This document shows, piece after piece, positions 1-39,748 of a stretch of 39,748 bases of DNA. Position 1 is the first letter of the stretch. Each line of letters begins with the position of its first letter. Both the position numbers and the translations under genes were made by a program. Under the pieces are notes generated by a model. It was not told where the DNA came from, did no database searches, and saw only the letters and a program-made list of their open reading frames with translations. The DNA is taken from assembly GCA_021814615.1 (NCBI GenBank), contig JAKAHZ010000017.1, positions 1-39,748 on the forward strand. The letters are read 5' to 3'. Source of the stretch: Nitrospirota bacterium (lineage in GTDB: Bacteria; Nitrospirota; UBA9217).

Positions 1-653
1 AAGTCGAAGGCAGCCTCGGAGAGGATGTGCGGGGCGATATAAATGAGGTAGATCGCTGATCCGAAGATTGCGGCAAGGAGCAATGCGATGGCGATCAGGA
101 TGATGGCGTCGTCGTCGATATCGAAAAGTCCCGAAAAGAAATTACCGCCGGTGCCTCCTGAGCCTGAAGAGGGAACCGATGAACTCTGCGGGGGGACAAA
201 AGCCTGGACGTTTGCTGGCTGGCTGCCGAAGCTCGCCGATGCCCCGCTGCCTCCGCTTCCGCCCCCGCCAACTTTGAAAGAGGGCGGCTCAACAGTGTGT
301 TCGGAAACGCTGAAGGAAATATCCGGGAGGTCGAGAAGAGAACTTCTGTTGCTTTCCCTTGCGCTGAACTCATCAAAAGCGTGGGATGCTCTCAGGTATG
401 CCAGCCAGAGTTTCACGAAGAGAAAGAATGCCAGATAGGAGAAGAGGACGGTGAGAGGATAGCGGATGACGATGTTCTTCATGCCGAGGAGGAGCAGCAG
501 CTTCGAACCCAGCAGGCCGGAGAGCGCGGTTGCGAGGAGGATCAGCGACATATGAAAGCGCAGGAAGAAACGGTTCTTGATCTTCTGCGTGAAGGAGCGG
601 AGCCTTGAATCGGATTGCCGGTCTTCCGATGAAGTCGTCGTTGTTTTCTTCAT
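1..653 (-). CDS. Membrane protein of unknown function, C-terminus cut by window edge
   Basis: This open frame is absent from the ORF track because it runs off the left edge without a stop; I read it on the minus strand from the ATG at 653 for 217 residues. A basic Ser/Thr-rich N-terminus is followed by two hydrophobic segments (about residues 34-58 and 62-87). A roughly 90-residue linker rich in Gly, Ser and Pro (GGGGSGGSG) follows, then an acidic patch (DIDDD) and a third hydrophobic helix (about 183-206) leading into IYIAPHILSEAAFD at the edge. I do not recognise the family. The layout suggests an inner-membrane protein with a flexible loop. It diverges from the endonuclease Q-like gene. 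No Shine-Dalgarno sequence is visible, and a -10-like box lies 6 nt before the ATG, so the mRNA is probably leaderless. The coding frame is convincing; the function is unknown. Confidence 0.7.
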   Translation of the reverse strand, partial: MKKTTTTSSEDRQSDSRLRSFTQKIKNRFFLRFHMSLILLATALSGLLGSKLLLLLGMKNIVIRYPLTVLFSYLAFFLFVKLWLAYLRASHAFDEFSARESNRSSLLDLPDISFSVSEHTVEPPSFKVGGGGSGGSGASASFGSQPANVQAFVPPQSSSVPSSGSGGTGGNFFSGLFDIDDDAIILIAIALLLAAIFGSAIYLIYIAPHILSEAAFD

Positions 654-659
654 GCGGCA

Positions 660-668
660 ACTATAGCA
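660..668 (-). promoter_or_regulatory. Extended -10 promoter element for the left-edge membrane protein
   Basis: On the minus strand the sequence reads TGCTATAGT, an extended -10 (TGn plus TATAGT), with 6 nt between the hexamer and the ATG at 653. No clear -35 is seen, as is usual for extended -10 promoters. The spacing puts the predicted transcription start at the A of the start codon. Confidence 0.45.
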
Positions 669-803
669 AATCTGTAAAACACCTGTGCGGAAAAACCGGC
701 ACCAAGTACCTCGATGCCGGCTTCTTGCACTTTTGCGGGAGAGGACAGGTAGGGGACTTTGCATTCCCTTAGTCAGTTGGCAGCAGACCCATTGCATGTT
801 TCA

Positions 804-812
804 TGTTATAAT
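804..812 (+). promoter_or_regulatory. Extended -10 promoter element for the endonuclease Q-like gene
   Basis: TGTTATAAT is an extended -10 with a perfect TATAAT hexamer at 807-812. Only 7 nt separate it from the ATG at 820, and no Shine-Dalgarno sequence fits between. This supports both the choice of ATG 820 over the upstream start at 685 and a leaderless transcript. Confidence 0.55.
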
Positions 813-819
813 CTGTCCC

Positions 820-2091
820 ATGCCGTTCGTGGCCGACCTCCATATCCATTCGAAATATTCCCGCGCAACGAGCCGTGAGATGTCGCCCGAAAGTCTCTGG
901 AAATGGGCGCAGCTCAAGGGGATTTCCGTGATCGCGACGGGAGACATCACCCATCCTGCGTGGCTCACAGAGCTTGCCGGGAAACTGGAACCCGCAGGGA
1001 ACGGATTGTTCATGCTCCGCGATCTCTATGCGACCGGCGATGTGCCCTCCTCCTGCCGTTCCGAGGTATTCTTCATGCTCTCGGGCGAGATCAGCTGCAT
1101 CTACAAAAAGAACGGCAGAACCCGGAAGATCCACGCCCTGGTCCTGATGCCGGATATTGTCTCGGTGGAACGGCTGAATGCCAGCCTCGAGAAGATCGGG
1201 AACATCCGGTCCGACGGCAGGCCGATCCTGGGACTCGATGCGAAAAAGCTGCTCTCCCTGGCGCTCGATGCCTCTCCCGACGCCTTGTTCATTCCCGCCC
1301 ATGCCTGGACGCCGCACTTTTCCGTTTTCGGCGCTGAGTCAGGCTTCGATTCCCTGGAGGAATGCTTCGAAGAATTGACCCCGCATATTCATGCCATCGA
1401 GACCGGCCTCTCGTCCGACCCTGCCATGAACTGGCGGCTGTCGGCGCTGGACGGCATCACGCTCGTCTCGAATTCCGACGCCCATTCAGCGGCAAAGATC
1501 GGCAGGGAAGCGAATATTCTCGATACGGACCGCACCTATGCCGGGATCAGCAGGGCGATCAGGACCGGCGGGGGATTCGCCGGCACCTACGAATTCTTTC
1601 CCGAGGAAGGCAAGTACCACACCGACGGCCATCGGGCATGCAAGGTGAGCCTCACGCCGAAGGAGACGATCCGTCATAACTACCGCTGCCCGGTCTGCGG
1701 CGGGAAGCTGACGGTGGGGGTGCTGCACCGCGTGGAGAAGCTCGCCGATCGGGACGAAGGTCAGCGGCCGCAACGGGCGCAGGCGTTCCAGTCTCTCATT
1801 CCGCTTCCGGAACTGATCGCCGAGTCGCTCAAGGCCGGCGTGAATACCAAGAAAGTGGACCGCCAGTATCACGCGCTGCTGGAGCAACTGGGCCAGGAGT
1901 TTTTCATCTTGACCAAGGCCGATCCGGGCGATATCGAAGCGGCGTCATCGCCCGTTATCGCCGAAGCGGTCAACAGGATGCGGCAGGGAAGGGTGCATAT
2001 CGATCCCGGCTACGACGGCGAATATGGAACAATCAGCATCTTCGAGAACGACGAGCGGGAAGCGCTGCAGACCACATTGTCGCTGCGGTAA
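820..2091 (+). CDS. Endonuclease Q-family PHP-domain DNA repair nuclease
   Basis: The 423-residue product starts MPFVADLHIHSKYS, a classic PHP-domain opening with the DLHIH metal-binding motif (residues 6-10). Further metal-ligand motifs follow: TGDITHP (about 40-46), PAHAWTPH (about 159-166) and SNSDAH (about 216-221). A zinc-finger-like CPVCGG at about 290 introduces the second domain, followed by LHRVEKLADR. This order (PHP, zinc-binding, C-terminal domain) and the motif wording match endonuclease Q, which in Thermococcales nicks DNA 5' to deaminated bases such as hypoxanthine and uracil and at abasic sites. The ORF-track start at 685 adds 45 residues unlike the family. ATG 820 lies just after an extended -10, so I prefer it. 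The GalT-like gene follows after 23 nt. The family call is strong; the precise substrate is inferred. Confidence 0.85.
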   Translation: MPFVADLHIHSKYSRATSREMSPESLWKWAQLKGISVIATGDITHPAWLTELAGKLEPAGNGLFMLRDLYATGDVPSSCRSEVFFMLSGEISCIYKKNGRTRKIHALVLMPDIVSVERLNASLEKIGNIRSDGRPILGLDAKKLLSLALDASPDALFIPAHAWTPHFSVFGAESGFDSLEECFEELTPHIHAIETGLSSDPAMNWRLSALDGITLVSNSDAHSAAKIGREANILDTDRTYAGISRAIRTGGGFAGTYEFFPEEGKYHTDGHRACKVSLTPKETIRHNYRCPVCGGKLTVGVLHRVEKLADRDEGQRPQRAQAFQSLIPLPELIAESLKAGVNTKKVDRQYHALLEQLGQEFFILTKADPGDIEAASSPVIAEAVNRMRQGRVHIDPGYDGEYGTISIFENDEREALQTTLSLR

Positions 2092-2114
2092 GGGCCGACA
2101 GAGGGAGGATGCCC

Positions 2115-3170
2115 ATGGCGTCGATCATCTTCGACCGGTTCGAGTCGTTGTTCAGGATCCTGAATCCCTTCAACGAATTCGCGGAAGAGGAACACCGCGT
2201 CGAAGTGCGCAAGGACCCGCTGCTGCACGACACGAGCATTTACAATCCCTTCCTCAAGGACAAGGCAAAGGCCTTCTTCGGCCAGAACGACGGCGAACTG
2301 CTGGACAAGCTTGCCCGGGAGACCGCCGAGGGCTGCATCTTCTGCGGCGACTTCGTTCGCACCAAAACAGCGCGCTACCCCGACGCAGTCATGCCCGGTG
2401 GCAGGATGGAGCTTGGCGAGGCGGTCCTCTTCGCAAATCTCTTCTCTCTCGCGCCTCATCATCCCGTGATCGTTCTCTCGAACAGCCATTTCCTGAAACC
2501 CCGGGAGATCAAAGCGGATCTGCTGGCCGACGGATTCCAGCTCAGCCGGACTTATCTCAAGGATATCTACGAACGCGACGCTGCCATGGCTTTTGCCACG
2601 GTGAACGCAAATTATCTCCTTCCCGCCGGCGCCAGCCTCGTGCACCCGCACATGCAGATGCTCATCTCCGATCTGCCCTATACCTACCACGGCAGGCTCC
2701 TCGACGGAGCAGCAGAGTACCAGTCCCGAAGCGGCACCTCCTATTTCGCTGATCTGATATCCGTTGAGAAGACGCGGAAGGAACGGTACATCTGCCGCTC
2801 GGGCAACTGGCACTGGATGGCAGCCTATTCTCCCATGGGCAGCAACGAGATCGTTGCGCTCCATGACGAAGAAAGCGATCTGGGCAGGATCACAGTCAAG
2901 GACCTGCGCGATCTCTCCGACGGAATCACTCATGTGCTTGCGCTCTACGAGGAACTCGGTCACCTGAGTTTCAATTTCACGCTCTATTCCGCCCGGGGAG
3001 GGGACTCCGTCGGCTTTCGCTGCCTTTTTAAGATCGTGAACCGGCAGAATCTCTATCCCAACTACCGGAACGACGATTACTTCCTGCAGAAGATGCTCCA
3101 GACCGATCTGATCCTGAACCTTCCTGAGGATCTCGCTGCAAAAGCGCGGAAGTTCTTCGGAACGGCATGA
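2115..3170 (+). CDS. GalT-like HIT-superfamily nucleotidyltransferase
   Basis: The 351-residue protein has the HPHMQ motif (about residues 176-180) of galactose-1-phosphate uridylyltransferases, where the second His forms the covalent nucleotidyl intermediate. It also has an N-terminal CxxC (CIFCGDF, about residue 74) of the type that binds structural zinc in GalT. The length fits bacterial GalT (about 350). The first 60 residues and the region HPVIVLSNSHFL are family-like, but overall I would not assume galactose is the substrate. ADP-sugar or dinucleotide phosphorylases of the same superfamily are alternatives, and no galK or galE is nearby. Start: ATG 2109 directly abuts GGAGG at 2104-2108, whereas ATG 2115 is 6 nt from it, so 2115 is chosen. 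It follows the endonuclease Q-like gene closely and probably shares its transcript. Confidence 0.75.
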   Translation: MASIIFDRFESLFRILNPFNEFAEEEHRVEVRKDPLLHDTSIYNPFLKDKAKAFFGQNDGELLDKLARETAEGCIFCGDFVRTKTARYPDAVMPGGRMELGEAVLFANLFSLAPHHPVIVLSNSHFLKPREIKADLLADGFQLSRTYLKDIYERDAAMAFATVNANYLLPAGASLVHPHMQMLISDLPYTYHGRLLDGAAEYQSRSGTSYFADLISVEKTRKERYICRSGNWHWMAAYSPMGSNEIVALHDEESDLGRITVKDLRDLSDGITHVLALYEELGHLSFNFTLYSARGGDSVGFRCLFKIVNRQNLYPNYRNDDYFLQKMLQTDLILNLPEDLAAKARKFFGTA

Positions 3171-3171
3171 G

Positions 3172-3987
3172 ATGCTGAGAACGACGCGGCATGAACTCCT
3201 GCGGCCCTTCGTGCTGATCGGCGCGCTGATGCTCTGCTCTCAGGGCTGCGCTGCCCTGCACGCTGCTCTTGACCCGACATCGGGCTTTCTTTCGTACGAA
3301 GACCGGCGTGTCCGCTACGAGCCCGGTGCAGAGGCGCTTGCCCGCCAGACGGCCGATGCGCTTCCGGGAGCCATTGCAACTGTGGAGCAGAGCCTGGGCA
3401 GCCCTTTTCCCGATCCTGTCGAAATCTATGTAGCAGCATCGGAAGAACGCTATGCAGAACTGGCTAATGCTCCTGAGGATACGCGCGGCGCAGTGACCCG
3501 GAAGCTGTTCATCTCTCCGCGCGTCCTGCGTCCCGCGTTTACCGGAACGCTTCCCGCCGTGCTCAGCCATGAGCTGAGCCATCTCCATCTGCAGCAGCAT
3601 TTGGGGTATCAGGGACGGCGAGGCCGTCTTCCCGCATGGTTCGATGAAGGCCTGGCTGAGGCGGTATCGGGCGGGTGCGGAGGCTCAACGGTTAGCGTCA
3701 CCGCGGCAACAGAGGCTATTGCCAACGGAGTCAAGCTTAAACCCAACGATTCGGGAAGCGTATTCCGGTATCAGGATGAGCGCACCTATGGACTTGAACG
3801 GGGAATGTTCTACCGCCAGAGCGGCATGTTCGTGGAATTTCTTCGGGACCGGGACCGGCAGGTATTCAGCATGTTCCTGAAGCGCATCGAGGCGGGAGGG
3901 ACCTTTGCCCGTGAGTTCAGGCAGTCTTTCGGCATGACCGTCGAAGATGCCTGGGGAAAATTCGAGAAACCAATTAAAACTCTATGA
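3172..3987 (+). CDS. Lipoprotein zinc metallopeptidase-like protein (HELSH, peptidase MA type)
   Basis: The 271-residue product begins with a lipoprotein signal (hydrophobic VLIGALMLCSQGC, likely lipidated Cys at about 26), so it should be anchored in the outer or inner membrane facing the periplasm. Residues about 133-137 are HELSH, an HExxH zinc site. Downstream, PAWFDEGLAEAV (about 156-167) supplies the glutamate expected for the third ligand in gluzincins of the peptidase MA-like group. The C-terminal region (YRQSGMFVEFLRDR, then EFRQSFGMTVEDAWGKFEK) resembles the helical end of that group. It starts one base after the stop of the GalT-like gene, implying co-transcription. The substrate is unknown. 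Activity is plausible because the motif is intact. Confidence 0.7.
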   Translation: MLRTTRHELLRPFVLIGALMLCSQGCAALHAALDPTSGFLSYEDRRVRYEPGAEALARQTADALPGAIATVEQSLGSPFPDPVEIYVAASEERYAELANAPEDTRGAVTRKLFISPRVLRPAFTGTLPAVLSHELSHLHLQQHLGYQGRRGRLPAWFDEGLAEAVSGGCGGSTVSVTAATEAIANGVKLKPNDSGSVFRYQDERTYGLERGMFYRQSGMFVEFLRDRDRQVFSMFLKRIEAGGTFAREFRQSFGMTVEDAWGKFEKPIKTL

Positions 3988-4028
3988 TTCTTACAAGAGC
4001 GGAAGATTGAATACCTGAAAGGATACTC

Positions 4029-4490
4029 ATGATCGTCACCGACCTTGAACACATGGAAAAGCAGCTCCCTGCCACGCCTTCCTTCCGCAAGGCGATGGCT
4101 TTCCTCAGACGGAAAGACCTGAATACGCTCGCCGACGGAAGGGTGGAGATCGACGGCGATCGCGTCTTCGCTTTGCCGCAGCGCTATGAAACGCTTGCTC
4201 CCGGCGCGCCGAAGCTGGAATATCACCGCAAGTACATCGATATCCAGTTCATTGTCTCAGGCGACGAAACGATGGGTTGGGCAACCGTCGATCGCATGCA
4301 GATCAGCGAACCCTATGACGAGAAGAAGGACGCTGCCTTCGGCTTTGCCGACGAAGGTATATTGACACTGACCCGTCTTGTAGCCGGGCAGCTGGCCGTG
4401 TTCTTCCCCGAAGACGGCCATGCGCCGAGGCTTTCGACACACCGTCCTTCGCCGGTCTACAAGATCGTGATCAAGGTTGCCGTTTCATAA
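4029..4490 (+). CDS. YhcH/YjgK/YiaL family protein (cupin-like sugar-binding fold)
   Basis: The 153-residue protein matches the YhcH/YjgK/YiaL family in length and motifs: an N-terminal helix region, LEYHRKYIDIQFIVSGDE in the middle, then a LVAGQLAVFFPEDGHAPRL stretch with the His/Glu/Asp residues of the putative metal site, and a C-terminal KIVIKVAV strand. Members have been linked to sialic acid or other sugar metabolism, and E. coli YhcH has been described as a sialic acid anomerase. No sialic acid genes are visible here, so the substrate is open. A modest AAAGGA precedes ATG 4029 by about 6 nt. It is the last gene of the left plus-strand cluster, 41 nt after the metallopeptidase. Confidence 0.85.
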   Translation: MIVTDLEHMEKQLPATPSFRKAMAFLRRKDLNTLADGRVEIDGDRVFALPQRYETLAPGAPKLEYHRKYIDIQFIVSGDETMGWATVDRMQISEPYDEKKDAAFGFADEGILTLTRLVAGQLAVFFPEDGHAPRLSTHRPSPVYKIVIKVAVS

Positions 4491-4732
4491 CTATTCGGGA
4501 ATCTTTCCCGCCTTCCTGCGTATTACTGTACGACATCACCTTTCAGGACTCTTGGTCATGTCCCCCAGGCGGATATTGTGGGGAAGGTTAGACAGATATG
4601 CTATTCGTCCGACGTTGGAGGCGTTCGCTGGGATCGGAAAGAATGTGAATTAATCTGCGCCATATTCTCTTGTTCCTTGACCTTCACCGCTGTCTTCTGC
4701 TAGACTGCACCTGGTTCGTGCCTCTCAAGCTC
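4491..4732 (+). promoter_or_regulatory. Intergenic region with promoter for the Omp85-like gene
   Basis: This 242-nt gap contains no convincing ORF. A small hairpin (CGGGAA-TCT-TTCCCG) lies right after the upstream stop but has no T-run. Near the end, TTGACC (4677-4682), an 18-nt spacer and TAGACT (4701-4706) form a plausible sigma-70 promoter. It places the transcript start near 4713, downstream of the ORF-track start at 4670 and upstream of ATG 4733. The middle of the gap holds nothing else I can name. Confidence 0.45.
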
Positions 4733-6064
4733 ATGACCACTTATTACAGACATGTTTGTGCGGGAAGCGATGCGCGCCCCGGCAACCGGAGGTCCCTGCG
4801 ATCCCTGATCGTGATCATTCCGGTCCTCTGCATCCTGCTGATGTCGGCAATGCCCGCGTCGGCCGACGAGTCCTTCCTTCCCGAGCGGCGGCGGAACCAG
4901 TTCCAGAACGACCAGGGCTATTACGTCTTCCCCATGCCCTTCAACATTCCGGGGGTGGGCGGCGGCGTGGGTCTGCTCGGCATCGCCATGAACATGGGCG
5001 GAACCTATGCCGATCTCTTCGGCGTCCTCTTGACCGGCGAGCTGCAGGGCGAGGTCGTTGGCGTCACCGACATCCATATCATCCCGAAGACGCTCATCCT
5101 CGACCTGAATGCGATCAATTTCAACAAGGCCTCGGTGACGAACTACGAGAAACGGGGCATGGAGACGGACAAGCATGACTTCTCCTATCTCCAGTTCAGC
5201 GATTATGGATTCGCCGGCGCGCGGCTCACCGCGACCTTTTTCGACCGCATGTTCGAGGTCTACGGCGGCGGATACAAGATCCGGGGCGAGCTGGACAAGA
5301 TCCTGGACCCGAGCGGGAACACGATCGTGGAGATCCAGAATCCGCCGACCTGGCGGAGTTCGGTCTATGCGCTCGGCGCGCGGGGCGATATGACTGATGA
5401 CTATGCTGATCCCCGGCGCGGCCTGCGGCTCGATGCGAGCAGATGGTGGTCGCCGCCCTTCAGTTCCAGCGACCCCTCGTTCTACCGCATGGAATACAGC
5501 ACTACCGCCTATTTCCCGCTCGGCAGGCACAGCACGTGGGCCTTCAACTATTTCCGTTCCGATGCTCACGTAACCAGGAAAGGGGAAACCGACCCGGCGT
5601 TGGTCGAACAGCACCAGGGATTGAACTGCAGCACCATCACCGATCCGAAGCAAAAAGCGGATTGCGACGAGGTGATCGCCAACATCATCGCCGCGAACAC
5701 CTACGGCACGGCGACAGGCCTGGGCGGCACGAGCAGGCTCCGGTCCTATCCGAACGGCCGGTTCAACGGAGCGCATACCGTCGCTTACGGCACGGAGGTG
5801 CGCTGGACCCTGACGGAAGAAGCCCATCCCTTCGATATCTTCGTTGCTAAGGATGTGCGCACCGGACTGCAGGTTGCGGCATTCTATGAACTTGGCAGCG
5901 TTGCGGACCGGCGGGAGGACCTGGGCGATGTCTATCGCGCATCCTACGGCGCTGGATTTCGCATGGTGACCGCGTCAGGCCTGGTCTTCCGGGGCGACGT
6001 GGCATTGGGCAGGGAAGGTTTCGAAACGACGATCATTGTGGGCTATCCCTGGGAGACGTTCTGA
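4733..6064 (+). CDS. Omp85/BamA-TamA-family outer membrane beta-barrel protein without POTRA domains
   Basis: With ATG 4733 the product has 443 residues. A basic stretch (RRSLRSL) and hydrophobic IVIIPVLCILLMSAMPASADE form a signal peptide ending near residue 45. The mature protein goes almost directly into beta-barrel-like sequence with alternating aromatic and Gly residues. LRSYPNGRFNG (about residue 340) looks like the conserved L6-loop (V/I)RG(F/Y) region of Omp85 barrels, and the protein ends in an aromatic residue (YPWETF), as barrel proteins often do for recognition by the Bam machinery. No POTRA repeats fit in the short N-terminus, so this is a surface-antigen-type barrel and not a BamA. 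The ORF-track start at 4670 lies upstream of the predicted promoter. The role (transport, secretion or structural) cannot be told from sequence. Confidence 0.7.
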   Translation: MTTYYRHVCAGSDARPGNRRSLRSLIVIIPVLCILLMSAMPASADESFLPERRRNQFQNDQGYYVFPMPFNIPGVGGGVGLLGIAMNMGGTYADLFGVLLTGELQGEVVGVTDIHIIPKTLILDLNAINFNKASVTNYEKRGMETDKHDFSYLQFSDYGFAGARLTATFFDRMFEVYGGGYKIRGELDKILDPSGNTIVEIQNPPTWRSSVYALGARGDMTDDYADPRRGLRLDASRWWSPPFSSSDPSFYRMEYSTTAYFPLGRHSTWAFNYFRSDAHVTRKGETDPALVEQHQGLNCSTITDPKQKADCDEVIANIIAANTYGTATGLGGTSRLRSYPNGRFNGAHTVAYGTEVRWTLTEEAHPFDIFVAKDVRTGLQVAAFYELGSVADRREDLGDVYRASYGAGFRMVTASGLVFRGDVALGREGFETTIIVGYPWETF

Positions 6065-6299
6065 TATCGTAACGGCTTTTCTTGCATTAAAGTCCTTCCC
6101 ACTTTCCCATCAGTAAGAAATATCATTCAATGCTGATTGACGCTGAGAAATTATGAAGAAGCCGGATACTGCTGTATCAGCGTTTGTCATAGATTTTCTC
6201 ATGGCTTTTTCAGCGTTTAATTGTATCCATCTTTGTTTCGCGAACTTTCCCATCGCAATAATGCGATATTCGCATCTGCAGCAAGTTAGAACACATAAG

Positions 6300-6370
6300 C
6301 CACGAAGACGCCAAGCACGAAGAACTTCTCCTTTGAAATGTCCTTTTAGTGTCTTCGCGCCTTTGTGGTG
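6300..6370. repeat. Dispersed intergenic inverted repeat, copy 1
   Basis: The left arm GCCACGAAGACGCCAAGCA (6300 on) faces a right arm TGTCTTCGCGCCTTTGTGGTG (ending 6370). Together they form an imperfect hairpin with arms of about 22 nt. The same wording recurs at 22137, 26979, 27833 and 34500. The remaining sequence of the 6065-6539 gap shows no gene apart from the promoter listed separately. Confidence 0.7.
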
Positions 6371-6428
6371 AAATATTACCTTCCTTCTTTTTCATACTTA
6401 AGTTTCGGCATCCTTCGGGAATCGTACC

Positions 6429-6457
6429 TTTACAGATACGAGAGGGAGGGGTATCGT
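6429..6457 (+). promoter_or_regulatory. Possible sigma-70 promoter upstream of the proline-rich protein gene
   Basis: TTTACA (6429-6434), a 17-nt spacer and TATCGT (6452-6457) lie about 80 nt upstream of ATG 6540. The hexamers are each one or two bases from consensus with ideal spacing. Confidence 0.35.
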
Positions 6458-6539
6458 TAAATCAGGTTCAAAGAGCTGCCCGCGCGCTTCTGTTTCAGCG
6501 AACTAGTTGGCGCAGCGGGGAAGCAGGAAGGAGAGGGCA

Positions 6540-7001
6540 ATGAAGCGCATGATCGTCATTCTTCTTCTGGCAAGCGCGGTTATGGGCATGGTACCCTCGA
6601 CAGCTTCCGCCAGATGGGACATCAGCATTTTCGTCCCGCTCCCGGGGTTCCGGTATGAGTACATCGCTCCTCCGCCGGCTCCCTACGGCTATGTTGCTCC
6701 CATCGCCGGCCCGGTCTTCTATGGCGGGTATTGGTACCGGTCGGGGAGAAGCGGATGGTCCATCGCGGTCCAGGCAGGAGGTCCGTGGTATCCCGTAGCA
6801 GTGGAATACGTTCCGGTGCAGGTCATTCAGGCGCCGGCGTACCAGGCTCCTGCATACCAAGCTCCTACATACCAGGCACCTCAGTACAATGCGCCTTCGA
6901 CGCAGGCGCCTGCCTATTCCGGACCGGGCCAGGATGCGGACGGCAGGTATATCCCTCCGCGGCTCTATGACGGGCCCAGGGAACTGGACCCCGACAGGTA
7001 A
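6540..7001 (+). CDS. Secreted proline/tyrosine-rich protein with QAPxY repeats
   Basis: Start ATG 6540 is chosen because a purine-rich ribosome binding site (AAGGAGAGG) lies just before it and because it gives a clean signal peptide (MKRMIVILLLASAVMGMVPSTASA). The ORF-track start at 6507 only adds charged residues. The mature part of about 130 residues has an N-terminal section rich in Pro, Tyr and Gly (PPPAPYGYVAPIAGPVFYGGYWY). A run of near-perfect YQAPAYQAPTYQAP pentapeptide-like repeats follows, then a polar C-terminus (YIPPRLYDGPRELD). I do not recognise a family. It is probably an extracytoplasmic, largely disordered or cell-envelope-associated protein. It converges with addA. Confidence 0.7.
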   Translation: MKRMIVILLLASAVMGMVPSTASARWDISIFVPLPGFRYEYIAPPPAPYGYVAPIAGPVFYGGYWYRSGRSGWSIAVQAGGPWYPVAVEYVPVQVIQAPAYQAPAYQAPTYQAPQYNAPSTQAPAYSGPGQDADGRYIPPRLYDGPRELDPDR

Positions 7002-7009
7002 TGCCAGGG

Positions 7010-7036
7010 CGGCAGCGGATTGGTTCGCTGCTGCCG
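7010..7036. terminator. Possible bidirectional hairpin terminator between convergent genes
   Basis: CGGCAGC (7010-7016) and GCTGCCG (7030-7036) can pair around a 13-nt loop. The downstream plus-strand sequence is only T-rich (GTTCGTTCTT), not a T-run, so termination is uncertain. It sits between the convergent proline-rich protein gene and addA. Confidence 0.3.
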
Positions 7037-7045
7037 GTTCGTTCT

Positions 7046-10000
7046 TCAGCACATCGCGGTCAGCGCCAGTCTGGCGCTGTCGAGAAAGAGCAGGAATCCT
7101 TCCACGCGCTCCAGCCCGAAGATATCCTTCACCGCTTCGCAGTAGATCCGAACCTGAGGCCGGTAATGGCCGATCCATGCCTCCAGTGCTCCCTCGCTCT
7201 CGACCCTGACGGACTTGTAATCGATCACATATCCCCGGTTCCCGTCCACGATCACGCGGTCGATCACGCCGCTCACGATGTCGTCGCCCTTGCGGAACAG
7301 CACCGGCAGTTCGGAATAGGCGTTCGGCTGCTGTTTGAAGACCCAGCCGAGTTCCGCGTTCCCGAGAAGCGCTGCGAGGGTCTGCCCGCATTCTTCGAGA
7401 AAGCCCTGCCGATCCGCGCCGGACAGGGCCATAATGTCGTCGAATTCTCCGGCAAGTGAGGAAAGATCGAAAGCAACGCCCGCCGCGTGTTCTTCCAGGC
7501 AGCGGTGCAGGAGGCTACCGCGGCTCTGGGCCGAGACGGGCAAAGCGGCTTCTGTTTTATGCGGCGGCTGTTCGAGCTGCCATTCCCTGTCCGTTGAAAG
7601 ATAATCCGTCGCCCGTTTCCAATCCGGCGTTCTCTGCGCAGCTACCGGGGCGAGGTTTGCCAGCACCTTCTTCCCGTCCACAGACACTGCGGGACGGAGC
7701 GAAGCTCCGGTCCTCTCCGGGACAGCCTGTTCCGTTTCGACTTGCCGGAGTTTCCAGTCGGGCCAGGATGATTCGACCGCGCAGGGAGGCTGGATAGCTG
7801 TTTCCGCAAGTGCGGGAAGGGCATCGTGCAGGTATCGCAGCCAGGTGCCGGGCTTCGGTTCCTTCTTGCCTTCCTCCAGGGCTCCGATCATGATCAGGTG
7901 ATCGCAGGCACGCGTCATGGCCACGTAAAGAAGCCGCTGATGCTCCCTCGCCAGTTCGGCTTTTTCTTCTTCCCATAGTTCTTGGTAGACAGGATTTCCC
8001 CGCTCGTTCAGCGCAACGCGGACGCCGTCGTTTCCGGCCACAATGACCCCCGGTCCCTGGGAGACCGAACGGGTCTGCTGGTTCATGCCCGGCAGGAACA
8101 CAACGGGAAATTCGAGCCCCTTTGCCTTGTGCACGGTCATGATGCTGACCGCGCCCTGGACGCCGGGAAGGTTCATGTCCGCCGTCGCCTCGCGCTGCTC
8201 CGACGCCTGAACGTTCCTGACCCATTCCACGAAATCCTGCAGCGTCGTATAACCCCGACGGTCGAACTCCCGGGCCGTGTCGAGCAGCTTGTCGAGATTG
8301 AAGACCGCCTGCTGGTTCAGCCTGCCGAAGCGCACCCAGGCGCCGGAATCGAGGATGATCCGGTGGACGAGCCCGGCAAGCGGTTCGGTGCCCGCATACC
8401 GTTCCCAGTCGGAAAGAAGAGCGCCGGCGCCGGGATGGCGTTCCCGGAGCGCATCGAGCACTGCTCCGCCTTCCAGCGGCAATTCGACGAGATCGCTGTC
8501 CGAGAGGCCGAAGAGCGGCGACTTGAGCGCGGCTGCGAGCGCGTGGCGGTCGTCGCGGTTCCAGAGGAAAAAGAGCACGTTCAGGACCGCCTGGATCTCA
8601 TCCTCCTCGTAGAACCCGATGCCGCCCACAACGCGGAAGGGAATGCCCGTTTCCTGGAGCGCGGCTTCGTATTCCTTGAGCTTCGTCCGTGACTGGATCA
8701 GCACAGCGCAATCCTCGAACCGGGCCGGCCGTTGTTCCCCGGCGTTTCCGGCCCGGACAAAGACCGGGGTTGCGCTGTCGACGACCGTCCGAATCCGGCG
8801 CGCAAGAACTGATGCCTCGGAAGGAAGAAGGGACGTGCCGCCTTCGCCGGGCAAGATCTCGATAAGCCGGACGCTTCCTTCCTGCGTGGTCCGCTCCACC
8901 GCCGAAGGGATGTATGTTTCGCGCCAGAGGGCGGAGAACACCTGATTCACCGCGCCCATGATCTGAGGCGTGGAGCGGTAGTTCCTGTCCAGGGTCCTGA
9001 TCTCCCGGGACGACTCCGGCAGATGGGTCTCCATTCTCCTGCGTACGGTTTCGATCAGACGATAGTTCGCCTCGCGGAACCGGTAGATGGACTGCTTCTC
9101 GTCGCCTACGACAAAGAGGGTCGGCGCGAGCGGCTTTTCCGCTCCCGCGCCCGCAAAGAGTTCTTCAGTCAGCCTTCCGATGATGGCCCATTGAATGTCG
9201 CTGGTGTCCTGGAACTCGTCCACCAGGAAATGCAGGATCTTGCGGTCGAGCCAGTAGAGGATGTCGGGAGCGTCGAGGCTCTTCAGGAGGTGATAGGCAT
9301 GGATCTCCAGGTCGTCGAAATCGAGCACACCTTCCCGGAGCTTGGCATCCTGGTATCGTTCCGCAGCGCGCAGATAGATCGTGAGCAGGCTTTGCGCCTC
9401 GCGTCCGGCCGTTATCCGGGCGCGGAAGTCAAGAAACAGCCGGAGCATTTCCTGGACAGCGGTATAGGCGGCTGCGTAAGCTTCCCGTTCCGATGAGGAA
9501 CCCTTGAAGTCCTTCTTCGCGATGACCGGACGCTTGTAGGGCGTGCCGGCCTTGGTGAAATAGACGGGGATGAGCGCCTGGGCGGGACCGGCGGCGCTGT
9601 CCGCGTTCTTTGCCTCAGCCAGGAGCAGGTGATCGCTGCCGCGGCAGGAATCGTAGGAATCCGGCTGGGACCGGAGGATCTGCTCCATCCCGCGGAGACC
9701 CTCTCTCCAGCGGGAGCCCGCAAGGAGGTCGCCGAGCCCGCTTTCCGCCTGGCCGGCTCCCATGCCTTTTCCGAGCGCGGCAAGAAGTCCCCCGGGCCCG
9801 TCAGCATCGATCTCCATGCGCTTGAGCCGGCTCCTGATCGCAAGGAGCTGGCTGATCGTCGCCACCAGGTCGTCGGCGGAGTGATCGAGAAGCGGCGCCA
9901 TGAGCGCCTGGTCGCGGTCAGAGGCCTCCAGGGCTTCCTCCACGGAACGCTGCACCAGGGACGTCCGGTCGCGTTCGTCGAGCACGCCGAAGTCGGGCGG

Positions 10001-10327
10001 GATCCCGGCCTCGAGGGGATAGCGCTTCAGGAGGTTCATGCAGAAGGAGTGGATCGTGGAGATGCGGAGATCCTCTTTCCCGCGGATGATCTTCTTGAGC
10101 ATGGGCTCGGGCATGCCTTGCATCACCCGTTCCTTGATCTCCGCTGCGGCCTTGTCGGTGAAGGTGATGGCAACCGCCTGGTCGCTGTTCAGACCGCGTC
10201 GCTCCAGGAGGTCCAGGAGCGCGAGGTAGCGCTCCTTGAGCGCGCGGGTTTTGCCCGAACCCGCTGATGCGGACAGGTGCACGGAGCGCGACGTGTCGGG
10301 CAGGGCGTTGTTCCTCCGGATGTCCAT
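7046..10327 (-). CDS. addA: AddA-like helicase-nuclease subunit (UvrD/RecB superfamily)
   Basis: The 1093-residue protein carries the full UvrD-type helicase set: Walker A SASAGSGKT near residue 20, motif II VDEFQDTS near 368, motif III VVGDEKQSIYRFR near 405, LDRNYRST, motif V TVHKAKGLEFPVVFLPG and motif VI RLLYVAMTRACDHL. The C-terminal end has a RecB-type PD-(D/E)XK nuclease: GVIDRVIVDGNRGYVIDYKS followed by YRPQVRIYCEAV, with intact Asp, Asp-Tyr-Lys and Gln-x3-Tyr elements. This is the architecture of AddA, which with AddB resects double-strand breaks for RecA loading. ATG 10327 is preferred over the track's start at 10381 because it begins the family-like sequence (MDIRRNNALPD) and lies 2 nt after the addB stop, indicating translational coupling. 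Confidence 0.9.
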   Translation of the reverse strand: MDIRRNNALPDTSRSVHLSASAGSGKTRALKERYLALLDLLERRGLNSDQAVAITFTDKAAAEIKERVMQGMPEPMLKKIIRGKEDLRISTIHSFCMNLLKRYPLEAGIPPDFGVLDERDRTSLVQRSVEEALEASDRDQALMAPLLDHSADDLVATISQLLAIRSRLKRMEIDADGPGGLLAALGKGMGAGQAESGLGDLLAGSRWREGLRGMEQILRSQPDSYDSCRGSDHLLLAEAKNADSAAGPAQALIPVYFTKAGTPYKRPVIAKKDFKGSSSEREAYAAAYTAVQEMLRLFLDFRARITAGREAQSLLTIYLRAAERYQDAKLREGVLDFDDLEIHAYHLLKSLDAPDILYWLDRKILHFLVDEFQDTSDIQWAIIGRLTEELFAGAGAEKPLAPTLFVVGDEKQSIYRFREANYRLIETVRRRMETHLPESSREIRTLDRNYRSTPQIMGAVNQVFSALWRETYIPSAVERTTQEGSVRLIEILPGEGGTSLLPSEASVLARRIRTVVDSATPVFVRAGNAGEQRPARFEDCAVLIQSRTKLKEYEAALQETGIPFRVVGGIGFYEEDEIQAVLNVLFFLWNRDDRHALAAALKSPLFGLSDSDLVELPLEGGAVLDALRERHPGAGALLSDWERYAGTEPLAGLVHRIILDSGAWVRFGRLNQQAVFNLDKLLDTAREFDRRGYTTLQDFVEWVRNVQASEQREATADMNLPGVQGAVSIMTVHKAKGLEFPVVFLPGMNQQTRSVSQGPGVIVAGNDGVRVALNERGNPVYQELWEEEKAELAREHQRLLYVAMTRACDHLIMIGALEEGKKEPKPGTWLRYLHDALPALAETAIQPPCAVESSWPDWKLRQVETEQAVPERTGASLRPAVSVDGKKVLANLAPVAAQRTPDWKRATDYLSTDREWQLEQPPHKTEAALPVSAQSRGSLLHRCLEEHAAGVAFDLSSLAGEFDDIMALSGADRQGFLEECGQTLAALLGNAELGWVFKQQPNAYSELPVLFRKGDDIVSGVIDRVIVDGNRGYVIDYKSVRVESEGALEAWIGHYRPQVRIYCEAVKDIFGLERVEGFLLFLDSARLALTAMC

Positions 10328-10329
10328 GG

Positions 10330-13300
10330 TCAATCCCTGTCCTCCCTCCGGCACATGACGCCGTTCGCACAATTGCGGCAATCGCCCTCCTGCTGCGGCC
10401 GGGGCCGGAAATCGCCGGCGAGGATCCCTTCGATCGCTGCTCTCGCGCGGTCCATGCTCCGTTCGAGGATCGCCGAGAACTCCGCCGCGCTCCTCGGGCT
10501 GGTTTCCGGTTTCCGGGCGGGGTGGTCGTTTCTCGCGTCCTTGTCGTAGAAGACCACGTCGCGGGCATACGGCCCCATTCTGCCCGAAAGGTCGTAATAG
10601 GCAAGGCCGATCGGTTTTCTGAGGCCCCGCGGGACTGCGGCGGTGGAGGATGCGAAGGTTTGTCCGGCCATGACCGCGTAGACCGGCAGCTGGAAGATGA
10701 ACTGGTCGGTCCCTTTCCGGGGCTCGGCGTATTTCCCGGTCTTGTAATCCACGATGATGAAATTCCCGTTCTCATCGACGTCGATGCGGTCGATCTTGGC
10801 GTTCAGCTCCGCCGTGCTTCCGTCGGAGAGCGTGAGCGGGAATCCCTCGATCTTCTGCTCGAGCAGAAGGGGGCGCATGCCCTGTTTCCAGAAATCGATC
10901 TCGGAGCGGAGAAACCGGTCCGCCGTGACGGAGAGGAAGAAGGCCTTTTCTCGCCGGTTCCGGAAGGTGTCCGCATCATAAGCAAAGATTCGTTCCGCAA
11001 GAGATGCCAGCAGATCGAAGGCCTCTTCACGGTTTTCAGCGAGGAGCGGCCGGTCCCAGGAACGGTAAAAGTCGCGAAGGATCGCGTGGACCTTCGTGCC
11101 GCGGTCCAGCGGCGAGATGTCCTCGGAGAGCTCGCCGAGCGGCTCGATGCCCAGAACATGCCTGATGTAGTAATCATAGGGGCAGGCGAGATAGGCATCG
11201 AGCGCGGTCACCCTGAACTCGCGCAGCGTCGGCACGGCAATGGCCGGGAGCATCTCCGCAGGCTCGAAGGCGAGAGCCGCCCGGACGCTGTGGATGCCCG
11301 GCAGGTCCGATCCGAGCACTTCGTCCAGACCGGAAACGGGTCCGGCAAGCCCGATGGCCTTGGCAAGCTCCGGAAGGCTCCTGCTCTCCTCGATGGCAAG
11401 CGGGGGGCCGCCCTGCTCCTCTGTGAGCAGCTTCGCCAAGCGGAGAGGGGCGAGCTCGGCAAGAAACGGCGACGCAACCACCGGTTTGTCGCCTACCGCC
11501 TCGGGGCGGGTGAGCGTCACGCGGGGAGCGGAAAGCAGAAAGCGATAGAAATGGTACGCAGCATTCAAACGGGCATTCTCGAGGGTCCGCACGCCGAGCG
11601 GTTCCAGCGTCGTTTCGGGCAGGAAGATATTCTGCGGCAAACGCTGCGGGAACCTGCCGTCCACCATGCCGCCCAGGTAGACCTCGCGAAAGGCGCGGCC
11701 CGCGCTTTCCTCCAGACCCAGGATCTGGACGCCGCCCTCGTCGTCGGGCGGCACCTGGAAGCGGGTGTGCATGAAGGTTTTCTTGAGCAGGAAGACCCAT
11801 TCGGAGAACGTGGAGCGGTACTCGGGGAAGAGCCTGCCCGCGCGGGCAAGGGAGGCCAGCGTCTCCGTCAGCTTCTTGTAAGCCTGGAGATTGCTGTTCA
11901 AGGGGCCCTTGATCCTGGTCACGCGGCCGGCGAGTCCGGACCAGGCAAAGAGCGCGTCCAGCCGTTCCATCCAGAGCGAGAGCGGGATCGCGCCTGCGTT
12001 TTCGAAAGGAGCGAGCGCTCCGGCAAGATCCTCCAGGGGGCCGAGGAGAAGGCCGAGTTGCGCGTCGTCGGGAGCGTGCCGCCGGGCTGCGTTCAGGATT
12101 TTCTGCCGGCCTCCCGCGATCTTCCGTTCCCGCAGGAGACGGTCGAGGGACGGCGCCAGGGCGGGCTGGTCGGCGAACTTGAGGAAGGGGGAACTGAAGA
12201 CCCGGAGGAGCGACGGCGCGGAGAAATCCTCGCCGCATGTCCTGAGGAGCGACAGGACCGCGGTCGCCGCCGGCGAGGCGCTGAGCTGCCGCCCCAGCGC
12301 CCGGTTGTAAGGGATGCCGAAATCGGTGAAGATCTCCTCGGCAAGCGGGCCGTACTCGTCGAGGGACGGGAATGCCACGAGGATCTCGTCGGCAGGCGTG
12401 CCGCGCAGGAGCGACTGCTTCACCTTCCCGGCAATGGAGGAAACCTCGTCGCGGATATTGACTGCCGTGAGCAGCGTGATCTCCCGGCCCTCCGGAACGG
12501 CTGCAGGCGGATTCGCGGCTGCCTCGGCGAAGGAACGGGGGGAAAAGAGCGCATCGGCGATGAACCGGTCCGGACCGTCGGCGGGCGAGACGCCGTCGAC
12601 GGGAAAGGCCCCGGTCATTGCCAGGAATTCCTTCACCGGCCGGAGGGGGTGATAGTCTCCGGCGCGCAGGATGTGACCCGCCGAGGGAGCTTCGACGAGG
12701 AGCGTGCAGTCGCCGTGCTCAATTACCTTGCGGAGAACGCGGGCCTCAAGCGCAGTGACCTCGTGCGAGACGTCGATGAGGATCGTACGGAAAGGCGCGA
12801 GCCGGGAAGGATCGAATTGTTCCGCAAGGAGGCGGTGCAGGCCTGCGGGATCGACAAGCTCCTTTTCCTGAAGGATCCGCAGGTACGCTTCATAGGCTTC
12901 TATGAGCAGCCGCACCTGGGCGCGGTCCGAGAAATCCGTTTCCGAGACGGCGTTCCTCAGGCGTCCGGGGTCCACGCCGGCCCCGGAAAGCTCCTGGATC
13001 ATGTCGGCGACCGCGGCGGAGAGCGACGGCGCGAGTAGGTCGGGAGCGGCGCCGAAACCCGTTACGCCTGTCAAGCGCTCCTTCACGATACCTTCGAGCA
13101 GGACGAGCCTGCTGTTTTCGTCGATCAGCCGGGGCCCGGGAAGCGAGGAGGCAAGCTGCTGCAGGAACTGGTGCGCCGTCAGGATCTCCGGCGCTGCCAG
13201 GGCATGGCTGCCGGTCTTGCCCTCGACCAGATCGAGGATGAGCCTGCTGTACGTCCTCCGCATGCGGGAGGAGGGGACGAGGATCAGGAGATCGTTGAAC

Positions 13301-13398
13301 AGATAGGGCGGGCCGGGCCTGCGCGAAAGCGTCTCCTCCAGGATGCGCCGCTTTTCGCGCCATCCGGCGGGGCCGAAAGGGATTACGAGGGCGTTCAT
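10330..13398 (-). CDS. addB: AddB-like helicase-nuclease subunit with Fe-S nuclease domain
   Basis: The 1022-residue partner of AddA starts at ATG 13398 (MNALVIPFG); the track's 13419 start is upstream of the -10 element. The N-terminal helicase-like half has no recognisable Walker A (PFGPAGWREK replaces GxxxxGKS), as in several AddB lineages, so it is probably a structural or recognition subunit. The C-terminal nuclease has IDRIDVDENGNFIIVDYKTGK (about 865-890). Four cysteines are placed like the AddB iron-sulfur cluster: one in CPYDYYIRH (about 738), then CRNCANGVMC (C-x2-C-x5-C, about 1006-1015). That spacing matches the Bacillus AddB 4Fe-4S nuclease. It is transcribed first in the addB-addA operon. 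Confidence 0.88.
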   Translation of the reverse strand: MNALVIPFGPAGWREKRRILEETLSRRPGPPYLFNDLLILVPSSRMRRTYSRLILDLVEGKTGSHALAAPEILTAHQFLQQLASSLPGPRLIDENSRLVLLEGIVKERLTGVTGFGAAPDLLAPSLSAAVADMIQELSGAGVDPGRLRNAVSETDFSDRAQVRLLIEAYEAYLRILQEKELVDPAGLHRLLAEQFDPSRLAPFRTILIDVSHEVTALEARVLRKVIEHGDCTLLVEAPSAGHILRAGDYHPLRPVKEFLAMTGAFPVDGVSPADGPDRFIADALFSPRSFAEAAANPPAAVPEGREITLLTAVNIRDEVSSIAGKVKQSLLRGTPADEILVAFPSLDEYGPLAEEIFTDFGIPYNRALGRQLSASPAATAVLSLLRTCGEDFSAPSLLRVFSSPFLKFADQPALAPSLDRLLRERKIAGGRQKILNAARRHAPDDAQLGLLLGPLEDLAGALAPFENAGAIPLSLWMERLDALFAWSGLAGRVTRIKGPLNSNLQAYKKLTETLASLARAGRLFPEYRSTFSEWVFLLKKTFMHTRFQVPPDDEGGVQILGLEESAGRAFREVYLGGMVDGRFPQRLPQNIFLPETTLEPLGVRTLENARLNAAYHFYRFLLSAPRVTLTRPEAVGDKPVVASPFLAELAPLRLAKLLTEEQGGPPLAIEESRSLPELAKAIGLAGPVSGLDEVLGSDLPGIHSVRAALAFEPAEMLPAIAVPTLREFRVTALDAYLACPYDYYIRHVLGIEPLGELSEDISPLDRGTKVHAILRDFYRSWDRPLLAENREEAFDLLASLAERIFAYDADTFRNRREKAFFLSVTADRFLRSEIDFWKQGMRPLLLEQKIEGFPLTLSDGSTAELNAKIDRIDVDENGNFIIVDYKTGKYAEPRKGTDQFIFQLPVYAVMAGQTFASSTAAVPRGLRKPIGLAYYDLSGRMGPYARDVVFYDKDARNDHPARKPETSPRSAAEFSAILERSMDRARAAIEGILAGDFRPRPQQEGDCRNCANGVMCRREDRD

Positions 13399-13407
13399 TT
13401 GAACAAC

Positions 13408-13436
13408 ATTATGCCACAACTGTCACGGTGAAACAA
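13408..13436 (-). promoter_or_regulatory. Promoter of addB-addA operon
   Basis: On the minus strand TTGTTT (13431-13436), a 17-nt spacer and CATAAT (13408-13413) lie so that only 9 nt separate the -10 box from ATG 13398. No Shine-Dalgarno sequence is present in those 9 nt, so the mRNA should have a leader of at most about 3 nt. Confidence 0.5.
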
Positions 13437-13525
13437 TCATCGAGCCGCCCTCAGGAACGATAAAAGTAAAATGCTGTTCTGTGAGCCTTTCTCTCCGTTG
13501 AGAAGAGGCAGAGAGGGGAAAAATA

Positions 13526-13554
13526 TTGACAACCCGGAGAGCGGGGTCTATAAT
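13526..13554 (+). promoter_or_regulatory. Perfect-consensus sigma-70 promoter for ferredoxin-thioredoxin genes
   Basis: TTGACA at 13526-13531, exactly 17 nt, then TATAAT at 13549-13554. Both hexamers and the spacing are ideal. The predicted start near 13561 gives a leader of about 10 nt to ATG 13571. Such a strong promoter implies high constitutive expression. Confidence 0.85.
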
Positions 13555-13570
13555 CCGGAACAGTTGTTCT

Positions 13571-13777
13571 ATGCACGTCGTGAATCAGGAAAAATGCTCC
13601 GGGTGCGGAACCTGCACCGATGTCTGCCCCACTGAAGCAATCCGGATCGAGCAAGGCAAGGCCGTGATCGGGCTGGAATGCGTTGACTGCGGCGCCTGTC
13701 CGAGGGTCTGTCCGGAAGGGGCCATCAGGAAACAGGCGCGGGCGGTCCCCGCAGAAGCAGGCTCATCCCGGGAATAA
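13571..13777 (+). CDS. Small 2[4Fe-4S] ferredoxin
   Basis: The 68-residue product has two ferredoxin cluster motifs: CSGCGTCTDVCP (CxxCxxCxxxCP) and, about 28 residues later, CVDCGACPRVCP. This is the standard bacterial dicluster ferredoxin that carries low-potential electrons in the cytoplasm. ATG 13571 (MHVVNQEKCSG) is chosen because the track's 13526 start begins inside the promoter's -35 box. A short Ala/Arg/Glu-rich tail follows the second motif. No convincing ribosome binding site precedes the ATG and the leader is very short. The thioredoxin gene follows after 21 nt and is probably co-transcribed, suggesting a shared redox role, though the physical partner is unknown. Confidence 0.88.
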   Translation: MHVVNQEKCSGCGTCTDVCPTEAIRIEQGKAVIGLECVDCGACPRVCPEGAIRKQARAVPAEAGSSRE

Positions 13778-13798
13778 AGTTACATCAAGGAGGACATC

Positions 13799-14119
13799 AT
13801 GGCTGATCCGGTAACGAGCGCAACATGGGAACAGGAAGTGCTGAAGGCGCAGGGACTCGTGCTCATCGATTTCTGGGCGGTCTGGTGCGGACCCTGCCGG
13901 ATGGTCGCTCCGATCGTGGACGAGATCTCGAAGGAATACGCGGGCAAGCTCAAGGTGCTCAAACTGAACACCGATGAGAATCCCGATGTGGCGGGCAAGT
14001 ACCGCATCATGGGCATCCCGACGCTCATGTTCTTCCGGAACGGCCAGACCGTCGATCAGATCGTGGGCGCCGTTCCCAAGTCGCAGCTCAAGACCAAGAT
14101 CGATTCGCTTCTCGCGTAA
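13799..14119 (+). CDS. trxA: Thioredoxin
   Basis: The 106-residue protein is a standard thioredoxin: DFWAVWCGPCRM active site (WCGPC, about residues 29-33), KLNTDENPDVAGKYRIMGIPTL with the conserved cis-proline (about 74), and a C-terminal helix ending KIDSLLA. It reduces protein disulfides in the cytoplasm using thioredoxin reductase, which is not in this window. AAGGAGG at 13788-13794 is a strong ribosome binding site with good spacing to ATG 13799. It is the second gene after the strong promoter and is followed by an intrinsic terminator. Confidence 0.95.
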   Translation: MADPVTSATWEQEVLKAQGLVLIDFWAVWCGPCRMVAPIVDEISKEYAGKLKVLKLNTDENPDVAGKYRIMGIPTLMFFRNGQTVDQIVGAVPKSQLKTKIDSLLA

Positions 14120-14153
14120 TGCTTCCTGCCCGAGTGTCTCAGACGCTTTCGAC

Positions 14154-14188
14154 CGGCGGTCCCTGCAGAGGGGCCGCCGTTTTATTTC
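14154..14188 (+). terminator. Rho-independent terminator after trxA
   Basis: CGGCGGTCCC (14154-14163) pairs with GGGGCCGCCG (14170-14179) with one G-T wobble and a short loop, followed by TTTTATTT. It sits 34 nt after the trxA stop. Confidence 0.8.
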
Positions 14189-14226
14189 CGGGAGTTCATT
14201 GATGAAGTCGTAAAAAGTCGATTATC

Positions 14227-14305
14227 ACCACGGAGACACTGAGGACACTGAAAAAGTCATACACTCTACAAATTGCTTTTCTCTGTGTCTCTGTGTCTCT
14301 GCGTT
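14227..14305. repeat. Dispersed intergenic inverted repeat, copy 2 (GACACTGAGGACACTG type)
   Basis: The left arm ACCACGGAGACACTGAGGAC... (14227-14255) faces the right arm TTTTCTCTGTGTCTCTGTGTC... (14277-14305). The stretch AGACACTGAGGACACTGAA (19 nt) occurs here on the plus strand and identically on the minus strand inside the copy at 23070-23136. It occupies the gap before the TlpA lipoprotein gene. Confidence 0.75.
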
Positions 14306-14353
14306 AGATTTTGAATTTTTACGAGTCCATCTTCATTCAAGGAGTATTTTTTT

Positions 14354-14875
14354 ATGAAACGGGTCGGTTTTTTTCTGCTGATACTGACGCTTCTCTCCGC
14401 CGCCGGCTGCACGAAGAACGAACAGCAGAAGCAGCAGGGCGGACCGCAGGCCGGGCAGGGCGCTGATTCGCCGATTGCCCCCGATTTCCGGCTGCAGGAC
14501 CTTGCGGGCGGCACGGTGAGGCTTGCCGACCTCAAGGGCAAGGTGGTGCTTCTTGATTTCTGGGCGACCTGGTGCCCGCCCTGCCGCGCGGCGATCCCGG
14601 GCATCGAGCGGCTGCACAAGACTTACGGCCAGAAGGGGCTGGTGGTGCTCGGCGTGTCCGTGGACGAAGGCGGATGGGACGACGTCAAGGCAGTGGGAAA
14701 ACAGCTCGGCATCAGTTACCGCATTCTGAAAGGCGACGAGGATGTGCAGACGAAGTACCTGATCCGCGCCATTCCCACGGTCTACCTGGTGAACAAGGAG
14801 GGCCGGATCACGAGCCTCTTCATGGGCGCCGAGGACGAGCGGACGATCGAGGAAGAAGTGCGGAAACTTTTGTAA
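14354..14875 (+). CDS. TlpA/ResA-like thioredoxin-fold lipoprotein
   Basis: The 173-residue protein has a lipoprotein signal (MKRVGFFLLILTLLSAAGC, lipidated Cys 19), a short Gln/Gly-rich linker and a TlpA-type thioredoxin domain. The redox site is FWATWCPPC (about residues 69-77), followed by VVLGVSVDEGG and the cis-Pro segment RAIPTVYLVNKEG. It should be membrane-anchored facing the periplasm, reducing disulfides during cytochrome c maturation or in other envelope proteins. AAGGAG at 14339-14344 precedes the ATG. It is a paralogue of the protein at 37715, sharing FWATWCPPC and SVDEGG. No cytochrome maturation genes are adjacent, so its client is unknown. Confidence 0.88.
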   Translation: MKRVGFFLLILTLLSAAGCTKNEQQKQQGGPQAGQGADSPIAPDFRLQDLAGGTVRLADLKGKVVLLDFWATWCPPCRAAIPGIERLHKTYGQKGLVVLGVSVDEGGWDDVKAVGKQLGISYRILKGDEDVQTKYLIRAIPTVYLVNKEGRITSLFMGAEDERTIEEEVRKLL

Positions 14876-14892
14876 TCACCGCCGAATTTCCA

Positions 14893-14921
14893 TTGACACT
14901 CGAAAGGGCTGTCCTTATAAT
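14893..14921 (+). promoter_or_regulatory. Perfect-consensus sigma-70 promoter of tRNA-Gly
   Basis: TTGACA (14893-14898), a 17-nt spacer, TATAAT (14916-14921). The predicted start is about 6 nt before the mature tRNA end at 14934. Confidence 0.85.
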
Positions 14922-14933
14922 AGCCCATGAAAT

Positions 14934-15008
<75 letters not shown>

Positions 15009-15091
15009 TGACGATCACGACGCGGAAGAACGGTTTCCCGGCAAGGCCCTGCCTTTTTCAGGGAGTCTGAATGACGCGTTGACAAGAGGTT

Positions 15092-15122
15092 CCCCCGCCC
15101 GGTATCCGGGTGGGGGTTTTTT
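15092..15122 (+). terminator. Rho-independent terminator after tRNA-Gly
   Basis: CCCCCGCCCGG (15092-15102) and CCGGGTGGGGG (15106-15116) form a strong GC stem with a 3-nt loop and one mismatch, followed by TTTTTT. It separates the tRNA transcript from the DUF3047 gene. Confidence 0.85.
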
Positions 15123-15138
15123 GTCTCAGGAGGCTGCT

Positions 15139-15792
15139 ATGCACATGCTGCGCCGTTCCCTGTTCCCGGTCTGTCTCTGGCTGGCCGTTGTCGCCGCAGC
15201 TCCCGCAGACCAGGTCGTTATTGCAGACTTCTCGGGCGGCGCGGATGCCGCAGGCGTGCCGAAAGGATGGCAGCTCAAGGAAAAGTCGGGCAAGGCGGAT
15301 CTTTCCCTGGTAAAGGACGGCGACATGCACGCGGTCCTGTTCCGGAGCAATGACAGCTCCTTCTCGCTGCAGAAGGAAGTGAACATCGACTTGAAGCAGT
15401 ATCCGATCCTTGCCTGGAAGTGGAAGGTCACGAGGCTGCCCGTTGCTGGCGACTTCCGGAAATCGAAGACCGACGACCAGGCTGCACAGCTCTTCGTCGC
15501 CTTCGGCAAGACCAAGGCGATCGTGTATATCTGGGACACCTCCGCTCCCCAGGGGCTCATGGAATCCACGTCGCCCATTCCCTTCATGACCATCCAGGTG
15601 GTTGTCGTGCGCTCCGGCCCGGCGCAGCTCGGAACGTGGGTGGCAGAGACCCGGAACGTGTACGAGGATTACAAAAAACTGTACGGCGCGGAGCCGCCGG
15701 CGGTCCAGGGCATGCGCCTGCAGATCAATTCCCAGCACACCGGAACGTCCGCGGAAAGTTACTTCGGCGACGTGGCATTCAGGAAACCCTAG
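15139..15792 (+). CDS. DUF3047 family secreted protein
   Basis: Start ATG 15139 follows CAGGAGG with good spacing and gives a signal peptide (MHMLRRSLFPVCLWLAVVAAAPAD). The track's start at 14956 lies inside the tRNA and is wrong. The mature protein of about 190 residues fits DUF3047 from end to end: VIADFSGG at the start, WKWKVTRLP, DDQAAQLFVAF, VYIWD, ETRNVYEDYKKLYG and INSQHTGTSAESYFGDVAF near the C-terminus. The family looks like a periplasmic beta-sandwich of unknown function. It lies 4 nt upstream of cobU and is probably transcribed with it, but nothing links it to cobalamin chemistry. Confidence 0.82.
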   Translation: MHMLRRSLFPVCLWLAVVAAAPADQVVIADFSGGADAAGVPKGWQLKEKSGKADLSLVKDGDMHAVLFRSNDSSFSLQKEVNIDLKQYPILAWKWKVTRLPVAGDFRKSKTDDQAAQLFVAFGKTKAIVYIWDTSAPQGLMESTSPIPFMTIQVVVVRSGPAQLGTWVAETRNVYEDYKKLYGAEPPAVQGMRLQINSQHTGTSAESYFGDVAFRKP

Positions 15793-15796
15793 GCGA

Positions 15797-16318
15797 ATGC
15801 GGAACAGGATCGTGTTCATCACCGGCGGGGCCCGGTCGGGCAAATCGGGCTTCGCCGAGCGCATGGCGGCCGAGGCGTCCGGCAAGCGGGCCTACCTGGC
15901 CACAGCGCAGGCGCTGGACCAGGAGATGGTGGAGCGGATCGCGCATCACCGGAAGCGGCGGGGCGACGCCTGGGACACCTACGAGGAGCCGCTGGCTGTC
16001 GCGGAGCTGGTCAGGAAACTGGCGGGCCGGTATGACGTGCTGCTGCTCGACTGCCTGACGCTCTGGCTCAGCAACATCATCGCGCGCACCGATCGTGACG
16101 GGGACATCGAGACGAGCGGGGCCGATTTGATCTCCGCGCTGCGTTCCTTTTCCGGCATGGCGATCGTCGTTTCGAACGAGGTGGGCTTCGGCATCGTGCC
16201 GGAGAACGCCCTTGCGCGCCGTTTCCGCGACCTGGCGGGATTCATGAACCAGCAGGTCGCCGCTGCAGCCGACGAGGCCTATCTGCTCGCGGCGGGCATC
16301 CCGGTGAAGATCAAGTAA
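15797..16318 (+). CDS. cobU: Adenosylcobinamide kinase / adenosylcobinamide-phosphate guanylyltransferase
   Basis: The 173-residue product (ATG 15797, MRNRIVFITGG) has the P-loop GGARSGKS (residues 9-16), the YLATAQALDQEMVERIAHHRKRR segment and DCLTLWLSN. It also carries the CobU/CobP signature NEVGFGIVPENALARRFRDLAGFMNQ near the end. It phosphorylates adenosylcobinamide and transfers GMP from GTP to give adenosylcobinamide-GDP. The track's 15602 start would overlap most of the DUF3047 C-terminus in another frame. It lies 56 nt upstream of cobS. No cobalamin riboswitch is visible upstream. Confidence 0.93.
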   Translation: MRNRIVFITGGARSGKSGFAERMAAEASGKRAYLATAQALDQEMVERIAHHRKRRGDAWDTYEEPLAVAELVRKLAGRYDVLLLDCLTLWLSNIIARTDRDGDIETSGADLISALRSFSGMAIVVSNEVGFGIVPENALARRFRDLAGFMNQQVAAAADEAYLLAAGIPVKIK

Positions 16319-16374
16319 TATCGCGGAGCGAAGGAGCCGTACGACAGGGAGGAGGGGGACAGGGTCCCGACACC

Positions 16375-17142
16375 ATGCTGAGGAACTTCATCACCGCACT
16401 CCAGTTTCTGACCATCATCACGATCAAGAAAGACCAGGAGACGAACGAAAGCGATCTCGCCCGCTCCATGGCCTATTTTCCCTTCGTCGGGTTCGTCATC
16501 GGGCTGCTGCTCGTCTGGTGCGACCGTATCGCAACGCAGGTCTTCCCCGATACGATTTCCAACATCTTCGTTGTTCTCGCCGGCGTCGTGCTCACGAGGG
16601 CGCTGCATGTCGACGGGCTGGCGGACAGCATGGACGGACTGATGGGCGGCAAGGACCCCGAGTCGCGCCTGGCCATCATGCGGGACAGCCGCATCGGCAC
16701 GGCGGGAGTGCTCTCCATCGTCTTCGTGCTCCTGATCAAGTATGTGAGCCTGAACAACCTCTTCAGCGACACCAAGACCGCGGCGCTGCTCACCTCGGCG
16801 GCCTTCAGCCGCTGGGCGCAGATGCTCATGATGTACGAGGCGTCCTACGGACGCGAGGAAGGCATGGGAAAGGCTTTTGTCGGACATGTGCGGTCAGGCG
16901 GCCTGATCGCCGCTTCCATCCTGACTGTCGGCATTTCAGCGTTCGTAATCTACCAGTACGATACCCGCACCGCAGTCCTTGCCGTCATGATCCCGCTGGC
17001 TGTAGCCCTCTTCACCGGCCTTTGGCGCTGGCTCATGGTGCGCAAGACCGGCGGAGTGACGGGAGACGCCGTCGGCGCGGTGAGCGAAATGAACGAGGCG
17101 CTGACCCTGCTTGCCTTCGTGTTCCTGATGAGCGAGAGGTGA
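16375..17142 (+). CDS. cobS: Adenosylcobinamide-GDP ribazoletransferase (cobalamin synthase)
   Basis: This 255-residue polytopic membrane protein opens with the typical ALQFLTIITI and continues with AYFPFVGFVIGLLL. It has the diagnostic metal-binding stretch LHVDGLADSMDGLMGG (about residues 81-96) and MRDSRIGTAGV. About six to seven hydrophobic segments follow, and the protein ends with TGDAVGAVSEMNEALTLLAF, another conserved CobS element. It joins adenosylcobinamide-GDP to alpha-ribazole (phosphate) in the inner membrane. It sits between cobU and the CobC-like phosphatase. Confidence 0.95.
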   Translation: MLRNFITALQFLTIITIKKDQETNESDLARSMAYFPFVGFVIGLLLVWCDRIATQVFPDTISNIFVVLAGVVLTRALHVDGLADSMDGLMGGKDPESRLAIMRDSRIGTAGVLSIVFVLLIKYVSLNNLFSDTKTAALLTSAAFSRWAQMLMMYEASYGREEGMGKAFVGHVRSGGLIAASILTVGISAFVIYQYDTRTAVLAVMIPLAVALFTGLWRWLMVRKTGGVTGDAVGAVSEMNEALTLLAFVFLMSER

Positions 17143-17205
17143 GAAAGCAGGCGAGCAAGCTGACAAGCGAACAAGCTGGCAGGCTGGCAGGCTGGTAAGC
17201 GGATA
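17143..17205. repeat. Degenerate short tandem repeat (AGC-AAGCTGGCAGG type)
   Basis: The gap between cobS and cobC is made of degenerate 7-9 nt units such as GCAAGCTGAC, ACAAGCTGGC and AGGCTGGCAGGCTGG. It contains no gene. It may have grown by slippage. Confidence 0.55.
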
Positions 17206-17210
17206 GTCTC

Positions 17211-17807
17211 ATGCCCACGAAAGTCTATCTCATGCGCCACGGGGAAGTGGCGAACGGCGGACAGAAACGGTACAACGGCCACATCGACGTGGACATCACC
17301 GATCTGGGCGTCGAGCAGATGCGCCGGCTCGCAGACCGCCTCGCATCCCAGCCCGTAAGCGCCGTCTACTGCAGCGACCTGATCCGTTCGACGAAAGGCG
17401 GCGCCATCATCGCAGGCAGGCTGGGGCTCGATCCTGTTCGTGTACGGTCGCTCCGCGAGCGCAGCGTGGGAGCCTGGGAAGGGCTTACTGCTGAGGAAAT
17501 CCGGGAGAACTATCCCCGGGAATACGACGCCTGGAGGGCGGACCTGCTGAATTTCCGGCCCCCGGGAGGCGAATGCCTCATGGATGTTCACGACCGGATC
17601 ATGCCGGAGTACCAAAGGATCGTGGCCAGCCATCCTGGCCAGGAGATCGCCCTGCTGCTGCACGGCGGTGTGAATCGGGTGATCCTGGCGTCGGTCCTGG
17701 GCCTGCCGCTCCTGAACCTCTTCCGCATCGACCAGGCTTTCGGCGGCCTGAACATCATCGAGCACTACGAGGACGGCATGACGGTGGTGAAACTGGTGAA
17801 CGGGTGA
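17211..17807 (+). CDS. cobC: Alpha-ribazole phosphatase-like histidine phosphatase
   Basis: The 198-residue protein has the histidine phosphatase signature LMRHGEVANG (His about 9), the branch residues SAVYCSDLIRSTKGG, the acid region RERSVGAWEGLTAEEI and the second histidine in LLLHGGVNRVIL. CobC removes the 5'-phosphate from alpha-ribazole-phosphate or adenosylcobalamin-phosphate, the last step of nucleotide loop assembly. Position directly after cobU-cobS supports this over a generic phosphoglycerate mutase-like role. The stop codon overlaps the start of a 25-codon ORF. Confidence 0.85.
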   Translation: MPTKVYLMRHGEVANGGQKRYNGHIDVDITDLGVEQMRRLADRLASQPVSAVYCSDLIRSTKGGAIIAGRLGLDPVRVRSLRERSVGAWEGLTAEEIRENYPREYDAWRADLLNFRPPGGECLMDVHDRIMPEYQRIVASHPGQEIALLLHGGVNRVILASVLGLPLLNLFRIDQAFGGLNIIEHYEDGMTVVKLVNG

Positions 17808-17881
17808 GCATCGCCGAGAATCCGACGATCACCGACCTGTTGCGCGAAGTAAGCGGCAGGCGGTTCTGCTTCATTTGCTGA
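17804..17881 (+). pseudogene. 25-codon ORF overlapping the cobC stop; possible remnant of a further gene
   Basis: A GTG at 17804 overlaps the cobC stop in a GTGA arrangement, the usual sign of translational coupling. It opens a 25-residue frame (SIAENPTITDLLREVSGRR..., ending CFIC). The helical, N-terminus-like sequence looks like the start of a protein that is then interrupted by a stop; the following 50 nt are low-complexity GACTGCCGAC repeats. I cannot name the parent gene. It may instead be a chance frame or a very small protein. Confidence 0.3.
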
Positions 17882-17935
17882 CGAGGTTCTTCTGCCGCTG
17901 CTGACAAACGACTGCCGACTATCGACTGCATAATG

Positions 17936-18814
17936 CTATTGCAGGTTCAGATTTCTTGCCCAGGAAACTTCTTTTACGAACTGGTCCCGCAGCGCCCTGT
18001 CCCTGATCTTCACGCGGATGTCTTTCGCCTGTTCCCAGAGCCATTCGTCGAAGCTTTTCTTCGGGATCGCCGCGGACTGGATCACCGCAGTTGATTTCCC
18101 CCTCTTGATGACCTTGACCACCTGGTACCCGTCCGGCCATTCGATCACCTCGGGAAGGATCGGCCCTTTCACGTCCTTGTGCGACGCGATCCTTGCGAGG
18201 AGCTCCCGTCCGACCTTCTTTCCCATGGCGTCGACCGGGGGTTTTGACGACTCTTTGCCCGCCGGAACGATGCCGGAATCAGCCGACACGTTGAGAATGA
18301 CGACGGAGATTCCCAGGTCGCGCCCTGCGCTCTCGAAGGAGTCGGGATTCGACGTAACTGCCGACAGGAAAACGGTTGCGGTCTGCTTTCGTTCTGTCTG
18401 TATCTCGGGAGCCATGAGGAATACTTCCCTGTACAGGATGCGCTCGGCGTAGGCAGGCTGGATGAACGTTCGGCGATAGGCAGGCATGTTCTGCTGGTAT
18501 ACCTCCTTGACCTTCTGCAGCAGTTCGGGCGCTTTGGTCTGTTCGTCGATCCGTTTGATTTCCCGGTCAAGTGAATCATCGTCCATGCGAAATCCCTTGG
18601 AACGGAGTACCTCGGCCGCAACGGCGCCCTTGATGAGTTGCGCCAGGCCCACAGAGGGTTTTCCGCTGCCGGGGAAGTATATCTCGGACACCTTGGAGCG
18701 CAGTTCGATGTCACGGTCAGAGATGCCGGTTGAACCGACCCGTGCGGCATCGTTGCTGCAGCCGATGAGGATGAGAAGGATGATCAGGACCGGGAATGCC
18801 GTTCGTATCTCCAT
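17936..18814 (-). CDS. Lipoprotein with SurA/PrsA-like N-terminal chaperone region
   Basis: The 292-residue protein starts with a lipoprotein signal (FPVLIILLILIGC, Cys about 19). A sequence like the N-terminal helical region of SurA/PrsA/PpiD follows: ISDRDIELRSKVSEIYF, a conserved-looking AVAAEVLRSKGFRMDDDSLDREIKR (about 70-95), then long helices. Near the C-terminus GPILPEVIEWPDGYQVVKVIKRG resembles the end of a parvulin domain or a SurA-like segment. No complete parvulin active site is obvious. It is probably a periplasmic folding factor or a degenerate foldase, anchored in a membrane. The assignment rests on pattern resemblance only. Confidence 0.6.
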   Translation of the reverse strand: MEIRTAFPVLIILLILIGCSNDAARVGSTGISDRDIELRSKVSEIYFPGSGKPSVGLAQLIKGAVAAEVLRSKGFRMDDDSLDREIKRIDEQTKAPELLQKVKEVYQQNMPAYRRTFIQPAYAERILYREVFLMAPEIQTERKQTATVFLSAVTSNPDSFESAGRDLGISVVILNVSADSGIVPAGKESSKPPVDAMGKKVGRELLARIASHKDVKGPILPEVIEWPDGYQVVKVIKRGKSTAVIQSAAIPKKSFDEWLWEQAKDIRVKIRDRALRDQFVKEVSWARNLNLQ

Positions 18815-18856
18815 GGAAGGTCCCTTCAGGTTTGGGATGGAAATGCCGTTTCGGAC

Positions 18857-18885
18857 ATTCTATAAGAAGAGGAGGAGAGCGTCAA
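18857..18885 (-). promoter_or_regulatory. Sigma-70 promoter for the SurA-like lipoprotein gene
   Basis: On the minus strand TTGACG (18880-18885), a 17-nt spacer and TAGAAT (18857-18862) lie 42 nt upstream of ATG 18814. One weak AAGGGA ribosome binding site precedes the ATG. Confidence 0.5.
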
Positions 18886-18946
18886 TGACAAAACGGGTAC
18901 GGACAGATATGCGGACACAGGCGATCCCGAAACGTAGCATGCGAAG

Positions 18947-21088
18947 CTATTTCGCCGTCTTGCGGATGCTGCTGATGCCGCTTTCGATCCAGTAGATCGA
19001 TATGCCGTCAACGGCGAGCACCGATGGCCTGTTCAGTCCAGACGCTAGCGTCGTAGCGGAACCGCCGGATTTGGAGACCTTGCCGACCGTACCCAGGGCG
19101 TCGTTGATCGTCCAGTACACATTGCCGCCGTCGAGCACGATGCCGTAGGGCGAGCCCATGCCCGATGCGAGCTTCGTCACGGCGCCGCCGTTCACGCCGA
19201 CCTTGTTCACCGATCCGCTGCTTTTTTCCGTCCAGTAGACGTCGTTCCCGTCCACGGCGATCCCCCAGGGACACCCGGAAGTGGTCGCAAGAACGGTGAC
19301 TGCGCCGCCGGTCTTGGCGACCTTGTTTATTGCGCCCTGGGCGCAATCCGCCCAGTAGACCGATGCGGCATCGAGAGCAAGGCCGTATCCTCCGGGAAGG
19401 CCGGAGACGAGCGTCGTAACGTCCCCTCCCGAACGGCTGACCTTGTTCACCGAGCCGTTCGGCCCTGTGCCGATCCAGTAGACGTCGGTCGTATCGGCTG
19501 CGATACCGTACACGGGGTTCGACAGTCCCGATGCGAGCGTCGTTACCGCGCCTCCGGCGGTGCCCGCTTTTTTCACCGCCTTGCCGTCATGCTCACCCCA
19601 GAAAACCTCGCCGCCGCTGATCGAGATCATCCAGGGCTCGTTCAGCCCAAGGGCAATCTGGCCGACAGTCCCGCCCGAGGTGCTCACCGTTTTGATCGAG
19701 CCGGCGCCGGGTACGCTTTCGGAAAAGAGGAGGGTAGAGCCGTCGAGGCCGATGCATCCGGGCGCTTCGAGCCCTGAGACAACGGTCATGATCGTTCCGG
19801 CGGTCGCAGGAACGGCCTGCGCTACCGGAGAAGACTCAATGCTTTCCAGCCCATTCTTGACCGCGGTGATCGTATAGGAGAGGGACGTTCCGTTGGCCAA
19901 GCCGCTGTGCACGAAGGGACTGACGACGTTCGCGATCTTTGTGCCGCTGGCTTTATTTGCCAGCGACGCATCGGTGGACCAGTAGAGGTTATAGGACGTT
20001 GCAATGCTGACGGAGTTCCATGTCACCGTTACCTGGCCGTTTCCGGAGGTGGCCGTTACGCCGGTAGGGGCCGGGAGGATGCTGTTCGTTGAAGCTGCCG
20101 GCGTCGCGGAGACAACGGGAGCGGATTCGCCGCTTTCCCCGGTTCCGGTCAATGCAGTAACAACATAGTAATAGGTCGTGCCGTTGGTAAGGCCGGAATG
20201 GATGAAGGGACTCGTTGCCCCGGGAATCTTCGTTCCGCCGGCCTTGCTCGCCTGCAGAGGATCGGTTGACCAGTATAGGTTATAGGAATTCGCGCCGCTC
20301 ACGGAGCTCCAGGCGATCGTCACCTGGCCGCTCGAAGCGACGGCGGCAACACCTGTGGGTGCAGAACCGTATGCGGGGGACGACGACGGCATGGCCGAGG
20401 CGATCGGCGATGAATCCGCGCTTTCCGTACCAGCGATCACCGCGGTGACCACGTAATAACAGGATGTCCCGTTCGCGAGTCCTGAGTGGATATAGGGGCT
20501 GGAAACGTCCGCGATCTTCGTCCCGTTGATCTTGTTTGCGTTCGGAAGGCCGGTGGCCCAATAGAGATTGTACGATGAAGCGCCGATGACGGCGTTCCAG
20601 ATCACCGTGGTCTGGCCGTTGTCCGGAACGGCGGTCACGCCTGAAGGGACAGAGGGGTCGGAACCGGTGCTGACGGGGTTCATGGTCACGAGCCCGCAGT
20701 CCGTTGTCTGGCCGCCGGATACCTGTATGCCCGAAACCGTGCCTGAGTAAATGACGGTGTAGTCCGCATTGAGACCCTGCAAGGTAATCGTGTAACCGCT
20801 GCCGGCAGGGACATCGGCGATCATGCCGATGCCGAGATAAGTGGTGAAATCCTTCAGGATCGACGGAGCGGAGGGATTGGTAATGACAGCCCTGACCGTG
20901 ACAACGCTCTTCGGAGGCGTCTGACCGGCCGTCGTGCCTTCGACCCACGCGGTTTTATAGGAGATCGACCCCGGACCGCCGGAAGAACCGGAACCGCCGC
21001 CGCTGCAGGAAGAGAGGGAAAGCGGGGAAACGATAATGATCAGAAATACCGACGAAAAAAAAGATGGAAGTAATCTGGCAAGACGCAC
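18947..21088 (-). CDS. Surface lipoprotein with three FN3 domains and a C-terminal beta-propeller
   Basis: The GTG at 21088 is chosen because AAAAGGA lies 6 nt upstream and the product then starts MRLARLLPSFFSSVFLIII, a lipoprotein signal ending LSSC. The track's 21343 start would read through the antisense of the TPP riboswitch. After a Gly/Ser linker comes a roughly 100-residue beta domain. Three fibronectin type III-like repeats of about 90 residues follow, each with VTxxWNSVSxASSYNLYW...GTKI...SPxIHSGLxNGTxxYYVVTA. The last 280 residues hold about seven repeats of 40 residues of the type YGIAVDGNDVYWTEKxxGSVNKVxxxGG. These should close into a beta-propeller like those in NHL or SMP-30-like proteins. 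It probably acts in adhesion or carbohydrate binding at the cell surface. Confidence 0.75.
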   Translation of the reverse strand: MRLARLLPSFFSSVFLIIIVSPLSLSSCSGGGSGSSGGPGSISYKTAWVEGTTAGQTPPKSVVTVRAVITNPSAPSILKDFTTYLGIGMIADVPAGSGYTITLQGLNADYTVIYSGTVSGIQVSGGQTTDCGLVTMNPVSTGSDPSVPSGVTAVPDNGQTTVIWNAVIGASSYNLYWATGLPNANKINGTKIADVSSPYIHSGLANGTSCYYVVTAVIAGTESADSSPIASAMPSSSPAYGSAPTGVAAVASSGQVTIAWSSVSGANSYNLYWSTDPLQASKAGGTKIPGATSPFIHSGLTNGTTYYYVVTALTGTGESGESAPVVSATPAASTNSILPAPTGVTATSGNGQVTVTWNSVSIATSYNLYWSTDASLANKASGTKIANVVSPFVHSGLANGTSLSYTITAVKNGLESIESSPVAQAVPATAGTIMTVVSGLEAPGCIGLDGSTLLFSESVPGAGSIKTVSTSGGTVGQIALGLNEPWMISISGGEVFWGEHDGKAVKKAGTAGGAVTTLASGLSNPVYGIAADTTDVYWIGTGPNGSVNKVSRSGGDVTTLVSGLPGGYGLALDAASVYWADCAQGAINKVAKTGGAVTVLATTSGCPWGIAVDGNDVYWTEKSSGSVNKVGVNGGAVTKLASGMGSPYGIVLDGGNVYWTINDALGTVGKVSKSGGSATTLASGLNRPSVLAVDGISIYWIESGISSIRKTAK

Positions 21089-21205
21089 AATAAGTCCTTT
21101 TGACAGAATGGTGCATAATATACCATGACGCATGAAGTGATGAAACAGAAAAAGAAAGGCCAATGAGGTGATATCAATCACCGCTCTTTGTATGGCTAAT
21201 TCCCG

Positions 21206-21234
21206 TTGACAATAGCGGATCGATATCGTATCGT
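21206..21234 (+). promoter_or_regulatory. Promoter of the thiamin operon
   Basis: TTGACA (21206-21211), a 17-nt spacer and TATCGT (21229-21234) place transcription start near 21241, at the 5' edge of the TPP riboswitch. Confidence 0.7.
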
Positions 21235-21241
21235 AACGACA

Positions 21242-21333
21242 CATAGCCGGGGGAGCCGTACGGCTGAGAGCCCTTGATCGAGGGCGACCCTTGGAACCTG
21301 ATCCGGGTAGTGCCGGCGTAGGGAAGGCGAGCT
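21242..21333 (+). promoter_or_regulatory. TPP riboswitch (THI element)
   Basis: The sequence contains the conserved THI-box parts in order: GGGGGAGCC, CGGCTGAGAG (the pyrimidine-sensing CUGAGA), CCCTTGATCGAGGG, ACCCTTGGAACCTGATC and GGGTAGTGCCGGCGTAGGGA. Binding of thiamin pyrophosphate should switch off the downstream thi genes. The terminator hairpin immediately downstream indicates transcriptional control. Confidence 0.95.
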
Positions 21334-21356
21334 TACAAGTCAATGAATGTCACAGG

Positions 21357-21387
21357 AGCCGCATCCTATCCGGATGCGGCTTTTTTT
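21357..21387 (+). terminator. Riboswitch-controlled intrinsic terminator
   Basis: AGCCGCATCC (21357-21366) and GGATGCGGCT (21372-21381) form a perfect 10-bp stem with a 5-nt loop, followed by seven T residues counting the last stem base. Located 24 nt after the TPP aptamer and 70 nt before thiS, it is the expected expression platform. Confidence 0.88.
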
Positions 21388-21457
21388 GTCACAACAAGTA
21401 AAGCAAATCCTGTCTCGCGCAGAGCCGCAAAGAACGCAGAGAAAGCAACTGCACCAT

Positions 21458-21658
21458 ATGAATATCTTCGTAAACGGCCAACAACGGTCTGTTCCCGACG
21501 GTCTGACGGTGAGCGGCCTGTTGTTGCATCTCGAGATCAAGCCGGAGCGCGTTGCCGTGGAGATCAACGAGGAGATCGTGCGCAAGACGACCTATGCCGA
21601 TGCCCTTGTGAAGGAGAACGACCGGGTCGAGGTGGTGCAGTTCATGGGGGGCGGATAA
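21458..21658 (+). CDS. thiS: Sulfur carrier protein ThiS
   Basis: The 66-residue product (ATG 21458, MNIFVNGQQRSVPDG) has the ubiquitin-like ThiS pattern: TVSGLLLHLEIKPERVAVEINEEIV, then DRVEVVQFMGGG. The C-terminal Gly-Gly is thiocarboxylated and donates sulfur for thiazole formation by ThiG. The track's 21347 start lies inside the terminator and an intergenic repeat. No clear Shine-Dalgarno sequence is seen; a half copy of the dispersed repeat (CGCAGAGCCGCAAAGAACGC) lies just upstream. First gene of the riboswitch-controlled operon. ThiF, its activating enzyme, is not in the window. Confidence 0.93.
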   Translation: MNIFVNGQQRSVPDGLTVSGLLLHLEIKPERVAVEINEEIVRKTTYADALVKENDRVEVVQFMGGG

Positions 21659-21728
21659 GGCTGACACGGCGACATGGCGACAAGGTGAGCGGGAAAACCG
21701 TCGTCGTCATTTTTCAGGAGGTGACTGC

Positions 21729-22082
21729 ATGGAGAAAAAAGCGTTCCTGAAACACTGGTCCAAGCTGAAGCCGAATCAGAAGCTCGTTCCAAAACCGGTG
21801 AAGTACACGCACGAAGGCAGCACCTATGCCGAGGACGGGATCAGGATCACGGGCAGCAGGAAGTTCGTGAACAGCGTGTTGTCGCGGCTGAAGGATATGC
21901 TGGCGCACGACAACGACGAGACGCGGCTCCAGGTCGTGTATCAGCGCAGCACGGACCGGGAGAGCGGGAAGACCCTGGCTTCATACAATTGCTACGTCCA
22001 GGTGCATGCACGGGGCGGAGTCAAGAAGACAGACAAGGCGAGCGGGCGACAAGGGGACAAGGTGATAATGAGGCTGCGGTGA
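21729..22082 (+). CDS. Unrecognised small protein inside the thiamin operon
   Basis: The 117-residue protein has a strong ribosome binding site (CAGGAGGTGA) before ATG 21729. It lies between thiS and thiG under the TPP riboswitch. The core (about residues 1-95) looks like a real folded domain: KHWSKLKPNQKLVPKPVKY, then YAEDGIRITGSRKFVNSVLSRLKDML, then LQVVYQRSTDRESG and SYNCYVQVHARGG. No transmembrane segment, signal peptide or known motif is visible. The last roughly 20 residues (KKTDKASGRQGDKVIMRLR) are encoded by the GACAAGG-type low-complexity repeat, so the original protein may have ended earlier. I do not recognise the family. A role in thiamin synthesis is suggested only by position. 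Confidence 0.7.
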   Translation: MEKKAFLKHWSKLKPNQKLVPKPVKYTHEGSTYAEDGIRITGSRKFVNSVLSRLKDMLAHDNDETRLQVVYQRSTDRESGKTLASYNCYVQVHARGGVKKTDKASGRQGDKVIMRLR

Positions 22083-22136
22083 CGCGGAGACGCGGGGAAA
22101 AAGTCGAACAAGAAACAATCGAAGGAATAACGGCAT

Positions 22137-22238
22137 TCACCGCGAAGGCGCAAAGGAAGCGAAGGAAACAGAATCGGGGCATAGAGGCAACGATATTGCG
22201 AGAGAAGAAGGACGTGGTTTTTTTCGTGCCTTCGTGAG
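22137..22238. repeat. Dispersed intergenic inverted repeat, copy 3, inside the thi operon
   Basis: The left arm TCACCGCGAAGGCGCAAAGG (22137 on) faces the right arm TTTTTTTCGTGCCTTCGTGAG (22218-22238). It fills most of the 179-nt gap between orf117 and thiG. The start of that gap holds the low-complexity run GACGCGGAGACGCGGGG. No gene is seen. Confidence 0.6.
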
Positions 22239-22261
22239 AGAAGGGTCTGGAGGTAGTGATT

Positions 22262-23041
22262 ATGAATAACGACAAGCTGGTGATCGCGGGCATCGAATTC
22301 CAGTCGCGGCTCTGGGTGGGCACCGGAAAGTACAAGGACTTCGACGAGACCCGGCGGGCCATCGAGGCCTCGGGCACCGACGTGGTGACCGTCGCGGTGC
22401 GGCGGGTGAACATCATCGACAAGGGCAAAGAGAACCTGCTCGATTATATCGATCCGAAGAAATACAAGATCCTGCCGAACACGGCGGGTTGCTTCTCGGC
22501 CAAGGACGCGATCCGCTATGCCATGCTGGCCGCGGAGGCAGGGATCACGAAACTCGTGAAACTCGAGGTCATCGGCGACGAAAAAACGCTCTTTCCGGAC
22601 AATGAGGCGACCCTGGAAGCGGCGAAGGTGCTGCTGAAGGAAGGGCTGATCGTGCTGCCCTACATGAGCGACGACCCGATCATGGCGAAGAAGCTCGTGG
22701 ACATCGGCTGTCCCGCAGTCATGCCGCTCGCCGCGCCGATCGGTTCCGGCCTGGGCATCAGGAATCCCTATAACATCAGGATCATCATGGAATCGGTGAA
22801 GGTGCCGGTAATCGTGGACGCGGGCGTGGGCACGGCATCGGACGTCGCGATCGCCATGGAACTGGGATGCGATGCGGTGCTCCTGAACACGGCGATCTCG
22901 GCCGCAAAGGACCCCATCGCCATGGCTGCGGCCATGAAGCACGGCGTGATCGCCGGCCGCCTGGCGTACAAGGCGGGCAGGATGCCGAAGAAGCTCTATG
23001 CAACCGCCAGCAGCCCGGTGGAAGGGATGATCACGTCATGA
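22262..23041 (+). CDS. thiG: Thiazole synthase ThiG
   Basis: The 259-residue TIM-barrel enzyme carries the ThiG features: [53 protein letters not shown] containing the Schiff-base lysine, [46 protein letters not shown] and ending [18 protein letters not shown]. It builds the thiazole phosphate ring from deoxyxylulose phosphate, dehydroglycine and ThiS thiocarboxylate. The track uses GTG 22256, only 2 nt from GGAGG; ATG 22262 has an 8-nt spacing and is preferred. ThiH or ThiO, needed for dehydroglycine, is not found here. Confidence 0.96.
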
Positions 23042-23069
23042 AGAGACTTTTGACACTGAAAAGTCTATG

Positions 23070-23136
23070 AGAGGGGCTAAGAGGACACTGACTAATTCTG
23101 CTCTTTAATAGATTCTTCAGTGTCCTCAGTGTCTAA
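23070..23136. repeat. Dispersed intergenic inverted repeat, copy 4, between thiG and thiE
   Basis: GAGGACACTGA (23081-23091) pairs perfectly with TCAGTGTCCTC (23117-23127), with further imperfect pairing outside. The minus strand of the right arm shares 19 identical nt with copy 2 at 14227. The right arm ends in TAAGGA, which also serves as the ribosome binding site of thiE, so the repeat could influence thiE translation. Confidence 0.75.
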
Positions 23137-23146
23137 GGATTGGTCC

Positions 23147-23791
23147 ATGGCTGTCGATTTCAGGCTCTATCTCATCACCGACCGGAAGATCGCGACGAAG
23201 CCGCTGCCTGAGGCGGTGAGGCTGGCGCTCAACGGGGGCGTGCGGGCGATCCAGCTTCGGGAGAAGGACCTTCCTGTGCGGGACCTCCTGGCCCTGGCGC
23301 GCGAACTGCGGACGATGACACGGGAATTCGGCGCACGATTGTTCGTCAACGACCGTGTGGATGTGGCGATCGCCGCAGATGCAGACGGCGTTCATCTGGC
23401 CCATGCGAGCATGCCGGCGCATGCGGTCCGGAAGATCGTTCCCGACGATTTCCTGATCGGCGTCTCGACGCACGATCTCGAGGAAGCCTGGCAGGCGGAA
23501 GCCGAGGGAGCCGATTTCATCACCTTCGGCCCCGTCTTCGCGACACCTTCAAAAATGTCCTATGGCCTGCCGCCGGGACCGGAAGCGCTCGAAGAGGCTG
23601 TGCGGAAGGTGGCCATCCCGGTCTTCGGACTGGGCGGGATCAGGCAGCGATCGATCGACACGGTCCTGGCTGCCGGCGCCTTCGGCATATCGCTTATATC
23701 GGGAATTCTTGCCGCTGACGATATCCGGCAGGCGGCAGCGGACATGTGCAGGACCATTCAAGGGACCCTGGCCGGGGAACGGCAGGGATAA
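23147..23791 (+). CDS. thiE: Thiamin phosphate synthase ThiE
   Basis: The 214-residue TIM-barrel protein has FRLYLITDRKI at the start, AIQLREKDLPVRDLL (the QLREK element), LFVNDRVDVAIAADADGVHLA, IGVSTHDLEEA, DFITFGPVFATPSK with the phosphate/thiazole-binding TPSK, and PVFGLGGI. It couples HMP pyrophosphate to thiazole phosphate to give thiamin phosphate. ATG 23147 is chosen over 23120 because AAGGA at 23135-23139 has the right spacing and family homology begins there. thiC follows after 10 nt. Confidence 0.95.
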   Translation: MAVDFRLYLITDRKIATKPLPEAVRLALNGGVRAIQLREKDLPVRDLLALARELRTMTREFGARLFVNDRVDVAIAADADGVHLAHASMPAHAVRKIVPDDFLIGVSTHDLEEAWQAEAEGADFITFGPVFATPSKMSYGLPPGPEALEEAVRKVAIPVFGLGGIRQRSIDTVLAAGAFGISLISGILAADDIRQAAADMCRTIQGTLAGERQG

Positions 23792-23801
23792 AGAGGACGA
23801 C

Positions 23802-25103
23802 ATGACACAGATACTGGAAGCGCGTAAAGGGAACATCACCCCGGAGATGCAGGCGGTCGCCCGGGCGGAAGGGCTTCGGCCTGAACAGGTCCAGGAGGGG
23901 ATCGCTGACGGCACGATCGTGATCACCCGGAACCGGGTCCATACCTCGATCACGCCGCTCGGCGTGGGCAAGGGCCTCCGGACCAAGATCAACGCCAATA
24001 TCGGCACGTCCAAGGACCGCATGTCCATCGAGAGCGAGATCGAGAAACTCAAGGCCGCGGTGTCTGCCGGCGCAGACGCGGTCATGGACCTCTCGACGGG
24101 CGGCCCTATCGTCGGCATCCGGAAGGAGATCCTGAAGCAATCCACCGTGTCCATCGGGACCGTGCCGATCTATCAGGCAGCGGTCGAGACCGTGGAGAGC
24201 GGCAAATCCATCGTCCAGATGGATCCCGAAGTGCTCTTCCGGGTCATCGAGGAGCAGTGCGCCGAAGGCGTGGATTTCATCACCGTGCACTGCGGCGTCA
24301 CGCGGGAGAGCGTGGAGCGGCTGCGGCGGCAGGGGAGGATCATGGACGTGGTGAGCCGCGGCGGCGCGTTCCACCTCGAATGGATCCTGGTGAACGACAA
24401 GGAAAACCCGCTCTACGCCCAGTACGACCGTCTCGTCGAGATCGCGAAAAAATACGATGTGACGCTGTCCCTGGGCGACGGCATGCGGCCGGGATGCCTT
24501 GCCGACGCTACGGACCGGGCGCAGATCGAGGAGCTGATCACCCTGGGCGAACTCAGGGATGTGGCCGTGGAAGCGGGCGTGCAGGTGATGATCGAGGGGC
24601 CGGGCCACGTGCCGATCAATCAGGTGGAAACGAACATCCGGATCCAGAAGGAACTGTGCAAGGGCGCGCCGTTCTATGTGCTGGGGCCGCTGGTGACCGA
24701 CGTTGCCCCGGGGTACGATCATATCACCTCCGCTATCGGCGGCGCCATTGCCGGGGCTGCGGGCGCCGACTTCCTCTGCTATGTCACGCCGTCGGAGCAC
24801 CTGCGGCTGCCGGACCTGGACGATGTGCGGGAAGGCGTCATCGCGTCGCGCATTGCGGCGCATGCTGCAGACATCGCAAAGGGCGTTAAAGGGGCGATGG
24901 ACTGGGACAAAGAAATGGCACGGCGCAGGAAGGCGCTGGACTGGAAGGGCCAGATCGAGCTGTCCGTCAATCCCGAACGGGCGCGCAAACTGCGCGAATC
25001 GAGCATGCCCAAGGAGTCGGATGTCTGCACCATGTGCGGCGAGTTCTGCTCCATGAAAGGCGTGTCCAAGTATCTTAAGAAGACGGGGGAACGGCAGAAG
25101 TAA
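23802..25103 (+). CDS. thiC: ThiC-family radical SAM HMP-phosphate synthase (BzaF-type alternative)
   Basis: The 433-residue protein is a short-form ThiC: NANIGTSKD, LSTGGPIVGIRKEIL, VHCGVTRESVERL, RGGAFHLEWILVN, LSLGDGMRPGCLADATDRAQ, IEGPGHVPINQVETNI, YVLGPLVTDVAPGYDHITSAIGG and FLCYVTPSEHL. The C-terminal radical SAM cysteines read CTMCGEFCSMKG, which is C-x2-C-x3-C, where the long-form enzyme has C-x2-C-x4-C. ThiC turns aminoimidazole ribotide into HMP phosphate. The ThiC paralogue BzaF makes 5-hydroxybenzimidazole for cobamides in some anaerobes and is of similar length. Operon position after thiE and the TPP riboswitch favours ThiC. The ATG at 23802 follows AGAGGA with good spacing. Confidence 0.9.
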   Translation: MTQILEARKGNITPEMQAVARAEGLRPEQVQEGIADGTIVITRNRVHTSITPLGVGKGLRTKINANIGTSKDRMSIESEIEKLKAAVSAGADAVMDLSTGGPIVGIRKEILKQSTVSIGTVPIYQAAVETVESGKSIVQMDPEVLFRVIEEQCAEGVDFITVHCGVTRESVERLRRQGRIMDVVSRGGAFHLEWILVNDKENPLYAQYDRLVEIAKKYDVTLSLGDGMRPGCLADATDRAQIEELITLGELRDVAVEAGVQVMIEGPGHVPINQVETNIRIQKELCKGAPFYVLGPLVTDVAPGYDHITSAIGGAIAGAAGADFLCYVTPSEHLRLPDLDDVREGVIASRIAAHAADIAKGVKGAMDWDKEMARRRKALDWKGQIELSVNPERARKLRESSMPKESDVCTMCGEFCSMKGVSKYLKKTGERQK

Positions 25104-25197
25104 AATACAGGAGCCAGGGAGTCAGGAGTTCTCTTCTTTCCCTGAACGGTTCTTCGTGGTATAACTACAGACGTCGGTTTTCCGGGGGAGTGTGGTG

Positions 25198-26040
25198 GTG
25201 CGTTATCGAACGATCGTTGTCGAGCTTGTTCTTGCAGTAGCGGTGCTCAGCAGTGTTGCATTCGCCGATCCTTCAGTTATCGTTTCACCGAAGAAGATCG
25301 TGCCCGGCGGGATCATGGTCGTGACCGTCAAGAACGGAGCCGGCACTGTTGAGGGGACCTACAACGGCAAGACCCTGCATTTCAACAAGGCCCACGATAC
25401 CCTTCGGGCGGTCACGGGAATCGATCTGAACGCCGATTCCGGCACCTATCCCCTGGAGCTGAAGATCGACGGAAAGCCTTCCTCGCGCGATGTGACCATC
25501 GCGAAGAAGAAGTACCCGGTCCAGAGACTGACCCTTCCCGATGAAATGGTGATCCTCTCTCCGGAGAACGAGGCTCGCGCGGAGCGGGAACAGAAGCGGA
25601 TGGCAGCCATCTGGCCGGTGGAGAGCGGCCTCTTATGGCAGGGGAGCTTCGCCAATCCGCTTCCGGGCAAGAAGATCAGCACACATTTCGGCGTCCGGCG
25701 CATCATCAACAAGATACCGAAGAACCCCCATTCAGGCGTGGATGTGACCGCCGACGAGGGCGAGCCGGTGCATGCGCCGAATGACGCCGTTGTGGCGCTC
25801 GTGGACGATCAGTTCTTCTCCGGCAAGAGCGTGGTGCTCGACCACGGTCAGGGGATCTACACCATGTTCTTCCACCTGTCGAAGATCAACGTGACGAACG
25901 GCCAGAAGGTGAAGAAAGGCGATGTCGTCGCGCTCGTGGGCGCTACGGGCCGCGCAACGGGAGCGCATTTGCACTGGGGCGTGCGCATCCAGGGCGCAAA
26001 GGTGGATCCCGAGGCATTGATGACGCTGAAGCTGGATTAG
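25198..26040 (+). CDS. Secreted M23-family (LytM) metallopeptidase
   Basis: The 280-residue protein has a signal peptide (IVVELVLAVAVLSSVAFAD) and a roughly 100-residue beta-rich N-terminal domain. The C-terminal M23 domain has STHFGVRR, HSGVDVTADEGEPVHAP (HxxxD zinc motif), VVLDHGQGIYTMFFHLSKI and GATGRATGAHLHWGVR (HxH zinc/catalytic motif). All ligands are intact, so it is likely an active peptidoglycan endopeptidase in the periplasm. Three consecutive GTG codons (25192, 25195, 25198) are possible starts; GTG 25198 is 7 nt from GGGGGAG, so I choose it. It lies about 95 nt after thiC but is probably separate functionally. Confidence 0.9.
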   Translation: MRYRTIVVELVLAVAVLSSVAFADPSVIVSPKKIVPGGIMVVTVKNGAGTVEGTYNGKTLHFNKAHDTLRAVTGIDLNADSGTYPLELKIDGKPSSRDVTIAKKKYPVQRLTLPDEMVILSPENEARAEREQKRMAAIWPVESGLLWQGSFANPLPGKKISTHFGVRRIINKIPKNPHSGVDVTADEGEPVHAPNDAVVALVDDQFFSGKSVVLDHGQGIYTMFFHLSKINVTNGQKVKKGDVVALVGATGRATGAHLHWGVRIQGAKVDPEALMTLKLD

Positions 26041-26059
26041 GACGAGAGACATCCCCGCC

Positions 26060-26088
26060 TTGACTGCAGATGACTTTTCGATTATAGT
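26060..26088 (+). promoter_or_regulatory. Sigma-70 promoter upstream of thiD
   Basis: TTGACT (26060-26065), a 17-nt spacer and TATAGT (26083-26088) lie about 108 nt upstream of ATG 26197. The leader has GACTGCCG-type low-complexity repeats but no second TPP aptamer that I can see. Confidence 0.6.
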
Positions 26089-26196
26089 TTGTTTGCCGAT
26101 TTGACTCCTAGAGCAACTGCGTCTGAATCCAATCTGACCGAATACCGACTGCCGCACGACTGCTTCATGACTGTTTCGTGACCATTCAAAAAACCT

Positions 26197-26964
26197 ATGA
26201 TCAAAACACTATCCATCGCAGGCTCCGATCCCTCCGGCGGCGCGGGAATCCAGGCTGATCTCAAGGTATTCCAGTCCCTGGGCGCCTTCGGCATGGCCGT
26301 GCCGGCGGCGCTTACGGTCCAGAACAGCCGCGGCGTCTCGGCGACCTACCCGGTCTCGCCGCTGGTCATCAAGGAGCAGTTCGACGCCCTGCTGTCCGAT
26401 GTGCGGCCCGATGCGGTCAAAACCGGCATGCTCCTGACCAGGGAAGCGGTAACCGAGGTAGCCCGCGCCGTGGCCCGCTACCGCGTGAGAAACCTCATCA
26501 TCGATCCCGTGCTGCGATCGAGTTCCGGAAAGATGCTGCTCAAGCCCGAAGCTGTTGCTGCGCTCAAGAAGAACCTCCTGCCCCTGGCCTTGATCGTGAT
26601 GCCGAACATCCCCGAGACGGAGATCCTGTCGGGAAGGACGATCAAGTCGGAAGAGGACATGGATTTCGCGGCAGGCAAGCTGCTTGCCTTCGGCCCCCAG
26701 TACGTGCTGATCAAAGGAGGCCACCGTGCCGGGCCTGCCGTGGATACGCTCTATGGCGGAAAAACGGTTTTTAGCTTTTCCACAAAACGCATGCGCGGCG
26801 AGTTTCACGGCACCGGCTGCGTGCTTTCCGCCGCCATAACCGTGTTTATAGCACAGGGAATGGCTGTGGAAAAGGCTGTGGAAAAGGGAAAACAGGTTGT
26901 GGAAAAAATGTTGAAGAAGACGGCGCGGGTAGGCAGGAGCAGGACGAAGTATTTTCAGTTCTAG
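26197..26964 (+). CDS. thiD: Hydroxymethylpyrimidine (phosphate) kinase ThiD
   Basis: The 255-residue ribokinase-fold protein begins TLSIAGSDPSGGAGIQADLK, the HMP-binding signature. It has ALTVQNSRGVSA, DAVKTGML, DPVLRSSSGKMLL, MPNIPETEIL, YVLIKGGHR and FHGTGCVLSAAITVFIAQG, with the anion-hole GTGC and catalytic Cys/Asp region. It makes HMP pyrophosphate for ThiE. It has its own promoter and is separated from the riboswitch operon by the M23 peptidase gene. The C-terminal tail (VGRSRTKYFQF) is basic and not part of the usual fold. Confidence 0.94.
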   Translation: MIKTLSIAGSDPSGGAGIQADLKVFQSLGAFGMAVPAALTVQNSRGVSATYPVSPLVIKEQFDALLSDVRPDAVKTGMLLTREAVTEVARAVARYRVRNLIIDPVLRSSSGKMLLKPEAVAALKKNLLPLALIVMPNIPETEILSGRTIKSEEDMDFAAGKLLAFGPQYVLIKGGHRAGPAVDTLYGGKTVFSFSTKRMRGEFHGTGCVLSAAITVFIAQGMAVEKAVEKGKQVVEKMLKKTARVGRSRTKYFQF

Positions 26965-26978
26965 TGCCAATCTGCTCT

Positions 26979-27066
26979 CACGAAACCACGAAGACACGAG
27001 AAAAAGCGCTGAGAATCACCCCTCGCGAAGCTGCGACGAATTACGCTGAGAAGCGTTCCGCGGTGA
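26979..27066. repeat. Dispersed intergenic repeat, copy 5
   Basis: CACGAAACCACGAAGACACG (26979 on) repeats the left-arm wording of the family. The right side (AAGCGTTCCGCGGTGAAATA) is a diverged version of the copy 1 right end (TTTGTGGTGAAATA). Pairing is poorer than in other copies, suggesting decay. It fills the gap between thiD and rph. Confidence 0.5.
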
Positions 27067-27114
27067 AATAATCCATTATGTTTGCAGTGATGCATTTCGA
27101 AAAACGGAGGACCC

Positions 27115-27822
27115 ATGCGGCCTGACGGCAGAAAATCCGATGAGCTACGGAAGCTCAGGATCACCAGGAATTACCTCAAGAACGCCGAAGGCTCGGTCCT
27201 GATCCAGATGGGCGATACCTGGGTCATCTGCTCAGCCACGGTGGAGAACTCGGTCCCCCCGTTCCTGAAGGGCAAAGGGAAAGGGTGGGTCACCGCGGAA
27301 TACGCCATGCTGCCCCGGTCATCGGCCCAGCGCATCCAGCGCGAGCGCGCCAAGATCGGCGGACGGACGCATGAGATCCAGCGACTTATCGGCAGGGCGC
27401 TCCGGTCCGTGGTGGACATGAATGCCCTGGGTGAGCGGTCTGTGCTGATCGACTGCGACGTGGTGCAGGCCGACGGCGGCACGCGCACCGCATCGATCAC
27501 CGGCGCCTACATCGCGCTCGTGGATGCCCTGCGCCACGCCCGGAAACAGGGATTGATAGCGAACGTCCCGGTGCTGGACCACCTTGCCGCGGTGAGCGTG
27601 GGCATCGTTGACGGGAAACCGCTCCTCGACCTTTGTTATACCGAGGATTCGACGGCTGAAGTGGACATGAACCTGGTCATGACCGGCAAGGGCGGCATCG
27701 TCGAGATCCAGGGCACTGCCGAGGGAGAACCTTTTACCAAGGCGCAGCTGGCGAAGATGCTCGCGTTGGGGGAAAAGGGGATCAAGGCGCTCATTGAAAA
27801 GCAGAAAGCCGTGTTGAAATAG
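27115..27822 (+). CDS. rph: Ribonuclease PH
   Basis: The 235-residue protein matches RNase PH throughout: [93 protein letters not shown] and [34 protein letters not shown]. It is a phosphorolytic 3'-5' exoribonuclease that trims tRNA 3' ends. GGAGGA sits before ATG 27115. The usual partner gene for the dITP/XTP pyrophosphatase does not follow here. A large inverted repeat lies downstream. Confidence 0.96.
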
Positions 27823-27832
27823 AATAAAAACC

Positions 27833-28054
27833 TTCACCACGAAGGTCACGAAGCACACGAAGGAATGCTGGCGTGGAGAAAGCAGACTTCTCGTACAGGC
27901 TCATCTGATGAGAATCATCCCGAGTGAAGCGAAGAACCTGATCTGAATCAGTAAGCGAGATTCTTCATTCCCGCAGATTGATAAATATGAGCGATACTTC
28001 GACGTTACACTTCTCTGCCTGATTTCTTCGTGAACTTCGTGGTCTTCGTGGTAA
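27833..28054. repeat. Long-spaced dispersed inverted repeat, copy 6, flanking a second repeat
   Basis: The left arm starts TTCACCACGAAGGTCACGAA (27833 on) and the right arm ends CTTCGTGGTCTTCGTGGTAA (28054). The two arms match at about 23 of 27 positions when one is reverse-complemented. The roughly 160 nt between them contain a different imperfect inverted element (GAGAATCATCCCGAGTGAAG... GCGAGATTCTTCATTCCC, about 27910-27980), so one repeat may have inserted into the other. No gene or riboswitch is recognised in this gap. Confidence 0.65.
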
Positions 28055-28094
28055 AATTCTGTTTTCCGGCTCTGATTCCATCTCGAACATTCCC

Positions 28095-28661
28095 ATGATC
28101 GCTTTCTGGACCTCCCTTGCATTCGTCGTTCTCGCCGAAATGGGCGACAAGACCCAGCTCCTGGCCATGGCCTTCGCAACGCGCATGCGGTGGCAGACCG
28201 TGATGGGGGGCGTCTTCGTCGCAACGGCGGCGAATCATTTCCTGGCGGTCCTGGCGGGCAATTATCTGACCGCGCTCGTGCCGCTGCTGTACATCAAGAT
28301 CGCCGCCGCGGTTTCCTTCATTCTCTTCGGCCTTTGGACGATCAAGGGGGATACGCTGGATGACGAGGACAAACGGTTCAACTTCAGCCCTTTCTGGACC
28401 GTTACGGTGGCGTTTTTCATCGCAGAGATGGGGGACAAGACCCAGCTTGCTACCGTCGCCCTCGCCGCGGACTTCCATGCCGTCCTCCCCGTCTGGATGG
28501 GCACCACCACGGGCATGCTGATCGCCGACGCCATCGGCATCATCCTGGGCATTGTCCTGCACAAAAGGCTGCCGGAAAAGCAGATCAAGTGGTTTGCTGC
28601 GCTGGTCTTTATCGGATTCGGCGTCTGGGGAATGTACGAGGCGCTGGCGGGGAGGGGATGA
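28095..28661 (+). CDS. TMEM165/GDT1 family (UPF0016) cation transporter
   Basis: The 188-residue membrane protein has the two hallmark ExGDK(T) motifs, AEMGDKTQLLAMA (about 14-26) and AEMGDKTQLATVA (about 115-127). They are arranged as an internal duplication, each followed by a hydrophobic helix, with six to seven hydrophobic segments in all. Family members in bacteria and eukaryotes move Mn2+ or Ca2+ across membranes; bacterial ones often export manganese. I looked for a yybP-ykoY manganese riboswitch upstream and saw none. It converges with the histidine kinase gene; a GC-rich hairpin-like GGCCTGAGGCC...CGGGGCC without a T-run lies between. Confidence 0.9.
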   Translation: MIAFWTSLAFVVLAEMGDKTQLLAMAFATRMRWQTVMGGVFVATAANHFLAVLAGNYLTALVPLLYIKIAAAVSFILFGLWTIKGDTLDDEDKRFNFSPFWTVTVAFFIAEMGDKTQLATVALAADFHAVLPVWMGTTTGMLIADAIGIILGIVLHKRLPEKQIKWFAALVFIGFGVWGMYEALAGRG

Positions 28662-28715
28662 GGTTTGGCCTGAGGCCGGCCCGGGGCCGCAACAACATCG
28701 AAAACAGGATGACGC

Positions 28716-31190
28716 CTATTTCATCACCGATGCCAGCGTTGATTGCAGGTTCCGGTAATCGAAGGGCTTGATCAGGAATCCCTGGAATCCGCGGCTGGCA
28801 TAGTCTGAGACAACCGCGTTATCCGAATACCCGCTCGTCACAACCGCCACGACCGACGGATCGAACTCACGCAGACGCGTGATCGTTTCCTCGCCGCCCA
28901 TGCCGCCCTTCACCGTCACATCGAGAATGACCACATCAAAGGGCGTTCCGGCCCTTATCGCCGACTGATATTTTCCGATGGCGGCAGCTCCATCGGCAGC
29001 GAATTCCACGTCCTGCCCCATTTCCCGCAGCATCTCTCCCAGGGAATCGAGCACTCCTGCCTCATCATCCATGACCAGGACGCGTCCGGCCCGGAGCGGC
29101 GCGGTATTGCCGCTTGCTACCGACGGCACGAAGGGATTTTCGCTTGCCGGCAGAAGGATCGAGAAGGTGCTTCCCTGTTTCGGCGCGGAGATCACATCGA
29201 TCGATCCGCCGTGGTTTCTCACAATGGAATAGGACGTTGCCAGGCCCAGGCCGCTGCCTGTCTCTTTGGTCGTAAAGTAGGGTTCGAAGATGCGGCCCAG
29301 GCGCTCTTCGGGGATGCCGGCGCCACTGTCCGTGATCGTGATCCTGACCCACCTCCGGCCATCGAGGCCGCTGCCGTAGCCGTCATTCTCGGCCGATATC
29401 TTAATAAGGCCGCCGTTCGGCATGGCCTGGTCGGCGTTCAGGACGATGTTCTGAACGACCTGGCCGATCTGTCCTTCATCGGCTTCGACGGGCAGGAGAT
29501 CGTCCGCAATATCGATACGGCAGTCGGAACGGGAGCCGCTCAGGGCGAAGTGGGCGGCGGTGTCGATGACCGGTCCCAGGGCGATGGTCCGCGTGACCGG
29601 TTTCCCTCCCTTGGAGAAGGTGAGCAGCTGGTTCGTAAGGCTCGCTGCCATGTGGAGCGATTTCTCCGCCTTGTCCAGCATGAACAGCACCCTCTCGGGC
29701 TTGTCGATCTTGAGCCGGGCAACGGTCAGGAACCCGAAGACGACCTGGAGCCAGTTGTTGAAATCATGGGCGATGCCTCCCGCGAGCACGCCGATGGCCT
29801 CGAGCTTCTGCGCCTTCAGCAGCTCCACTTCCGTGCGCAGCCGTTCGGTGATGTCGCGGGCGACTGCGATCACCACGGTGCTGCCGCGGTAGGAGGCGGG
29901 CACGAACCGGATCTCCGACGGAAACGCCTCCCCGCCCGGACGGGCGCCCCAGAAGGTGAGCTGGCTCGGCTCGCCGCCAAAGGCCCGGCGCATCGCGGCG
30001 GAAACGGCGGACGGATCGTTCCTGCCCGGCGCGCCGAGATCGGCAAGGGTTTGCCCGGTTAGCTCCCCGGAGGGCCTTCCGTACATCATCGCCGCGCCCT
30101 TGTTGAGATCGACGATCCTTCCCGAGGCGTCGTGGAGGAAAATGCCGTCGGTGATGCTGTCGATCAGGTTCCGGTAGCCTGCTTCGGACTCGATGAGACG
30201 CTTTTCCGCCTCGTGCCGTTCCGTGATGTCGTGGATGATGGTGAACAGCAGGACGCGGTCCTTGATCGCGATGGGCGAACTGTGGAGTTCCACGGTCCGG
30301 GTCGTGCCGTCCGCGAGTCGGTGAGGCGCGATGAAACGGTTGCGTATGCGCTGAAGAGCCTGCCGCCGCGCATCACGGACCTCCTCTGCCGGACGACTGT
30401 GGAGGTCTCCGGTATTCATGCGGCGCAGCTCTTCGACGCTGTATCCGTAAAACAGGCCGGCCGACGTGTTGGCGTCGACGATATTTCCGGTTTCTGGCTC
30501 GACGAGCAGCATGACGGCGTTGTGTTCTTCGAACATGAGGTGCAGGAGCTCGGCGTTCTTCCGGACGTCGTCAAGCAGTTCGACATTCTCGAATTTGAGC
30601 ATGATCGACGAAATGATCGTTGCATGGTTGGACAACGAGAGGCGCACCAGCGCAATGAGGTAAAACAGGATGAGGATGGAGATGGTGTACTTGATCTCGC
30701 CGCCGTCGAGGAAACAGCGGAGCGCATAGGGAAGCAGGGCCGGGACCATCCAGACCGCCGGGCCGTACCGCAGGGACGAATGAGACACCGTCGTTGCGGC
30801 CGAAAGACTGGCCATCACGAGAATGGAGACCGAAAGGAGGGCGAGGGAATCCGCGGGAAAAATGAGGAACGCCGACATGCCCCAGGCGATGCCCGAGAGG
30901 AGCGTGAGCAGGAGATAGGCGTTCTTCCAGACCTCGCCGGGAAATTGCCCGCCCTCGACTTTCCTGAACAGCCTGTAGAGGATGATCCGGCTGAAAACGA
31001 TCACCAGGATCGAGGACAGCCAGGCCAGGATCGTTTCAACGGGAGCGACGGCCCGCAACAGCCCGGCCAGGATCAGCGCGACGACGAAAGAAGTGAGCTG
31101 CATCGTCGGGAGCTGGCGGAAGGCCAGGCGGACCTGCTCCCGAACCGCTGCAGCAGAGAGGCTGCTCTCGCGCGACAATTCAGCGTCCAT
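28716..31190 (-). CDS. Hybrid sensor histidine kinase with membrane sensor, two PAS domains and receiver
   Basis: The 824-residue protein starts with a cluster of six or so hydrophobic helices (about 30-190), forming a membrane sensor module with no large periplasmic loop. Two PAS domains follow (about 215-335 ending FTIIHDITERHEAEKRL, and about 340-455 ending VAVARDITERL). The phospho-acceptor region is VLAGGIAHDFNNWLQVVFGFL (His about 473), and the ATPase domain has NIVLNADQAMPNGG, GAGIPEERLGRIFEPYFTTK and GSGLGLATSYSIVRNHGG. The C-terminal receiver has VLVMDDEAGVLDSL, Asp in VVILDVTVKGGMGG (about 755) and VTSGYSD. No partner regulator is adjacent, so signal output is unknown. Its ATG overlaps the GNAT gene end by 11 nt. 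Confidence 0.93.
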   Translation of the reverse strand: MDAELSRESSLSAAAVREQVRLAFRQLPTMQLTSFVVALILAGLLRAVAPVETILAWLSSILVIVFSRIILYRLFRKVEGGQFPGEVWKNAYLLLTLLSGIAWGMSAFLIFPADSLALLSVSILVMASLSAATTVSHSSLRYGPAVWMVPALLPYALRCFLDGGEIKYTISILILFYLIALVRLSLSNHATIISSIMLKFENVELLDDVRKNAELLHLMFEEHNAVMLLVEPETGNIVDANTSAGLFYGYSVEELRRMNTGDLHSRPAEEVRDARRQALQRIRNRFIAPHRLADGTTRTVELHSSPIAIKDRVLLFTIIHDITERHEAEKRLIESEAGYRNLIDSITDGIFLHDASGRIVDLNKGAAMMYGRPSGELTGQTLADLGAPGRNDPSAVSAAMRRAFGGEPSQLTFWGARPGGEAFPSEIRFVPASYRGSTVVIAVARDITERLRTEVELLKAQKLEAIGVLAGGIAHDFNNWLQVVFGFLTVARLKIDKPERVLFMLDKAEKSLHMAASLTNQLLTFSKGGKPVTRTIALGPVIDTAAHFALSGSRSDCRIDIADDLLPVEADEGQIGQVVQNIVLNADQAMPNGGLIKISAENDGYGSGLDGRRWVRITITDSGAGIPEERLGRIFEPYFTTKETGSGLGLATSYSIVRNHGGSIDVISAPKQGSTFSILLPASENPFVPSVASGNTAPLRAGRVLVMDDEAGVLDSLGEMLREMGQDVEFAADGAAAIGKYQSAIRAGTPFDVVILDVTVKGGMGGEETITRLREFDPSVVAVVTSGYSDNAVVSDYASRGFQGFLIKPFDYRNLQSTLASVMK

Positions 31191-31668
31191 GGCGTATCCG
31201 GGAAGCCTTCGCGGGGATCAGCCGCTTCCAGAAGATGTATTCGGCCACGTTTTCGCGGATCAGGCCGTCGATCCGTCCTACGCGGGCATACCCGCATTTC
31301 CGGTAAAACGACTGGGCTTGCCGGTTGAACGCGGAAACGCAGAGAAATAAATGCGGGGAGGTGAGCGCCGTGTTCGTTTCTGCGAACCGCAGGAGTTTTC
31401 TGCCGATTCCCTGTTTCCGTCTGGCCGGAGCGACGCCGATGGCGCGGAGGTAGCCTCCCCGGGCGAAGGCCGGCCCGGCGGCAAAGACGACGAATCCGGC
31501 CACGGACCCGCCGGCGATGCAGACGAAAGCCTCCTTCCGTTTCATCGACGGGGCAAAGTCGATTCCTTCCCGGAGCGTGAGCCAGGGCTCCGACGACGCG
31601 ACAATCTTCGCGCAGTCGGGGAGATGGGACCGCTTCATCGGCACGATCTGAAAGGAAAGGTTTTTCAT
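31180..31668 (-). CDS. GNAT family N-acetyltransferase
   Basis: The 162-residue protein (ATG 31668, MKNLSFQIVPMKRSHLPDC) has the GNAT fold layout. The acetyl-CoA-binding motif A reads LRAIGVAPARRKQGIGRKLLRFAE (V-x-x-x-x-R/Q-x-x-G-x-G/A) at about residues 93-116, and LFLCVSAFNRQAQSFYRKCGYARVG gives motif B with the conserved Asn and Tyr. The track's 31788 start would overlap coaE. The substrate is unknown. It lies 49 nt after coaE and overlaps the start of the histidine kinase, implying translational coupling with the latter. Confidence 0.88.
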   Translation of the reverse strand: MKNLSFQIVPMKRSHLPDCAKIVASSEPWLTLREGIDFAPSMKRKEAFVCIAGGSVAGFVVFAAGPAFARGGYLRAIGVAPARRKQGIGRKLLRFAETNTALTSPHLFLCVSAFNRQAQSFYRKCGYARVGRIDGLIRENVAEYIFWKRLIPAKASRIRHGR

Positions 31669-31717
31669 CGGCGATTCATCATGACGTCGCTGCTCCGGCC
31701 TGAAGATGCTCCGCAGG

Positions 31718-32332
31718 TCACGTTCGCTGCATTGCCTCGATCCGCAGCCGTTCAAAGACCTCGCGCGCCTGGTGCTCCGTCGCTTCACGGGTCCCTCGGT
31801 TGTCGATCACGAAGTTGGCGACGGCCCGCTTCCCGGAGAGCGGCATCTGGCTCCTGATGCGCGCAAGCGCCTGGTCCCGGGTAAAGCGGTCCCGTGCCAT
31901 GAGCCGGTCGAGCTGCTGTTCCTCGTCGGCGGAGACGACCACGACGCGGTCCATTTTCGTGTGATAGCCGGTCTCGATCAGGAGCGCTGCGTCAAGGACG
32001 ACGACGGCGTTCGGATCGCGGTCGCGGATATGCCTGACCTGGTGCTGGTATGCTTCGAAAACGCGGGGATGAATGCAGGCGTTAAGCCACGCCCGCTGGT
32101 CCGGATCGTTGAACACGATGTCGCCGATCTTCCTCCGGTCCAGCGAACCATCGGGCGCCAGGACGGTTGCGCCGAAGCGGGCGGCAACCTCGCGGTACGC
32201 TCCCTGGCCCACGGCGAGGAGCTCATGGACGATCTTGTCGGCGTCGACGATATGGGCGCCCAGATCGCGGAACACGCGGGTGACCAGGCTTTTCCCGCTT
32301 GCAATGCCGCCGGTGAGTCCCACGAGGAGCAT
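31718..32332 (-). CDS. coaE: Dephospho-CoA kinase
   Basis: The 204-residue P-loop kinase starts LLVGLTGGIASGKSLV, with HIVDADKIVHEL, LDRRKIGDIVF, IHPRVFEAYQ and VVVLDAALLIETGYHTKMDRVVVVSADEEQQLDRLMARD. It performs the last step of coenzyme A synthesis. The track start is a GTG at 32338; ATG 32332 is preferred because GGAG lies 7 nt upstream. Its place behind the membrane metalloprotease gene and ahead of the GNAT gene looks like an operon of convenience. Confidence 0.95.
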   Translation of the reverse strand: MLLVGLTGGIASGKSLVTRVFRDLGAHIVDADKIVHELLAVGQGAYREVAARFGATVLAPDGSLDRRKIGDIVFNDPDQRAWLNACIHPRVFEAYQHQVRHIRDRDPNAVVVLDAALLIETGYHTKMDRVVVVSADEEQQLDRLMARDRFTRDQALARIRSQMPLSGKRAVANFVIDNRGTREATEHQAREVFERLRIEAMQRT

Positions 32333-32351
32333 GCGCACACTCCGAGAAAGA

Positions 32352-33026
32352 TTATCGGGCCAGGAATTCGTAGACCATGTGGAATCCCCGGAACGATATG
32401 CTAAGCGACCTCATTATACCACCCGTCAGATAGGAAAGAAATTCCATGTCCCGCGCCAGCAGGACACGGATGAGCAGGGCCGTCAACAGGACGTTGAAAA
32501 GGAAAATCAGCGGATAGGAGAAAAAAGCGCCGTGCTCCTGAATATCCTTCTGGTCCGTGCGGAGGAACAGAGCGGTCAGGACGAGGTGGAAGGCAAAGGA
32601 CGCTCCGGCGGCCAGGACGAGCCAGGGTTCGAGCGACGGAAAGCCGGAAACATGGGCCGCCGCGTAGGCGATCAGCGCCAGCGCGGTATAGAGCGGAAAG
32701 AAGTAAGGCGCCAGCGTGATGAGGACGTTCGATTTGGTCAGCTGCACATGGCCGCCCTTTTCGCTGGCCTGGAAGGCCAGAACCTTGCCGCCGAAGAGGA
32801 CGGCAAAGAGGGCGTGGGTGAGTTCGTGACCGACCACGTAGCTCAGGATCGGCTTCCGGAAGAGGAAGTGGACGACCAGATAGAGCAGTGCCCCGCCGGT
32901 GAACCAGTAGGGGATCAGCGGCTTGTAAACGACGGTGAAAACCGTTGAGCCCAGCTCCCAGAGAAACCCGATGCAGAAGGGCAGGAGCGCGATGCCGATG
33001 AGTATCTTGCCGATTTGCCTGAGCAT
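32352..33026 (-). CDS. Polytopic membrane protein with HExxH motif (M50-like putative metalloprotease)
   Basis: The 224-residue protein has six or so hydrophobic segments. VVGHELTHALFAVLFGG (about 64-80) in a hydrophobic context is an HExxH zinc motif like that of intramembrane site-2-type proteases. A second M50 motif (NxxPxxxLDG) is not seen; instead SNVLITLAPYFFPLYTALALI follows, which resembles the short-domain M50-like proteins with an AP-x-F/L-P pattern. It could be an intramembrane protease or a degenerate relative. It lies in the same run as lptF/lptG, 5 nt downstream of the 117-residue gene. Function unknown. Confidence 0.7.
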   Translation of the reverse strand: MLRQIGKILIGIALLPFCIGFLWELGSTVFTVVYKPLIPYWFTGGALLYLVVHFLFRKPILSYVVGHELTHALFAVLFGGKVLAFQASEKGGHVQLTKSNVLITLAPYFFPLYTALALIAYAAAHVSGFPSLEPWLVLAAGASFAFHLVLTALFLRTDQKDIQEHGAFFSYPLIFLFNVLLTALLIRVLLARDMEFLSYLTGGIMRSLSISFRGFHMVYEFLAR

Positions 33027-33031
33027 GGTTC

Positions 33032-33385
33032 CTAGAGCAGGTTCTTCAGGAGATACTGGGACAGGTCGTCGGGCCCCGAAGGGTCGCGGCGTACGGCGAT
33101 GAATCCCGGGTCAGCCTGGTAGGCGACATCCCGGTAAATGATCGAATCCATGTATGACTCGGCGCCCATCTCCCGGAGCTCTTCTTCCGATCGGATCTCG
33201 CCGGACAGGCCTGCGGGATCGGGCGCGTTGTCCGCGGTCCGTACGATGCGGAAGGCCGGGAGCAGGTCGAAGGCGGGATTGCCGGCGGTCAGCATGGTGA
33301 GAACGCCCTGGTCCACGGAGATCTTGCCGGCCTCCACCATGCTGTCCAGCATGCTCTGGGAGAAGAAGAGCTTTTTCGTGGTCAC
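33032..33385 (-). CDS. Unrecognised 117-residue cytosolic protein in the lpt gene string
   Basis: The frame is inside the track's 33032-33892 ORF, whose upstream part is antisense-like noise over lptG. GTG 33385 is preceded by GGGAGGG with good spacing and opens MTTKKLFFSQSMLDSMVEAG. The protein is soluble-looking, with acidic stretches (GEIRSEEELREMGAESYMDSI) and a conserved-looking centre (TMLTAGNPAFDLLPAFRIVRT). It ends GPDDLSQYLLKNLL. There is no signal peptide, Cys motif or known domain. It sits 11 nt after lptG and 5 nt before the M50-like gene. The context suggests an accessory envelope function; this is inference. Confidence 0.7.
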   Translation of the reverse strand: MTTKKLFFSQSMLDSMVEAGKISVDQGVLTMLTAGNPAFDLLPAFRIVRTADNAPDPAGLSGEIRSEEELREMGAESYMDSIIYRDVAYQADPGFIAVRRDPSGPDDLSQYLLKNLL

Positions 33386-33396
33386 GGTCCCTCCCG

Positions 33397-34482
33397 TCAA
33401 ACGCTCCGCTGAAGACGGATGATGGCCGCCAGGCTCAGAACGAAAAAGACCACATTGGCGAACCATGCCGCGTACAACGGCGGAATCGTGCCGGAGATGC
33501 CCAGCGCCCTGCCGCCGCTCGTGAGCGCCCAGTAGATGGCGGAGATGAGAACGGCCATGGCGATGCCCCGCGCGGTGCCGCCGCTCCGCACCTGGATGAG
33601 CGAGAAGGGCGTCGCGATCATCACCATCAGGAGGCTGGCGAAGGGATAGGCCAGCTTGCCGTAGAGGTCGACTTCCTGGCGGGTAGCCCGGTACCCGCTG
33701 CTCTTGAGCCTGCGCACGTACTCCCAGAGCTCGGTGAAATTCATCTCCTCCGCGCTCTTGACGATCATGCTCATGTCCGCCGGCTTGTCCACGATGTTGT
33801 AAACCTCGTCGTTCGCCGAGGAGATGGCGATTGTGTCGTTCTGCGGCGTGTATTTCCTGCCGTCCTTCAGGAGCCACCGGTCGCTCTCCCACACCAGCTT
33901 GTGGGCGATGATGCGTTCTTTCACCGTGAAGTCGGGGTTCAGCCGGTAGATGTTCACCCCCAGCATTTCCCGGCGGTCCGGCGCGACCACATCGATGTTG
34001 GCGATGCTGTTATCGGGGCCGCGCAGCCAGAGCTTGCGCTGCTGGAAGATGGCGCGCTGCTGTTTCTTCTCCACCTCGACGTTCTTGACCTGCGTGGCCT
34101 TGGCCGTGTACTGCGGCATGATGACCTCGTTGTTCAGGAAAGCGAACGCCGAAATGAGCAGGCCGCCGATGAACACCGGGGTGATGACGCCGAAGAGGCT
34201 GACGCCGCCCGCGCGCATGGCCGTGATCTCCTGGTGGCGGGAGAGCCCGCCCAGGGAGAGCAGTGTGCCGATGAGCGTGGCGAAGGGCAGCGCCTGGCTG
34301 GCCATGCCAGGGATGCTGTACAGGTAGTACCGTGCGATCTGGAGAAGGCCGGCCTTGTTCTTGATGAAACTGTCGGCCTCTTTGAGGAACGTGACGCTTA
34401 AATAAAGCACGACGATCCCTGCCAGGACGGCGAAGGACAGGCGGATGAACTCCATGAATATGTAGCGGTTGATGAGTTTCAT
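33397..34482 (-). CDS. lptG: LPS export ABC transporter permease LptG
   Basis: The 361-residue protein starts MKLINRYIFMEFIRLS (ATG 34482), typical of the LptF/LptG permeases. It has three N-terminal helices with LPFATLIGTLLSLGGLSRHQEITAMRAGG, a large periplasmic beta-jellyroll (about 125-260) and three C-terminal helices including PFASLLMVMIATPFSLIQVRSG. With LptF and the ATPase LptB it extracts lipopolysaccharide from the inner membrane. It is the second of the two permeases; lptB is not in the window. The track's 34515 start reaches into the intergenic repeat and is rejected. Confidence 0.92.
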   Translation of the reverse strand: MKLINRYIFMEFIRLSFAVLAGIVVLYLSVTFLKEADSFIKNKAGLLQIARYYLYSIPGMASQALPFATLIGTLLSLGGLSRHQEITAMRAGGVSLFGVITPVFIGGLLISAFAFLNNEVIMPQYTAKATQVKNVEVEKKQQRAIFQQRKLWLRGPDNSIANIDVVAPDRREMLGVNIYRLNPDFTVKERIIAHKLVWESDRWLLKDGRKYTPQNDTIAISSANDEVYNIVDKPADMSMIVKSAEEMNFTELWEYVRRLKSSGYRATRQEVDLYGKLAYPFASLLMVMIATPFSLIQVRSGGTARGIAMAVLISAIYWALTSGGRALGISGTIPPLYAAWFANVVFFVLSLAAIIRLQRSV

Positions 34483-34499
34483 GTATTGAACATCGCTTT

Positions 34500-34578
34500 G
34501 CCGCAAAGACGCCAAGACACGAAGGAACGGACAGGAATAATGCAGATTATACTTCGCGTCTTCGTGACTTCGTGGCGG
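34500..34578. repeat. Dispersed intergenic inverted repeat, copy 7, between lptF and lptG
   Basis: The left arm GCCGCAAAGACGCCAAGACA (34500 on) and the right arm ending TCTTCGTGACTTCGTGGCGG (34578) form an imperfect hairpin of about 25-nt arms. It occupies nearly all of the 105-nt gap between two genes whose products must be made in equal amounts. Confidence 0.75.
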
Positions 34579-34587
34579 AATATATGT

Positions 34588-35775
34588 CTACAGTTTCGGC
34601 TTCTTCCGGAAAAGGTCCGTTGCCTTCCGCGCAACCTTTGATGCGACGACGCCCAGGCCGAAATAGATCTCATGCCCCTTCTTGACGAGCAGGAAAAGCG
34701 TTCCCGCCGTGATCAGTCCGTTCGGCAGCCAGTATGCGGCCAGAGGGGAGAGCGCCCCGCTCTCGGCAAGGTTCGCCCCCGTGGCCAGAATCATGTAATA
34801 CGCGAGGATCACGCCGATGGCGATGGCGATGCCGGCCGACTTTCCGGAGCGGCTCCTGCGTATGCCCAGCGGCGCGCCGATGAGGCCGAAAATAAGGCAG
34901 GCATAGGAGACGGAAAGCCGCTTGTGCAGCTCGATCTCCATGGCCTTCGTCGGCTTGCCTTCCCGGCGGGCCTCGCGCATGAGCTCGAGGAGCCTGAGAC
35001 TGTCGGTTTCATCGATGTCGCGGGCCGCCGATCCCCTGCGACGGACCACGGAATGGTCGATGTCCAGGTACAGCGCAGCGGCATGGAACGACATGAGCGA
35101 ATAGTTCTCCGTCCCGCGGGGCTGCGGATGGACCGTTCCGTCCTCCAGGGACAGGGTGACGTTGAGCGTGTCGGGATCCGCCGTGAGCTTGCCGTGCCTG
35201 GCGACGATGGAATAGGGCTCCGACGAAGACCGCTCGTCGGAGATGAACACGCCCTCCATGTCGTCGAGGGAGGACATGCGGTCGACATAGATGATCATGC
35301 CGTCGAAGGTGCTGGTGAACACGCCCGGCTCGAGGCCCACCATGGCCTTGGACTTCACCATGTTGAAGAGGTGGCTCTTGAGGGCGAAATTGGACCGGGG
35401 CGCCAGGAGATTGGCGATGACGCCGGTGAACAGGAAAAGGGCGAAGGAGACGTAGAGCACCGGCCGGACCATGGTGTATAGACTGACGCGGGAGGCTTTC
35501 ATGGCCGTGATCTCGGAGTCCGACGAGAGGCGCGTAAAGGCCGTGAGCGTCGCCACGAGCAGCGAGATGGGGAGCGTGACCATCAGGAAGCCCGGGAGGA
35601 TGTAGAGCAGGAGTTTGGCGACCGCTTCCGGCGAGGAACCCTTGGACAGAAGCAGTTCGACGAGACGGAACAGTTTCTGCAGGAACAGCGCGAGGGTGAG
35701 GACGGCGATGCTCAGGAAGAACGGGGGCAGGATCTCGCGGATGATGTACCGGTCCAGAATGCGACCTCTGAGCAT
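34588..35775 (-). CDS. lptF: LPS export ABC transporter permease LptF
   Basis: The 395-residue protein begins LRGRILDRYIIREILPPFFLSIAVLT and has LLLYILPGFLMVTLPISLLVATLTAFTRLSSDSEITAMKASRVS, the cytoplasmic coupling segment that contacts LptB. A periplasmic jellyroll domain follows (about 125-265), then three C-terminal helices with YACLIFGLIGAPLGIRRSRSGK. A basic tail ends it. It works with LptG as the LptB2FG extractor. It starts 1 nt after the stop of the TIGR04442-like gene, showing tight coupling. Confidence 0.92.
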   Translation of the reverse strand: MLRGRILDRYIIREILPPFFLSIAVLTLALFLQKLFRLVELLLSKGSSPEAVAKLLLYILPGFLMVTLPISLLVATLTAFTRLSSDSEITAMKASRVSLYTMVRPVLYVSFALFLFTGVIANLLAPRSNFALKSHLFNMVKSKAMVGLEPGVFTSTFDGMIIYVDRMSSLDDMEGVFISDERSSSEPYSIVARHGKLTADPDTLNVTLSLEDGTVHPQPRGTENYSLMSFHAAALYLDIDHSVVRRRGSAARDIDETDSLRLLELMREARREGKPTKAMEIELHKRLSVSYACLIFGLIGAPLGIRRSRSGKSAGIAIAIGVILAYYMILATGANLAESGALSPLAAYWLPNGLITAGTLFLLVKKGHEIYFGLGVVASKVARKATDLFRKKPKL

Positions 35776-35776
35776 G

Positions 35777-37597
35777 TTATTTCCTGAGCTCCTCGAGGAT
35801 GTAGATGTCGATCTGGTTCATGTCGAAATAATCCTTCTCCAATTCCTCCACGTAGAACCGGTCGAGCCCGCTGTTCACGAGGAAGTCCTCGCGTACGCGG
35901 TTGTCGCGGGATACGATGATGTGGGGCAGGAGATTGTTCAGGTAGAACGATTCCTTGCGGATATCGAGGATGATGTCCTCGTAGATGGCATGGGGGATCG
36001 GGCTCCTGATGATCCCCTTGGACTGGATCTCCCGGTTCAGGTCCTGGATAAAGATCTCCTGGTCCTCCTTGGAGTTCAGCTCGGCGTAGATGCTCCGGAA
36101 CCGCGCCTTGATATACCGGTGGATGGTCGTATAGAGCCGCTCCTCGGTGTTCACGCCGGCGATGGCGCCCGCCAGCTCCCGGTATGTCGTATCGCCGGAA
36201 CGGATCTTCTCAAGCCCGTTGTAGAGCGTCTCCACCTTCTTCCGCCCGTAGCGCGTGAGGTAGCGGTTCTCGCGGAGCTCCTGGAAGAAGAGCTCGTGGA
36301 AGAACCCGGGTTTCATCTTGTCGAAGGCGTCCATGCTGCCGTAGAGGCTGCGGATGCTGTCCTCGTTCAGCGTGGAGCGCTCCATGAAGGCAAGGTTGCT
36401 GATCAACGCGGCGGCGCTGTCGTACCGGTCGAAATAGGTCAGTACATAGCTCATGCTCTCCATGATGCTCAGGTCGTTCGTGTCGCGGGCGTGTTCGTCG
36501 CAGGCGCGCACCGTGTCCAGGAGCAGGCTTTCGAACGCGGGGTCGCGCACCGCCATGGACCGCTGCTTGGCCTTCAGGAGCTTGATGAGGTCCTCGGTGG
36601 ACACATGGCCGCGGAGCTCGCCGGTCTTGAGGAAAAATCCCTCGAGGATGGCCCGGGTGTCGCGCATGTGCGCCGGCTCCTCGACTTCGATGATCTGCAT
36701 GTCCTTGAGCAGCAGTTCGTCGAGGGTGTCGAAGAGGTTGTTGGGAATGTTCAGCCGCAGGCTCAGCGTCCGGAGGCGGGAGAGCTTGGCCAGGTCCGAG
36801 GGGTTGACCTCGCCGCTTTCGGAGACGGTGATGAGGATGTCCTTGTATTCGTCCACCACCTTCTTGTTCTCGGGCAGTTTGTACATGCCGTCGATCTTGA
36901 TCCGCTCCTGCTGGTAGGGGGGGATTTCGTGGAGGTCGGCGAGGGCGTTCAGGATCGCGACGTCCTGCTGCGGGAGCTGTTTGTGCTCCGCGTACATGCG
37001 GTGAAAGGTGGTGTAATATTCCTGGGTGTGCGTGTTGACGAGGCGGAAGAGGAAGATGAGCGCCTTGGGCGTATCGAGGGACTCGTATATTTCGCGGCAG
37101 AGCCGGGAATCGTCGGTGACGCCCACCGCCTCGCTGCGCTTGACCTGCTTGCCGATCTTGCGAAGGATCTCGCGCTGCACGTCGCGGATCTCGACCTTCT
37201 GGAAGGTGTCGACGAAGAAGAAGTAGTTGGACACGGCGTTGCCGGTCAGGAAAATGCGGTCGAAGGTCTCTTCGCCGCCCGTCGTGTTGGTGAAGGTGAG
37301 GTTCCCGTTCTTGCTGTCGTAGGCGCCGAACATGACCAGGCGGTTCGACACGTCCTTCCGCAGGAGGTCCTTCAAGGGGAGGTCGACGCCGAACATGTAC
37401 TGGCAGACATGGCCGCCCGTTCCCCGGTAGCGCACGCCGGTCTTGGTGATGACGAACTCGCTTCCGCCGGCGAAAAACCGGTCGCCGTCGGGGATGGATT
37501 CGTAATAGTACCGGTTGCTGAGGTCGGCGCCGGTGATGGTCGCATAGTACTCGACCTTCTCGTTGGCCATGCCCTGCAGATGGATTTCGCGAATCAT
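35777..37597 (-). CDS. Large conserved protein of unknown function (TIGR04442-like)
   Basis: The 606-residue protein begins MIREIHLQGMANEKVEYYATITG. An N-terminal beta-rich domain (about 1-130) has RYYYESIPDGDRFFAGGSEF and CQYMFGVDLPLKDLL. The rest is highly charged and helical with no signal peptide or transmembrane helix, ending DQIDIYILEELRK-like. From memory it resembles the uncharacterised family TIGR04442 found in Geobacter- and Nitrospira-like bacteria; I cannot verify this. No ATP-binding or catalytic motif is evident. The track's 37606 start is a TTG inside the -10 box; ATG 37597 is 8 nt past it, so the mRNA is probably leaderless. It heads the lptF-lptG gene string, with a 1-nt gap to lptF. 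Confidence 0.7.
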   Translation of the reverse strand: MIREIHLQGMANEKVEYYATITGADLSNRYYYESIPDGDRFFAGGSEFVITKTGVRYRGTGGHVCQYMFGVDLPLKDLLRKDVSNRLVMFGAYDSKNGNLTFTNTTGGEETFDRIFLTGNAVSNYFFFVDTFQKVEIRDVQREILRKIGKQVKRSEAVGVTDDSRLCREIYESLDTPKALIFLFRLVNTHTQEYYTTFHRMYAEHKQLPQQDVAILNALADLHEIPPYQQERIKIDGMYKLPENKKVVDEYKDILITVSESGEVNPSDLAKLSRLRTLSLRLNIPNNLFDTLDELLLKDMQIIEVEEPAHMRDTRAILEGFFLKTGELRGHVSTEDLIKLLKAKQRSMAVRDPAFESLLLDTVRACDEHARDTNDLSIMESMSYVLTYFDRYDSAAALISNLAFMERSTLNEDSIRSLYGSMDAFDKMKPGFFHELFFQELRENRYLTRYGRKKVETLYNGLEKIRSGDTTYRELAGAIAGVNTEERLYTTIHRYIKARFRSIYAELNSKEDQEIFIQDLNREIQSKGIIRSPIPHAIYEDIILDIRKESFYLNNLLPHIIVSRDNRVREDFLVNSGLDRFYVEELEKDYFDMNQIDIYILEELRK

Positions 37598-37605
37598 ACG
37601 CTGCA

Positions 37606-37634
37606 ATTATAACAGAGCGATCGTTGATTTTAAA
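37606..37634 (-). promoter_or_regulatory. Promoter of the TIGR04442-lptFG gene string
   Basis: On the minus strand TTTAAA (37629-37634), a 17-nt spacer and a perfect TATAAT (37606-37611) end 8 nt before ATG 37597. The predicted start is within 1-2 nt of the start codon. Confidence 0.6.
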
Positions 37635-37644
37635 CATATTTTGC

Positions 37645-37674
37645 TTGCCGGAGCTGCGCGGCGGGCGGTATAAT
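37645..37674 (+). promoter_or_regulatory. Promoter of the second TlpA lipoprotein gene
   Basis: TTGCCG (37645-37650), an 18-nt GC-rich spacer and TATAAT (37669-37674) lie 40 nt upstream of ATG 37715. It is divergent from the promoter at 37606. Confidence 0.55.
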
Positions 37675-37714
37675 TAGCACCCGTGAGAGGCGCGGCCTCG
37701 GGAAAGGGATAAAG

Positions 37715-38248
37715 ATGAAACGGCATGCTGCAGGTTCGGTTGTGGTCATCCTCCTGGCTGTTCTGGCATTCACCCTGACGGCGGGATGCAAGCGGGACCG
37801 GAGGCCCGTGGTCTTCAAGGAGGGCGATGCCGGTCCGTCGTTCACCCTGCCTGCCCTGGACGGCAAGCCCGTCGACCTGGCCTCTTTCCGCGGCAAGGTC
37901 GTGATGGTTCATTTCTGGGCGACCTGGTGCCCTCCCTGCGTCGAGGAGATTCCGACGCTGCAGAAGCTCTACACCGCTCTGCCGGGGACGGACTTCGCGG
38001 TCCTCGCGGTGAGCGTTGACGAGGGCGGCGCTCCTGCGGTCGGCGCGTTTATGCGTCAGAAGGGTCTGACCTTGCCCATGCTGCTCAATCCCGACCGGTC
38101 GGTGGCCTCGAGCTACGGCACCTTCAAGTTCCCCGAAACCTACATCCTCGACCGCCAGGGGATCATCCGGTACAAGATCATCGGCGCTGCGGACTGGTCG
38201 CGGCCCGAACCGATGAATGCCATCAAGGAGCTGATCGCGCGGAAGTGA
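37715..38248 (+). CDS. TlpA/ResA-like thioredoxin-fold lipoprotein (second paralogue)
   Basis: The 177-residue protein has a lipoprotein signal (VVVILLAVLAFTLTAGC, Cys 25) and a TlpA domain: FTLPALDGKPVDLASFRGKVVMVHFWATWCPPC (redox CPPC about 72-75), AVLAVSVDEGG and the cis-Pro segment TFKFPETYILDRQG. It should reduce or isomerise disulfides in the periplasm. It differs from the paralogue at 14354 in the linker and in a Pro-Glu-Thr (FPET) next to the cis-Pro, the pattern usual in ResA/CcmG-type proteins. AAAGGGA lies before the ATG. Confidence 0.9.
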   Translation: MKRHAAGSVVVILLAVLAFTLTAGCKRDRRPVVFKEGDAGPSFTLPALDGKPVDLASFRGKVVMVHFWATWCPPCVEEIPTLQKLYTALPGTDFAVLAVSVDEGGAPAVGAFMRQKGLTLPMLLNPDRSVASSYGTFKFPETYILDRQGIIRYKIIGAADWSRPEPMNAIKELIARK

Positions 38249-38269
38249 TCGAAGCGACAGGCCGATGCC

Positions 38270-38365
38270 ATGCTGGACAACGAGTCACTCATTATCATCA
38301 TCGCTGTTCTTGCCCTCATCATCATCGGGGTCATCCGCTACAACCGCGGCATGCGCTGGCTCTGA
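38270..38365 (+). CDS. 31-residue single-pass membrane peptide ORF
   Basis: This ORF is below the size limit of the track. It reads MLDNESLIIIIAVLALIIIG and ends YNRGMRWL: a short acidic N-terminus, one strongly hydrophobic helix (about residues 7-22) and a basic tail, which predicts an inner-membrane peptide with its C-terminus in the cytoplasm. It starts 21 nt after the TlpA stop and may be co-transcribed. The ribosome binding site is weak. An overlapping ATG at 38265 is in another frame. A clean membrane helix with positive-inside charge is unlikely by chance, but expression is unproven. Confidence 0.45.
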   Translation: MLDNESLIIIIAVLALIIIGVIRYNRGMRWL

Positions 38366-38380
38366 GACCCGGGCACCGAT

Positions 38381-38396
38381 CCCTCCTGTAGGAGGG
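38381..38396. repeat. Short perfect inverted repeat CCCTCC-TGTA-GGAGGG
   Basis: A 6-bp perfect stem with a TGTA loop, without a following T-run, lies between the 31-residue ORF and the GT51 gene. It resembles the core of REP-type palindromes (CTGTAGGAG) known from other Gram-negative bacteria. Only one copy is seen in this window. Confidence 0.35.
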
Positions 38397-38440
38397 ACGA
38401 ACCCAAGGATTCGCAGGACGGGAATCGCCCGCGCTAGGCC

Positions 38441-39631
38441 ATGATGAAGAAGCTCAAGGTAGTCCTGCTTGCAGGGTTTGCCGCCCTTGTCTTGATTGTT
38501 CTGCTGCTTGCCGGATGGGTGTTGCTGGACCTCCGCGACCTGCCCGATGTATCCCTGCTCAAACAGTACCGCCCGCCCATCGCCTCCGAAGCCCTCGACC
38601 GGAACGGCCGGCCCCTGGCGCAATTCTACGACGGCAAATACCGCGTCTGGGCGCCCATCGCCGCCATGCCCCCCATCGTCATCCAGGCGGTGGTGATCGC
38701 CGAGGACGACACGTTCTTCGGCCATCAGGGTGTGAACTACCAGGCCGTCTGGGAGGCGCTGAAACACGATGTGCAGCGCAAGCGGTTTGCCCGGGGGGGC
38801 AGCACGATCACGCAGCAGATGATCAAGAACGTGCTCCTGTCCAAGGAAAAGACGATCAAACGGAAGGTGCGAGAATACGTGCTCGCGCGCCGCGCCGAGG
38901 AGCTTCTGACCAAACGCAGGATCCTGGAGATCTACCTGAACGAGGTGGAGTGGGGGGACAACCTGCACGGCATCGAAGCGGCCAGCCGCTACTACTTCGA
39001 CAAGCACGTCGGCGAACTGATGCCGGCCGAGGCCGCGCTCCTGGCCGGCATGCTGCCGAACCCGCGCTATTACAATCCCGTGAAACGGCCGGAGAAGGCC
39101 CTGCAGCGGCGGGAGCAGGTGCTGTTCAACATGCACCAGGCCAAGGTCCTGAGCGACGAGGAGTACGAGCAGGCGAAATCGGCTCCGCTCAAGCTGCGCG
39201 ATCCCTCGTCCCGGCGCTTCGACTTCTCCCGACTGGAGTCCGGATCGCAGCCCTGCCATCTCCGCGTGCTGGAGCAGGCGCTGTCTGGCATCTACGGCGA
39301 CGCGAAGCTGCACCGGACCGGCATGACCATCAGGACGACGCTGGACAAAACGCTCCAGGAACGCATCGCCGGCCTTTCCTCCGCGGCTGCATCCGGCGAG
39401 ACGCCGGAAAGCGTCGTGGCGGTCAAAGAAGGCACGGAGATCCGTGCGCTCGCCTGCGGGGCAAACGAAGAACAGGTTCGCTCGATCGTGAACTCCTACG
39501 ATCCGCCGCTGTCGAACTATGATGTCGTCTCGCTCTCCGTCAGCTCCCTTGACCGGTCGAACATTCTGGTTCCCGAATCATCAGGGAGCGGATCCTCTCC
39601 CTCAGATGCTCCCACATCTTCTCAAAACTGA
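38441..39631 (+). CDS. GT51 peptidoglycan glycosyltransferase with truncated transpeptidase region
   Basis: The 396-residue protein has an N-terminal membrane anchor (VVLLAGFAALVLIVLLLAGWVLL). A complete GT51 glycosyltransferase domain follows: IAEDDTFFGHQGVN (catalytic Glu about 88), RGGSTITQQMIKN (about 118-130), RRAEELLTKRRILEIYLNEVEWG, and EAALLAGMLPNPRYYNP. After a linker, MTIRTTLDKTLQERI and SVVAVKEGTEIRALACG look like the start of a class A PBP transpeptidase domain. The protein then ends in a Ser-rich tail before any SxxK active site. It should polymerise lipid II glycan chains but not cross-link. It may be a natural monofunctional enzyme or a class A PBP cut by rearrangement at about 39520. 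Confidence 0.8.
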   Translation: MMKKLKVVLLAGFAALVLIVLLLAGWVLLDLRDLPDVSLLKQYRPPIASEALDRNGRPLAQFYDGKYRVWAPIAAMPPIVIQAVVIAEDDTFFGHQGVNYQAVWEALKHDVQRKRFARGGSTITQQMIKNVLLSKEKTIKRKVREYVLARRAEELLTKRRILEIYLNEVEWGDNLHGIEAASRYYFDKHVGELMPAEAALLAGMLPNPRYYNPVKRPEKALQRREQVLFNMHQAKVLSDEEYEQAKSAPLKLRDPSSRRFDFSRLESGSQPCHLRVLEQALSGIYGDAKLHRTGMTIRTTLDKTLQERIAGLSSAAASGETPESVVAVKEGTEIRALACGANEEQVRSIVNSYDPPLSNYDVVSLSVSSLDRSNILVPESSGSGSSPSDAPTSSQN

Positions 39632-39748
39632 TGTTGTGCAATCTGATGCAGAAATTGCTTTCCCCTCGGCGTATTCAACGTTCTTCTTGACATCCCGGTT
39701 CCATTCCTTTAGAGTTGCACAATTGCTTAATTATTAGCAACAGATCGG
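39632..39748. other. Right-end non-coding segment with promoter-like sequence and scrambled reading frames
   Basis: These 117 nt are lower in GC than the rest of the window. A promoter-like TTGACA (39687-39692), 17-nt spacer and TAGAGT (39710-39715) points right, out of the window. On the minus strand, protein-like stretches (SNCATLKEWNRDVKKNVEYA; FEKMWEHLRERIRSLM reaching into the GT51 tail) occur in different frames, suggesting decayed coding DNA. I cannot name it. Confidence 0.3.

Follow-up and report, generated by a model that had tools for sequence, protein, structure and literature searches.

The small gene orfX, which lies between thiS and thiG in a TPP-riboswitch-controlled thi operon of a Nitrospirota bacterium, was probably captured once from a phage gene family and most likely encodes a nucleic-acid-binding accessory protein, rather than a thiazole enzyme or a sulfur carrier. 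The window, i.e., the whole 39,748-nt stretch of DNA that was analysed, is an entire contig of a 3.5-Mb genome that is 94% complete. The operon follows the order TPP riboswitch, terminator, thiS, orfX, thiG, thiE and thiC (Table 1). The original prediction, that an unrecognised protein is encoded between thiS and thiG and controlled by a TPP riboswitch, was confirmed by the RF00059 match (75 bits) and by Pfam identification of both flanking genes. RNA folding of positions 21343-21395, which cover the terminator hairpin, gave −23.9 kcal/mol (z −5.6). No report of this arrangement was found in the literature.

Table 1. Features of the thi operon in the window.
Feature	Position	Strand	Evidence or remark
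TPP riboswitch aptamer RF00059	21239..21342	+	cmscan 75.1 bits, gathering 54.3
Riboswitch terminator hairpin (intrinsic)	21356..21388	+	sequence GCCGCATCC-loop-GGATGCGGC, T run; RNA fold
thiS, 66 aa, ends GGG	21458..21658	+	Pfam PF02597 2e-16
orfX, 117 aa, phage-family small protein; conserved part residues 1 to ~98	21729..22082	+	
orfX non-conserved C-terminal tail, partly from GACAAGG-type intergenic repeat	22023..22079	+	absent in relatives
thiG	22262..23041	+	Pfam PF05690 1e-110
thiE	23147..23791	+	Pfam PF02581 2e-58
thiC, 433 aa	23802..25103	+	ORF and translation; name from sequence alone

orfX is a real gene kept under purifying selection, because it is conserved in four other genomes, its copies have their own ribosome-binding sites and its dN/dS is low. 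The additional copies were found within the same family, in the window's own genus (g1) and in a second one (g6), and shared 68-76% identity over the alignment. The ATG start of orfX is preceded by AGGAGGTGA, and a purine-rich ribosome-binding site was present before every copy with an intact start. Pairwise dN/dS values ranged from 0.03 to 0.16 for orfX; in the same genomes, thiG gave 0.03-0.06. The proposed 117-residue reading frame was therefore upheld as a real gene with its ribosome-binding site, but not over its full length, as conservation ended near residue 98 and the remainder was partly encoded by a repeat. GACAAGG-type repeat units were located at 21663 (before orfX) and at 22048, where a unit extends across the 3' end of orfX and has altered the C-terminus; the relatives carry a short Lys-rich tail instead.

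The distribution of orfX was determined in 14 genomes of the same class. All 14 carried thiG, with the order thiS-thiG-thiE retained wherever the contig showed it, and a TPP riboswitch was present at every thi copy tested. orfX was found in only five of these genomes, all belonging to g1 or g6, and the nine siblings had the same operon without it. In every copy whose contig extended far enough, the gene occupied the thiS-thiG spacer; in genome G012 it was split between contigs, of which one breaks off next to thiS and the second next to thiG. In a thiG tree of 13 genomes the five carriers formed a single clade (support 100/99), and therefore one gain, in the common ancestor of the two genera, suffices to explain the entry of orfX into the operon. 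A profile search of 396 Nitrospirota genomes yielded no further carrier. Two peptide patterns, run against 84,980 genomes, matched the same Nitrospirota only, a result that says little of other phyla, as the patterns were derived from the Nitrospirota copies. The thiG gene of genome G010 (L056-L057, G010:C140:13412-14181) consisted of two overlapping pieces and appeared to be frameshifted, possibly through an assembly error.

Homologues of orfX were detected on distinct viral contigs of IMG/VR, with 49-65% identity over approximately 96 residues (1-96). Pattern scans combined with a local profile brought the number of distinct viral copies to about 30, which fall into two subfamilies; the family profile recovered viral members at E values of 1e-24 to 1e-56, some of these members being among its seeds. 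Subfamily one was found mostly on contigs of 5-80 kb (siphovirus-type) and ends in SYNCYIQVHERG, while subfamily two was found mostly on contigs of 35-532 kb (jumbo-type), has an N-terminal extension and ends in SxVFYxxxxxRG. A 595-kb uncultured phage also encodes a member. More distant forms (27-37% identity by tblastn, e.g., WP_012660124.1 and WP_254270766.1) occur on haloarchaeal plasmids. These plasmid proteins contain the same domain as orfX but differ from it in their location in mobile or defence islands and, in several members, in a CxxC N-terminal part that is fused to the domain and resembles a zinc ribbon (weak Pfam scores). Haloarchaeal members were positioned at 5788-6261 of L018, 4764-5222 of L062 and 4737-5225 of L063, the L062 copy being missing from the gene table.

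The near-invariant signature of the family consists of GSTY-xx-DG-[IV]-R-x-TG and a C-terminal Y...RG, both present in orfX. Residues G30, T32, D36, G37, R39, T41, G42, L67, Y89 and R95 were invariant in the 34-row family alignment. Judged by homology across the whole core, orfX is assigned to this phage small-protein family, which received no name in Pfam, NCBIfam, PHROGs, PADLOC or PDB sequence searches. The analysis thereby defines a widespread phage protein family that is unnamed in the protein libraries used and has members in siphovirus-sized phages, in jumbo phages and on haloarchaeal plasmids. The thi copies share with the phage proteins full-length homology, the GSTY-xx-DG-[IV]-R-x-TG core and a C-terminal aromatic-rich strand ending in RG; unlike them, they are chromosomal, basic throughout and devoid of the phage REAQIMN-type C-terminal tail. 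Five large viral proteins (L088, L089, L095, L098 and L104) matched the short motif only, with scores at the level of chance, and were rejected as members.

In the family tree rooted on haloarchaea, the five thi copies formed one clade (100/99) within the siphovirus-type group, beside one phage copy (95/71). The direction of transfer we infer from the tree and the distribution together, which favour capture from a phage into the thi operon. The nesting of the cellular clade among phages is not proved by the tree alone, because a topology that unites all phage copies and separates them from the cellular copies was not rejected by the AU test (p = 0.20). The same test is compatible with a cellular protein having been acquired by phages. 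This reverse direction is, however, highly improbable, as the cellular copies are confined to two genera of one phylum, whereas the family is spread over many unrelated phages, jumbo phages and archaeal plasmids, and the haloarchaea-rooted tree nests the cells within phages.

The surroundings of the phage copies point to DNA metabolism. SbcD and SbcC, in several cases with a Dda-like helicase, recurred within a few kb of the family gene in jumbo phages (loci L070, L072, L073, L078, L092 and L103), a linkage that may reflect shared descent. An SbcC-like ATPase was also encoded 2-4 kb from the family gene in two siphovirus-type contigs and was thus associated with both subfamilies. SSB, RecT, HNH and RadC occurred once each near phage copies. 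No single consistent neighbour was found among the phage loci, which varied apart from the SbcC/SbcD/helicase trend of the jumbo phages. The haloarchaeal copies were located near McrBC, BrxA, restriction, methyltransferase, helicase or ParA genes. In huge phages (L020 5017-5595, L094 and L099), a protein with an RF-1 domain (GGQ) was encoded approximately 0.8 kb upstream of the family gene.

The AlphaFold2 model of orfX, based on 34 family sequences, was confident, with a mean pLDDT of 93.4. It comprised a helix (3-12), a long ordered loop containing the GSTY..DG motif, a strand (38-42), helices (44-60) and two further strands (65-75 and 82-94). Foldseek found no significant match in PDB (best E 0.03 for the first model and 0.11 for the better one, TM ≤ ~0.4) and none among viral predicted structures. 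Alba, SpoVS and Rpp20/25 recurred among the top matches (E ≥ 0.03, TM ≤ ~0.4). Alba, SpoVS and the RNase P subunits Rpp20/25 either bind nucleic acids or belong to the same fold group, and the Alba fold has the order strand-helix-strand-helix-strand-strand. orfX resembles this group in its weak recurring matches, its strand-helix-strand-strand order and its long hairpin, but the first Alba strand is missing from the model, there is no profile similarity and the structural matches are not significant. orfX is not assigned to Alba (PF01918), given no Pfam match and an hhalign probability of 0.2%, the latter obtained with a weak Alba profile of two sequences only. The isoelectric points of all cellular copies were 9.8-10.1, versus 5.8-9.5 for phage copies, and four of the five cellular copies had Lys-rich tails. 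Taken with the phage neighbours, the basic charge and the non-significant fold resemblances suggest that orfX is probably a nucleic-acid-binding protein.

The original prediction had suggested that orfX acts on ThiS, ThiG or sulfur delivery, a claim that is not supported, because all homologues found outside the two genera are phage or plasmid genes whose flanks, as far as read, hold no thi gene, and because nine siblings have the same operon without orfX. Co-occurrence with thi genes was observed for all five cellular copies and for none of the 72 loci from viruses and plasmids (635 kb), in which no thiS, thiG, thiE, thiC or thiD was found. The phage and plasmid copies are thus largely the kind of homologue away from thi genes that had been named as speaking against the idea, whereas thi linkage in cells was strict. 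The operon had also been described as lacking ThiF and ThiH/ThiO. Neither ThiH (TIGR02351) nor ThiO (TIGR02352) was detected over the cut-off in any of the 14 class genomes, with or without orfX, and the absence of these two was thus unlinked to orfX. ThiF-family E1 genes were encoded elsewhere in 13 of the 14. orfX does not replace ThiH/ThiO, because both were undetected in all 14 genomes regardless of its presence, and it was likewise rejected as a ThiF substitute, the distribution of these genes being independent of orfX. No Pfam or NCBIfam match connected orfX to profiles of thiazole-synthesis partners (ThiF, ThiH, ThiO or sulfur carrier). With the ThiS/ThiF/ThiG/ThiH/ThiO machinery orfX shares operon location and TPP control only; it differs from it in having no sequence relation and is not a replacement for any part. 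All 14 genomes contained thiS, thiG and thiE, yet the source of dehydroglycine for thiazole synthesis had no ThiH/ThiO candidate over the cut-off.

A present role in thiazole synthesis, in which orfX would bind ThiS, ThiG or the sulfur/glycine-imine donor and improve the reaction, either as originally predicted or through recruitment following capture, agrees with the thiS-thiG location that it has in g1 and g6 alike wherever this could be checked, the TPP switch, the low dN/dS and the undetected ThiH and ThiO. We nevertheless regard it as unlikely, as in the nine siblings the operon is without orfX and ThiH/ThiO are lacking just as in the carriers, none of the homologues elsewhere lies near thi genes and orfX has no Cys-based carrier motif. 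The basic protein, with its Lys-rich tail in cellular copies and phage relatives situated among DNA-metabolism genes, might instead be an RNA- or DNA-binding regulator that tunes thi expression beyond the riboswitch; this is quite improbable, given that sibling operons have the same riboswitch without orfX and that no binding site was identified. Even less is to be expected of a captured gene acting as an interference or defence factor that guards the cell from related phages or plasmids. Its phage origin and the BrxA, McrBC and restriction genes adjoining the haloarchaeal relatives would agree with such a factor, but no PADLOC family was assigned (one weak match, 0.015) and TPP control would be odd for this function.

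The preferred reading remains that a phage gene of the unnamed family would have been captured once into the thiS-thiG spacer, in the common ancestor of the two Nitrospirota genera, and retained afterwards by purifying selection. Presumed co-transcription with the thi operon would lead to its production when TPP is scarce, and the product would be a nucleic-acid-binding accessory of phage DNA-metabolism origin, basic and with a lysine-rich tail in host copies. Any present cellular role we infer; selection could be acting on a regulatory function, on an accessory function in repair or defence, or on a role in thiamin synthesis acquired later, which the strict thiS-thiG retention in both genera would also fit. 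It is rather doubtful that, in the two genera, a phage-derived nucleic-acid-binding protein has been recruited to serve the riboswitch-controlled vitamin operon as a functional component or as its regulator. If true, such recruitment would link thiamin status to the activity of a phage protein family. A small phage-family gene appears to have settled inside a core biosynthetic operon and is maintained there by selection, which serves as a warning that operon position alone can mislead guesses of function; here it misled on origin. With sibling genomes offering operons with and without the gene, orfX provides a compact and testable case of capture. Dispersed-repeat-like units (GACAAGG/GACACGG; GCGCAAAGGAAGCG) were also observed in the thi-operon spacers at 21400-21450, 21660-21690 and 22040-22250.
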